In this document: piece after piece, positions 1-51,057 of the stretch
Numbering within the stretch: the stretch's first letter is position 1
Layout of the letters: the number at the start of each line of letters is the position of its first letter
Assembly: GCA_018831195.1 (NCBI GenBank)
Contig: JAHJDP010000020.1
Span: 1 to 51,057, forward strand
Direction: 5' to 3'
DNA length: 51,057 bases
Source: Candidatus Eisenbacteria bacterium
Lineage (GTDB): Bacteria > Eisenbacteria > RBG-16-71-46 > CAIMUX01 > JAHJDP01
Notes under the pieces: model-generated
What the model saw: only the letters and a program-made list of their open reading frames with translations
Told to the model about the DNA's origin: nothing
Database searches by the model: none
Made by a program: the position numbers and the translations under genes

Positions 1-1
1 C

Positions 2-244
2 TTACATTGTGCGTGCAAAGGCGATCCGCCCCGCCTTCACGGTATCTATTACCGATGGACCGGCCTTATTGACGGCAAAAGAACGACAAAGACAATCAGC
101 AGACAGACGGCTATGGAATGCAAAAAACGAATCAGAAATTATCGTAAACTCCAACGGCAAATTGCCAAACTGCTGCGCCAGTCCATTATCGACGCACCCT
201 GGATGCAGGAATCCAGTAAAACAACAAAAAGGAGAGGCAAATGA
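2..244 (+). CDS. C-terminal fragment of a DUF6788-like protein (cut by window edge)
   Basis: The second forward frame is open from the window edge to a TGA at 242-244 and reads as the end of a small protein: a Cys-x-Cys-Lys-Gly patch, then HGIYYRWTGLIDGKRTTKTI, then a basic helical tail (ENYRKL-like, here IRNYRKLQRQIAKLLRQ). This order (CxC, HGxYY, a basic beta hairpin, then a coiled helix) is what I know from DUF6788-type proteins, which often sit beside transposases. The start lies outside the window. Other frames here are longer on paper but show no such pattern. The function is unknown to me. The gene points toward the convergent 368-residue gene. Confidence 0.5.
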   Translation, partial: LHCACKGDPPRLHGIYYRWTGLIDGKRTTKTISRQTAMECKKRIRNYRKLQRQIAKLLRQSIIDAPWMQESSKTTKRRGK

Positions 245-306
245 ATTGATCCCATAGTAATATTTGTGGGTAATTGGAAGCTTTACTGAGCGCTTACCCA
301 GATAAA

Positions 307-1413
307 TCATTCGGTAATTCTTAGTTTCCTCTTCCGTTCCTCATAACGCAGATACCATGGAGCTTCTACGGACTTAATGCCATAGCCCCTCTGCCACTCT
401 TCCGGATATATATCAATGAATTCTAAACTAGGAATAAAAACTCCATCTTCCCCATCATACCAGTTAACATGCACAATCCTGAGCCCTAGACTAGAGATCA
501 ATCGATTAGATTCAAGATCCATCCATTCGGCTACTTGCCAATCTTCTTGACTGTTATCGATCACCTTATTCCAGTACGGCCTCAATAGCTGCCAAAGCTT
601 AACACTGTCAAGCATAATTTCTTCGGATGGATAATTTCCATATTCTGCTTTATACATACCTAGGGCATCCTCTATATTTTGTTTCCATGCGATTAATACT
701 TGATATAATATGTTTTTCATATTCTCAATCGAAACAAATAATATCCTTGCATCTGTGATTGATTCCGGATCAATTGACACCTCAATAGCAATGACGTTAT
801 CAGCAATCTCGCATGCTTCCTTCCAGTTCGTAAGGCAAAGAACAGAAAAAAGATATGCACCAGTTCGTACCTTTATGAGTGGATCACTTGTTTCCTCGAA
901 CACTTCGCGCGCCTTCGAAAGATATTGAGGACCAAAAACTGGCCACGCCTCCGTCAATTCAATTATCGAGAGAAGATTCAGGGAAAATGAATGCTGATAT
1001 TTGTTATTTGCGGAAATTCTAGCATCTAATAGTTTTGAAATACAGTCATGGTACTTTTCCCATGCAGATCCAGGCTCAAATCTTATCGGATCATTACGTG
1101 GCGTATTGGAATAAGGAATTGAGGCAAGTAAATAGGCCATTGCCGCCTCATTAATTGTCGCCCAGTAATGAATACTGTCGGGTGATTGCGTTGAGAGATT
1201 CAGATATTCTTCTCCTAATGATTCAATCTCAAGGCGTATCTGGGCTATTTCAGAATCAGATTTCAACTCCCGAGGATTCAAATTACTTTGCTTACTTTTG
1301 AGAGCCTCGAATTTTTGTTCATATTCTGTTTGGGAGACCTCATCCCCACTCAAGGATCCGAGAGAAAGACCCAAAAGCATTACCGCCATTATTGAGAATA
1401 AAGTTATCCGCAT
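307..1413 (-). CDS. Secreted protein of unknown function, 368 aa
   Basis: It starts with a classic signal peptide (MRITLFSIMAVMLLGLSLG, then a likely cleavage before a charged region), so the product is exported. The mature part is soluble, rich in Glu, Trp and Leu, and looks helical; I recognise no domain. A GGAG ribosome binding site sits five bases before the ATG. It is the last gene of a minus-strand operon, 12 bp after the Vps62-like gene, which itself follows the C25-like gene by 13 bp. Its first four residues (MRIT) match those of the gene before it, so the signal peptides may be related. It has no C-terminal sorting domain, unlike its two partners. A role as accessory to those two proteins is inference from context only. 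Confidence 0.75.
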   Translation of the reverse strand: MRITLFSIMAVMLLGLSLGSLSGDEVSQTEYEQKFEALKSKQSNLNPRELKSDSEIAQIRLEIESLGEEYLNLSTQSPDSIHYWATINEAAMAYLLASIPYSNTPRNDPIRFEPGSAWEKYHDCISKLLDARISANNKYQHSFSLNLLSIIELTEAWPVFGPQYLSKAREVFEETSDPLIKVRTGAYLFSVLCLTNWKEACEIADNVIAIEVSIDPESITDARILFVSIENMKNILYQVLIAWKQNIEDALGMYKAEYGNYPSEEIMLDSVKLWQLLRPYWNKVIDNSQEDWQVAEWMDLESNRLISSLGLRIVHVNWYDGEDGVFIPSLEFIDIYPEEWQRGYGIKSVEAPWYLRYEERKRKLRITE

Positions 1414-1425
1414 AGTAGCTCCATT

Positions 1426-3026
1426 TTATTTTAGTACTGTAACTTGCTTCGTTACCATCCCACCGGACCATTCTAAACAAACCCAAAACACTCCGCTAGC
1501 AAGGGAACTATCCTCCCCATTATTAATATTCCAGGTTGATGAATGCCAACCCGGTTCACTAGTACCCGCATATAACTCTCTAATTCTGCGACCATGAATA
1601 TCATATACACTTAATGAAAGTTGATTTCTTTTGGGTAGAAAATAACTAATATTGCAGAAATTGTGAACCGGATTTCCCTTTATGCCCAATTTGGGAGATA
1701 TCTCAATAGTATCATCTAGAATCGGCTCTGACATTGCCAATTTGTTGACTCTGCCAGACGGCCACTTCACCCAAAGTTCGATGCTGTTCCCTGCGGTGTT
1801 TCCTTCCGTCAGACATGAGCTACATATTCTCCAATTATCCGTGATTAATTCCCTCTGATCTGTACAATCTGAAATTATACAATTGTACTTTACAGAGCCA
1901 TTTTCTACAATTTCACCAATTCTACAATATCCACTTCCATCTTCAGAACGAGTAATTAGGACAAATGATTCTGGTTTTGGTCGAGAATGGAACCAGTTCC
2001 AACTTACCAATAGCTCCCCTGGCTGGCCTATTACACTGAATTCGACATTCCCTATCTCAACATCGTATTCCCCTTCAATCGCAATAGTTTCCGGAACATT
2101 GAAATAGTAAGGTACTGGTGAATTTTCTCCCAATCCATCTCTCGCCCAAGGAACATATTTCTCATCCTCACATTCCGATTCACTATGGCATATATCAAAA
2201 ATGGTGACATCGCAGTTTTGTGGATCTCCAAAGCACATATATGTTTCATCACCTTCGCCACATCCTTCTCCCAATTCCCATCCCCTCGGTACTACATCTA
2301 CAACTTCAAAACCATGATCGCTGGGCGCGGTTGCAAGCTCCGACATTTCATTCCCCATAGGGTGTACTTTCACTCCTGCCCGAGTTAACATGGTGCTTAT
2401 ATCAGTTTCATCCGATATCCAGTCATCTGAAAGGACTCTGCTATGACTGAGATATGGATATTCCATGAGATCCCTCAATACAACTCTAGGAAATAGGTAT
2501 GTACGCGATTGATTCATCATTGCATCACGATTATGTGCTGAGTGCGCCGATAATACAGCGGCAAACCCCACATGGCAATTAAGGACTTCATTCCAACCTA
2601 CAATTATATAAATCCACTCCCAGTCATGCTCATGAGTATACCCATTGCCAGTTATCGATACATCAATATGCAATTGGCTGGATAATAATAGTGATACTCC
2701 AAAAGCCAATATTCCGTAAGATCAACATCTATCAACCTAACTGCTTGCCGGTAAAGAACTTTCGGGGATAACACACCAGGAAGATCTTCCCGATTGTTTT
2801 CCACATATAGATCATCATCAAAATAAATAGGATACTCCGTGCGAGAATACTCCGGTCCTGGACCTTCATCAACAAACTCGATAAATGGTTCAAAGGCATC
2901 CAGTAATTCCGTTACACATATTACATCTTCAGGATCAGTGCATAAATCCGGGCAATCCACAATCGCAAAGGACACGGAATAACTTCCACTAAATGCAATC
3001 AGAAATAAGATCAATGTTATTCGCAT
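1426..3026 (-). pseudogene. Vps62-like secreted protein with C-terminal sorting domain, broken by a frameshift
   Basis: Two overlapping minus-strand frames make one protein. The first (3026 to 2652) has a signal peptide (MRITLILFLIAFSGSYSVSFA) and ends in TEYWLLEYHYYYPAN before a stop. The second, in the -1 frame, resumes with HEHDWEWIYIIVGW and SAHSAHNRDA and runs to 1426. Vps62/DUF946-type proteins show just this order: an aromatic YxFYxxN strand, then H-x-x-DWE, then a short S-x-H motif. The C-terminal 80 residues are a FlgD-like sorting domain (NPVHNFCNISYF ... VYDIHGRRIRELYAG ... LASGVFWVCLEW). No canonical X XXY YYZ slippery heptamer is visible in the 58-bp overlap, so a one-base indel (real or an assembly error) is more likely than programmed frameshifting. 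It lies in an operon between the C25-like and 368-aa genes. Confidence 0.75.
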
Positions 3027-3039
3027 TATTTATATTCCT

Positions 3040-6000
3040 CTATTTCACTAACACCACGCGGCTCTGATATCTAATATCACCTGATTTTGCAGAAACAAAG
3101 TAGACACCGGAAGGAAGCCCTGAATGACTTCCAGCATTGATATTCAGATCAACACTTGTATTTCCATCCATCAATTCCACAGCCTGATGATGTACCCTTC
3201 GACCATCGAGAGAGAATACGTCGACACTCCACTGAGTATGGCTTGGATGATTCCAGTTCAAGCGGATGACATTCATCGCGGGATTCGGCGAAGCTTGAAA
3301 TTCTTGTCTGATGCTATGTTCAGCATCCGGTATAATCGGTCCAGTAGTGTTGCATTGCTCTGTTCTTACTTTATCAATTATCGCCGAGCCCTCTACCACC
3401 TCAAATTCAAGAATCGTAGGAGGTGGGCCAGCAGAAAGATATTCGGAATACTCAACCCATTCTGTTGTTGGTGAGAAGAAGTACTCGCTCTCAACCTCTC
3501 CGGTCTCTAGATTTCGTAACCGAACGGCGAGGGTCGTATTACCGTCTCCGCCCTTTACTAGAAAATGGAGATCATAGCAATCTCGGAGATAAAACATCTC
3601 GGGCAGCAATTGAGTCATTATTGCCGGGCTTCCAACATCCGGTGATAAAAGGATTCCGTCAAAAACACAATATGCCTCAGGGAGGGCCTGGAGGTTCGTA
3701 TGAGGTCCGGTCCAAAATTCCGGTCGATTATCTGCATTCATATCCACCGAGAAATCACCATTGAGTATTAAGTTCTGCTCACCTTCAATAGTGCCCTCAG
3801 TCCATTCACCAATAAAGAGTTCATCAATGTAGGCTCGAACATCGCTGTTACTATTCGCTGGTTCCTCGTAACGAAGGACAACTCGCTCGATTCGCTCCTC
3901 CAACCATTCAGATCCAATTCGTGCATGTACATGGCGCCATTCTCCCAGTGGAAATGTCCTTTGTGTAGGATCAAAGAGATTCCCATATTGGTCCGTTATC
4001 GGCCATTCGGAAAGTTTTCTTCCTGATTCAGTTATAAGGTCCAAAAATACTTTCCCTTGGCCTGAGGGTCCTCTTTCTTGATATATCCAATAGGAAAGAA
4101 TGGCCTTCTGAGAATTGATGCTGGTATCCGCGGGTTTAAATATCGACCAGGCTCCTTTTTCTGGCTGTCCGTCAGAGACATGCCTCGCGCACAAACGCAT
4201 CATCCTTTGACCTTCGACAGCCATAATGTCGTCCTCGGGCAATCCATTGCAGCAAGATTCATGAACACCGCTATGAACAAGTCTGGTTATTGAACAATCT
4301 TCTTCAAGATTAGATGACACCCATCCTTCGGCTTCATCCAATACATTCTGCCGAGGAACAGCTCCGGCTGCTTCAAATGAGCTAATGAGAGTTGTTGATT
4401 CAAGAGAAGTATGTACCACAAGGGATGGATCCCCGAAGATAGTAGTCATCTCTGCAGTCCACTTCTTCTCGAAGCTTGAACAATAAGGACTATTTATGTA
4501 TCCTTCTACTGAACCATTCAACTGGAAACCCAAACTTGAGTTACTGTTTTGATCAAGTTCTAGGTAAAACAATTTTTGAAGCACTTCATTTGCATCAGCA
4601 TCTGACACATGGCTTCTGCCTACGGCAGCAACAGCTCCCACGTTAGGCGTCAATAGAAAATCCTCGGGAACGGAATACCACTCATCAAAAGCAGCATTAA
4701 GACATGTACTTAAGAATATTACAGGCAGAGCACCAGAATTAGAAAGCTGCGATGAATTGAAATTGCTGTCAACGCAAGGTTCGAGGCTAAGAAAATATGT
4801 TACAACACAGTAACCATTATTATTCCCAAAGAAATCTACTATTGCCGGAGATACGCCATAAAATGTACCATTAAATATCTCAATGATATCTTGACGCCCT
4901 GCCTCTTTCCAATCACCACCAGCTTGCTGATAATCAAATGAAAATATAGCTTCCGGGGTTAAGCCACCATTCATATTATTGATATATGCAACCAGGCGCT
5001 CAGCAGCAGCGCGTCTATTGGCATTATTCGTATTTATATATGCATCGCCTACAATAAAACTAACAAGATCTCTTGTATTTTCTGATTCATAACTATATAA
5101 TTTGGCCCGATAGTTTAGAATATCTTGAAATGTTGTACAAGGAAGACGACCAATTACAATCTCACGATTATTATCTGATGTCTCTTCAATATCACCGTAC
5201 CAAAAATCATAAGCAAAGGTCTTGTCGTGACCGGTTGAATGATCGTAATTTTTATGTGGTGTAGGTAAGATATCCTGCCCGTTTTCGTCAGCGTCTCCGA
5301 TTAACAACGCATATAGAGGTTGTGTCTCCCAGTTCCAATACGCATGGGCAAGTGCCATCTTGATGGCCAACGAATCAGCAACACCTCCAATCCCGAAGTT
5401 CTCGCCAATCTCCGAAAGCCTCATTAGAGCAACTCGGTACTTTCTGGTGTTTGTGATAAAATCTCCGAGTAGGTCCGCGAAATCATCTAATTCATCAGGT
5501 GTTACAATAATGTAATCTGCATCAACGCTCTCCAACCACCAAGGATTATCACGATCTCTACCTCCCGGCTCAACTGGGCGATCGTTTAATCCGTCATTGC
5601 GAGGACGAACCTGTATTCCTCTTCGGGTTGATTGGTGATTACCCCACACATCCTGTGTTTGTAGCCTGTAGAACCCAGGTTCTGAGATTCCAGAAGCTAG
5701 AGATAGATTAATTTGTCTTCCATCGCGAAGAACCTCCATACTGAGCCCTGAATACCCATTATGATCTGAATTGAGACCAAAACCCCTCAAATTATCAAGA
5801 TCATCCCCAAGAACAGTCATATTAAGAGGCTTGCCAACCTGTATTCGACGTGGTGTCCAAGCCTGTATTAGTGCTTCCGGCGCAGAGGCTCCCTCAAGAA
5901 TTGTTACTTCAGCATCCGGCATTGATGCCCAGAGCGTATCCCTCACCTTCCCAGGGGTCTCGAGCACCACCCAAGGAACTTGGATTATTGCAGGACGCTT

Positions 6001-6933
6001 TGATCCTGGTAGCCTGATGGGAATATCAATTGAAAGTCGTCGCGCACTCTTTCCTGAAGGGTGCTCAAAGCAGAAGTATCCACAGGGCCCCCCAGGACCG
6101 TCCTCAGGAGGATCTGCAATCCACCCATGATTCATTGCCAGAGGATTATTATCAGGTCCAAGGTGAAAGATCGGTTCTCGAATCAAACCTTCACCATCTC
6201 TGACTACAACGCCTAATTCCCCCCACCTTATTCGACCGGGATACAGAATATCTAATCTAAGGTTTCCCCAATCACTCCCGCCGGGAAACTTAGTTCGATT
6301 CTTTCGATCATTTCGATCCCGCCAAGTGAGCTGAACTAATGGATTTTCATCTTCATATTTGTGTGATTCCGGTGGATGACAATTAATCCCTGCTCCATAC
6401 AAAGACCGAATTGGGACGGCTGTGCCAGTTCCAGTCAATGCAATTGCAGGAATAACCGTTGAGTCTCGCCCATCAAAACCTGTGTAATGTACTAATGATA
6501 TCTGTGCTTGAGACCGTCTTCCATTCAGAAACCTAAGTGTCCAATACCCAATCGCGGCAGGTATTGGTTCTCCAGGCAATGTTGGCCATTCTGAGAACTC
6601 ATCTAGAGGCGAGTATTCGGGTCCCCAACGCCCAATAGGTGTAAATCCTTCGACTATAATCGAGGCGTCATCAATGACAATCTTAGAGGCTATCTCCTGG
6701 CCGCTAACAAAACCACCCGGCACACTATCTACGTAAAGGAAGGCGAAGATATTAGGTCCATCACCAATATAATAATTATCTCTCCCACCCTCCTGAGGCT
6801 GCAATAGAGATTCCGACAAATGAATCCAGGCTACTGCCCCCTCCTCGGCGCGAGTCAGGGATGGGGTAAGGAGCAACATGACAAGAATGAGCACCACAAT
6901 CAAAACCCGTATAACTATCCAATTCAAATTCAT
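3040..6933 (-). CDS. Peptidase C25 (gingipain-like) family protein with sorting domain; catalytic His apparently lost
   Basis: 1297 residues. A signal peptide covers about 1-29. Residues about 100-450 are beta-rich and unassigned. About 470-860 is the C25 caspase-like fold: YIIVTPDELDDFADLL, YALLIGDADE, DFWYGDIEE, IVIGRLPCTT, then VIFLSTCLNAAFD (candidate nucleophile Cys744) and a closing TTIFGDPSLVVH. Where active members have a GHG motif, this protein reads FFGNNNGYCVV (about 701-710), so the catalytic His seems missing. A lectin/jelly-roll-like stretch follows, then a FlgD-type sorting domain (NPAMNVIRLNW ... VFSLDGRRVHHQ ... LPSGVYFVSAKSG). It is the first gene of a three-gene operon. It is probably surface-bound or secreted. 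The family is clear; activity is doubtful. Confidence 0.85.
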   Translation of the reverse strand: MNLNWIVIRVLIVVLILVMLLLTPSLTRAEEGAVAWIHLSESLLQPQEGGRDNYYIGDGPNIFAFLYVDSVPGGFVSGQEIASKIVIDDASIIVEGFTPIGRWGPEYSPLDEFSEWPTLPGEPIPAAIGYWTLRFLNGRRSQAQISLVHYTGFDGRDSTVIPAIALTGTGTAVPIRSLYGAGINCHPPESHKYEDENPLVQLTWRDRNDRKNRTKFPGGSDWGNLRLDILYPGRIRWGELGVVVRDGEGLIREPIFHLGPDNNPLAMNHGWIADPPEDGPGGPCGYFCFEHPSGKSARRLSIDIPIRLPGSKRPAIIQVPWVVLETPGKVRDTLWASMPDAEVTILEGASAPEALIQAWTPRRIQVGKPLNMTVLGDDLDNLRGFGLNSDHNGYSGLSMEVLRDGRQINLSLASGISEPGFYRLQTQDVWGNHQSTRRGIQVRPRNDGLNDRPVEPGGRDRDNPWWLESVDADYIIVTPDELDDFADLLGDFITNTRKYRVALMRLSEIGENFGIGGVADSLAIKMALAHAYWNWETQPLYALLIGDADENGQDILPTPHKNYDHSTGHDKTFAYDFWYGDIEETSDNNREIVIGRLPCTTFQDILNYRAKLYSYESENTRDLVSFIVGDAYINTNNANRRAAAERLVAYINNMNGGLTPEAIFSFDYQQAGGDWKEAGRQDIIEIFNGTFYGVSPAIVDFFGNNNGYCVVTYFLSLEPCVDSNFNSSQLSNSGALPVIFLSTCLNAAFDEWYSVPEDFLLTPNVGAVAAVGRSHVSDADANEVLQKLFYLELDQNSNSSLGFQLNGSVEGYINSPYCSSFEKKWTAEMTTIFGDPSLVVHTSLESTTLISSFEAAGAVPRQNVLDEAEGWVSSNLEEDCSITRLVHSGVHESCCNGLPEDDIMAVEGQRMMRLCARHVSDGQPEKGAWSIFKPADTSINSQKAILSYWIYQERGPSGQGKVFLDLITESGRKLSEWPITDQYGNLFDPTQRTFPLGEWRHVHARIGSEWLEERIERVVLRYEEPANSNSDVRAYIDELFIGEWTEGTIEGEQNLILNGDFSVDMNADNRPEFWTGPHTNLQALPEAYCVFDGILLSPDVGSPAIMTQLLPEMFYLRDCYDLHFLVKGGDGNTTLAVRLRNLETGEVESEYFFSPTTEWVEYSEYLSAGPPPTILEFEVVEGSAIIDKVRTEQCNTTGPIIPDAEHSIRQEFQASPNPAMNVIRLNWNHPSHTQWSVDVFSLDGRRVHHQAVELMDGNTSVDLNINAGSHSGLPSGVYFVSAKSGDIRYQSRVVLVK

Positions 6934-7310
6934 TTCTAGATTCCTCTAGGAGCAAATGAAGGGTTAGGTGTTGATGTGTTGAAGGGAAAGATCAGGAGAG
7001 AACGAAGGAAATGGATTCCGCATGGTGCGCAAAAAAAACACCCCATGTCACCTCCGTAGAAAGAAGTCCTTGGAAAATCCCAAATTCAAGATCATAAGAT
7101 TGTCAGACCCCTTACTTCATACGGAGGATACTAGGTCATCGATCAAACCATGTCAATAGAATTTATGAATTACCTCATTCAGCCTATGGGCGATTCTTTG
7201 GAAACCTCTCTGGATCGAGGAAGCCTTATTTTAATGGCTCAACAATAATCCTAATCACAAACATGTTACCCCAGAATCGATTCATACATGAAAAAGCTCC
7301 CGTCAGCATT
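6934..7310. other. Intergenic region upstream of the C25 operon
   Basis: No credible gene is seen. The stretch should hold the promoter of the minus-strand C25 operon, with an AGAGGA ribosome binding site just before the ATG at 6933, but I see no convincing -35/-10 pair. It contains a run of eight A at about 7030. The right end was interrupted by the IS256-family insertion. Confidence 0.4.
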
Positions 7311-7317
7311 CTACAAG
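7311..7317. repeat. Left copy of IS256 target-site duplication
   Basis: CTACAAG lies immediately left of the IS256-family element; the same seven bases follow its right end at 8700-8706. Confidence 0.7.
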
Positions 7318-8699
7318 GATAACGTACGGTAATTTTCGCACATTTAGATGAAGAAAGGTGGTCCCCAATCTGGTGTAATTGTGGTTCGGACAAACCATAA
7401 GCCAGAAGGAGGACCACCATGTCTGAAAAGGATTCTACGCCAAAATTGGGAAAAGTCATACAGATTGATGAGGCCAAAGTACAGGAGCATCTTGGGGAGA
7501 TTGTGCGAGGGACGGTGGAAGAAACGTTGAATGGGCTTCTTGACGCTGAAGCCGACCGGCTCTGCCGGGCCCAGCGCTATGAGCGAACGGAAGAGCGCCG
7601 GGATACGCGCGCCGGGTCGTTTGCGAGATCTCTGGAGACGGGTGTGGGTAAGGTGACCCTCAAAGTACCGAAACTTCGCAAGTTACCGTTTGAAACAGCG
7701 ATCATCGAGCGGTATCGCCGTCGGGAGAGTTCGGTTGAGGAGGCTTTGGTCGAGATGTATCTGGCCGGGGTGTCGGTCCGCCGCGTGGAGGACATCACGG
7801 AAGCCCTGTGGGGCACCCGAGTGAGTCCGAGCACGGTCAGTAGCTTGAACAAGAAGATTTATGGTCGGATCGAGGCCTGGCGGAATCGGCCGATAACCGG
7901 CCGGCATCCCTATGTGTATGTGGACGGTGTCTATTTGAAGCGGAGCTGGGGCGGCGAGGTTCAGAGCGTTTCCGTGCTGGTAGCGATTGGCGTTTCGTCG
8001 GATGGTTTCCGTGAGATTTTGGGCGTTTGCGAAGGAGCCAAGGAAGACAAGGCCAGCTGGTTGGAGTTTCTCCGGCACTTGAAATCCCGGGGCTTGTCGG
8101 GTGTCCGGCTTTTCATCAGTGACAAGTGCCTGGGTCTACTCGAAGCCTTGGGCGATTGTTATCCTGAGACGGACTGGCAGCGGTGCATCGTCCACTTCTA
8201 TCGCAATGTTTTCAAAGTTGTCCCCAGGGGTCGTGTGCGTGAGGTGGCGGCCATGCTGAAGGCGATTCATGCCCAGGAAGACACTGAGGAGGCCCGCAAG
8301 AAGCCGCGACCGTGATCGCCAAGCTTGAGTCTCTTCAGTTGTCCAAAGCCGCTCAAATCGTGCGAGAGGGAATTGAGGAGACCTTAACGTATTACAAGTT
8401 TCCTCGGGAGCATTGGCGACGGATCCGGACCAACAATCCGATGGAACGGATCATGAAGGAAATCCGGAGGCGCACCCGAGTCGTCGGGGCGTTTCCCGAC
8501 GGCAATTCAGCCTTGATGCTCGTCGCCGCTCGGCTTCGTCACATCGCCGGTACAAACTGGGGCTCGAGGAGGTATCTTGATATTGGCTTGATGAGTGAAA
8601 CCAATGAATCCGCGGAGGAGAAGCTAGAAGTAAGTTAATTTGGAAAGGCACTGGATTTTGGGATCACAAACAAAAGTGCGAAAAATACTGGACACTACC
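7318..8699 (+). mobile_element. IS256-family insertion sequence (about 1.38 kb)
   Basis: Imperfect terminal inverted repeats of 24 bp match at about 18 positions, with the shared inner block TTTTCGCAC at 7333-7341 and its complement at 8676-8684. A direct repeat CTACAAG flanks the element (7311-7317 and 8700-8706), as expected for an IS256 target duplication, usually 8 bp. It contains a single transposase gene in plus orientation, disabled by a frameshift. The outer ends were chosen because the direct repeat abuts them exactly. Confidence 0.85.
7419..8638 (+). pseudogene. IS256-family transposase with one-base deletion
   Basis: The first frame (7419-8315) encodes about 298 residues with the Mutator/IS256 features YVYVDGVYLKRSWGG (first Asp), ISDKCLGLLEAL in place of the usual SDxxxGL (second Asp) and WQRCIVHFYRNVF. 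It ends early in EARKKPRP. The reading resumes in another frame with VIAKLESLQLSKAAQIV, RIRTNNPMERIMKEIRRRTR (catalytic Glu) and MLVAARLRHIAGTNWG to 8638. Adding one G near 8305 would restore an in-frame KKAATVIAKLE junction, so a single base is missing. The joined length of about 406 residues is normal for the family. The copy is therefore probably inactive, unless the deletion is an assembly error. Confidence 0.9.
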
Positions 8700-8706
8700 C
8701 TACAAG
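8700..8706. repeat. Right copy of IS256 target-site duplication
   Basis: CTACAAG lies immediately right of the IS256-family element and is identical to 7311-7317. Confidence 0.7.
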
Positions 8707-8907
8707 CAAAATCAGATATTACTCCAGCCTCGTAATTGGGAAGTGATAAAGTATGGCATGGTTTTTGAGAGTTTCAAGTGCGCTACTATGTGAGGGATTG
8801 GCCAATTCGAATGACATCTTCCCGGCCTGCATGGCAGGACGGAATCATAGGGGGACGGCGCGACGTTAGACCTCGTCTGGCTAATCTGGCTTCTTGGTCC
8901 AATCCTC

Positions 8908-9291
8908 TTACAGAGTTTGCAATTTCTTATACAATAGAGCCCCCAGTGTGATACCAAGACTGGAGGGTACAAGCACACAAAAACCAAAAAGCCCGACAGC
9001 AGTCATAATTGTGCCACCTTCTACTGCTATATATCCCACGAACACATAGATCGCAGGATCGCTAATAAGATAAAGAGATATGCGACTCTCGAGCAACGGG
9101 AAGGAGAGGTATCCAAAGAGAAAACCCCCTACAATCATTGGAAAAGGGATAAAGAATAAAAAAACTATCCCCAAATGTCCCTCCGTCCAAGTGCCGCCCC
9201 TTGGTATTAATATCCACTCAATCAGATACAAAAGTAGAATTATTACTATGCCTGCAGCTGAACGAATTGCGATTCGCAGAGGTAAGGGCAT
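8908..9291 (-). CDS. Small membrane protein, unknown function
   Basis: The frame can be read from 9429, but the internal ATG at 9291 (MPLPLRIAIRSAAGIVIILL) is the better start, because it opens directly into a hydrophobic segment. The product is then 127 residues. Three or four membrane segments are visible: IAIRSAAGIVIILLLYLIEW, GIVFLFFIPFPMIVGGFLFG, IYVFVGYIAVEGGTIMTAVG and CVLVPSSLGITLGAL. No known family is recognised. The gene is squeezed between an IS256-type and an IS3-type element, so it may be a survivor of disrupted sequence. It ends in YKKLQTL. The ribosome binding site is weak. Confidence 0.5.
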   Translation of the reverse strand: MPLPLRIAIRSAAGIVIILLLYLIEWILIPRGGTWTEGHLGIVFLFFIPFPMIVGGFLFGYLSFPLLESRISLYLISDPAIYVFVGYIAVEGGTIMTAVGLFGFCVLVPSSLGITLGALLYKKLQTL

Positions 9292-9590
9292 GACGCTTTT
9301 CTTTCTTACCAATTTTGAAGCCTGCAATTCCAGCGTTCTGGTAACAGACGGGTATACTTGGCGCAAACCTCGATTCTTACTTTTTCTATTCAATGTCAGC
9401 ATTTTCCCACAAAAGCCAGAAGCTGGCAATGGTTGTACTTTCTACAAGTCTCATCCGATCTAATATCATTGACTATCTCCTGGCCGATTCCACACTTTGA
9501 AATCGGCTCTATGATACCAGATTGAACAGCGTGACCTGAGAGATGGTCCCAGGAAATTGGACAGTATGCTAAGGTGGCTCCAAGCTCTCA

Positions 9591-9890
9591 ATGAGGAGGG
9601 ATGGAGCAATGAAGAAGCGACGGAAATTCTCAGCGGAATTTAAGGCCATGGTGGCCCTGGAAGCCCTATCAGGGGCTCATACTATGGCTGAGCTGTCCGC
9701 CAAGCACAAAGTCCACCCGAATATGATTGCCCAATGGAAGCGCATCGCCCAGGAGAGTCTGCCTGACGTGTTTTCCAAGAAGAGAGATCGAAATGACGCT
9801 TCTCGTGACGTAGAGGTCCAGGAGCTTCACGCCAAGATCGGCAAGCTGACGGTGGAAAATGATTTTTTAGCCAAGGCGTTCGGGCGTTAA
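9591..9890 (+). CDS. IS3-family transposase OrfA
   Basis: A 99-residue helix-turn-helix protein: KKRRKFSAEFKAMVALEAL, then MAELSAKHKVHPNMIAQWKR, then a leucine-zipper-like tail VQELHAKIGKLTVENDFLAK. This is the standard DNA-binding and dimerising OrfA of IS3 elements. An AATGAGGAGGGATGG context gives a strong ribosome binding site for the ATG at 9609 (MKKRRKFS), which may be the true start; the upstream ATG at 9591 is the alternative. Ribosomes that slip at 9863-9869 would continue into OrfB. Confidence 0.92.
   Translation: MRRDGAMKKRRKFSAEFKAMVALEALSGAHTMAELSAKHKVHPNMIAQWKRIAQESLPDVFSKKRDRNDASRDVEVQELHAKIGKLTVENDFLAKAFGR
9863..9869 (+). promoter_or_regulatory. Slippery heptamer for -1 frameshifting (OrfA to OrfAB)
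   Basis: TTTTTTA is read in the OrfA frame as GAT TTT TTA, that is T TTT TTA, the X XXY YYZ pattern. A -1 slip reads FFSQGVRALSRDRRVAL and enters the OrfB frame before its own ATG, giving the fused IS3 transposase. The site is seen directly; its use is inferred from the family. Confidence 0.75.
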
Positions 9891-9910
9891 GCCGGGATCG
9901 GAGAGTCGCC

Positions 9911-10729
9911 TTGATGAATTCAGAGGAGCCGAGGCTTAGTATACAGCGTCAATGCGAATTGGTAGGTCTTCCCCGATCATCCTTCTACCACCGAGCGAAG
10001 GGTGAGAATGCGGAGAATCTTGAGCTGATGCGCTTGATCGATGAGCAATACCTGAAGACTCCTTATTCCGGCTCACGGCAGATGGCGCGTCATTTCCGGC
10101 GACAGGGGCGTAAGGTCGGCCGGCATCGGGTTCGGCGTCTCATGCGCAAGATGGGTCTTTCAGCGGTCTACCAGAAGCCCCGGACATCCAAGCCAAATCC
10201 GGAGCACAAGATCTATCCGTATTTGCTTCGTGGGCTTGAGATCGACCGGCCGAATCAGGTTTGGTGTGCCGACATCACTTACATCCGGATGAACCGGGGA
10301 TTTATGTATTTGGTAGCCGTCATGGATTGGTCGACTCGGGCGGTTCTTTCTTGGCGATTATCGAACACCTTGGACACGAGGTTTTGTGTGGAGGCTTTAC
10401 GGGAAGCTTTGGCCCGATACGGGACACCGGAGATTTTCAACACAGATCAAGGGAGTCAATTCACCGATGAGGATTTCACCGGCGAACTCAAGAAGGCCGG
10501 CTGCAAGATTTCCATGGATGGCAAAGGCCGCTGGATGGACAACGTATTCATCGAGCGCCTATGTCGGTCTTTGAAATACGAGTGCGTTTATTTGCAGGAT
10601 TGGGAAGACGGCCTGGAAGCCGGAGAGGGAATTGAAAACTGGATGACTCACTACAACGACCATCGACCCCACTCCGCCTTTGATGACAAGACACCGATGG
10701 AGGTGTATTGTGAAATAATGGCGGCGTGA
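9911..10729 (+). CDS. IS3-family transposase OrfB (DDE integrase core)
   Basis: 272 residues. An N-terminal HTH_21-like region (YSGSRQMARHFRRQGRKVGR, RVRRLMRKMGL) precedes the rve integrase core. The acidic triad is seen in VWCADITYI (D), IFNTDQGSQFT (D) and VFIERLCRSLKYE (E, with the usual K six residues later). The C-terminal WMTHYNDHRPHSAF motif is typical of this IS3 subgroup. It appears intact. It is probably made mostly as an OrfAB fusion through the upstream slippery site. OrfA and OrfB together give a full-length element, so this IS may be active. Confidence 0.93.
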   Translation: MMNSEEPRLSIQRQCELVGLPRSSFYHRAKGENAENLELMRLIDEQYLKTPYSGSRQMARHFRRQGRKVGRHRVRRLMRKMGLSAVYQKPRTSKPNPEHKIYPYLLRGLEIDRPNQVWCADITYIRMNRGFMYLVAVMDWSTRAVLSWRLSNTLDTRFCVEALREALARYGTPEIFNTDQGSQFTDEDFTGELKKAGCKISMDGKGRWMDNVFIERLCRSLKYECVYLQDWEDGLEAGEGIENWMTHYNDHRPHSAFDDKTPMEVYCEIMAA

Positions 10730-10778
10730 TCAACAGGCGGGAGTCCACCTTAACCAAGAGGAAAGACTGTCCAACAAA

Positions 10779-11444
10779 TCAGGACCACCTAGCATATCCC
10801 ACGATCAACTCATCGGGGATATCGAAGTCCACTTTGTCCCCTGGACAAAGAACGATAGAATTTCCATCGATGATATTTTCCCAAGGAAGTGATTCCAAAA
10901 TGGGATCATCCCAAACTAGGTTTTCCAGGCCCAGCGGCATTAATGAAACGGCCCATTGAAGCTCTTCGATTTCTATACAATCGGGACAATCAATGTAATT
11001 TCCCACCCACATTTCATAGTCTCCAGGACCTATATTTTGAACCTCCAGATTTTCGATTCCCGCATCCAGACTCCATCCGTCCTCCCATTCGACGTGTAAT
11101 CTGAGTGGAGCTACGGTGTGTTTATGCGCAAATGCCCCGCCAATATGAATTGACCCGCTAGATGGTATGTTTACATTCCAAGCGAGTGAGAATTCGTCAT
11201 TACCGAGCAAAGTTACAACTGGCTCATTCCCTCCATACCATCCATCATTCGAATCCATTTCAGGCCAAACATTATCCGCCCCTTCGGCTCGCAGGGTGAT
11301 GCATATTCTGCTCAGGTTGCTGTTGCCGGCGCGATCATTAATGTATGTCTTGTTAAAAAACTTCCCTTTGCAACCAGAACACAAGAAAAAACCTATGACA
11401 ATTATCAAAATCCGTAATATCGAACTTATCGGGACGACTCTCAT
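10779..11444 (-). CDS. Lipoprotein of unknown function, 3' end replaced by IS3 terminus
   Basis: The internal ATG at 11444 is chosen as start: it follows a GGGGTGG ribosome binding site and opens a lipoprotein signal peptide (ILIIVIGFFLCSGC, lipobox LCSGC). The mature part is a beta-rich, Trp-rich protein (NVWPEMDSNDGWYGG, LAWNVNIPSSGS, LHVEWEDGWSLDAG) with paired Cys (DCPDCIE). I recognise no family. The last residues (GYARWS) and the TGA stop are read from the IS3 right inverted repeat, so the original C-terminus has been cut off or replaced. It is probably an outer-surface lipoprotein, now truncated. Confidence 0.62.
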   Translation of the reverse strand: MRVVPISSILRILIIVIGFFLCSGCKGKFFNKTYINDRAGNSNLSRICITLRAEGADNVWPEMDSNDGWYGGNEPVVTLLGNDEFSLAWNVNIPSSGSIHIGGAFAHKHTVAPLRLHVEWEDGWSLDAGIENLEVQNIGPGDYEMWVGNYIDCPDCIEIEELQWAVSLMPLGLENLVWDDPILESLPWENIIDGNSIVLCPGDKVDFDIPDELIVGYARWS

Positions 11445-11968
11445 AATTCCACCCCCACTTCGAAAGGACCGCAACCCTCTCGCCAATTTGCCTTCACATG
11501 AATAACCGTTTGTCTTGGAACTCCGTTCCCATATTAATGTTATCGTAATCACAAATCGCTGTGGCCGGACGGAACGGACTCCATTTCTACCGACTAATCT
11601 TCAAGGATTATTCAAAATCTCATTGCCGTCTTGCTTATATTTCTCATATCGATTAATGCCTCCGGACTCAGAGATCCCATCGTCTCGGGGATAACGAAGG
11701 AATGATGAAACTCATCAACGGCAGCCGAACATCGGTGCCCATTCGAACGAAAAAGTCCACGGCACGGAAACATTTCGTTTGTTGAGTCTTAGTCGGATTG
11801 TGTCTTTGAGGTATGGAAGATTCTAAAGATACCCGCAGCAATTTGGCAAAAACCGCCAACGCAACCAACGGCATACTTCTAAACCAATGGTAGGAGCTTC
11901 TCATGTCAAAATCCCTCCAATGTACATGGCATTTTCTTCCAATGTCCATGTGACCTTCACCTCAGGAT
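11445..11968. other. Gene-free stretch between lipoprotein and EEP genes
   Basis: About 520 bp. A 93-codon minus frame at 11668-11949 has no ribosome binding site, domain or sensible composition. I see no clear promoter, terminator or repeat. Confidence 0.4.
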
Positions 11969-12961
11969 TCAATCATCATCTCCCAGGTCGATTTGGAACC
12001 GGATCCATATCGGCCTATGGTCCGAGACTGTGTACTTGATTGCATTATGGCTCATCGTTGTATACGGAGGCTGCATATCGAACGCCACTATGCCTATGTC
12101 TACACCGAATTCCGGGTCCCCTGTCCCCAACTCGGCAAACACTCCCCGAGTAATGATAAACTGATCATAGATGTTTCGGCTGCTGGCTACGGTCGTCGAG
12201 AACTCGTCCTGAGACGCTATCCACACCTTCATGTCATGCGGATCCGTGATTGCCTCAAGGAGCGGGAACCGATACCGCTCCTGCCAATCTTTCTCTAAGA
12301 GCTGGTCAAATGCTTTTTTGTCGGTTTTCTTGTACTTGCCGTAGCGATTCATGTCACCGAGGACGATCCAGTCACCCTCCAGTTGGTCCGCTCCACGAAG
12401 AAAGTCCCTGAGTTTCTTGATCTCCTGCTTGCGGCGACCCAGATCTCCCCATGCCAAATGGACCGGGACGATCACGAAATCGAAATCTCCGGCTTGGAAG
12501 GGCAGCGCGGCCGGAATCCGGAAGAAGTTCTTCCCTCCGAGCTTCGGATTATTCGAGTCCCTATCCTCCTCCAACCACCAAACCTCATCATCGTAGATCA
12601 CTGGATCCCGATAGATCGCCGCATAGCGTTCATCTCCGGATTGAGGTGTGATAACAAAGAAGTAGTCTGGCTCGTTAACAGGCGTAAGGGCGTTCATCGT
12701 ATCCGTGAGGGCAGCCACTTGATCCTCAGCAACATCAATTGTCCCAACTTCCTGCACTGCAATCAGATCAAGCTCATTGTCGACTAACATATGCGCGATT
12801 GCAGACAGATCACGGGTCGCAGGATGGTTGCCTTCTCCAAATTCGGCGATGTTGAAACTTGCGATCCGAATATACTCCGCGGCAAATGTCCAACCCGGTA
12901 GAACAAGCACCAGGATTATCGTCATGATGGCTCGATGCCATCTCCCTTGAGAAGTCATCAT
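11969..12961 (-). CDS. Secreted endonuclease/exonuclease/phosphatase (EEP) family protein
   Basis: 330 residues with a signal peptide (HRAIMTIILVLVLPGWTFAA). The EEP fold motifs appear in order: IRIASFNIAEFG, LIAVQEVG (metal-binding Glu), FVIVPVHLAWG, WIVLGDMNRYG (D and N), YDQFIITRG and VSDHRPIWI (Asp-His pair). The family covers DNase I-like nucleases, phosphodiesterases and sphingomyelinases; the substrate cannot be read from sequence. As a lone secreted enzyme of about 330 residues it best fits an extracellular nuclease. It is the last gene of a four-gene operon (NlpC/P60-like, Vps62-like, membrane protein, EEP), 43 bp after the membrane protein gene. It has no sorting domain. Confidence 0.87.
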   Translation of the reverse strand: MMTSQGRWHRAIMTIILVLVLPGWTFAAEYIRIASFNIAEFGEGNHPATRDLSAIAHMLVDNELDLIAVQEVGTIDVAEDQVAALTDTMNALTPVNEPDYFFVITPQSGDERYAAIYRDPVIYDDEVWWLEEDRDSNNPKLGGKNFFRIPAALPFQAGDFDFVIVPVHLAWGDLGRRKQEIKKLRDFLRGADQLEGDWIVLGDMNRYGKYKKTDKKAFDQLLEKDWQERYRFPLLEAITDPHDMKVWIASQDEFSTTVASSRNIYDQFIITRGVFAELGTGDPEFGVDIGIVAFDMQPPYTTMSHNAIKYTVSDHRPIWIRFQIDLGDDD

Positions 12962-13004
12962 ATTCCCCTTTAATTACACAATCTTGGCCGCCCGTCCAAG
13001 TGGA

Positions 13005-13877
13005 TTAATCAATCTTCTTGGCGATAAGATCCTCAAAGGAAACCATCAACTCCCTCGAGTTTTGCTTAACCTCCTCAAAATCTCTCGCCAATGACTCCAC
13101 AAGTTTCTTGGCTCGCTCCGGATCATCACCCTCCAAGACCTCCTGAACTTCATTGATCCGCTCGTCGAATTTATCTCGAGCACCCAAGTCGTCAATTCTT
13201 GACCTCAGTGCTTCGTACTGAATGACGATATCATCCATCTTGTAGACTGCTTTGAGCTGTGAACGCCTACGCTCTTCGGCCGACATCATTGCCACCGAGC
13301 GCGGGAGGATGGTCATCAGCACTTCCTCCAGCTTCGTGCCCAGCCCATCCATGGCTCGTTCCACACGTAGAATAAAGAGCCCAACCAGGAAGCCGAGCAT
13401 GTTAGGAGGAACATTGGTCGGAACAATGTTCTCATCAGCCCACTGCGCCCATGCCCACATGACAACGAAGAGGTAAGCGATAGCCTGGGCAACCCGGTAA
13501 GCGTAGTCACCCCAGTACTCCCTGAGCCTCCACTGCTCACGTTTCTTGCGGGAAATATTCAGAATAAAGAGCAGGACCCCTGCAAGGCATGTCACGTAAG
13601 GGATGAGGAACTGCCAGCCAGTGACCGAGCCGCCCCCATAGGAGGGGATCACCTGGCTTGTCACGGTCGCACCCAGGAAGAGCTCCTCGCCGAAGAAATA
13701 CGATACAATCAGGACCAGGATGATCACAGCAGCGGAGAGAATGAGCATGAAGATATGACGGGCATTTTGCGAGTCATACCATTTGTCATCCACCTCGGAT
13801 GCCCGCTCATCCTCTAAGTAGTGCTCCGGCAGTGGCCGTTTCCCAGATTGACCCATGTCACCACGATCGTCTTCCAT
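13005..13877 (-). CDS. Membrane protein with C-terminal coiled coil, unknown function
   Basis: 290 residues. A charged cytoplasmic-like N-terminus of about 40 residues is followed by hydrophobic segments at FMLILSAAVIILVLIVSYFF, WQFLIPYVTCLAGVLLFILN and AQAIAYLFVVMWAWAQWA, plus the possible segment MLGFLVGLFILRVERAMDG. The last 100 residues are charged and helical with a likely coiled coil (YEALRSRIDDLGARDKFDER ... FEEVKQNSRELM). GGAGGG precedes the ATG. The gene starts 9 bp after the Vps62-like gene, which suggests co-translation. No family is recognised. It could anchor or assemble the operon's other products at the inner membrane, but that is inference from position only. Confidence 0.75.
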   Translation of the reverse strand: MEDDRGDMGQSGKRPLPEHYLEDERASEVDDKWYDSQNARHIFMLILSAAVIILVLIVSYFFGEELFLGATVTSQVIPSYGGGSVTGWQFLIPYVTCLAGVLLFILNISRKKREQWRLREYWGDYAYRVAQAIAYLFVVMWAWAQWADENIVPTNVPPNMLGFLVGLFILRVERAMDGLGTKLEEVLMTILPRSVAMMSAEERRRSQLKAVYKMDDIVIQYEALRSRIDDLGARDKFDERINEVQEVLEGDDPERAKKLVESLARDFEEVKQNSRELMVSFEDLIAKKID

Positions 13878-13886
13878 ATCTCCCTC

Positions 13887-14849
13887 CTAACTCTCTTTTA
13901 TGTGAAGCCCACCGTTCTTCACCACAACCTTGACCTTGTCGCTGTGACGCTTGAAGTATGGTCCCAAGGGTCCCGTCGTGTGCGTCGTCTGACCAATCTC
14001 CCCCCAGGCTCCGGCAAAGTCCCGCCACTTGGATTGCGGCACGAATTCTATAAAGTTGGTCCAAGTCTTCCATTGAAGTGGATACGAGTGGGAATCCTTC
14101 ACAGAGGGCTTACATGGGTGGCCGTTGGGGTCGACATAGACCACGGGGTGCCTTTCTGTCGAAAATGTCATTTTTTCGAATCGCCGGGCGGTGCCGGTAT
14201 CGTGCTGGGCGAAGTAAACAAAAGCCGGCTCATGGCCCTGGGTGAATGCATCCTTGGTGAATAGCAATGTGACGTGTTCCCAGTCGCCCTCATGGGTGAT
14301 GAAAAAGCGCCACCAGTTCAGCTCGTAGAAGAACCAGTATAATACATGAACCAGTTCCTTCTCTGGATCATATTTTGTGTCTACGAAGACCCGACCGCTC
14401 ACCTGAGCTTCTCGGAATGGACCATAGCCGCTACGCTTATCTGAGAGTTTTTCAGTCCGCTGGAGAAAAAGTCCCTTCGCGCTTCCGGGGCTGTAACGGT
14501 TCTTGGAGTCCCGGGGTCGAAGATTGGGGCTACCCGGCGGATCAAACTGGCCGGAAAAGGGGAATCTCCGACGGGTTTCCTCAGCTATATCATTCCAAGA
14601 GATGTCCTCGAACGCCTCCCCCTTCTGGTCTCCCTCAACCCAATCCCGGATGGTTTTATTCCAGCCCTGATCCTTCCCTGGGCGCGACTCCCTAAACCTC
14701 CCCAGCCTCCGAAACTCTCTTGGATCGCTTGGGAAATGCCTTTCGGATTTGTGAAACCGCAATTCCGGGGCATATTGCTGGGCCATCATGAAGGCATGCT
14801 TAGATTTTGCATCTGGTGGGAGATCCAAAGCCTCTGTCGACTCGTCCAT
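13887..14849 (-). CDS. Vps62-like (DUF946-type) protein
   Basis: 320 residues, with no signal peptide visible. Hallmarks of the Vps62/DUF946 family, known from fungi and plants and scattered in bacteria, appear in order: QQYAPELRFHKSERHFPSDP near the N-terminus, YWFFYELNWW, HEGDWEHVTLLF, VYFAQHDTGTARRF, HPVVYVDPNGHPC and AGAWGEIGQT followed by GPLGP. The biochemical role of this family is not established as far as I know. GGAGG lies five bases before the ATG. It is second in a minus-strand operon, 36 bp after an NlpC/P60-like gene. The frameshifted gene at 1426-3026 carries the same domain, so the genome has at least two copies in secreted-protein loci. Confidence 0.8.
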   Translation of the reverse strand: MDESTEALDLPPDAKSKHAFMMAQQYAPELRFHKSERHFPSDPREFRRLGRFRESRPGKDQGWNKTIRDWVEGDQKGEAFEDISWNDIAEETRRRFPFSGQFDPPGSPNLRPRDSKNRYSPGSAKGLFLQRTEKLSDKRSGYGPFREAQVSGRVFVDTKYDPEKELVHVLYWFFYELNWWRFFITHEGDWEHVTLLFTKDAFTQGHEPAFVYFAQHDTGTARRFEKMTFSTERHPVVYVDPNGHPCKPSVKDSHSYPLQWKTWTNFIEFVPQSKWRDFAGAWGEIGQTTHTTGPLGPYFKRHSDKVKVVVKNGGLHIKES

Positions 14850-14885
14850 GGAAACCTCCGTTTCGGCAGCCTCACCTATTCCAGG

Positions 14886-15488
14886 CTAAAACTTCAACTC
14901 TCGGCTTTCAGGATTTCGGAAGGTGCTTTGATAAATATGCTCCGGGCTCACATTAGTCGGGTGCACAACAGATGTTGGGACAATCCTCTCCACGACCGCG
15001 AAGCAATCATTCACAAATGCGCTGCAGTACGATGCCCTTTTTAGATCAAGGGGATTTCTCTTTCGGAAAGTCCGGGTGATATACGCCCAGAGCGATCCAA
15101 GCAGTTCGAGCACAGGATAACGCACACCACTGGCAATCTGGCGTTGGGCCTCCGCGATGATCTCATCCACCTCAACATCAGTCAGATGATAGTCAATGAT
15201 GTGAAGTAGAACATTCTTCTTATCTTTGCCGTACTTTTTAAGTGTCGACTCCTGGGCTCCGTTCAGAAGGCCATTGCGCGCGAAGTAGATATCACTTTCA
15301 TAGACCCGGATTCCGCCATCTTCCCGGGCCTTGCCGACCGTAAATACGTGTCCCCATCTGGACGGTTTCCGGTCCGGCGTGATAGATGTTTGCCCCTCGC
15401 ATACAAGATCATGGATCCATGATTTCTGCTTGATCAAAACGACATTTCTGGGTTTAGCAGATCCAAGAAATTGGTTCGATTTGCCCAT
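14886..15488 (-). CDS. Permuted NlpC/P60 (YiiX/LRAT-like) papain-fold enzyme
   Basis: 200 residues without a signal peptide. SRWGHVFTVGK provides the candidate catalytic His early in the chain and RASYCSAFVNDCF the candidate nucleophilic Cys late; the His-before-Cys order marks the circularly permuted branch of the NlpC/P60 superfamily (YiiX, LRAT, H-rev107 types). That branch includes amidases, thioesterases and lipid acyltransferases, so a peptidoglycan or lipid substrate is possible. It is the first gene of the four-gene operon, with GGGGAG before the ATG. The large secreted protein at 16116-18389 carries a similar His-then-Cys domain. Confidence 0.75.
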   Translation of the reverse strand: MGKSNQFLGSAKPRNVVLIKQKSWIHDLVCEGQTSITPDRKPSRWGHVFTVGKAREDGGIRVYESDIYFARNGLLNGAQESTLKKYGKDKKNVLLHIIDYHLTDVEVDEIIAEAQRQIASGVRYPVLELLGSLWAYITRTFRKRNPLDLKRASYCSAFVNDCFAVVERIVPTSVVHPTNVSPEHIYQSTFRNPESRELKF

Positions 15489-15824
15489 GATAGGGTTTCT
15501 CCCCAGAACGCCATTCCCTAATAGCCCTCATCAGTGAAACACACTCTTGCCGATTGGAGATCAACAGCAGTTTGAAAGGCAGAAGATGAATAATAGACCC
15601 GAATATTGCTGCCGTTGAAATCCAAAGTCTCCCCCACCGGCAGCCTTCTAACACATTGAAAAACAATGCGGTTAGCTGCCGCGCCATCGGGACAGACAAA
15701 TCCGGCAAAGCGATATTTAGGTCAGGGAAGCAGAGAATATTGGGCCGCACCATACCACTAATTCAACAGTACCTGCGTCCCGGCCCAGAAAGATTATATC
15801 TAACTGGGCGCGGTAGGTCAATCG
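15489..15824. other. Intergenic region upstream of the NlpC/Vps62/EEP operon
   Basis: No convincing gene is found. Small frames on both strands overlap each other and lack ribosome binding sites or domains. The promoter of the operon starting at 15488 should lie here, but no clear -35/-10 pair was found. Confidence 0.35.
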
Positions 15825-16106
15825 CTAATCGAAATGGTTTTCGACAAGCCAAGTCCGGTTTTCATCAGGCGTCTGATTGACGACAAAATGGTTTTCCTGG
15901 AAGTTTCTGTTGTCGCTGATCAACCGGGAACAAAAACGAACCAGGTCTGGCCCGGCCCCCTCTACCAGCAACCCACCGCCGGGGTCAGGGTTACCTCCTG
16001 CATCGCAGTAAGAGGATGGGAAAATATAGCGCGGGAAAAATGGTGGGCCTGGAATGAGTGGGGGAATTGGACAGGAGGATCCATGGGTGATGGCGTTAAC
16101 TGCCAT
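15825..16106 (-). CDS. Possible small Pro-rich protein (doubtful)
   Basis: A 93-codon frame starts 9 bp downstream of the stop of the large NlpC-like gene on the same strand. AAAGGGA falls at the junction, four bases before the ATG at 16106, so coupled translation is possible. The product is Pro/Gly-rich at first (CPIPPLIPGPPFFPRYIFP, then NPDPGGGLLVEG) and shows no domain. It could also be non-coding sequence; composition is the main doubt. Confidence 0.28.
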   Translation of the reverse strand: MAVNAITHGSSCPIPPLIPGPPFFPRYIFPSSYCDAGGNPDPGGGLLVEGAGPDLVRFCSRLISDNRNFQENHFVVNQTPDENRTWLVENHFD

Positions 16107-16115
16107 CATTCCCTT

Positions 16116-18389
16116 TCAGCGTATCAGCACGATTCGATTTGACTCCTCACGACCCATGGTCTTGAGCCGGTAGAAGTAGACGCCGCCGGCCACCACCTGG
16201 CCGTTGTCGCCCTTCCCATTCCACGAGATCCGGTGCAAACCAGATTCGTAGACGTGGTTCTCTACAAGTGAACGGACACGCCGACCTTGTATATCAAAAA
16301 CATCTAGCATAACAGCGGTTCGATTAGATGTTGCCAACAAGAAATCCATTGTTCCATGGAACGGATTGGGCGTGGTCCAAACAGTGACTTTCTCCGAATC
16401 AAACAGGAACGGATCAACTGCGTTGATATTGTGAGAAAGGAATGAAATACGATCAAAATCCAGGAGAACGGTCGGGAGGGGACGTTCTGTCGTGACGAAG
16501 CTGATCGTATGGAGATCGGTGCCAGTCCAAGGGACAGGTAGCCCCCATCCTTCCTGCTGTAGTTCGGAAAACGGGATGAAAATGAGCTCCCAGTCTGTCG
16601 GAGCAGTGAAAAATGCCCCATGATAGTCATTGTCCGTAACCGCTTCGGTCTCGAGTTTGACTCTGTACTGACCTTCATCACCTTTCGCATAAAAAGCAAT
16701 TCCACAGTTGCTGCTGACGTCAATGGGATCACGCTCTTGATTCGGGGAATAACCAACCCCGATGTAGCTCCAGGGGATATCTTCTGTGACAATACCGGTC
16801 ATTTCTACAAGCGGTGGGCTAATGAAGTTTGTATCTGCTATTGAAAAAGGTTCATGAACCAATTCATTAAGACTCATGGAAACCTGTGACGTACCGCCAC
16901 TGGCATTATCATTAAAGCTAAACCAGAATCCGCTTGGCACGTAGGCTTTATCCAAAGACAGCCCATCCTCGGCGAATATTACGGCATCGTACATTCCACC
17001 CACAGGAAGATTGACCAGGCTAGTACCCGAGGGAACATCCAGATCGAAATCGACCCACTGATCGGCGCCACTGCGAGGTTCAGTCCAGACAGTTCCATAA
17101 AAACGGACGGAATGCTCTTCTCCTCGGTTATCCACTGTCAGTTCAATATTGGGTTTCTCGTAGCGCGCATATCGGATAAATACCATGGCTTCCGGCGGCT
17201 CCGAAACGTTCGCGCAGGAAAGACTGTACAGCGAGTCTGCGGCTTGGGTGATTCTGTCGACTAAGAACATCGCGTCGATGAGATTGGCTGACCGAATCTG
17301 ATAGTTAAGAATCGTCCCGGAGACACTACCATAGCGTTCCACTGGGTATTGGGAATCGAGAGTAGCCAAAGCCCCATTCAACTGAACGATGAGGGAAATC
17401 TCAACCTCCGACGAGTCAGTTGAGGATTCGATCGTATTAACCACATGCCACCAGGTGGAATCGGCCGGAACCGAAAGCATATCATTAACCTCAAGCTTTC
17501 GAACCCTGGCGCAGACCGCATAATCGTGTTCATAGGCAGCATCGATGGTTTCGGCGCCGAGGATGGAGGCGATCACTTGATCAGTTTCTTCATCAATATA
17601 ATCCATACCGGCGGCGCTGACAGCGTTACTGATACCGATGATATCGGGAATCATGGGATACCCGGTCTCTCCTTCCAGCGCCTCAGAAGGCATAAGTTGT
17701 TCGAGGAGTTCAGATGAGCGTTTGAGTGGCAGGGTCGATTTATGGGATTCATTAAGCCAAAGCGGCCGGGACTCAACACCCCCTTGGCTTCCCCCAGTCA
17801 GCACACCCCCATTCCCGGTAATACTTTGATCCCAATCGCGCCCGGATTTGTAGAATCTCCAAGCCCCGGCTGGTAGTACGTAATCGTCCGGGGAACCAAC
17901 CTGATCTTCGGTCGCACCAATATCGAGATAGAATTGTTGAAATGTGCTGATGCAATCTCGGGGACCAAGCTTGAAAGGCTCGCTGTACCAAGGGATGTGT
18001 TGTCCCCCCTGAATCGCTATTGCCACCTCAACCGCTCTTTCAGCTGCTGCGATCCTCATGGATTGAGGCATGGCTACGACGTTCGTTACACGAACGTTAT
18101 GGTACCAACCTTGAAGATAAGAGAGAGTCGTGAATTGGATCCCACTAGGTCTTCTTTCAACAACATCTCCATATGGAGCCCCATACGAGCCGACATAAAT
18201 TGCCCCATGTCCCGCAAAAGAGAAATTGGGAAACCAGTAGGTCGGTGAGCAATAGATATAGTCACCAATATCAGGTTGCTGAGCTTGAGCAGAAACAGGT
18301 AAAACGCCGGCCCCGATCAGGACAAGCCAGGGGATTAGAAGAGAAGAGACAGCGACTATTAGTATTTGCCGGAGCATACGATTTAACAT
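16116..18389 (-). CDS. Large secreted protein: NlpC/P60-like domain plus sorting domain
   Basis: The ATG at 18389 follows GGAGGGG and opens a signal peptide (ILIVAVSSLLIPWLVLIGAG ... VSAQA), so it is preferred over the upstream ATG at 18467; the product is 757 residues. The first 160 mature residues read DIGDYIYCSPTYW, FAGHGAIYVGSYG (candidate His) and LGPRDCISTFQQFYLDIGA (candidate Cys), a His-then-Cys NlpC/P60-type arrangement. The long middle is beta-rich and unassigned; one part looks like a carbohydrate-binding jelly roll (FISPPLVEMTGIV ... HTISFVTTERPLPTVLLDFD). The end is a FlgD-like sorting domain (TTPNPFHGTMDFLL ... VFDIQGRRVRSLVENH ... VAGGVYFYRLKTMG). It is probably a cell-surface hydrolase. 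Confidence 0.78.
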   Translation of the reverse strand: MLNRMLRQILIVAVSSLLIPWLVLIGAGVLPVSAQAQQPDIGDYIYCSPTYWFPNFSFAGHGAIYVGSYGAPYGDVVERRPSGIQFTTLSYLQGWYHNVRVTNVVAMPQSMRIAAAERAVEVAIAIQGGQHIPWYSEPFKLGPRDCISTFQQFYLDIGATEDQVGSPDDYVLPAGAWRFYKSGRDWDQSITGNGGVLTGGSQGGVESRPLWLNESHKSTLPLKRSSELLEQLMPSEALEGETGYPMIPDIIGISNAVSAAGMDYIDEETDQVIASILGAETIDAAYEHDYAVCARVRKLEVNDMLSVPADSTWWHVVNTIESSTDSSEVEISLIVQLNGALATLDSQYPVERYGSVSGTILNYQIRSANLIDAMFLVDRITQAADSLYSLSCANVSEPPEAMVFIRYARYEKPNIELTVDNRGEEHSVRFYGTVWTEPRSGADQWVDFDLDVPSGTSLVNLPVGGMYDAVIFAEDGLSLDKAYVPSGFWFSFNDNASGGTSQVSMSLNELVHEPFSIADTNFISPPLVEMTGIVTEDIPWSYIGVGYSPNQERDPIDVSSNCGIAFYAKGDEGQYRVKLETEAVTDNDYHGAFFTAPTDWELIFIPFSELQQEGWGLPVPWTGTDLHTISFVTTERPLPTVLLDFDRISFLSHNINAVDPFLFDSEKVTVWTTPNPFHGTMDFLLATSNRTAVMLDVFDIQGRRVRSLVENHVYESGLHRISWNGKGDNGQVVAGGVYFYRLKTMGREESNRIVLIR

Positions 18390-18644
18390 CGTCGGTCCCC
18401 TCCAATTTCCCCCATTATATGGACATTGGATCGTTTTGACAAGATGGTTGCTCAGGAAAATGCCCACCTAGGAATTCAAATATCCCTCCATTCCTCAATT
18501 GCCCATCTGTCATCGCCCCAATGGCATAATGCCCCTGGAGGCCAGACAGCATTAAACCTATGGAGGAAATCCGCCGAAAGAAAGAAGCATATGGGAAAAT
18601 TCGTGGCAATCATCACAACCAAGAAAACAGAGGAGTAATTAATT

Positions 18645-19583
18645 GTGAAACTGAAAGACGCTTGCACGCTATTCGCCAATGCCAATTCAATCAACGATAT
18701 TTCTCCACATACCCGAAGAGCCTATACAAGTGATCTGAGACAATTGAATAAATTCCTCAAACTGGAAATCGCTCTTGCTGCTATCACTCCGGCAATGGTA
18801 AACCAGTGGGCTCAGTCTCTCGCAGATGAGGGATATCTCCCCGCCTCTCGCCGACGCAAGCTTGCCACCACAAGAGTTTTCTTCAATTACTGTGTGCAGA
18901 TCGACCTGATTACAATCTCCCCGATGGAAAAGATTCGGTTCCGTTTTCCAATGCGAATGGTCCCACCTCCGGTGTTAAGCTCAGATGAGGCGCGGCAGTT
19001 TCTCGCTACAATCCGGGCGACGACGAGTATCAATCCTATTCAACAACCGACGCGGTCTCTTCAAAAAGAACTGATAGTCTGGCGCAATCGAGCAATTGTC
19101 GAATTACTCCTTAGCACAGGAATGCGTGTGGGTGAATTAACAAATCTCAATATGGAGGATTTGGATACTATAGAGGGGGCAATCAGAATCCGCGGGAAAG
19201 GACAGCGCTTTCGGCAGGCATTTGTCGTTGATCCCATTGCCCTAGAGGCGCTTCAAGCCTATAAAACCCTACGTTTGCAGGTCTCAACAACTTCATCATA
19301 TCTCTTCCTGAATCGGCTCGGTAATCGACTCGGACCGCAGGGAGTGGCTCTACTCTTGCGTATGCTTGCGAACTCCGTGGGGATTCAACGGAGAATCACC
19401 CCGCATATGTTACGACATACTGCTGCGACACTGCTAATTTTGAATGGTGCGGATATACGCCTTGTGCAGGAGGTTCTCGGTCATTCATCGATTAGTACAA
19501 CGCAACGATACACCCATATCACCAAACCACAGATGAAGAATATGCTGATTCGATACAACCACATGCAGGCTCTCGCTGCCTAG
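18645..19583 (+). CDS. Tyrosine recombinase (XerC/XerD-like integrase)
   Basis: 312 residues starting at a GTG nine bases after GAGGAG. The N-terminal SAM-like core-binding domain reads SPHTRRAYTSDLRQLNKFL. The catalytic domain has LLSTGMRVGELTNL (first Arg), GKGQRFRQAFVV (Lys), PHMLRHTAATLLI (His-x-x-Arg), LGHSSISTTQRYTHI (His/Trp position and nucleophilic Tyr). All catalytic residues are present, so it should be active. It makes staggered cuts through a Tyr-DNA bond at paired inverted sites. Its stop lies 50 bp before a 17-bp repeat that is found again, inverted, 5.9 kb away, bracketing three genes. That makes a role in mobilising this unit plausible but unproven; it could also be a remnant of an integrative element. 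Confidence 0.93.
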   Translation: MKLKDACTLFANANSINDISPHTRRAYTSDLRQLNKFLKLEIALAAITPAMVNQWAQSLADEGYLPASRRRKLATTRVFFNYCVQIDLITISPMEKIRFRFPMRMVPPPVLSSDEARQFLATIRATTSINPIQQPTRSLQKELIVWRNRAIVELLLSTGMRVGELTNLNMEDLDTIEGAIRIRGKGQRFRQAFVVDPIALEALQAYKTLRLQVSTTSSYLFLNRLGNRLGPQGVALLLRMLANSVGIQRRITPHMLRHTAATLLILNGADIRLVQEVLGHSSISTTQRYTHITKPQMKNMLIRYNHMQALAA

Positions 19584-19633
19584 TTGTCCACACTCTAATC
19601 CACAACAAGAGGGTCCATCTTCATCCATGTAGC

Positions 19634-19650
19634 GATAACTAGGAATTATC
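19634..19650 (+). repeat. Left copy of a perfect 17-bp inverted repeat (possible recombination site or operator)
   Basis: GATAACTAGGAATTATC lies 4 bp before the GT2 start codon. Its exact complement is at 25588-25604, just upstream of the STAND gene. The sequence is itself quasi-palindromic (GATAA ... TTATC). A few extra outer bases also agree between the two copies (AxGTAxx before the motif). Confidence 0.85.
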
Positions 19651-19654
19651 CATA

Positions 19655-20773
19655 ATGCCTCGGATCAGTGTCATCGTACCAATTTATAATGGCATTGCCT
19701 TTCTGCAATCGTTCTTTCACTCGTTGGGTATGGCTCTCCCTGACCAGACGCAGCTTATTCTCATAGATGACGCTTCGACGGAGCCGGTGTTTGATGCAGT
19801 ACCCGCAATCCCGAGGGCGAGTGATGTCTTGCGTCTTCGGAATGATCAGAATTCCGGCTATTCAGTCGCTGTTAATCGAGGATTTGAAGTGGCTAATGGC
19901 GACATTATTGTCCAACTCAACACCGATCTCATTCTTGACCCCAACAGCATCAAGGCGATGATCGACCTAATCGAACGCGAACCGAGGGTCGGAATTGTCG
20001 GCTCCAAGTTGATTTTTCCGACGACTGGTCTCGTTCAACATGTGGGTATGGCCTTCGGTCATCACACCAAACCTCACGTGTACTTTGAGCTTCCGTCTAG
20101 TCACCCGCTGTGTAAAAAAACACGCGAGGTTCAAATCACGACCGGCGCAACTGTTGGAATGACCCGCGCTGTACTTGATCAGTTGGGCCCGCTAGATGAA
20201 CGGTACTTCAATCATAACGAGGACATCGACCACTGCCTTAAAGCCCGACGACTGGGTCTAAAGAATTTTGTGTGTGCCCAATCAATTGCCTACCACTGGG
20301 AGAGCCAGTCTGGACCGGCGCGCTTCGCGAGGGTCGAGGCTTCCGAAGCATCGTTCTGGTCCACATGGGGAGGAGCTTACGACATCGACTTGGGCAGATT
20401 CGTTGATGAGGCTCTGGATCATGTTATCGCCCAGGCTCCCTCACTGGAGACGACCAGCTTCGAAATTCTCAACTTATCCCGCGGAGTCGATGAATCGATC
20501 GTCCTCGAGCGGCTTGCGCAGCGTTGGCGGGGAATTCAGGATCACGTTCGCCCGGTCCGCCAGTTGAATAATCCCGTAGAACGGCTCTGGCTCCCGATGG
20601 TGCTCCCCCACTGGGTGGTCACTGAGCCCAAGCCTTTTATCTACCTGGTTGATCAATATCGAGAGCTCGAAGAGAACGTTCTTTGGTTCCAGAATCGGCG
20701 GCGCGTCGTTGAAGACGAGTTGATCGTCGACCTGAGAGCCGGGGTCGTAAGAACATCGGAGGGCTTCTGCTAG
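19655..20773 (+). CDS. Glycosyltransferase family 2
   Basis: 372 residues. A GT-A fold N-terminus is clear: PRISVIVPIYNGIAFLQSFF, LILIDDAST (nucleotide-binding Asp), NSGYSVAVNRG, DIIVQLNTDLIL (DxD equivalent, here NTD) and then FNHNEDIDHCLKARRLG (ED acid pair). It resembles rhamnosyl/GlcNAc transferases of the WcaA/RfbF type. The last 120 residues are not recognised and may bind the acceptor. There is no membrane segment. The AGGA within the 17-bp repeat is the only ribosome-binding-like element. Its stop is one base before the ATG of the DegT-type gene, so the two are co-translated. Together they suggest the making and transfer of an amino sugar, or modification of a surface glycan; the substrate is unknown. 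Confidence 0.88.
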   Translation: MPRISVIVPIYNGIAFLQSFFHSLGMALPDQTQLILIDDASTEPVFDAVPAIPRASDVLRLRNDQNSGYSVAVNRGFEVANGDIIVQLNTDLILDPNSIKAMIDLIEREPRVGIVGSKLIFPTTGLVQHVGMAFGHHTKPHVYFELPSSHPLCKKTREVQITTGATVGMTRAVLDQLGPLDERYFNHNEDIDHCLKARRLGLKNFVCAQSIAYHWESQSGPARFARVEASEASFWSTWGGAYDIDLGRFVDEALDHVIAQAPSLETTSFEILNLSRGVDESIVLERLAQRWRGIQDHVRPVRQLNNPVERLWLPMVLPHWVVTEPKPFIYLVDQYRELEENVLWFQNRRRVVEDELIVDLRAGVVRTSEGFC

Positions 20774-20774
20774 T

Positions 20775-21890
20775 ATGATTAACCTGTTCCAGCCGAATCT
20801 AGGTGATGCTGAGATCGAGGCGATTCGCGAGGTATTCACCTCCAACTGGCTTGGACCGGGAGTGCGCGCTCAAGCCTTCGAGCGGAAGTTCGCAGAATAT
20901 ATTGGTCGTCCACCGTCCGAGCTAATAACCGTCTCGAACTGTACCGAGGGATTATTCCAGGCAGTCACCGCACTGGGGTTAGGGCCGGGAGACGACGTGA
21001 TTTTTCCTTCGGTGGGCTTTGTAGGCGCTGCGCACGCAGTACGTAATAGTGGCGCACGAGTCGTGCTGTGCGACGTTGACTCTACGACACTGAATCCCCG
21101 TATTGAACACTTCGAACATGCAATCACGGAGAAGACGAGAGCGGCGATCATCCTTCACTACGGCGGTTATCCAGGCGATGTAGTGGAGCTCTCCAAATTT
21201 GCAGAGGCGCGATCAATTTCGATGATTGAGGATGCCGCATGCGCGTTGGGGTCCTTCACGATGGAGAAGGCCTGTGGGACCTTTGGTGAGGTGGGAGCCT
21301 GGTCCTTTGATTCGATGAAGATGTTGGTCACCGGAGACGGAGGAATGGTATGGGCCAAGCGCCAGCTGATAGCAGACAAGATACGTGCTGGGATTAGGCT
21401 TGGTGTTGAGTCATCTGGATTCCACCGACGAACTCGCTCTGCCCAGTGGTGGGAAATCAATCCGGTCATGATAGGACGCCGCGGAACAATGAACGATATT
21501 GCAGCGGCAGTTGGATTAGTGCAACTCGATCGGCTGCCAGGCTTTCTCTGTCAGCGCGCTGAGGTTGCGGCAAGGTACGATGCTGAGTTGTCCGATCTGG
21601 TGTGGCTTCGCTTGCCTCCAAGAGCTCCCGCTCGAGCTGCCCGAACGTTCTATTGGGTTCAAACAGCTCCCGAGACTCGCGATCGATTGGCGCTGTACCT
21701 CCTACAACATGAGATCTACACGAGCTTTCGCTACTGGCCGCTACACAAGACTCGAATGTATCAGTCGCATAGGGCATTTCCGGGAGCCGACCTAGCAGCA
21801 GCGTCGACCCTTCTGTTGCCACTGCATCAGGGTCTCTCGACGACTGATGTTAGTCGCGTCATTGACGCGGTTCGAAGGTTTCCAGCGTGA
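20775..21890 (+). CDS. DegT/DnrJ/EryC1/StrS-family PLP aminotransferase
   Basis: 371 residues of a fold-type I PLP enzyme. Diagnostic parts: FTSNWLGPGVRAQAFERKFA, TVSNCTEGLFQAVTALGLGP (phosphate-binding loop), DDVIFPSVGFVGAAHAV, MIEDAACALGSF (PLP-stacking Asp/Ala) and SFDSMKMLVTGDGGMV (lysine that forms the Schiff base). Family members transaminate nucleotide-linked keto sugars. Here no sugar dehydratase or nucleotidyltransferase is adjacent, so the keto-sugar would have to come from elsewhere. It is coupled to the GT2 gene (1-bp gap) and convergent with the STAND gene, whose stop lies only 5 bp away. Confidence 0.92.
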   Translation: MINLFQPNLGDAEIEAIREVFTSNWLGPGVRAQAFERKFAEYIGRPPSELITVSNCTEGLFQAVTALGLGPGDDVIFPSVGFVGAAHAVRNSGARVVLCDVDSTTLNPRIEHFEHAITEKTRAAIILHYGGYPGDVVELSKFAEARSISMIEDAACALGSFTMEKACGTFGEVGAWSFDSMKMLVTGDGGMVWAKRQLIADKIRAGIRLGVESSGFHRRTRSAQWWEINPVMIGRRGTMNDIAAAVGLVQLDRLPGFLCQRAEVAARYDAELSDLVWLRLPPRAPARAARTFYWVQTAPETRDRLALYLLQHEIYTSFRYWPLHKTRMYQSHRAFPGADLAAASTLLLPLHQGLSTTDVSRVIDAVRRFPA

Positions 21891-21895
21891 GATCT

Positions 21896-24800
21896 TTAAT
21901 AAATCACATAATCCCACTCCTCGACACGTAACCATTCATGGCTTCGGTATCCGCCCCGATCCTGCCGTAGGATCCCATTTTCTGGGTCTAGAAAACAGCT
22001 CCGGAGTGATGGATAGCGTTCGAGTGCAGCCAAGCCCAAATCGTCTCCGGCCTGTATTAGGAACCGCACCGCATGGGCTAGCGGAACCCGTACCAAGTCA
22101 AAGCGCGCCGATCGGTCGGGCCGCGGATAGGGAGAAATCGTCTCCTCCAGAATCTCCAACGCGGCGCGCGCGTGATCTCGCACACTCTCCATGGCTCTCC
22201 GCTTTTGTCGATACAACGATGTCGCAAGATTGATGTGTGCGCGCCATAGGGTCTCCATCTGGCGTCCACGCGCAGCCGCAGCCACCGCTTGAGCGAACCA
22301 GGACACTTCATCGTCTTCATCATGCAATGCGCTGATGATTCCGAGAAGAAGCGCAGCTGCACCCGCATCCGGGTAGCGCCCGACGCGAAATGAACTCGTG
22401 AATACCGGCCTTAGTAACGCGGTAGCTTCTGCGAGTTTCGGCAGGGCCTTACTCCTATCCGACGTCCAGGAGCGATGCGCCAGCAACAGAAGAGCCATAC
22501 TCAGATTGATTGCGATTGTGTCTTGTGTTTCTTGGGTAATCGTTTCGGCATCTGTGTGTATGAGGCACTCCCTTAGAATTGACTCGGAGGTTTCAGGCTC
22601 CTTCGCCAAGAGGATGTTTGCATGGGTACTTACGACGTCGAGTGAAAGAGGAGTCGCCACTTGACGCGCAATCCCCACTGCACGCTCAGAGATCTCAAGT
22701 GCCAGCGCGATTTTCCCGCCTAACGCGAGAGCCACTGCGTATGAGTGAAGTGCTTCCATCTCCAAATTCTGCCAGGCTGAAATTTCTTCTGTCGCATGCT
22801 CGGTACTGAACGCTCCGATGTCGCGGACAGCCGTTGCGGCGACTTCTGACGCCCTCGCGGGCTGCCTATCATTGAACAAGATCTGCGATCGGAGAACTTC
22901 TGCAGTGAGTAGTCGAAGCTGCAAGCCTTCGAGCGTTCGCGATGCTCGCGATCCACGGTTGGAGATCCTTTGGTGAAGTCGATCGCGCAGACGGTCGATC
23001 CGGTGAGCCGCCTGCATGCGATCACTACTTAAGAGGCTCCTGCACAACTCGATTTCATCGTCACAGCACTTCAGGAACGACTGCATTCTGAGCGACGACT
23101 GTGCGTCCCCGGCCCAGGTGAAATCGAGCAAGGTAGTGAGAGTCCGACGAACAAGGCTGAGATCACCGCGACGTCGCGCCCCGTTGAGCGCACTTCTCAG
23201 AAGCGAGCGTACCCTACCAGCATCTGGCGCGGGTGACGCAAGGAGAATCCGTGCCCATCTGAACCTGCCGGCGGGATCTAGCCTTGGAGACTGTGCAAAC
23301 CATTTATCGTAGATCTCAACAACTCTTTCTTGCTCCTGCGGAGCCACCTCGAGGCGCCGCAGAGACTGAAAGTAATTCTCGTGACGGAAGGCAACCTCAC
23401 CTTGCTCGCCGTCTCCTGTCCAGAGAAATTCAGCGGCGTTGATCTCCACCAGCGATAAGTCCGGCCCAATCCCTCTCCATAAATGGCGAAACAGAGGAAC
23501 TGGCATGCGGTCTTCGAGGAGAGATGCGGCCCACAACAGGGTTGCCAGCTCCGGCTTGCGCGCCCTCAGATATCGCCACCGGAGTTCGATTGAGTCGAAG
23601 ACTGTCTCAGGCAGCATGGGTTGTTCCCTGTCTGGCTGGATCATGTAAAGCAGTCCGGTCTCAGGATTCTGACCCAAGACACGACGTTCTTTGAGAAGCT
23701 GGATCTGCTCCAGGGTATGAAAGGGATTACCGCCGGCTGTTCGGTGGATTCGTTCGACAAGAGAATTCTGGAGTTCGAGCAGTGCAGTAGGAATAAATCG
23801 CTGTGCACTATGTCGATCCTCGAACAGACGCCGGGCGAACTCCAAGCTATCTGTCGGTTCGAAGGGCGGGCAAGACACGATGGAGCAATCGAGCTTCCCT
23901 AGGAACGCCTCGAACGTGCGAGTTGACCAAGACTTGGGCCCGAGACTGCGTGACTCTCGGACACGTCCTTCGAAAATAAAAAGGACCCCGTTCGCGAGAT
24001 CGCTCGACGAGATACCATCCGTAGTGCGGACCATATCTAGCTGCCAAATGAGGCGTTCCAACAGCAAGAGAACTTCAGCGTTGCACCAATGGAGATCCTG
24101 TAGGTGTATGATCAGTGGAGCATGTCGGGTTCTTACGAAAATCAGAAGCAGAAGAGAGGACAAGACCGCTTGCTCAGTCGCGGTTCCCGACACGCGGTCG
24201 TTCATCCCAATGATCGACCGGATCGCGGGTGATGCTCGGTTGGCCAGGTTTTGGTCATATTGAGAAATCGCTATAATCACGCGGTCTGCGGGGTCTCCAA
24301 TCGGTACACTCGCAGTCGCCAGACCGATCAAGAGATCGGCTAGAACTCGATGCGGATCGTCAAGGGTCTTTGCTTGTTTGGCCTGTACGACATCGCTGCC
24401 GCGGCGGCGTTTTTCGAGGGAGAATTCCTCGCATAGTCTGCTCTTCCCACTCCCTCCGGCTCCCACAACTCCAACGCAAGCGACACCCCGCGCAAGTACT
24501 CGGTTGTACTCCTGAGAAAGCTTCATCAGGGCAGCCCGGAACGGTCGGTCGAAGAAACGAGGTCTTACGTTCTCGACGACCTGGACCTGCCCAAGGCCGA
24601 TTTTTTGGGTGCGTTCGGCCGAACCGTCAGTCAGCCGCCCGATGATCACTTCTCCGAGATCGACTCTTCCGACGGAGTACGAGATCAGCTCGATGGAGAC
24701 CTGTGCGCTGATCGGATCGTCGGCTGAGGAACTGACAACGCATTCGACTCCGACTTCAGCATCCGCGCCGATCGGCCCAATGAGCGTAATGGACTCATCG

Positions 24801-25567
24801 GGCAGGCCATACTTTCCACCACGTTTCGGCTTCCACCAAAGGCGCGTTCCGCGTGATGCCAGAAGAGAAGAACGAACTTTCAACGGGATGTGGAACGGCA
24901 CACCTGCGAGCACGTGGGCGGGTACAACAGCGTTCAGAGAGTCACTGCTCGGCTTTGTACAACACCCTTTGAAGTACTTCAGGACATCCCACACCTCGGT
25001 TTCAGACAAGCCCTCCCGGAGAATAGGATCAACGACTGCGAGGTGATCGCGCATGAGCCCTTCGATCTGGCGTCGATCGAGAATGTGGCAATGACGTTGA
25101 TAAGTCGTCTCGAGAATACGACGCGCTCTATCCACCCGGCTCTGCGTCAAGCGAGCTGATAGAGCAACGACAAAGAAGGTCGGATTGATCGTGCTCGACA
25201 TCCGTGCCAAGCTGCCGGCGACCTCGGCGACGACATCATTGACGCGGCTCCGTTTCTTGCATTGACCGCCGACCGTGATGGCAGCTGCTATGCCGAGTTC
25301 TTTGTCTTCGAGAAACCGACCCTGCCCAACGAAGTCCAAACCGCCATCTGGTAGATTGGGCGTCACATACCAATCATATTCCGGACGTAGGCGGGCAAAG
25401 ATGGCGGCGACAATTACCTCGAAAAATTGAAGCCTTACAGGAGCTGGCGGGGCTGGTTCTGATGTCCCTAGAACCCTCACAACGAAGTCGGGAGGTACCT
25501 TCCAGTAGAAGCTCCGGGCGAGAAGATTCCATACGCGCCGTTCCGTTATGCTTTCAGCCTTCATCAA
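21896..25567 (-). CDS. Restriction-endonuclease-like / STAND ATPase fusion (Avs-like architecture)
   Basis: 1223 residues. The N-terminus (about 1-190) looks like a PD-(D/E)xK nuclease of the Mrr/restriction type: LQFFEVIVAAIFARLRPEYD, PDGGLDF (Asp74/Asp78) and VGGQCKK (Gln102-Cys-Lys104), then VALSARLTQSRVDRARRIL. Residues 200-340 form a beta-rich linker. The NTPase has Walker A GVVGAGGSGKS (366-376) and Walker B PLIIHLQDLHW (Asp491), the AAA_16/STAND style. The C-terminal 500 residues are helical repeats (TPR-like). This effector-NTPase-repeat order is that of antiviral STAND proteins (Avs) and of signalling ATPases. The two copies of a 17-bp motif lie upstream of this gene and of the convergent GT2 gene. 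Function as a phage sensor is inference. Confidence 0.85.
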   Translation of the reverse strand: MMKAESITERRVWNLLARSFYWKVPPDFVVRVLGTSEPAPPAPVRLQFFEVIVAAIFARLRPEYDWYVTPNLPDGGLDFVGQGRFLEDKELGIAAAITVGGQCKKRSRVNDVVAEVAGSLARMSSTINPTFFVVALSARLTQSRVDRARRILETTYQRHCHILDRRQIEGLMRDHLAVVDPILREGLSETEVWDVLKYFKGCCTKPSSDSLNAVVPAHVLAGVPFHIPLKVRSSLLASRGTRLWWKPKRGGKYGLPDESITLIGPIGADAEVGVECVVSSSADDPISAQVSIELISYSVGRVDLGEVIIGRLTDGSAERTQKIGLGQVQVVENVRPRFFDRPFRAALMKLSQEYNRVLARGVACVGVVGAGGSGKSRLCEEFSLEKRRRGSDVVQAKQAKTLDDPHRVLADLLIGLATASVPIGDPADRVIIAISQYDQNLANRASPAIRSIIGMNDRVSGTATEQAVLSSLLLLIFVRTRHAPLIIHLQDLHWCNAEVLLLLERLIWQLDMVRTTDGISSSDLANGVLFIFEGRVRESRSLGPKSWSTRTFEAFLGKLDCSIVSCPPFEPTDSLEFARRLFEDRHSAQRFIPTALLELQNSLVERIHRTAGGNPFHTLEQIQLLKERRVLGQNPETGLLYMIQPDREQPMLPETVFDSIELRWRYLRARKPELATLLWAASLLEDRMPVPLFRHLWRGIGPDLSLVEINAAEFLWTGDGEQGEVAFRHENYFQSLRRLEVAPQEQERVVEIYDKWFAQSPRLDPAGRFRWARILLASPAPDAGRVRSLLRSALNGARRRGDLSLVRRTLTTLLDFTWAGDAQSSLRMQSFLKCCDDEIELCRSLLSSDRMQAAHRIDRLRDRLHQRISNRGSRASRTLEGLQLRLLTAEVLRSQILFNDRQPARASEVAATAVRDIGAFSTEHATEEISAWQNLEMEALHSYAVALALGGKIALALEISERAVGIARQVATPLSLDVVSTHANILLAKEPETSESILRECLIHTDAETITQETQDTIAINLSMALLLLAHRSWTSDRSKALPKLAEATALLRPVFTSSFRVGRYPDAGAAALLLGIISALHDEDDEVSWFAQAVAAAARGRQMETLWRAHINLATSLYRQKRRAMESVRDHARAALEILEETISPYPRPDRSARFDLVRVPLAHAVRFLIQAGDDLGLAALERYPSLRSCFLDPENGILRQDRGGYRSHEWLRVEEWDYVIY

Positions 25568-25587
25568 GGTTTACGTCCGATGGGTGA

Positions 25588-25604
25588 GATAATTCCTAGT
25601 TATC
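25588..25604 (-). repeat. Right copy of the perfect 17-bp inverted repeat
   Basis: GATAATTCCTAGTTATC is the exact complement of 19634-19650. Read along the STAND gene's strand, it sits 20 bp upstream of its start codon, in the same orientation relative to that gene as the left copy is to GT2. Confidence 0.85.
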
Positions 25605-26040
25605 AATACTTCATCAACTCTCATAGTGCAGCCGGTTTCTCTCCACCCAGTGGCTCACAATCTCGACAGCAATTGAGAACACGGCCCATGAAGCGAAACC
25701 TTTGTACACAAAGACAACCCAACCAAGATCATTATAGCAACGGACAGGGAGAAAACAAGTTTGAAAGCTCTTTTTCGCGATTCACATTCCGGCAAAGTCG
25801 GCCTGCTGGACCGGAATACGCCTACACAAGGGGCGACACAACAGCATAGCAATGACAGGGAGTCCCTGGGAGTGAGGTAGTGGGACAGTACAGAGGGACA
25901 TAGAACAAGTCATTTGCCTCTTGGCTATATTCCCTATTTCCTTCTCCCTTTATGCTTTAAAGTCAAACTCAGACCTGTTAAGTACGAAGACCTCAGCACC
26001 GAAACACAGCAAATAGCACTAGGCCCACTGGTCACCCCAG
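25605..26040. other. Gene-free stretch between the repeat-bracketed unit and the MFS gene
   Basis: No convincing gene is seen: an 89-codon plus frame and a 65-codon minus frame overlap and lack domains. It contains one copy (25785-25812) of a 28-bp dispersed repeat also found at 48176-48203. The MFS promoter follows at 26048. Confidence 0.45.
25785..25812 (+). repeat. Dispersed 28-bp repeat, copy 1
   Basis: It matches 48176-48203 at 23 of 28 positions (shared blocks CATTCCGG and AAGTCGGCC). The look, with repeated CCGG-AAGTCGGCC blocks, recalls flanks of IS21-type elements, but no IS21 gene is present. Confidence 0.5.
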
Positions 26041-26047
26041 TACGAAT

Positions 26048-26076
26048 TTGTCCTTAGTGGTGGATTTTGATATAAT
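26048..26076 (+). promoter_or_regulatory. Sigma70-type promoter for the MFS-type gene
   Basis: TTGTCC (26048-26053), a 17-bp spacer and TATAAT (26071-26076). Initiation would fall near 26083, leaving only about seven bases before the ATG at 26090, so the mRNA would be almost leaderless; no ribosome binding site is visible. Confidence 0.55.
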
Positions 26077-26089
26077 GTTATAAAAGCTT

Positions 26090-27238
26090 ATGGCACAATC
26101 CGTACACGCAATATTACAGTACTTCAAACATCTGGAATCAGGGCATTCTCTTATCTCACTTATTAACATACCCAACGCTATTGGCTTGAGTTTTGCTTCG
26201 CTCTACTTTAAATCTCAGGGGCTTCCCATATTTAAGATTATCATCGTTTGGGCGATTAGTCCGGCGGTAGCAATGCTAGTCGTGTCACTGGTGCGATCTT
26301 ATTCCATTCGTACGTTCTTGTGCATTGGAATATTGCTATATGCCATGAAAGCGCTGACATTATTTTTCTATTTTAAATATTCGTACCTGCTCTATGGCAT
26401 GCTGGCCGGTCTTGTGCTGGGTATTTTTTGGGTGGCGCTGAACTACATTTTCTTTTCACGCTCTCCCTCTGCAAACCATGCCAAAAACTCATCAGTCTAT
26501 TTTATTATTCCCTCGCTGCTCGGCATCATACTCCCTCCGGTAGGGGCGCTGATCATCGGCTATACCAATTTTAAGGTTTTGTTTGCGCTGGTGGTTTTAT
26601 TGTCACCGATATCTTTGGGTTATGTGCTAAAGAAAATTCCAGCCCAAATAGCAGTATTCAACTTTCGTGATTCGCACAGACGATTTAAGGGACTCAAGCT
26701 CATTACCGGCTTTGAAGGTGCCTTACATTTTTTCCAAAGTGTATTCATTCCGGTTTATATACTTTTATTCCTGACCAGTGAATTTGAAGTAGGTGGATTC
26801 CACAGCTACACAGCATTTATAGGTTTTATTGTAACCGTAATACTGGCCAAATACTCGGACAAGCAACAGAAGCGTCTGGTCGTCATAGCGCCATTGCTGA
26901 TAGCCATGGGAGTGGTTATTTTGCTTTTGGGAGCAATTCACCAGGTGTGGTGGTGGCTGATGCTCATTGGCGTGTATTCATTTCTTGATAACATCACTCT
27001 GCCAATACGATTTGCTATTCCCATGGATTTTAAAGGAAAAGATATTGGTTTCTGGGCCATGAGCGAATTCTATGGAAATTTTGGAAGGACAGTACTTCTT
27101 GCCCTATCAGCTGTCTTTTTTTACTTCAACGCGTATTGGTTGGCTTTTATAATATTTGCCCTGATTGCCTTATTCTATCCAAGTGTAATTAATTACCAAA
27201 TCAAGAGAAACTTACACAAGCCGTTATTAACCTCATAG
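26090..27238 (+). CDS. MFS-type membrane transporter
   Basis: 382 residues, nearly all hydrophobic, with about 11-12 membrane segments in two halves (for example TFLCIGILLYAMKALTLFFY, YLLYGMLAGLVLGIFWVALN, YFIIPSLLGIILPPVGALII; second half GVVILLLGAIHQVWWWLMLI). The mid-loop after segment six (KKIPAQIAVFNFRDSHRRFK) is basic, as in MFS proteins. Substrate unknown. The gene is markedly more AT-rich than its neighbours, has no Shine-Dalgarno sequence and uses codons unlike them, so it was probably acquired by transfer from a Bacteroidetes-like donor. It stands alone, between two mobile regions. Confidence 0.8.
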   Translation: MAQSVHAILQYFKHLESGHSLISLINIPNAIGLSFASLYFKSQGLPIFKIIIVWAISPAVAMLVVSLVRSYSIRTFLCIGILLYAMKALTLFFYFKYSYLLYGMLAGLVLGIFWVALNYIFFSRSPSANHAKNSSVYFIIPSLLGIILPPVGALIIGYTNFKVLFALVVLLSPISLGYVLKKIPAQIAVFNFRDSHRRFKGLKLITGFEGALHFFQSVFIPVYILLFLTSEFEVGGFHSYTAFIGFIVTVILAKYSDKQQKRLVVIAPLLIAMGVVILLLGAIHQVWWWLMLIGVYSFLDNITLPIRFAIPMDFKGKDIGFWAMSEFYGNFGRTVLLALSAVFFYFNAYWLAFIIFALIALFYPSVINYQIKRNLHKPLLTS

Positions 27239-27497
27239 AACTCACGGGAATTACAACTTTGCAATTTAAATACGAATAACATATAGATGACACCTTCACT
27301 GCTAGTCTTCAATAATCAGAAATCCAAAAGAAAATTTCTCCTTGCTTCAACCAACCCGAACCTCACATATTCAAATGCCCCATAGGACCTCACCGGGCCA
27401 GGATGCTTCAGTACTCACGCAATATCCGCGCCGCTCGGATATTGATCGCATACCGGCCCGAAATGCAATTCAATTTACGACTCCGTGAAATGACCGC

Positions 27498-27719
27498 TTA
27501 CCGTTCGCCCGTCTTCATGCAATAGCAGTAGACATTTCCGCAATAATCATAGGCTACATTCTCACACCCGCTGACAGCACGCTCTTTGTCACCATCTTTC
27601 CACTTGTAGCAAATGTCGATCACGCATTTGATCCCGTACTTGTCCCACAACTTGGTGTGATAGTCGGTGCCATCATAGCCCTTGTCGCCGGAAAAGTAGT
27701 CGCACCGGGCGACAAGACC
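27498..27719 (-). pseudogene. DDE transposase remnant, C-terminal part (split by IS66)
   Basis: It reads GLVARCDYFSGDKGYDG, then LWDKYGIKCVIDICYKWKDG and NVAYDYCGNVYCYCMKTGE, the second-Asp region and zinc-like Cys region of a DDE transposase related to the IS1182/IS5-like superfamily. Removing the IS66 element and one 8-bp duplication joins it in frame to the piece at 30175-30640 (NLVDNHPGLVARCDYF). It ends in a premature TAA; the family normally continues. Confidence 0.8.
27712..27719. repeat. Left copy of IS66 8-bp target duplication
   Basis: ACAAGACC, identical to 30167-30174, abuts the left IS66 inverted repeat. Confidence 0.93.
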
Positions 27720-27782
27720 GTACGAGTCCGGTGAAACCATATCACAAAGGTGTTGACTCGATGGTTCAACCGACTCAGCAAA

Positions 27783-29354
27783 TTACTCTTTTATTGAAGG
27801 ATTTGTCTCTATGCCCATTTCTTTCGCCCAGGCCCAAGGCGTGAGCCGGGAGATCTCAGATATGGGAGTCGTGTCTATTTTCAGAATGACGTCCTCGAGA
27901 TAGTTCTTTGTACTAATTCCTAAGGCCTTGCATGTCGCCACCAAAGAAAAGAGATTGGCTCCTACCTTTGCTCCCTCGGGACTCCCAAAAAACAACCAGT
28001 TGCGGCGACCGATCACGACGTGCCGGATAGCTCGTTCCGAATCATTGTTATGAATCTCAAGTTCGGATTCGTTCAAGAAAAGCTTTAATGGCTCCCATTG
28101 ATTGTTCAAGTAAGTCAACGCTTTCCCCAAAGGACTCTTGGGAAGTGTGGATCGCTCGAGCAAAAGCGTATCCACACGTTTGCGTATCCGTTTCAATATA
28201 ATCCGGCTGAGACGGCCACGGACCTCTCCACGCAATTGTAAAAATGCTTCCCGCTCAAGAACAAGCCTCTCCGCCCGCCGTTTAATCGCCCGCTCGATCC
28301 AAAACAGCCTCTGGATCGGCCTCAGCAATAACACCGCCTGCGGTGTTCCCGTTTCCATAGCCTCAACGACCTTGCGCCGTGCGTGACTCCAACACCCCGC
28401 ACGCTTCAATTTGTTGTCACGTGTAACCTCGTCGTAACCGCCGTAACCATCCGTCTGCAGAATCCCGCCTTTCCATCCACGTAAAAATCGAGAAGGTCCT
28501 TCACGGCTACGGGACATCGTAAATTTAAATACCCGCTTCTTCCCAACGCCATAACACCAAATGTAACCCTTATGAATCCCTTTCCGGTCTTCCAACCGGA
28601 CCATTACCGGGGTCTCGTCGGCTTGCAAGAGCTGCTCTCTGAGAAGCTCTTTGCGCATCTGATCCAAAATCGCCTCGGCTACAACATCGTTCACCCGACG
28701 AAGCATTTCCCACATGGTCGACTTGGGTATCGTAAAACCCTGACGCTTGTATATCCCGGATAACCGATTCAATGGAAGGTGATCGTCATACTTCGCCTCG
28801 GTCAAATGCGCATACACCGATAGCTCATACTTGCATTTCTCGATCAGTGAAGGGGGAAGCTCCGGTGTGCGTATCCCATGCCCTTCAGGGCAACCATATT
28901 TCTTCCGCACATATTGCTTCACCACAAAGTGGGCGGGTATGATGTGGCCACGTTCCGTGGTCTCGACACCGATCTCTTTCATCTCCTGGCCGCAGTCAGG
29001 GCAGATCCGCTCTTCCGGGGATAGCGGGATTTCAATGACCTCGCGAGGAAGATGGGGTGGGAAGGGTGCCCGTCCATGACCTTTACGACGCTTGCGAACA
29101 CGCACCTGTTTCTCTTCGAACTCCCCGGTTTCCGTCTCCGACTCCGGGATTTCTCGAAGTATCTCCTCGAACATCCGGAGCTGATCCGGATCCACACGCT
29201 CGGATTTCTTGCGGAAGAGGCGATGAAGGAGAACGTCTATCTTCGAAGACAAACTCTTGTTCTCCCGCTCGAGCTTAGCCAACGCTTCTTTCAAAGACTC
29301 GATCTCCGCCTGCTGGGATCGAATGAGCTCCTCGGGTGTCGACTTAACATTCAT
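27783..29354 (-). CDS. tnpC: IS66 transposase TnpC
   Basis: The ATG at 29354 (MNVKSTPEELIRSQQAEIES) is preferred over the frame's first start at 29390. About 523 residues: a leucine-zipper region (IESLKEALAKLERENKSLSS), a Cys-x-x-Cys zinc finger (ICPDCGQEM), then the DDE core: LQADETPVMV (Asp), GILQTDGYGGYDEV (Asp), and SELEIHNNDSERAIRHVVIG (Glu), followed by RRNWLFFGSPEGAKVGANLF and a C-terminal IS66_C tail. This is the catalytic subunit of the element. It is intact, with normal length for the family. Confidence 0.95.
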   Translation of the reverse strand: MNVKSTPEELIRSQQAEIESLKEALAKLERENKSLSSKIDVLLHRLFRKKSERVDPDQLRMFEEILREIPESETETGEFEEKQVRVRKRRKGHGRAPFPPHLPREVIEIPLSPEERICPDCGQEMKEIGVETTERGHIIPAHFVVKQYVRKKYGCPEGHGIRTPELPPSLIEKCKYELSVYAHLTEAKYDDHLPLNRLSGIYKRQGFTIPKSTMWEMLRRVNDVVAEAILDQMRKELLREQLLQADETPVMVRLEDRKGIHKGYIWCYGVGKKRVFKFTMSRSREGPSRFLRGWKGGILQTDGYGGYDEVTRDNKLKRAGCWSHARRKVVEAMETGTPQAVLLLRPIQRLFWIERAIKRRAERLVLEREAFLQLRGEVRGRLSRIILKRIRKRVDTLLLERSTLPKSPLGKALTYLNNQWEPLKLFLNESELEIHNNDSERAIRHVVIGRRNWLFFGSPEGAKVGANLFSLVATCKALGISTKNYLEDVILKIDTTPISEISRLTPWAWAKEMGIETNPSIKE

Positions 29355-29401
29355 CAGAAACATACTTATACAATCACATGATCTTTGCAAGCAGAAAATG
29401 A

Positions 29402-29758
29402 TTAAAAATAATCATCATGCGCAACTCTTCTCCGAGATCCCCGTAGATCGATCCCCTCGAGAAGTAATGAGAAGTCACTCACTGATACCTCATATCGCTG
29501 CTCATGCTCGCCAGCTTGATCGTAAATATGGAACCGGCCCCGCTCTAATCTCTTTGCCAGAAGACAATAGCCCGAATGATCCCACCACAGGATCTTGACA
29601 CGGTCCCGCCGGCGATTCACGAAGACAAAAAGATGACCTGACTGAGGATCTTCCTCGATCACATCACACACTAACGCCGCCAAAGTATCGAATGACTTTC
29701 GGAGATCTGTCGCTCCACGCGCCAGAAAGATCCGGACCGATGGTGGAAGACTCAGCAT
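29402..29758 (-). CDS. tnpB: IS66 accessory protein TnpB (Orf2)
   Basis: 118 residues with the family signature RIFLARGATDLRKSFDTLAA, LFVFVNRRRDRVKILWWDHSGYCLLAKRLERGRF. The start overlaps the stop of tnpA (ATGCTGA), so translation is coupled. TnpB is needed for IS66 transposition, but its biochemical job is not settled. Confidence 0.95.
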   Translation of the reverse strand: MLSLPPSVRIFLARGATDLRKSFDTLAALVCDVIEEDPQSGHLFVFVNRRRDRVKILWWDHSGYCLLAKRLERGRFHIYDQAGEHEQRYEVSVSDFSLLLEGIDLRGSRRRVAHDDYF

Positions 29759-30093
29759 GCGGCCAAAACCATGATCAGCCAGCGCAATTCAACCGCATCG
29801 AATCCGGAAACAATTCTTACGATCAGGCCGTTCGAAATTTGAATTTCGTATCCCTCCGGGGTGGGATCGTGATGCTTGGAGCTTGAAACCAGATGAATCG
29901 GAACCCAGGGGTCTGGCTGCGAATCTGCCCCCTTGGCTTCCTCCTGACTATGACTTTCACCATTCCGAAATCTGCGTCGCCAGTACATGAGTTTCGAATA
30001 TGAGATTTCTTCCTGCTGACCGAACGCTCGAAGACTGAGACCCGATTCTTGCCAGCGTTTGAAAACTAACTGCATTTCTTGTGACCGATTCAT
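29752..30093 (-). CDS. tnpA: IS66 accessory protein TnpA
   Basis: 113 residues with an N-terminal helix-turn-helix: MQLVFKRWQESGLSLRAFGQ, ISYSKLMYWRRRFR. AAGGAGG lies six bases before the ATG. It is the first gene of the tnpABC operon, and its last codons overlap tnpB. Confidence 0.92.
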   Translation of the reverse strand: MNRSQEMQLVFKRWQESGLSLRAFGQQEEISYSKLMYWRRRFRNGESHSQEEAKGADSQPDPWVPIHLVSSSKHHDPTPEGYEIQISNGLIVRIVSGFDAVELRWLIMVLAAC

Positions 30094-30166
30094 AGATGGC
30101 CTCCTTTCTGGAGCCCATCATCCGTCATAGGCAGCTCTGATCAAGATGGGACCACCGGACTCGTAC

Positions 30167-30174
30167 ACAAGACC
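30167..30174. repeat. Right copy of IS66 8-bp target duplication
   Basis: ACAAGACC, identical to 27712-27719. Confidence 0.93.
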
Positions 30175-30640
30175 GGGATGGTTATCGACCAGATTCTTGA
30201 ACACGGTATGACCTGCCGGCTGTTCAGCTACCGAGGCCTTGGCTAGCTCGTATGCCACCGGAAGTTCGTAGGTTGCATCCACAATCAGGTGCAGTCGATA
30301 GCCAAACCAGGATTGACTCTTGGACCAGGCCGTACCGTCGGCATACTTCCCCTGGTAGGTCTTGACGCCCTAGTCCGCATTCAGATCGCCGCCCATCGGG
30401 GCTGTCGTCCGCGTCTTCGGCGCGGGAGTTCCCATGACTCTCGATGGCCTTGCCATCAATCGCCAGGATATTACCGAAGTCAGGCAGGAGTTCCTGAAGT
30501 TCTGTAACCAGATCATGGAACATGCGATCGACTTGCTCGTGACAAGAAAACAGCAAATGTAAGAACCGGGAGTAGACATACGAAGGAGGTACTGTAGATA
30601 GGCCGCGGAACACATCAAACCCACAGATTTCAGGTATTCC
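30175..30640 (-). pseudogene. DDE transposase remnant, N-terminal part (frameshifts, nonsense codon)
   Basis: Read across frames it gives IPEICGFDV, then FRGLSTVPPSYVYSRFLHLL, FGNILAIDGKAIESHG (first Asp region), then GVKTYQGKYADGTAWSKSQS, WFGYRLHLIVDATYELPVAY (Asp) and HTVFKNLVDNHPG, where the IS66 element interrupts it. At least two frameshifts and an in-frame TAG (a Trp codon in relatives) show it was already dead or decaying. Its 5' end falls in a gene that is left with only a signal peptide. Confidence 0.8.
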
Positions 30641-30692
30641 ATGCCCCCGCCTGCCCGGATATCAGTACCAGCATCAACAGTATCACTTTCAT
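30630..30692 (-). pseudogene. Signal-peptide remnant of a secreted-protein gene cut by the transposase
   Basis: AGGAGG, six bases before the ATG at 30692, opens MKVILLMLVLISGQAGAWNT and a stop. The ribosome binding site and export signal are perfect, but the body is gone and transposase sequence begins at once. It followed the 138-aa lipoprotein gene by 10 bp, so it was the next gene of that operon. Confidence 0.6.
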
Positions 30693-30702
30693 GTATCCTC
30701 CT

Positions 30703-31119
30703 TCACTCAAGCTTCATGTAAAGCCCGCTAACCTCGATGCCGGCCAGACCAACAGTTCTGATCCCGCCCGGTCCTTTTCCACAATATGGTCCGCGGGAGC
30801 ACAGCTTCACCCGCTCCCGTGTTCGCTTCGCACTCTTGAGAGCACGCTCGAGCATGTCCCGCTCACACTTCGCAAGAGAAGTGCGCGATTCAAACAGCCT
30901 GAGATATGGCAATCCATCTACACTGGTGTCCGGATCCCACAGCATTATCTCAACAGCATTCTCCACATCGAAACTGTAGACAATGCCGCTGAAATAATTG
31001 CATTTTCCGGGACGCTCCCCAGCCGATACGAAATGTGCCGGTTTCACAGTGCGTTGACTGGTCGAGGAGCATCCCACAATCAGAAATGCTACCAGTAAGA
31101 ACAATCCAAGACGTCTCAC
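30703..31119 (-). CDS. Small lipoprotein, unknown function
   Basis: 138 residues from a GTG start with GGAGGAGG about eight bases upstream. The lipobox is LIVGC after a short signal peptide (MRRLGLFLLVAFLIVGC). The mature part has four further Cys and a basic helical stretch (RTSLAKCERDMLERALKSAK). No family is recognised. It is last but one in a minus-strand run of secreted proteins; the next gene was destroyed by a transposase. Confidence 0.75.
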   Translation of the reverse strand: MRRLGLFLLVAFLIVGCSSTSQRTVKPAHFVSAGERPGKCNYFSGIVYSFDVENAVEIMLWDPDTSVDGLPYLRLFESRTSLAKCERDMLERALKSAKRTRERVKLCSRGPYCGKGPGGIRTVGLAGIEVSGLYMKLE

Positions 31120-31251
31120 GACTCACACCTCCTCCTGTTACCGGAGCAGGAGGACCCCAACCCTTAAAAATTGGGCCTGCTGCGATTGCTGCTCACGAGC
31201 GGGTCCGGTCTGTCATCCTGACACTTTGTTTCATCCTGATTACCTTTGATG

Positions 31252-34200
31252 CTATTTCAGCAGATGCATCATCCTTTTCAGTAACCTACCTTCTGCCGTC
31301 ATCCGGAGAAAGTACACACCCGAAGATACTTCATGCCCACTATTGGTGCGACCGTCCCAGATGACAATATGCTGTCCAGCTTCCTGCTGTCCCTCAACCA
31401 GGGTCCTGACGACCCGTCCGCTTACATCAACCACGCTCATATCAACCAAACCAGGAGCAGTCAGGCTAAATCCGATCGATGTGCGAGGATTGAATGGATT
31501 GGGTATGTTCTGGTTCAGAGCCAGCTTCAGCTGCGATCCACCACGATCATTCACTCCAACCACATAATTAATATGGTTCAGCGGGAGCAGAGGAAGCCCG
31601 TGGAACTGATACGAACGAGCAGTGAGAATGACATCAGAATCCTCCTCAGGATCCGCGTTCTCCAGCACATATCGCAGGGCCAGCCTCACGCTTTCACCAA
31701 GAGGACGGCTCGGATCCTCCATAATGAACTGCACGATCGCCAGTCCAACCACCAGGTTACCCTGCTGCCAGGTTCCTGTTGACGGACCTATCTCAGCCAC
31801 AGCACCCTTGTCCCATGTTCCGAGCTTGCGCTCGAAGACTGGTATGCCATAGTAGGGATCCATTGTCCTCGCGAAATCTCCGATACCGCAGGAGAGTCCC
31901 AGAACAACAGGCGTCCAACTCCCTGACCAGATAAGATCCATTGTGAACAGGGGCAGTTTGAAGAAGTCCGCCGGCCGCGAACGGTTGGACAGCGTTCCCA
32001 CAAACATCACCAGTTCGTTCTGATAATTCCAGAGGTCCACTGCCGCCTGGATGCGATCCCAGCCGCCGTATTGACTCTCATATAATGGAGGAAAGATGGT
32101 TGTCCCTGTGGGGAAAGCCGCCTGCAGTTGCTCGGCGACCTCCAACGAGAACTGACCTTCTCCCGGCTGGTCATGATCCAAGTCGCCGATATACCAACTG
32201 GTGGTATACGGCTCGTCGTATCCCCAGCCACCGACGTCAATGTAGTAGATGGCCTTCCACACATACCCAAGCACCTGCTCATTCGTGGTGAACGGGAGCC
32301 GCCCAACTGCAACATCAGGGAGCCCATCGTCGTCGACGTCGCCGTAGGAGAACATATCGCCTTCCTCCAAGTACGGCCGATGCCAGGACATGTTCTGTCC
32401 CCGAGGACGAGGATCCGCAAGCACACGCGCAGGAATGATTGCATTGTCCGGATCACCGTATTCCGGAAAGCCGGAATTGTAGTAGTCCTGAAGTATGGGC
32501 GCCCATGTGTCAACCCACGTTTCCGATGTGTAGGGCCCATTCACCGCGAAGTATTCCCAATCAGACCAGTCTCCGCCCAGGAGTGCATAACGCACACCAT
32601 CACCATACAGTCCGGCAATGACGGCCTTAACGCCCTCGAAGGTGACCAGATTCGGTCCAGGCACGCCGATGACGGTGGTTTCAACTCCGTACCAGCCTGA
32701 CAGCACGTCTGCTAAGTACTGGTAGTCCATCACCAACGGTTCCCAGCAGATGATGCCGAGCTTCTCACCCGACATCGTGTGCTGACCGCTGAACCAATCT
32801 GAAGGCGGCCCCGCAAGCAACTTCTCTTGGATAAGAGAGCGCATCTCTTCCAATCCGGGCTCGATTTGAGGTTCAATCGTAGGGATGTCTTCAGCCTTCG
32901 CGATCGAATGGATGATCTCGTTCCCCGACGTTTCGACTTCCACCAGACGATACTCCCCGCCACCGACAGGATGCGACCGCTCTCCGACTCCCGGCTCCAG
33001 CTCAGCGACAGTCGTCCAGCTGTCCCCAGCTTTGCTCTGGATGAGGTAGCCAGCTGTCTCATGCTCGGTCACCGGCCTGAAGTAGAAGCGACCATCCTCC
33101 ACGCGGATACCGCCCACGTCAGCAGCCGGGTCGTCGCCATGAATGAGACGCATGCGATAATCGTTCGGGCCATCACGACCGTCCCCGTCGAGATGGAGAT
33201 GAGAGTTGTTTTGACTCACAACCTCGCTCGACAAGACACGCAGCACTTCGCTGCCGAACTGGCCACTAAGAGGCTTTACGTTCGCTACAATGACCGTATC
33301 CCCCTCCCATACAGCCCCATCAACGTAGAAGATGTTGCCGGGAATCTGCAGAACATCTTCCGCATTCATACTGGTGTTCAGGTGAGTATCGCAGGTGAAG
33401 CGAATCTCCAGACCGTCCCAGGGGACGGAATTGTTCCACTCACCGTCTACATGCTTGAATGCGGGAGCTGCGGTCTTCTTGTGATCTCCGACCAGCTGGA
33501 AGTTTGAGGGATTGGGCACATGCTTGATCGCCTCTCCAAGGACACGCCGTGGAATCCCGTCGTTCCCGTCAAGGCCGCCCCACACCACAGCCACATTATC
33601 ACTGCTCTCGTTCCCGTAGCATGTTCCCACAATCTTGATCAACGCATCACAGCCACTAATTGGAGGACAAGCCGATGAGTAGCAAGCCTGGAAGTGTCCG
33701 ATTCCATCACTCATGTAGGCATGGCTCGCGACTGCCCACCAATACATAGATACATGGTATCCGTGATCTGACGAGGCAGCATATACTTCTCCTGCATACC
33801 CATGATTGTTCCAGTAGGTTGTTACAGCTAAGGAAGAGTCCAATCCATCAGAAGTCTTTGGATATACTTGGACAGCAATTCCGTTAGTGCTTGAATGTGA
33901 ATGATGGAACAATGCACCGGCATTTGCCGCCAGTTCTCCTGCATATACATCAATTGTGGGATCTGGATTATATGTTGGGTAGGTGTTTCCATGATAACTT
34001 CGTGTGTACCCTTGGTTGTCAACGCATTCCCGAAACTCTGGACGATCGCCCAGCCCCACACCTCCCAGATCATACGGCCTGATCTCGAGGGCATACTCTG
34101 AGCTGGGAGTGGTGCATTGCCCCAGCCCAGTCGGAGTACTCGCCCACACCGTGAAAGCAGTGAGAGAAATAACCATGAGTGAAAACATCACGTTGCGCAT
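31252..34200 (-). CDS. Peptidase C25-like protein with sorting domain and unusual N-terminal domain
   Basis: 982 residues; GGAGGGAGG five bases before the ATG; signal peptide MRNVMFSLMVISLTAFTVWA. Residues about 30-240 form an unassigned domain with ALFHHSHSSTNGIAVQV and KIVGTCYGNESSD. About 480-860 is C25-like: LGIICWEPLV, YALLGGDWSDWEYF, VAVGRLPFTTNEQ, WYIGDLDHDQPG, LGLSCGIGDFAR (candidate Cys771). Where active enzymes have GHG, it reads MFVGTLSNRSRP (about 732-743), so the catalytic His seems lost. The tail is a FlgD-like sorting domain (IPNPFNPRTSIGFSL ... VVDVSGRVVRTLVEGQ ... VSSGVYFLRMTAEG). It is likely surface-attached. It follows a lipoprotein gene by 2 bp. Confidence 0.83.
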   Translation of the reverse strand: MRNVMFSLMVISLTAFTVWASTPTGLGQCTTPSSEYALEIRPYDLGGVGLGDRPEFRECVDNQGYTRSYHGNTYPTYNPDPTIDVYAGELAANAGALFHHSHSSTNGIAVQVYPKTSDGLDSSLAVTTYWNNHGYAGEVYAASSDHGYHVSMYWWAVASHAYMSDGIGHFQACYSSACPPISGCDALIKIVGTCYGNESSDNVAVVWGGLDGNDGIPRRVLGEAIKHVPNPSNFQLVGDHKKTAAPAFKHVDGEWNNSVPWDGLEIRFTCDTHLNTSMNAEDVLQIPGNIFYVDGAVWEGDTVIVANVKPLSGQFGSEVLRVLSSEVVSQNNSHLHLDGDGRDGPNDYRMRLIHGDDPAADVGGIRVEDGRFYFRPVTEHETAGYLIQSKAGDSWTTVAELEPGVGERSHPVGGGEYRLVEVETSGNEIIHSIAKAEDIPTIEPQIEPGLEEMRSLIQEKLLAGPPSDWFSGQHTMSGEKLGIICWEPLVMDYQYLADVLSGWYGVETTVIGVPGPNLVTFEGVKAVIAGLYGDGVRYALLGGDWSDWEYFAVNGPYTSETWVDTWAPILQDYYNSGFPEYGDPDNAIIPARVLADPRPRGQNMSWHRPYLEEGDMFSYGDVDDDGLPDVAVGRLPFTTNEQVLGYVWKAIYYIDVGGWGYDEPYTTSWYIGDLDHDQPGEGQFSLEVAEQLQAAFPTGTTIFPPLYESQYGGWDRIQAAVDLWNYQNELVMFVGTLSNRSRPADFFKLPLFTMDLIWSGSWTPVVLGLSCGIGDFARTMDPYYGIPVFERKLGTWDKGAVAEIGPSTGTWQQGNLVVGLAIVQFIMEDPSRPLGESVRLALRYVLENADPEEDSDVILTARSYQFHGLPLLPLNHINYVVGVNDRGGSQLKLALNQNIPNPFNPRTSIGFSLTAPGLVDMSVVDVSGRVVRTLVEGQQEAGQHIVIWDGRTNSGHEVSSGVYFLRMTAEGRLLKRMMHLLK

Positions 34201-34202
34201 GG

Positions 34203-34919
34203 CTACCTCCCTCCTGACCTTTGGAGATCCTCCCAGAAGTAGCTGTTTTGGAGAGGGTACACCCCATCGATATCGATACTCTCGGGTGCAATCCCTTGAC
34301 GCAGCTGCGTAATGACTCCGGTGAGCGTGCAGATGTGGTTTCCTGAAACGAACAGGTGGTAGTCATTGCCGAAGCATATCCACCCACCACCGATCAGATG
34401 AGCCCGCAGCTCCGCCTTAATTTCCGCGAAGGGATTTTCATCAGGATCATCAGGAGTGCGATTCTCCGTACTGAATATCCGTTCGAAAAACATTCCGCCC
34501 CGGGACTTCAGAATCATTGTTACCGCGTTCCCGCACACTTCCACGTTCCTGAAGTATTCAGGATGCTCCAGAATCACCGCAGCCCATAACTCAGCGGCTT
34601 CCTCAACAGAACCAGCCAGGCTTGCGGCCGCATCTGCCTGTTGAATCACCTGATAATCAGGCTTCACCGTTCCCTGTTCTTCAGTATTAGCAGGGGGCGG
34701 CGCATACCGATAGCCCTCAAGGCTCAGGCCATTCTCGTCAATGGTCCACAATGATTCCCACTCAGCATCATTCTCGATGGCGTTCCGGTCGAGCGGAACC
34801 TCGTGACCATAAGCGAAAATCGGACCCATGATAATTTCATCGGGCTCGGTGGCGGCGCTGTTTCCGCATCCTGTCATGGTCACCACTAGCAAGATCACAA
34901 CTGAATACACTAGTTTCAT
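34203..34919 (-). CDS. Lipoprotein, unknown function
   Basis: The ATG at 34919 is chosen: GGAGG lies seven bases upstream and it opens MKLVYSVVILLVVTMTGCGN with lipobox MTGC. 238 residues. The mature part is acidic with a helical middle (QADAAASLAGSVEEAAELWA) and paired Cys. No family is recognised. It lies 2 bp upstream of the C25-like gene, so the two are translated together and may work together at the cell surface. Confidence 0.77.
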   Translation of the reverse strand: MKLVYSVVILLVVTMTGCGNSAATEPDEIIMGPIFAYGHEVPLDRNAIENDAEWESLWTIDENGLSLEGYRYAPPPANTEEQGTVKPDYQVIQQADAAASLAGSVEEAAELWAAVILEHPEYFRNVEVCGNAVTMILKSRGGMFFERIFSTENRTPDDPDENPFAEIKAELRAHLIGGGWICFGNDYHLFVSGNHICTLTGVITQLRQGIAPESIDIDGVYPLQNSYFWEDLQRSGGR

Positions 34920-35000
34920 CGTGCTGTCCTCCATGCAGGATGTAGCTGCGCGATGCTGCCCACGTTGCAGGTCACCTCAGCCATCTCCTGTTATAGCCCA

Positions 35001-35384
35001 TTAACCGTCGTCTTTCGTTGAATCCGGCAAAAATATGATCTTGATCTTGCCCCATGTCATGGGGACCTGCGGCAGCGCGCCGCGATCGATCATGAACGTA
35101 CCGAATTCAATCAGCATCCGTTCTGCGAAGCGCTCCCTCAACTGGTCAGCAGCTTCCGCGGCTGTCGAAGCGTCCGCCTCAATGACCTTCACCGTCGCTT
35201 GTATTGCAGACTGCTCCCAGAGGGAAACGTCCCACATAGTTCCTCTTACCTCGGTAACGGTCGTCTGGAACGCGGGCATCTCGACCGGCTCCTGTGACTG
35301 AGTCGGCGGGGTGTCGGAGCAACCGAGCCCTATTCCGAACATAACAAACGCTGCCAAAATCAGCAGCGGAATGAATCGTTTCAT
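35001..35384 (-). CDS. Small lipoprotein, unknown function
   Basis: The ATG at 35384 follows GGAGG by eight bases; the frame's upstream start at 35444 is not supported. 127 residues: MKRFIPLLILAAFVMFGIGL with lipobox LGC, then a Pro/Gln-rich linker and a region with a helical stretch (EADASTAAEAADQLRERFAE). No family is recognised. It lies 81 bp before the next lipoprotein gene on the same strand. Confidence 0.73.
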   Translation of the reverse strand: MKRFIPLLILAAFVMFGIGLGCSDTPPTQSQEPVEMPAFQTTVTEVRGTMWDVSLWEQSAIQATVKVIEADASTAAEAADQLRERFAERMLIEFGTFMIDRGALPQVPMTWGKIKIIFLPDSTKDDG

Positions 35385-35790
35385 AGTGGTTTCCTCCAGT
35401 TTCAGTTTATTTTCTTGTGATTGAATTCCTGTTGTATTCCTCACATTTCAGCAGAAAAGGAAGCCTGTACAATCCTTCTGCAAACTGTCGAGTAGTAAAC
35501 CAAACAAAGACATTAGACGGAAAAGCATAAGATACTCCTGGATCGTGAAAAGCTCCACTACAGTCACATAAGAACAATAACATTATTTCAGGCCAGGTGC
35601 TAGGTCGGGATTCGGAGCTGTATTGCATTAGGTGGCAATGGATTGGAAGCTGTCACCGAGCCAGCCAAAGCCCTCCCCCCATCTCCCACCGGCCCGCCCC
35701 CTTTCAGCGTAAGCGTTACCTGCTTTGTAGAGGGGATGCGTCAATGGCGAGCTGAATGATGTGAGACAGAACCCCTCGGAGAATTCCCAT
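35385..35790. other. Gene-free stretch in the second secreted-protein locus
   Basis: About 400 bp. A 73-codon minus frame has no ribosome binding site or domain. A CCCTCCCCCC-rich patch lies near 35680. It may hold the promoter for the downstream lipoprotein genes; no clear -35/-10 pair was seen. Confidence 0.35.
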
Positions 35791-36894
35791 CTATTCTTCC
35801 CGGAGACTCTGGAGAGCTATAGCGGGCCGCGTCTCGTAGCCCCTCCTGCGTCCGCAAGCCATCCAGTGGAACTCGACGTCAGGATCGCCAGCTTCCGAAA
35901 TGACCTCAAATCCTTCCGTGCTCGTCGATTCCACGTAGATAGCACTCCATCCTCCTACAGGCGTTAGCGTGACGCGCACCGCGACTTCACCAGATACGGA
36001 TTCTGTGAAGAGGGGATCCAGTGCAACGTATACTCGGTCTCCTATAAGACGGGAGCTTCCCGAGGTGTACATCTCAACTTCCGGCGCTTGTACTCCAAAT
36101 ATCGCTTGCGGGGGGCCATCTCCCGTCTCGACAGCGCTTCCGGTCAAGCTCGTCGAGAAGATCGTTCCATAAACGTATAATCCTTCGCATGTCGAACACG
36201 CTGAACGGATGTTTACGGCATACTCATCGTCATCATCGTCCTTTATGAAGTGCCCGGCTTCTCCAAACTTGGCCCGCGATGTCAGGACTCTCGTAGAGCT
36301 GCTAATTACTTGCCCCGTATTCGTCAGATGCAGGCAGTTGCCGTCATTGCCAGAACTTTCCCTGTTGTTTACGAAGATCAATGCCTGGTTGCTGGGCCCA
36401 GCATCTGGCGTCTTCTCGATGTACAAAGCCCTACCGTTTCCAAGGGCATCTACAATCATCGTCAGCGTTTTGCCGTCACAGTACGCGCATTCGAGCCCAC
36501 TCGCCGAGGTGGCGAAAGCGTAAGCAGAAGAAGAAATGGGCTTCCGAGGGCTGAGCGGGGCTCCGTTGACCCATATATCGAGCCATTCGACGGTCCCGTC
36601 GAAGCAGGTGGCGGGCAGCGGTAGTACAGAGCCCAGCTGCAGCTCAAAAAAACCGTCTACAACCGGCACACCAACATGAAACTCCGGTCCCCAGCAAGCA
36701 TCGCCAGAAGTAGAGTCCGGAAAGATATTAAATTGGAAATTGACCAATCCAGTAACAGGAATGCCATCACCATCCCGCAGAAAACCCTGGTAACTCATCT
36801 GGCCTGGAACATCTGCGACAGCTTGCACGCCGAGTAGCCAGATCAACGTGACGACAACTCCAAGAACTGTGAGGTTTCTCGAATTAGACCGCAT
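35791..36894 (-). CDS. Secreted protein with FCB-type repeat module, unknown function
   Basis: The ATG at 36894 follows GGAGGG by eight bases; the GTG at 36903 is too close to that site. 367 residues with a signal peptide (LTVLGVVVTLIWLLGVQAVA). The mature N-terminus (GQMSYQGFLRDGDGIPVTG, VNFQFNIFPDST, FFELQLGSVLPL, PLSPRKPISSSAYAFATSA) is a module I know from many surface proteins of FCB bacteria that end in beta-helix or fibre-like parts. The rest (CDGKTLTMIVDALGNGRALY, then short repeated strands) fits a fibre or adhesin stalk. It lacks a sorting domain. The exact role is unknown. Confidence 0.72.
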   Translation of the reverse strand: MRSNSRNLTVLGVVVTLIWLLGVQAVADVPGQMSYQGFLRDGDGIPVTGLVNFQFNIFPDSTSGDACWGPEFHVGVPVVDGFFELQLGSVLPLPATCFDGTVEWLDIWVNGAPLSPRKPISSSAYAFATSASGLECAYCDGKTLTMIVDALGNGRALYIEKTPDAGPSNQALIFVNNRESSGNDGNCLHLTNTGQVISSSTRVLTSRAKFGEAGHFIKDDDDDEYAVNIRSACSTCEGLYVYGTIFSTSLTGSAVETGDGPPQAIFGVQAPEVEMYTSGSSRLIGDRVYVALDPLFTESVSGEVAVRVTLTPVGGWSAIYVESTSTEGFEVISEAGDPDVEFHWMACGRRRGYETRPAIALQSLREE

Positions 36895-36946
36895 TGTTAT
36901 CACCCTCCATCGGTGCTGCTTCTGAATTAAGTCAACCTTCTAGAAA

Positions 36947-37516
36947 TCATCTCAATACCACAAGCCGCCTGACCTCTTCTGTGTTACCTGCCGCCAGGCG
37001 GGCAAAGTAGATTCCAGTTGCGACAAGATGACCATTATTGTCTATTCCGTCCCAGGTGGCTTCGTGCCTGCCAGGTTGGACAAGACCGCGTTCGAGAGTT
37101 CTCACCACTCGCCCCCGCAGATCATAAACAACGAGTGTCACGTGCGACGGACTACTTAAGTCAAATCGCAGCCGCACCGACCCTGTCGCAGGATTGGGAT
37201 AGGCTGGATATAACCTCTTGTCGGTTATGATCTTCTCTCCTGCATCGTCAACACCAGAGACCCCTGGGCAAAGTACCGTCACTCGCCTGAGGAACCTGAA
37301 ACCCGACCAGAGCTGGAAGTTCTGGTTTTCTGACAGGCCCACGACCGGTTCGCCCAGAGTGAACAGTAGATCGTGATCAGGTGCACCGCAGACTATGCCG
37401 CCTGATGCATCGAGCACGCTGGGATATAATTGATATTCCTGAGCCACTCCTGAACAGGACCAGAGGAGAATCACAATCCCAATGATAAAGATCAGAAATT
37501 GACGAATGTTGTCCAA
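36947..37516 (-). CDS. Small secreted protein with FlgD-like sorting domain
   Basis: The TTG at 37516 follows GGGAGG by eight bases and is the likely start (MDNIRQFLIFIIGIVILLWS). About 189 residues: signal peptide, a short region with GGIVCGAPDHDLLFTLGEPV and FQLWSGFRFL, then a complete sorting domain (YPAYPNPATGSVRLRF ... VYDLRGRVVRTLERG ... VATGIYFARLAAG). Almost half the mature protein is the sorting domain, so the cargo is small; proteins of this shape (SGGxxxSxxYxLxxTxGQPxxGxS) are common in FCB genomes. Function unknown. Confidence 0.8.
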   Translation of the reverse strand: MDNIRQFLIFIIGIVILLWSCSGVAQEYQLYPSVLDASGGIVCGAPDHDLLFTLGEPVVGLSENQNFQLWSGFRFLRRVTVLCPGVSGVDDAGEKIITDKRLYPAYPNPATGSVRLRFDLSSPSHVTLVVYDLRGRVVRTLERGLVQPGRHEATWDGIDNNGHLVATGIYFARLAAGNTEEVRRLVVLR

Positions 37517-37763
37517 AGCGACCACCTCCCTTATTTCACAATTAACAACCGGGTATGGAACAACATCACATTAGTCATCTCAGAAGGTGAGGCAGAAACA
37601 CATTAGCATTTTCAATCCCAGAGAGCAAGTAATTTCACTCAGGTCTATCGAGAACTGGCATGTTGTCAATCTCGTTCATAATGGTCTCCCCAGACCACCT
37701 TCCCTGGCCGCCCCTGCTGCAGGTGGATCGGGATCACCGGCGTCGATTCACTTGGATGTAATA

Positions 37764-39710
37764 TTACCGAAGCAAAATCACTCGCTGTGTCTGAATCAGA
37801 TCTGATACCTGAAGTTGAATAAAATAGACACCAGCATTGAGCTGCTGTCCGCCATTGTCTATCCCAGTCCAGAGAACCCGGTGCTCCCCAGGTTTAACGG
37901 ACCCGCCATAAAAGGATCTCACCCGGCGACCGCCAATGTCGAAAACATCAAGATTGACTGCACTCTCCTCTGCAACACTGAAAACAATCTGCGTTGCGGC
38001 GCGAAACGGATTCGGAGATATCGAAATGATGTCGGTATATAGCGGTTCCGGGGATGTTCCGGGGACCTCTGAAGGGCCAGTCCCGACCGTGGCCACCAAG
38101 TCATAAAACAGGTCCTCAAGATTAATCGCACCATCCAAGTCCTGTTGATCCCTGGTCCTGAAAATGAGTGTTCCGGCGTAAGCCCCATTGGAAGCACCAT
38201 CGGAATCGAAGTGCACTCCCCAGGACGCCGGGATCTCTCCGATAGTGGCTGGACTGAATCCCCCAACTATTGTGAATCTGGGATCCCCCGCCAGTTCAGC
38301 TCGATAGACCTCCAGCAGAGCTTGTAGCGAACCGTATCCAAAGTTGTAAACAGCTGCGGAGAGATCAGAGAAGGCTCCCGGCTCATGAGTTTCAAAATCC
38401 AGAACTCCGGAGATCATAGGTTCCTCAGCGGAGACACTGGGCGCCGCGTGAGCAAGCACGGTTCCGTTAAGAGGGATCAACTGGACTGGATTATCCAAAT
38501 CGTCTGATGTGAGGGTCAGGTCACCTTCATTCAGACCAGGTGTTGCCGTTGACATCCCAATGTTGTGCAGATTGGCAGGATCTCCGGCCTCCGCCTCGAA
38601 GTCGCCCGAAGGGCATGTGAAAACAATCAGAGTTGTTATGGAGTAGTCGAGTTCATCAGCTGGTATCTCGGCTCCATTCGCGACAGAAAGCACCCGTGTC
38701 GCCGTCCCTCCGACGATCACCGACCCGAACTCAAGGGCCGAGTCTGTGAGGAGAATCGGCGGGACTTGCAGGTCTGCAATGACGGGGAGATGATCCGAAC
38801 CATTGTAAAGCGCCTCGATCACTTCTGTCGGAAGCTCCGGGTGTGGTGGATCGTCGATGAGAGCTTTGTTAAAGTGTTGGCCGTCATTTCCAAATGTGGC
38901 ATAGGTTTGCTCCAAGATATCCAGACCTTCGTCGTCCTGTACCGCTGGGCCAACGAGTATCATATCAAACCGATCGTCCATCCCCCCTGAGGCCCCACCG
39001 CCAAACTGTATGGTCCGGGTGGACTGGGAATGAATAACGGCAAAAGATGAACCGTCATGCCAGTTCCCAGGACTGTCGATTGGGTCCTGGACCACGCCTG
39101 CAATCCCGGACGCGGTATCAAGCATGTACTGGTAGGCTGGCTCCCCACTGTCATAGATATTGAAGTCCCCCATCACAATGTAGTTCTGGCCCGGTGGAAA
39201 AGACTCCATCCGCGTCCGCATTGCGGTGACTTCATCCAATCGGCGCTGCTCATTATCGCTTCCCTCGCTTGCCTTCAGATGCAATGCATAGATGCGGAGA
39301 TTCGATGCATCCGAGCCATATCCGACCGGGCCCACGGTCCATTCATCGATGTCGCGGAGTGTGGTGCCTATGACGTGGTGGCCAATGTAACTCACTTTGG
39401 TGGATCGATAGAAGATGGCGTTATCCGTATCCGCTCCATTGACAAAATCCCCGGCTTCCCATTCACCTGGGTCCAAGACATCCAGCACATTGGCAAGGAA
39501 ATAATCCACGGCAACCTGAGAGAGGATTTCCTCTGCGACAAGAATGTCTGGCTCCGCCTGCTCCAATACGGTCCGGAATTCCGCCTCCCGACCCGAGCTG
39601 TAGTTCAGGAGATTGTATGTCATGACGCGAAACGCCTGGGCAGGAGAGCAGGAAATCAGCCCCAGGATCACACCGATGAGAATCTGGTGGAAACGACTAT
39701 TGGATGGCAT
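37764..39710 (-). CDS. Secreted EEP-family nuclease/phosphatase with sorting domain
   Basis: The ATG at 39710 is preferred (GGAG nine bases upstream; the TTG at 39725 is poor). 648 residues. The signal peptide ends near SPAQA. The EEP core reads FRVMTYNLLNYSSG, ILVAEEILSQ (metal-binding Glu), IYALHLKASEGSD, YIVMGDFNIY (D and N), DDRFDMILVG and GSDHLPVIADL (Asp-His). A beta-sandwich middle of ASPM/choice-of-anchor type follows (ALEFGSVIVGGTATRVLSVA), then the sorting domain (SPNPFRAATQIVFSV ... VFDIGGRRVRSFYGG ... LNAGVYFIQLQVS). It is probably displayed outside the cell. It is the second EEP protein of the window; the first lacks the sorting domain. Confidence 0.87.
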   Translation of the reverse strand: MPSNSRFHQILIGVILGLISCSPAQAFRVMTYNLLNYSSGREAEFRTVLEQAEPDILVAEEILSQVAVDYFLANVLDVLDPGEWEAGDFVNGADTDNAIFYRSTKVSYIGHHVIGTTLRDIDEWTVGPVGYGSDASNLRIYALHLKASEGSDNEQRRLDEVTAMRTRMESFPPGQNYIVMGDFNIYDSGEPAYQYMLDTASGIAGVVQDPIDSPGNWHDGSSFAVIHSQSTRTIQFGGGASGGMDDRFDMILVGPAVQDDEGLDILEQTYATFGNDGQHFNKALIDDPPHPELPTEVIEALYNGSDHLPVIADLQVPPILLTDSALEFGSVIVGGTATRVLSVANGAEIPADELDYSITTLIVFTCPSGDFEAEAGDPANLHNIGMSTATPGLNEGDLTLTSDDLDNPVQLIPLNGTVLAHAAPSVSAEEPMISGVLDFETHEPGAFSDLSAAVYNFGYGSLQALLEVYRAELAGDPRFTIVGGFSPATIGEIPASWGVHFDSDGASNGAYAGTLIFRTRDQQDLDGAINLEDLFYDLVATVGTGPSEVPGTSPEPLYTDIISISPNPFRAATQIVFSVAEESAVNLDVFDIGGRRVRSFYGGSVKPGEHRVLWTGIDNGGQQLNAGVYFIQLQVSDLIQTQRVILLR

Positions 39711-40088
39711 TGATGCATTCTCCAAATGAGATGGTAAGCTGGGCCTGTCTTCAGTGATCCCAGGCCAAGTGAAAAGAGTTTACCATATCTGCCCTGGATT
39801 CGGGAGTGGCTCAATAACGCTATGGATGAGTGTGGATTAGGACATGTCTGAAAACAGCCAGAAAGAAACCCCGACAGCGACACACGGGCGGACATGGTTA
39901 TCTCCGCTTCGTAAAGGCAGTATACGATGTCAGCGGCCGTGCTGAAGCCGGGAGCGAATCGGGCCGGAATGGGTGGGTGGGTTCCACTGGCGCGGACTGA
40001 CGCTACACTTGACTGAAAACACAAAGGGGAATCCAATCGAACTGGTTTTCATTACTGAGTTCATCCTTTCACCCTTGGAAGTTATCCA
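39711..40088. other. Divergent intergenic region between secreted-protein locus and defence-like island
   Basis: No gene is seen. It should hold the promoters of the minus-strand EEP gene and of the plus-strand gene at 40089, but no clear -35/-10 pair was found. It marks a change of gene content and strand. Confidence 0.4.
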
Positions 40089-40835
40089 ATGAGTCGTAAC
40101 CCAAAGAAAAAGAAACGCCGTAAGCCAAGGGGTACATCTGGGCATGTGAAGATTGAATTAGGTCAGGATCAGGTCTCCTCGACCCATCATCCCCTCATCT
40201 ATCCTGACACAAAGGAAGAGCTTGAGTTCTTTATTGCCAATGCATTTCTAAAGCAAGCAAAGCAGGCTGGGATGCTTGACTGGTCCGGGAAAGAGCTTGT
40301 ACAGAACCCAACCGACGATTTTGATTTTTGTATTGGATCTGATAACGAAGCCGATTATTTGGAGCTTATGGAGATTGCCCCTATCGAGCCATATCAGAGC
40401 TACGATGAAATACCGAATGAATATCGGCCATACGATTTTGCACAATTCATTCTAAAGAGAGTCCTTGGTAAATCACGGAAGTATCTTGGATCAACCAGCC
40501 GAAAGCTCGTTTTGCTCACATATAACACAGATCAAAAGTTAACCCTTGTACCCCCTACTTCAACAATGCTTCAGAAATGGCTCGCCACCGAGAAGCACTG
40601 CTTCTGCCAAATCTATTATTATAAACCCATTGAGCCCAACAAGGGTTTATTAGAAACACTCTATCCAGCCGCGAATGAGCAATTTGAATATTTCAGGCCA
40701 GAGGATTACCGCGAGATGATTTTCTGGGGATCAGGCGTCAATTCCTTCACCCAGCAACCAGATGGTAGCCTCCTTAGCCCACCTATTCCCATCCCACTCA
40801 GACCAAGAAGATTTCCAGATGATCCTGGCCGATAA
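40089..40835 (+). CDS. Unknown protein, possible nuclease-like fold
   Basis: 248 residues. The N-terminus is strongly basic (KKKKRRKPRG). The middle reads NPTDDFDFCIGSDNEADYLE, followed by LMEIAPIEP, and later RKLVLLTYNTDQKLTLVPP, a strand-Asp-strand-Glu order that vaguely recalls PD-(D/E)xK proteins, though the usual Lys is not evident. The C-terminus is Pro/Arg rich. No signal peptide or membrane segment. It lies 254 bp upstream of the restriction-modification gene on the same strand. The function is not recognised. Confidence 0.68.
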   Translation: MSRNPKKKKRRKPRGTSGHVKIELGQDQVSSTHHPLIYPDTKEELEFFIANAFLKQAKQAGMLDWSGKELVQNPTDDFDFCIGSDNEADYLELMEIAPIEPYQSYDEIPNEYRPYDFAQFILKRVLGKSRKYLGSTSRKLVLLTYNTDQKLTLVPPTSTMLQKWLATEKHCFCQIYYYKPIEPNKGLLETLYPAANEQFEYFRPEDYREMIFWGSGVNSFTQQPDGSLLSPPIPIPLRPRRFPDDPGR

Positions 40836-41089
40836 AGGTCGAAACAAGCCCACAAGTGCATCCGCATCTTCTTTAAATTCAACCCACTGGCCGTTACGGC
40901 AAATCGATGGACATAGATACTCACTGGGGATAGATTGGCTAGAAAGACGTCCAACATCATTGGAGGATAGGTCTGATGCAGGTATGCAGAGAGATGACTC
41001 AATTCCCTATTAAAGTGAGAGTAAATTGTGACAGTTTCACTATTATTGGATGAGTTCCCAACTGATCGTCAAAATAGAAAAGGCTTGAT

Positions 41090-44000
41090 ATGTTAAAAAA
41101 GAAGTTGATCCACGCTTCCCTCCAGAGTTTTGGACAGGCTGTTACGGCCAAGATGACGCAACTCACTCACGGGGAGCCGGAGGACCAGCTGCGTGCGCCA
41201 TTCGAGCAATTCATGACTGAAGCTGCTCGGGCTATGGGAAGGAAGGTCGTTTGTACAGGCGAAACCCCCATTCCAGATCGTATTGGCCGGCCGGATTACG
41301 CTGTCCATCTAAATGGTCTGCTGGCTGGATACGTCGAACTCAAGGCTCCTGGCGTTGGAGCGAACCACTCGCGATTCAAGGGACACAACCTTGATCAATG
41401 GAAGCGTTTCTCGGCGATCCCCAACATTCTCTACACGGATGGGAACGAATGGGCACTGTATCGCAGTGGTCAGCGCGTGGGGAAGATTCTTCGGCTCACC
41501 GGGGATGTTGCGACTGAAGGGGAAAAGGCCGCATCCGCTAAAGATGCTGATATGGTCGAGCCTCTCTTGCATGATTTTCTCTCCTGGGAGCCAATAATCC
41601 CTACTGATCGAAAGGGCAAAGTCGACCTTCAAAGGTTCGCTGCCTTGATTGCCCCACTGTGCCGGATGCTACGCGATGACGTGACAGATGCACTCAGAGA
41701 TCCTGCTTCGTCACTTATCGAACTCGCCAAGGATTGGCGGGACCTTCTTTTCCCGGACGCCTCGGATAACCAATTTGCTGATGCGTATGCCCAAACCGTT
41801 ACATTCGCCCTGTTGCTTGGCCGCAGCGAGGGTGCCGACCCGCTTACCCTCAATAGCGCAGAAACCGCCCTGGCTGCGCAGCACAGCCTACTTTCTCGCG
41901 CGCTACAAGTTTTGACGGATACGCGCATACGGACTGAAATGTCCGCATCCCTGGATCTGCTCCTTCGGGTAATTGCGGTTGTCCCTCACGCCTCGCTTGC
42001 TGGCCCCAAAGACCCCTGGCTATATTTCTACGAGGATTTTCTCGCTATCTATGATCCCAAACTTCGTAAGGATGCCGGTGCCTATTATACACCCGTAGAG
42101 GTCGTCCTCGCCCAGGTCCGACTGATTGCCGATCTGCTCGTCAACCGTTTCGGCAAACGATACGGTTTCGCTGACCCAAGCGTGCTCACACTGGACCCCG
42201 CTACCGGAACCGGGACGTATCTCCTTGGCGTCATCGAACACGCCCTTAACCTGATCGAGATCGAAGAAGGCGCCGGGGCTGTCGCGGGCCGGGCCACTCA
42301 GCTTGCCACCAATCTCTATGGCTTCGAATTGATGGTCGGACCTTATGCTGTGACGGACCTCCGCATCAGTCGAGCCCTTCGCGACCGCGGCGCGGACCTC
42401 CCCGAGGAAGGTACGCATATCTATTTGACTGACACGCTGGAAAGTCCTAACGCGACACCTCCCCGGCTCCCAGCGTTCTTGCAACCTATTGCTGAGCAGC
42501 ATGCAAAGGCATTGAAGGTCAAGAGCAAGGTTCCTATCATCGTCTGCCTAGGTAACCCGCCCTATGATCGCCATCAGGCTGTTGATATAGGCGGCGAGGA
42601 TAATCTTTCTCGATGTGGCGGCTGGGTCCGATTTAGTGACCCGCTTCGTGACGTTAAGAAAAAGGATGATAAAGGGAAAGTTAGAAAGCTGAAGACCGCG
42701 AAGGCAAGGTTAGCAGAGAGAGAAAATCGGTCTATTCTTAGGAGCTTTATCGAACCTGCTGTTGACGCAGGGCATGGTGTTCACATCAAGAATCTCTATA
42801 ACCTTTATGTTTATTTCTGGCGTTGGGCTCTTTGGAAGGTCTTCGAACACGAGACTGCCCAAGGCCCTGGTATCGTTAGCTACATCAGCGCATCGAGCTA
42901 TCTGGACGGAGACGCTTTCTGCGGAATGCGAGAGCACATGCGCCGCCTATGTGACGAGATCTGGATTCTGGACCTAGGCGGCGAGGGTCGTGGCACACGC
43001 AAGAGCGAGAATGTATTTGCCATTCAGACACCAGTGGCCATCGCAGTGGCCGTCCGTTCGAAAAAGGTAAAGAAAAGCAAGCCTGCTAAAGTCCACTATG
43101 CTCCCATCGAAGGCACCCGCGGCACAAAGCTCGCTACACTAGCCGCAATCGGCGATTTCGATTCAGTCAAATGGCAGGACTGTCCCGACGACTGGCAGGC
43201 TCCATTTCGTCCAGCTGGCAAGGGCATCTACTTTACTTGGCCGCTGCTGACCGACCTCATGCCGTGGCAGCACTCGGGTGTACAATTAAAGCGAACTTGG
43301 CCCATCGGACCTGATATGGAAACCTTGAATCACCGTTGGCGGGAACTGTTATCGGCCACTGATCGATCAAAGGCACTTCGAGAAACAGGTGATCGTGTAG
43401 TAGATGGCACCTATCGCGTCAATTTAACAGGCATAGATGATTCGACACCGATTTCAAAGTTACCTCACGATGCTCCCATGCCTGGCCTACAAAGATACGC
43501 CTACCGTTCCTTTGATCGACAATATGTCATCGCTGATGGGCGCTTGATGTCACGTCCGCGCCCAGACCTCTGGCGCGCGCACAGCGAACGCCAGGTCTAT
43601 CTGACTAGCCTATTTTCGCAAGCCCTTGGTTGCGGCCCGGCCCTCACTTCTTCCGCGCTCATTCCCGACATGGACCACTTCCGTGGCTCATACGGCGCAA
43701 AGGCGGCAGTCCCTCTTTACCGCAGCCCCAACACCTCGGAAGCAAATATTCTGCCTGGTTTTCTCGAACTTCTTGGAAAGGCATACAAACGCAAGCAGTT
43801 AACGCCGGAGGAATTCCTGGCCTACGTTTACGGTATTATGGCGCAACCAGGCTTCACCGCGCGATATGCGAATGAGCTGGAGACGCGCGAGCTTCGCGTT
43901 CCAATCACGAAGGATGTGAGTCTGTTCGAGAAGGTCTACGAGATTGGCGCTAGGCTTCTTTGGCTACATACCTATGGCGAGCGATTCGTACCAAAGGGTA

Positions 44001-44479
44001 AGCGAAGCGGGCAGGTCCCGCACGGCAAAGCGAAATGTGTGAAGGCAGTTTCTTACAAACCTGAGCACTATCCTGATTCTTTTCATTACAACGGCAAGAC
44101 GAGAATGCTTCATGTCGGCTACGGGGTGTTTGCCCCTGTTGCTACCGATGTTTTCGGATTCGAGGTTTCCGGACTAAAGGTTGTACAATCTTGGCTGAAG
44201 TACCGCATGAAGAAAGGGGCCGGGAAAAAATCTTCTCCGCTTGACGACGTCCGTCCGGAGCGGTGGACAAGCAATTTTACCACCGAGCTCCTCGAACTGC
44301 TCTGGGTGCTGGAAGAAACAATTAGTGGCTATCCCGAACAGGAGCGACTCTTGCATGCCGTGACCGACGGAGAATGCTTCCGGGCCGATGAACTGCCAGC
44401 AGTTGACGAGAAGATGCGCAAGCCTTCGCGGTTAAAAGAACAGAGTGGCAATCTGTTTGATGAAGAAGATGACGGCTAG
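41090..44479 (+). CDS. Type ISP/IIG-like restriction-modification enzyme without helicase
   Basis: 1129 residues. Near the N-terminus RPDYAV and GYVELKAP (Asp69, Glu83, Lys85) form a PD-(D/E)xK nuclease. The middle helical part leads to DAGAYYTPVEVVLAQV, then the adenine methyltransferase core: LDPATGTGTYLLGV (SAM motif I, about 368-381) and LGNPPYDR (motif IV, 488-494). The last 500 residues have the type ISP C-terminal look (RAYRSFDRQYVIADGRLM-like: YAYRSFDRQYVIADGRLM) and should recognise DNA. True type ISP enzymes such as LlaBIII carry a helicase between nuclease and methylase and are about 1600 residues; here it is absent. AAAAGG precedes the ATG. It probably protects against phage or plasmid DNA. 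Confidence 0.88.
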   Translation: MLKKKLIHASLQSFGQAVTAKMTQLTHGEPEDQLRAPFEQFMTEAARAMGRKVVCTGETPIPDRIGRPDYAVHLNGLLAGYVELKAPGVGANHSRFKGHNLDQWKRFSAIPNILYTDGNEWALYRSGQRVGKILRLTGDVATEGEKAASAKDADMVEPLLHDFLSWEPIIPTDRKGKVDLQRFAALIAPLCRMLRDDVTDALRDPASSLIELAKDWRDLLFPDASDNQFADAYAQTVTFALLLGRSEGADPLTLNSAETALAAQHSLLSRALQVLTDTRIRTEMSASLDLLLRVIAVVPHASLAGPKDPWLYFYEDFLAIYDPKLRKDAGAYYTPVEVVLAQVRLIADLLVNRFGKRYGFADPSVLTLDPATGTGTYLLGVIEHALNLIEIEEGAGAVAGRATQLATNLYGFELMVGPYAVTDLRISRALRDRGADLPEEGTHIYLTDTLESPNATPPRLPAFLQPIAEQHAKALKVKSKVPIIVCLGNPPYDRHQAVDIGGEDNLSRCGGWVRFSDPLRDVKKKDDKGKVRKLKTAKARLAERENRSILRSFIEPAVDAGHGVHIKNLYNLYVYFWRWALWKVFEHETAQGPGIVSYISASSYLDGDAFCGMREHMRRLCDEIWILDLGGEGRGTRKSENVFAIQTPVAIAVAVRSKKVKKSKPAKVHYAPIEGTRGTKLATLAAIGDFDSVKWQDCPDDWQAPFRPAGKGIYFTWPLLTDLMPWQHSGVQLKRTWPIGPDMETLNHRWRELLSATDRSKALRETGDRVVDGTYRVNLTGIDDSTPISKLPHDAPMPGLQRYAYRSFDRQYVIADGRLMSRPRPDLWRAHSERQVYLTSLFSQALGCGPALTSSALIPDMDHFRGSYGAKAAVPLYRSPNTSEANILPGFLELLGKAYKRKQLTPEEFLAYVYGIMAQPGFTARYANELETRELRVPITKDVSLFEKVYEIGARLLWLHTYGERFVPKGKRSGQVPHGKAKCVKAVSYKPEHYPDSFHYNGKTRMLHVGYGVFAPVATDVFGFEVSGLKVVQSWLKYRMKKGAGKKSSPLDDVRPERWTSNFTTELLELLWVLEETISGYPEQERLLHAVTDGECFRADELPAVDEKMRKPSRLKEQSGNLFDEEDDG

Positions 44480-44672
44480 TCACCTGTGGTAGCGATCATC
44501 AGTGGGAAGACACAGTTTTGTGCTTTGACCTGGTCAATACGTGCGAGAAGAGCACTTCCTTGGGCTGGCGCCAATGTCAACTACGAGTGGACCATGAGTC
44601 CGTACCTGTCGCAGCTTCGATCAATTTGATATATCGATTTCCGGCCCTGGTCTTTCCATCGAGGAACCACCA

Positions 44673-45218
44673 ATGAATTTTCTAGATGCAATTGGTAGAT
44701 TCACCGGCTCATTGATGACGTTTGCTGCTCTCACTGCGATAATAGACCAGTTCTTAATCCGGCCTTCTCAGAAGGACGCGTTGATTGAGGCTCATGAGAA
44801 GACTGCCATACTGGCTGCATCCGTGCAGCGATGGGCTAGTGGATTTGTGTCCTTATGGGCGGCTTTCAGTCGGTCGATTGATTCAGGTGTAAATTCCATG
44901 TTATTTTTAGCGATTGATAATATTCTCTTTATCTCGAGAGACGCTGGCAACTTACAGTATTTCAACATTCTCTGCAACTCCTCATTCCCCTTGACCGCAA
45001 TAATCACTGGGGCTATACTTGGTATGTTAAATGCGTCTATCGTCATTACTTTTTGGGTACAATGCAATGAACCAACATACACCCGGACTCAGCTTCAAGA
45101 AATTAGATCTACACATTCACACACCAGCATCGAAGTGTTTTCTTGCCACACAGGTGACCCCATCGCAAATCGTCCAAAGTGCTCTGGATGCCGGATTGGC
45201 AGGTATCGCTGTAACTGA
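44673..45218 (+). CDS. Small two-helix membrane protein, C-terminus overlaps next gene
   Basis: GAGGAA seven bases before the ATG. The first 130 residues look genuine: a hydrophobic segment (GSLMTFAALTAIIDQFLI), an amphipathic middle and a second segment (LTAIITGAILGMLNASIVIT). The last 45 residues overlap the start of the PHP-ATPase gene by about 150 bp in another frame and are Cys/His/Arg-rich (HTSIEVFSCHTGD ... CSGCRIGRYRCN), unlike the rest, so the true stop may have been lost by a frameshift near 45060. It may be a membrane partner of the ATPase. No family is recognised. Confidence 0.58.
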   Translation: MNFLDAIGRFTGSLMTFAALTAIIDQFLIRPSQKDALIEAHEKTAILAASVQRWASGFVSLWAAFSRSIDSGVNSMLFLAIDNILFISRDAGNLQYFNILCNSSFPLTAIITGAILGMLNASIVITFWVQCNEPTYTRTQLQEIRSTHSHTSIEVFSCHTGDPIANRPKCSGCRIGRYRCN

Positions 45219-47766
45219 TCACAATTCGGCGGCATGGATCGAAAGGGTGCAATTGGCGGCCAAGCAGCACTTGGTCGTTTTTCCTGGAGTTGAGATCACA
45301 TGCATGGGCGGCATCACGGGCATTCACATTATTGCCCTGTTCGACCCCGCCTGCAAGCAGGCACATGTAGAAGGACTTCTCGCCTCCCTCGGTCTCCGAC
45401 CAGAGGATCACGGTAAGATCGAAACCGTGGTCCAGAAATCACCCAGTGATGTAATCGATGCCATCGTTTCCAAAGGTGGTCTTCCTGTCCTTGCCCATGC
45501 CAATTCGTCAAATGGTGCTTTCTGTGATATGAAAGGGCAACAACGTATTAAGCTTATACGCCATCCTCGGCTTTGCGCAGTGGAAGCGAGAGACTTCGCC
45601 AACAAGGAACTCGCTGCGCGAAACAAACGTGTTATCGACTTGCTGGATGGCGCTGACCCCGAGTACGAGACACATCTGGCCGTATACCAAGCTTCAGACA
45701 ATCCGGCTGCTGAAGGTTCAGGTAAACACGGCCTCGCAGGCATTGGTTCACGCTGTGCATACTTTAAGATGGATGCGGTGACTCTTGCTGGCCTGGAACA
45801 GGCATTCAACGATCCAATAGTACGGATTCGACAAGACTTTGAATACAAAACATATGAGTATCCACGTATTTCCAGACTACGTGTTGTAGGTGCTTTCCTC
45901 GACGGCTTAGACGTTCAGTTGCATGACGGCTTAACGTCTATTCTGGGCGCGAAAGGATCGGGGAAATCACTTCTCGTGGAGTTCCTTCGATTTGTCCTCG
46001 ACCAACCCTCCAGCAACACGGGCATTCGGCAGGACCATGAAGCCAAGCTCGAGGCGAGACTTGAGGAGTTCGGGACAGTAGCGGTAGATTTTCGGGACGA
46101 GACCGGCCGTGAGCTATCTGTTCGTCGCACGTATGGCTCTGGTGACATGGGCGGATATGATGAGGACTCTCCAGAAGAGGTTGCCCGGCTGTTTCCCGTG
46201 CTTTTTCTTAGTCAAAACGAGATAATACGTATTGCCGAGAATGAAGAAGAGCAGATTCAGTTTATCGACCGCTTCTTTGACTTCAGAACGTACATTTCGG
46301 AAATTGCCACGCTAGAAGGCGGCCTTGGCAGAGAAGATCGAGCTCTCGCTGAGAGCCTCCGCAGCTACACTGCCGTACAGGAATTGGAACAAGCGCTCAA
46401 ACTTCAAAAACGGGAAACATTGAAACTCGATTCGGCTCTTAAGAACGAAGTATTTGAGAACTTCAGACTTGCGGAAATTAAGCGTCGAGCCTTTCAGGAA
46501 CAAATCTCTTTCATCGAGAACCGCATCGAGATACTCGAGTCACTGGGACGCGAAGTATTGTCAAACGACGATCCATTGTTACCCGACTCCGTGGAAACCG
46601 ACCCGGCTCTAAAAAGAACCCATGCCATCCTTAAAACGGGACGCGCATCTTTGAAAGAGAAGATAGAAGATCTCATCGACGAGGTACGGAACAATCGCGA
46701 TCAGATAGAAACCGAGTTTAAGCGGTGGCTCCCGAAGTACAGAGATGTCAAGATCGCCTACAAAAAGATCGTCCAGGAGACTGGCGGCGATTACAAAGCA
46801 CTCGCCAGCTCCCGGGCCAAGCTTATTAAGAAACAGGATGGGATCCTGCTAAAACTCCGGGAAGCCAAGTCTCACACCGCCTCCATCAAACAGATCGTTG
46901 GACGTCGCAATGGTCTCCTTGACAAGCTGACGGCAGTGTACGCGAAATATACAGAGGAACGCCGCGCAAAATGCAGGCTGTTTGAAAAGGAGTCCAATGG
47001 ACACCTTAGAGTCTCGATCAGAAGCGGAACAAACAAGGACGCCTTTCGACAACAACTGCGAGCATTGAAGAAGGGATCCAGGCTTCGGGATAGTGATATT
47101 GATCGGCTCTGTGACAAGATTGCCCCGACAGAATTTGTAAATGCTCTTATTAGATTCGCATTGAGCCACAAGGTGAAATACTATGCACAGGTAGCCGAGG
47201 GCACGGGTATCGATAAGGAAAGGCTAGGGGTCCTCTTTCAATTCCTCCTTGACTCCTTTGATTATGAAAGGCTGCTCAAAATGCAGTATACGGCAATCCC
47301 AACGGATCGACCAGAGATTGCGTACAAGGTAGGAGGAGATAATTATGAATTTTTATCCCGACTGTCCACCGGCCAGAAGTGTACTGCCCTATTGATGATG
47401 GCGCTTAGCGACGGAACCATGCCGGTTGTGATTGATCAACCTGAGGATTCGTTGGATATTCGTTCGGTATGGGAGGACATGTGTTTGAAGGTCAGAGGCG
47501 GGAAGGAGAAGAGACAGTTCATATTTACGACTCACAACTCCAGCCTAGCCGTGGCTGGTGATACCGACAAATTTTTAATATTGGAAGCTACGGCGGATAC
47601 TGGAAGCGTCGTTTATTCGGGTAGCATGGATGAAGGCCCTGTCAGCGAAGAAGTACTTAAGTATCTTGAGGGAGGCCCAGATACCTACAGACTGAAGTAC
47701 CGCAAGTATAGTGCTGAGCGAATACTTGCAAGACGAACATCCAAACGAGGAAAAGAAAACATGTAA
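45067..47766 (+). CDS. PHP-domain / SMC-like ABC ATPase (TrlF-like)
   Basis: About 899 residues from the ATG at 45067 (MNQHTPGLSFKKLDLHIHT); a start at 45031 is also possible. The N-terminal PHP phosphoesterase has DLHIHTPAS (His pair), IAVTDHNS (Asp-His), FPGVEIT (Glu) and VLAHANS (His). It is followed by an SMC/Rad50-type ATPase: Walker A LGAKGSGKSLLV, Q-loop FLSQNEI, a long coiled coil, the ABC signature LSTGQKC, and Walker B VVIDQPEDSLDIRS with a His switch in FTTHNSSLAV. This PHP plus split-ABC layout is known from defence islands (the TrlF-type AAA-like ATPases). It probably senses a nucleic-acid state and hydrolyses phosphoesters. The neighbours support a defence role. Confidence 0.87.
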   Translation: MNQHTPGLSFKKLDLHIHTPASKCFLATQVTPSQIVQSALDAGLAGIAVTDHNSAAWIERVQLAAKQHLVVFPGVEITCMGGITGIHIIALFDPACKQAHVEGLLASLGLRPEDHGKIETVVQKSPSDVIDAIVSKGGLPVLAHANSSNGAFCDMKGQQRIKLIRHPRLCAVEARDFANKELAARNKRVIDLLDGADPEYETHLAVYQASDNPAAEGSGKHGLAGIGSRCAYFKMDAVTLAGLEQAFNDPIVRIRQDFEYKTYEYPRISRLRVVGAFLDGLDVQLHDGLTSILGAKGSGKSLLVEFLRFVLDQPSSNTGIRQDHEAKLEARLEEFGTVAVDFRDETGRELSVRRTYGSGDMGGYDEDSPEEVARLFPVLFLSQNEIIRIAENEEEQIQFIDRFFDFRTYISEIATLEGGLGREDRALAESLRSYTAVQELEQALKLQKRETLKLDSALKNEVFENFRLAEIKRRAFQEQISFIENRIEILESLGREVLSNDDPLLPDSVETDPALKRTHAILKTGRASLKEKIEDLIDEVRNNRDQIETEFKRWLPKYRDVKIAYKKIVQETGGDYKALASSRAKLIKKQDGILLKLREAKSHTASIKQIVGRRNGLLDKLTAVYAKYTEERRAKCRLFEKESNGHLRVSIRSGTNKDAFRQQLRALKKGSRLRDSDIDRLCDKIAPTEFVNALIRFALSHKVKYYAQVAEGTGIDKERLGVLFQFLLDSFDYERLLKMQYTAIPTDRPEIAYKVGGDNYEFLSRLSTGQKCTALLMMALSDGTMPVVIDQPEDSLDIRSVWEDMCLKVRGGKEKRQFIFTTHNSSLAVAGDTDKFLILEATADTGSVVYSGSMDEGPVSEEVLKYLEGGPDTYRLKYRKYSAERILARRTSKRGKENM

Positions 47767-48240
47767 GAGGCGACAAGAGCGCCACCAGCAACTGTCTCAT
47801 CAGGAACGGCTTTACCGTAGCGACTCTAACCTCGCGCGGTGGGACTTGTACACAACCTGATCTGACCTAAAGACATCCTCCCCTTTGTAAGGAACAGTTG
47901 TTCTTGATTTCATACAGGTTAGGAAGTAGTCCTATCACAACGTCCGCGGATTTCCCTTATTCCCTCTTCTTGTCTTGCTTTTCCCAGTATCATGACATCA
48001 TATCTTCTATATACTCGCCGATCCTCTGGGCAATGTGCAGGCTTCAATACCTTTCATCCACCTGTTCACAGGGCAGGAAGGAATCGAATTCAGGTACGAC
48101 GTTGTATGGGGTCCTACCTATGGTAGAGCACACTAGAAATCCCCGTGTCTTCGAAGCTCTGCCCCGGAAGGTGCGCATTCCGGTGAAGTCGGCCGCCTAG
48201 ACCGGTCCGAATCCGGCCGGGTATTCCGGTCGAAAGCGGC
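47767..48240. other. Gene-free stretch between PHP-ATPase and graspetide operon
   Basis: About 470 bp. A 100-codon plus frame (47898-48200) and a 44-codon minus frame starting near 48173 have no domain or ribosome binding site. It contains the second copy of the 28-bp dispersed repeat (48176-48203) and a related CCGGTCGAAAGCGGCC block, suggesting old IS21-like flanking sequence. Confidence 0.45.
48176..48203 (+). repeat. Dispersed 28-bp repeat, copy 2
   Basis: It matches 25785-25812 at 23 of 28 positions. It ends about 45 bp before the graspetide promoter. Confidence 0.5.
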
Positions 48241-48246
48241 CACTGA

Positions 48247-48275
48247 TTGACTGATCCCAACAATGGGAGTATATT
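48247..48275 (+). promoter_or_regulatory. Sigma70-type promoter of the graspetide operon
   Basis: TTGACT (48247-48252), a spacer of exactly 17 bp, and TATATT (48270-48275). Initiation near 48282 would leave a leader of about 27 bases containing the ribosome binding site TTGGAGG (48296-48302), six bases before the ATG. This is the best promoter in the window. Confidence 0.7.
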
Positions 48276-48308
48276 CTAGGTCAATGTCAGGCAATTTGGA
48301 GGTTTGGG

Positions 48309-48689
48309 ATGAATGATGAAGTGTTGGAGCCATTTGGGTTGTTATTCTTGGAGAGTGCTCCTCCCCCTGAAAAGAGATCTGATCCAGTGTATGACAATGA
48401 AACGGACATCTCATATATCAGCGTGGAGAATGGAGATCTAGTTCCCTTTGTGGAGTCCCAGGTGAATGAGGAAACTAAAAGCACAACCGGGATCGCAAGA
48501 GAAGGTACAGACAAAGATGTAACAGATACTAAATGCGCAGGGGCCTTTGTTGGCACGAATACTGGTACAAGGATCAAACTTGAAACAACTGATAAGGACA
48601 ACCATGATCTGGTGCCTGTTTGTTGGACAATGCTTGGGACGAAGACATTGACATTTGTGAATACTGAGCCCACAGATTCAGATGATTAA
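48309..48689 (+). CDS. Graspetide precursor peptide with three core modules
   Basis: 126 residues, with a strong ribosome binding site and promoter. Residues 8-15 (PFGLLFLE) match the microviridin-type leader helix PFFARFLE, which docks on the ATP-grasp ligase. The rest carries three copies of a 15-residue module: residues 56-70 (TKSTTGIAREGTDKD), 83-97 (TNTGTRIKLETTDKD) and 111-125 (TKTLTFVNTEPTDSD), consensus T-[KN]-[ST]-x-T-x-[IV]-x-x-E-x-T-D-x-D, spaced 27 and 28. Thr/Ser upstream and Glu/Asp downstream are what ATP-grasp ligases join into side-chain esters. Segments NGDLVP (41-46) and NHDLVP (98-103) also repeat. There are two Cys (76, 105). The precursor role is inferred from these features and the next gene. 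Confidence 0.83.
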   Translation: MNDEVLEPFGLLFLESAPPPEKRSDPVYDNETDISYISVENGDLVPFVESQVNEETKSTTGIAREGTDKDVTDTKCAGAFVGTNTGTRIKLETTDKDNHDLVPVCWTMLGTKTLTFVNTEPTDSDD

Positions 48690-48775
48690 GAGGACACAAG
48701 TAGGTATAATATTCCTGAATGATAGCAGGGAAATAGATCAATAAGATTTTTATTCAATTGACTAGAGATTATTAA

Positions 48776-49768
48776 ATGATCTTAATTGTCACGAACAAGA
48801 AAGATTACACAGCAGATTTCCTCATCCTTGAATTAAAGAGGCAAGGAGAGAAATATGTAAGATTCAATCTCGAGGATTTTCCTCAGCATATCCGTCTTGC
48901 GTGGAAATTAAATAATGGAGTGGTTGACGGCCAGATATCATTTCCTAACCTAAATGTAGAATTCAGTGAAATTCACAGTGTTTGGTATCGAAGGCCCGTG
49001 CTCCCTCGACCAGACCCAAATATTCGCAATCCTGCAGCATATGAATTTGCTGCTTCCGAATCTCAGGCATCTTTGGATGGGATATGGCGAACACTTGATT
49101 GTTTTTGGGTGAGCCATCCCGATAATCTCAGGAAGGCAGAGTCAAAACTTCTTCAGCTAAAGATTGCCGCAAAGATAGGTTTCAGCGTATGGCCGACCTT
49201 GTTGACAAATGACCCAACAATTGGGAAGGAATTCTTTCAAGATCAGGAAGAGAATATAATTTATAAACCCATTAATCGGGCTCAACTCACCAGAGATGGT
49301 CGCGTCGATTTGATTTATACAAATCCTGTTAAGTCAAACCACCTTCCTGAATTTGATCGAATCAGCCTTGCGCCTTCACTTTTCCAAAAATATGTGCCAA
49401 AGAAGGCTGAAATACGAGTAACAGTAATAGGCAATAGAATCTTTGCCGTTGAGCTAGATTCTCAATCGCAGATTGAGTCTATACACGATTGGCGTCGGGG
49501 AGATACGGCCAAAATACGACATGGTTCCCATCAACTACCTTTAGAAACTGAAAATGCTTGTCGAGCCCTCGTTAAGGAATTGGGCCTCGCATTTGGGGCT
49601 ATTGACTTGATACTTACTCCGAAGGGAGAATATGTATTCTTGGAGATTAATCCTAATGGACAGTGGGCATGGATTCAGCAAATGTGTCCCAAAGTAGCGC
49701 TACGTCAGACGCTCACTGAGCTTCTAAGATCAGGGGTGGCATTCTATGACGACGGATGCGATGAATAA
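48776..49768 (+). CDS. MdnC/MvdD-like ATP-grasp ligase (graspetide maturase)
   Basis: 330 residues. The family opening MILIVTNKKDYTADFLILEL and the diagnostic VWYRRP (69-74) are present, as is RKAESKLLQLKIAAKIGF. ATP-grasp parts follow: IIYKPINRAQL (ATP-binding Lys), LFQKYVPKKAEIRVTVIGNR, VELDSQ, a DWRRGD loop and FGAIDLILTPKGEYVFLEIN (metal-binding Glu and Asn), then PNGQWAWIQ. Relatives form omega-ester or omega-amide links between Thr/Ser/Lys and Asp/Glu side chains of a precursor. It lies 87 bp after the precursor gene. A single ligase suggests one bond type, probably esters. No Lys-linking second ligase or acetyltransferase is seen. Confidence 0.93.
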   Translation: MILIVTNKKDYTADFLILELKRQGEKYVRFNLEDFPQHIRLAWKLNNGVVDGQISFPNLNVEFSEIHSVWYRRPVLPRPDPNIRNPAAYEFAASESQASLDGIWRTLDCFWVSHPDNLRKAESKLLQLKIAAKIGFSVWPTLLTNDPTIGKEFFQDQEENIIYKPINRAQLTRDGRVDLIYTNPVKSNHLPEFDRISLAPSLFQKYVPKKAEIRVTVIGNRIFAVELDSQSQIESIHDWRRGDTAKIRHGSHQLPLETENACRALVKELGLAFGAIDLILTPKGEYVFLEINPNGQWAWIQQMCPKVALRQTLTELLRSGVAFYDDGCDE

Positions 49769-50705
49769 GCTCCGGAAAATAATCGAAAATCTCGCACTTG
49801 ATTGGATTCCGATTCTTATTGGATACCAGCCAGTTCCTATTGAAGATCCTGATGATATCATCTCGCAGTCCGAAGCACAGAACAAATTTAAAACATTTGA
49901 TGATAAAGACAAAATCGAGGAAGCACTGGATTATTGTACGGGTCTTGTCGAGCTTGGTGACTGTAGATTGAAGAGGATTGAATCAAAAGCCATGACAATG
50001 GTAGGCTTCACAGGCGTAGCTGCTGGATTGGTCACAGGTATTGGAATTCTTTCCATGACCACGAATGGATTGAAACCACTCGCGGTGTCTCTAGTCTCTG
50101 CATTGTGTTATATATTCACCATCACATGTTTCTTCATTTCGATTTACCTGGCTTTAAAGGTCTTGGCGATTAGCGATTATAAATTTGTTACCCCGGATCC
50201 TGCAGATATCTTTCATCTTTCAGATAAACCTCTGAATATCGTTAAAATAGAGCGTGCCGCAACATTATACTACTCCTATCATCGTAACGAGCAGTTACTG
50301 AATGAAAAGGGAACCTATTTAATAGGCGCACAAAGATGGTTTCGAAATGCAATAGTTCTTCTCCTTATTCTTGCTTGTTCTTACGTGCTATCATCATTTC
50401 AGTTCAATATTTCTAGGAGTGCCCCGTCCAATACAAACATCAACCGGATTACGATATCTGAGACGGAAGAGGAAAATTCATTCAGTTGCAAAACAGAACT
50501 GCCGGGGGAAGCTGATTCTGGGCAATGCTGCAAATACAAATCGGAGATTGAAAGCTCTTCCGCTGATGTCGATAGCAATATGCTTCTACCTGAGAATAGA
50601 AATATAGAAAATGAAGATGATTCGGTTTTTATTCACATTCAATTGCTGGATTTACAGAAAGACGATTCGACAGCAGCCAGAGATCAAAATGGAGAGGACG
50701 AGTAG
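49761..50705 (+). CDS. Membrane protein of the graspetide operon, unknown function
   Basis: The ATG at 49761 overlaps the ligase stop (ATGAATAA), so translation is coupled; the frame also allows 49746. About 314 residues. A helical N-terminus (EDPDDIISQSEAQNKF, CTGLVELGDCRLKRIE) leads to two close membrane segments (TMVGFTGVAAGLVTGIGIL, LAVSLVSALCYIFTITCFFI), a helical middle (IERAATLYYSYHRNEQLL), a third segment (NAIVLLLILACSYVL) and an acidic Ser/Glu-rich tail of about 100 residues. The layout recalls small membrane effectors such as SLATT or Pycsar-type proteins rather than transporters. It could be target, immunity or export partner of the peptide; none is shown. Confidence 0.75.
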   Translation: MNKLRKIIENLALDWIPILIGYQPVPIEDPDDIISQSEAQNKFKTFDDKDKIEEALDYCTGLVELGDCRLKRIESKAMTMVGFTGVAAGLVTGIGILSMTTNGLKPLAVSLVSALCYIFTITCFFISIYLALKVLAISDYKFVTPDPADIFHLSDKPLNIVKIERAATLYYSYHRNEQLLNEKGTYLIGAQRWFRNAIVLLLILACSYVLSSFQFNISRSAPSNTNINRITISETEEENSFSCKTELPGEADSGQCCKYKSEIESSSADVDSNMLLPENRNIENEDDSVFIHIQLLDLQKDDSTAARDQNGEDE

Positions 50706-50902
50706 GACATTACCTGCCTTAGCAATAGCGGCCTAAAAATCGGTTTTGTTAAGGGGTGGCTCAGAGAGGTATGGCTTGAAGAGTTCCCAATTGTTGATGG
50801 GTCTTGAAACCCGCGTGTATACAGTGAAGAACGGTAAGATATCGCCCAGCCCCACAAGAAAAATTCAGGGAATTCTTCGGTTACCTGATGATTAACAAGG
50901 AA

Positions 50903-51057
50903 TTACAAGAGATCTGACGGAAGGATTACGGTGCCGGGATTCTTAATCGCTTCATAGAGAGCCTTCCTCAAGTACGCTTTCGGATCCACACAACATAGTT
51001 TCGCCGATTCCAGCAAGCTATAAAATAGAGCCGCCACTTCCGTTCCGCGTTTGGATC
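50903..51057 (-). CDS. tnpC: IS66-family transposase, C-terminal end (cut by window edge)
   Basis: The minus frame reads SKRGTEVAALFYSLLESAKL, then VDPKAYLRKALYEAIKNPG and TVILPSDLL before a TAA. This is the classical IS66 C-terminal tail, different from that of the IS66 copy at 27720-30166, so it is a second element. A GTAAG at 50834-50838 may be its outer end, but no partner end is in the window. Confidence 0.8.
   Translation of the reverse strand, partial: SKRGTEVAALFYSLLESAKLCCVDPKAYLRKALYEAIKNPGTVILPSDLL

What the first reader, a model, noticed from the sequence alone, without database searches (positions are those of the whole stretch)
48474..48683. Repeat structure inside the precursor extends beyond the 15-residue core
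Besides the core modules, NGDLVPF (41-47) and NHDLVPV (98-104) precede modules one and three by a similar distance, and a Cys follows modules one and two (C76, C105). The peptide seems built by duplication of a unit of about 27-28 residues. Multi-core graspetides with linkers of this length could give a beads-on-string product.
Basis: seen in the sequence. Interest (0 to 1): 0.6.

Follow-up and report, generated by a model that had tools for sequence, protein, structure and literature searches.

The report
Three-bead graspetide precursor with conserved leader

Summary
The 126-aa ORF (48309-48689) is a multi-core graspetide precursor. Its three 15-residue cores, T-x-[TS]-x-T-x4-E-x-T-D-x-D at residues 56, 83 and 111 (spacing 27 and 28), are far beyond chance: about 0.0002 expected, and none of 400,000 shuffles had two. 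They recur in homologues. The nearest (L017, an Anaerolineales MAG; ligase 49%, precursor 42% identical) has four; others have two to six. The extension fails. NGDLVPF (41-47) is the conserved end of the leader: P46 is invariant in 12 relatives and at least 90% conserved in 29. NHDLVPV (98-104) and both cysteines lie in linker insertions missing from relatives, and the pair is statistically weak. There is no DNA repeat and synonymous codons are saturated, so any duplication is ancient. The precursor belongs to a conserved three-gene cassette: precursor, ATP-grasp ligase, helical membrane protein. The membrane protein is in 50 of 50 multi-core loci and 5 of 45 others. Cassettes often sit beside anti-phage genes or in prophages; a defence role is an untested lead. 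Verdict: new member of a known kind.

The parts
48298..48302 (+). GGAGG ribosome-binding site, six bases before the precursor ATG
   Evidence: read from the sequence
48309..48689 (+). multi-core graspetide precursor, 126 aa
   Evidence: homology to L017 precursor, 42% identity, E 4e-19 for the pair; three core matches
48330..48347 (+). leader motif PFGLLF (residues 8-13), equivalent of the P-hydrophobic motif of graspetide leaders
   Evidence: identical in L017; P plus hydrophobics at this place in relatives
48390..48392 (+). leader Tyr28
   Evidence: invariant in A4 (12 rows) and A8 (29 rows)
48429..48458 (+).
   Evidence: P46 invariant in A4, at least 90% in A8; Pro plus two hydrophobics here in 36 of 38 relatives
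48474..48518 (+). core module 1, TKSTTGIAREGTDKD (56-70)
   Evidence: pattern match
48519..48554 (+). linker 1 with C76 (48534-48536)
   Evidence: Cys region absent from L017
48555..48599 (+). core module 2, TNTGTRIKLETTDKD (83-97)
   Evidence: pattern match
48600..48638 (+). linker 2 with NHDLVPV (48600-48620) and C105 (48621-48623)
   Evidence: longer than in relatives; LVP copy and Cys fall in alignment gaps
48639..48686 (+). core module 3, TKTLTFVNTEPTDSD plus final D (111-126)
   Evidence: pattern match
48776..49768 (+). ATP-grasp ligase (graspetide synthetase-like), 330 aa
   Evidence: PF21068 above cut-off; TIGR04187 279 bits, below its 350 cut-off; 5ig8 E 4e-50
49746..50705 (+). helical membrane protein, 319 aa, overlaps the ligase end
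   Evidence: homologue in 50 of 50 multi-core loci; model helices 54-109, 112-141, 163-224

Best explanation
The ORF is the precursor of a three-core graspetide. A leader of about 55 residues (PFGLLF motif, Tyr28, ending in NGDLVPFVES) is recognised by the adjacent ATP-grasp ligase. The ligase joins Thr/Ser hydroxyls to Glu/Asp side chains inside each 15-residue core (T-x-[TS]-x-T ... E-x-x-D-x-D), probably making up to three ester rings per bead, so the product is three ring-tied beads on one chain. Shown: non-random core repetition, and homology of leader, cores, ligase and third gene. Inferred: the chemistry, ring order, and that the chain stays whole. The LVP pair and the cysteines are not part of the unit. 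The product most likely works together with the co-conserved membrane protein; whether this is for phage defence, export, self-protection or protease inhibition is open.
For: Core pattern far beyond chance; pairwise homology to L017; T, E and D of the cores invariant across 12 precursors; ligase family matches; ligases of ours and L017 sister, 100/92; multi-core precursors next to related ligases in many phyla; third gene in all 50 multi-core loci; known multivalent graspetides plesiocin and thuringinin keep several cyclised motifs in one chain (PMC12291112).
Against: No ring has been shown here; the ligase is under the TIGR04187 cut-off; no named precursor family matches; no C39 leader peptidase is encoded in this nearly complete genome and the leader has no GG site.
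Confidence: 0.88

Rival explanations
1. One reading: a 27-28 residue unit holding LVP element, core and Cys was duplicated.
For: Core spacing 27 and 28; LVP pair 5 of 7 identical; L025 has a second leader-like stretch (YDEERDLSVDRDGAPLV) before its third core, so leader sequence can be copied inward.
Against: First LVP copy is the leader end in relatives; second copy and both Cys fall in gaps; the pair is weak against shuffles; no DNA repeat.
Confidence: 0.06
2. Role A: secreted or intracellular protease inhibitor, with the membrane protein as exporter or self-protection.
For: All characterised graspetides were reported as protease inhibitors in 2022 (PMC8939145); plesiocin potency rises with the number of cyclised motifs (PMC13097080); a membrane protein of thuringinin loci was proposed to act in peptide transport (PMC8939145).
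Against: No C39 peptidase in this genome; GG in only 6 of 39 leaders; no transporter or peptidase family stands out among the recurrent families of the neighbours.
Confidence: 0.4
3. Role B: the three genes are an anti-phage or prophage-competition module in which the peptide controls the membrane protein.
For: Restriction and TrlF/Ppl-like genes directly upstream; neighbours of multi-core loci match 167 anti-phage models against 10 for neighbours of other ligases; named cases include GajA, PifA and a type III restriction enzyme; cassette in Leptospira phage LE1 and on viral contigs; weak PycTM matches of the third protein in relatives.
Against: Model counts overstate, several models hit one protein; only 4 of 20 first downstream neighbours matched; control ligases are mostly from other phyla; PycTM match is E 0.012 for our own protein and no fold match.
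Confidence: 0.25
4. The ligase does not cyclise this peptide, and the T/D/E pattern serves something else.
For: No chemistry tested here.
Against: The same donors and acceptors are kept across phyla next to the same ligase family.
Confidence: 0.05

Closest known systems
Plesiocin and thuringinin (multivalent graspetides)
   Same: Single ligase, several repeated cores with Thr donors and Glu/Asp acceptors on one chain (PMC8939145, PMC12291112)
   Different: Those have two ester links per repeat; here each core offers three donors and three acceptors. Our ligase matches the plesiocin-type structure 7drm only weakly (E 0.0002) and microviridin-type 5ig8 strongly; equating 7drm with plesiocin is from memory
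Multi-core precursors found here in Bacteroidota and Pseudomonadota; possibly groups 34/35 of PMC13097080
   Same: Same leader signature, repeated cores, ligase, third gene. PMC13097080 says groups 34 and 35 often have long precursors with repeating motifs
   Different: Pseudomonadota cores are shorter (TKTxxxxExDD). Group identity could not be tested: the group definitions are not held
Microviridins
   Same: Ligase family with pre-ATP-grasp domain; leader Pro-hydrophobic motif
   Different: Core TxxxxPSD type as in L002; two ligases in microviridin clusters (PMC8939145); our core lacks it
Actinobacterial graspetides (tgmA/tgmB, graspimiditides)
   Same: TIGR04187-like ligase; YD-containing leader
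   Different: They sit with an O-methyltransferase and lack the third gene; their ligases form a separate clade

Membership tests
graspetide (RiPP) | ATP-grasp ligase of the MvdC/MvdD kind next to the precursor | tested here: met
   PF21068 above cut-off, 5ig8 E 4e-50, 87 bases downstream
graspetide (RiPP) | precursor with conserved leader motif near the N-terminus | tested here: met
   PFGLLF at 8-13, Tyr28 and Pro46 conserved across relatives; strict Phhx(1,2)h is only approximate because of Gly10
graspetide (RiPP) | core with Thr/Ser donors and Glu/Asp acceptors in a conserved pattern | tested here: met
   three cores; T, E, D invariant across 12 precursors
graspetide (RiPP) | ester or amide rings actually formed | not testable with these tools
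   needs mass spectrometry
TIGR04187 GRASP_SAV_5884 ligase | score at or above the curated cut-off of 350 bits | tested here: not met
   279 bits
multi-core graspetide | two or more copies of one core in a precursor, kept in homologues | tested here: met
   3 here, 4 in L017, 2-6 in others
microviridin | core of the TxxxxPSD type | tested here: not met
   absent from the sequence; present in L002
named graspetide groups 1-43 | core consensus of one group | not testable with these tools
   defining papers and supplements not held
Pycsar effector PycTM (third gene) | clear profile match | tested here: inconclusive
   own protein E 0.012; 8 of 37 relatives at E up to 0.01, best 4e-7; no solved-structure match
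Pycsar effector PycTM (third gene) | nucleotide cyclase partner gene | not tested
   the constant neighbour seen is the ATP-grasp ligase; cyclases were not searched for

The most novel reading that the evidence does not exclude
Multi-core graspetide, ATP-grasp ligase and helical membrane protein form a mobile three-gene conflict system, carried in defence islands and prophages of many phyla, in which a ring-tied peptide that stays in the cell gates a membrane effector during phage infection.
Probability: 0.25. Interest if true: 0.85.

Novelty: new member of a known kind. Interest (0 to 1): 0.42.

Why it matters
The precursor adds a distant branch to the multi-core graspetides and shows which residues matter: leader end, Tyr28, Pro46 and the Thr/Glu/Asp set of each core. 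It shows that the repeated unit is the core alone. The constant pairing with one membrane protein family, and the prophage and defence-gene settings, make a graspetide role beyond protease inhibition directly testable. Literature searches in the open-access library found no paper tying graspetides to anti-phage defence genes; subscription papers were not searchable.

Tried and rejected
Ligase search in relatives, class and phylum: no close carrier. Single-protein scan of genome contigs: nothing; an alignment query then worked. Precursor tblastn in plasmids: nothing real. NCBIfam and Pfam on the precursor: nothing above chance. My first reading of module 3 as carrying a two-residue insert was wrong: the frame TxTxTx4E fits all three. 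C39 peptidase in the genome: none. Fold search of the third protein: no match. Papers defining the graspetide groups are not held, so the group number is left open. The host phylum could not be named with the tools left. Considered and rejected: recent tandem duplication at DNA level; conserved Cys suggesting thioether or disulfide links.

Full report
WHAT IS THERE. The ORF at 48309-48689 (+) encodes 126 residues and has a GGAGG site six bases before its ATG. It is followed by an ATP-grasp ligase (48776-49768) and a third ORF that overlaps the ligase end (49746-50705). The ligase matches PF21068 above cut-off, scores 279 bits against TIGR04187, below that model's 350, and matches solved graspetide-type ligases, best 5ig8 with E 4e-50.

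THE CORE REPEAT IS REAL. Three stretches fit T-x-[TS]-x-T-x4-E-x-[TS]-D-x-D: TKSTTGIAREGTDKD (56-70), TNTGTRIKLETTDKD (83-97) and TKTLTFVNTEPTDSD (111-125). About 0.0001-0.0002 matches are expected; in 200,000 shuffles of the whole protein and 200,000 of residues 51-126, none had two. The pattern was drawn from this sequence, so the independent support is its recurrence in homologues.

THE EXTENDED REPEAT IS NOT SUPPORTED. NGDLVPF and NHDLVPV share 5 of 7 residues. Shuffling the non-module residues gives as good a pair in 43 of 2000 cases and shuffling the whole protein in 211 of 2000, and the pair was chosen after inspection. In relatives the first copy is the end of the leader: Pro46 is invariant in the 12-row alignment A4 and at least 90% conserved in the 29-row A8, and a Pro followed by two hydrophobic residues stands there in 36 of 38 relatives. 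In the nearest relative most of the second copy's stretch and the Cys region are missing. Most relatives carry no Cys in the core part.

NO DNA TRACE OF DUPLICATION. Tandem Repeats Finder reports nothing and only two chance-like 12-mers are found. Module pairs are 44-53% identical in nucleotides. Of 22 residue pairs that agree, 7 use the same codon against 8.7 expected if codons were drawn independently. The modules may still descend from one ancestor, but a duplication would be too old to show in DNA. Among twelve 3-core precursors, modules resemble same-position modules of other species more than other-position ones (1 of 2000 permutations). That result is driven by Bacteroidota; our own modules fit it only partly (module 3 here is nearest their module 2).

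RELATIVES. No other genome of the class or phylum held (47 genomes) has the ligase, and the cassette is lower in G+C (0.41-0.44) than the window (0.50); both fit horizontal gain. tblastn on plasmids and an alignment scan of genome contigs gave about 90 loci. The closest is L017, an Anaerolineales MAG: ligase 49% identical, precursor 42% identical with four cores. The ligase tree joins the two with support 100/92; deeper placement is open. In all, 38 further precursors with repeated cores were collected, with spacing mostly 20-28; the larger gaps partly reflect cores my pattern missed. L022 (Kiritimatiellae) has four small tandem ORFs that each end in one core of this kind, and L025 has a second leader-like stretch before its third core. 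Core number thus varies by gene copies as well as within genes.

THE THIRD GENE. An iterated profile finds its homologue in 50 of 50 multi-core loci and 5 of 45 other loci. The profile started from four of those loci, so the test is not wholly independent; of the five exceptions L022 carries single-core precursors and the other four were not examined closely. The model is confident in three long helices (54-109, 112-141, 163-224) with a disordered tail; three hydrophobic segments are seen; no solved structure matches. PADLOC gives weak PycTM matches, best 4e-7 in relatives and 0.012 here.

SETTING. Directly upstream in the window are a type IIG restriction-modification protein and a TrlF/Ppl-like ATPase. 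Neighbours of multi-core loci match 167 anti-phage models where neighbours of other ligases match 10; several models hit one protein, so these are not gene counts. Looked at singly, 4 of 20 first downstream neighbours and 5 of 10 large neighbours that I chose match. The cassette is present in Leptospira phage LE1 and on four viral contigs; in L098 it lies between a repressor-like ORF and a phage tail-like ORF, named by eye from sequence. This is a lead to a conflict role, not a demonstration.

HOW IT LIKELY WORKS. In characterised graspetides the ligase phosphorylates Glu/Asp with ATP and a Ser/Thr/Lys side chain attacks (PMC13097080). Three donors and three acceptors per core suggest up to three rings per bead; order and number are inferred. 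Known multivalent graspetides such as plesiocin and thuringinin keep their beads on one chain (PMC12291112). No C39 peptidase is encoded in this nearly complete genome, so the leader may stay on or another protease may act.

VERDICT. The most interesting open point is the three-gene cassette and its prophage and defence-gene settings.

Noticed in passing
window 41090-47766: Type IIG restriction-modification protein (41090-44479) and TrlF/Ppl-like PHP-ATPase (45031-47766) directly upstream of the cassette; looks like a small defence island.
   Followed up: partly
window 49746-50705 and homologues: Uncharacterised helical membrane protein constantly paired with multi-core graspetide ligases; weak PycTM-like matches in relatives.
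   Followed up: partly
L113 4679-6580; L097, L098, L099, L101: The whole three-gene cassette is carried by Leptospira phage LE1 and by viral contigs, in L098 next to a phage tail-like ORF.
   Followed up: partly
L002 125-1438: Microviridin-like precursor of 437 aa with about 13 tandem TTxxYPSD-type cores in one ORF beside an ATP-grasp ligase.
   Followed up: no
L022 1709-2497: Four small tandem ORFs, each with its own leader-like start and one TxTxTx4E-type core at the end.
   Followed up: partly
L025 2038-2490: Precursor with a second leader-like stretch (YDEERDLSVDRDGAPLV) before its third core.
   Followed up: partly
window 7419-8315, 9911-10729, 18645-19583: ORFs that look like transposases and an integrase by their sequence; not tested with family searches.
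   Followed up: no
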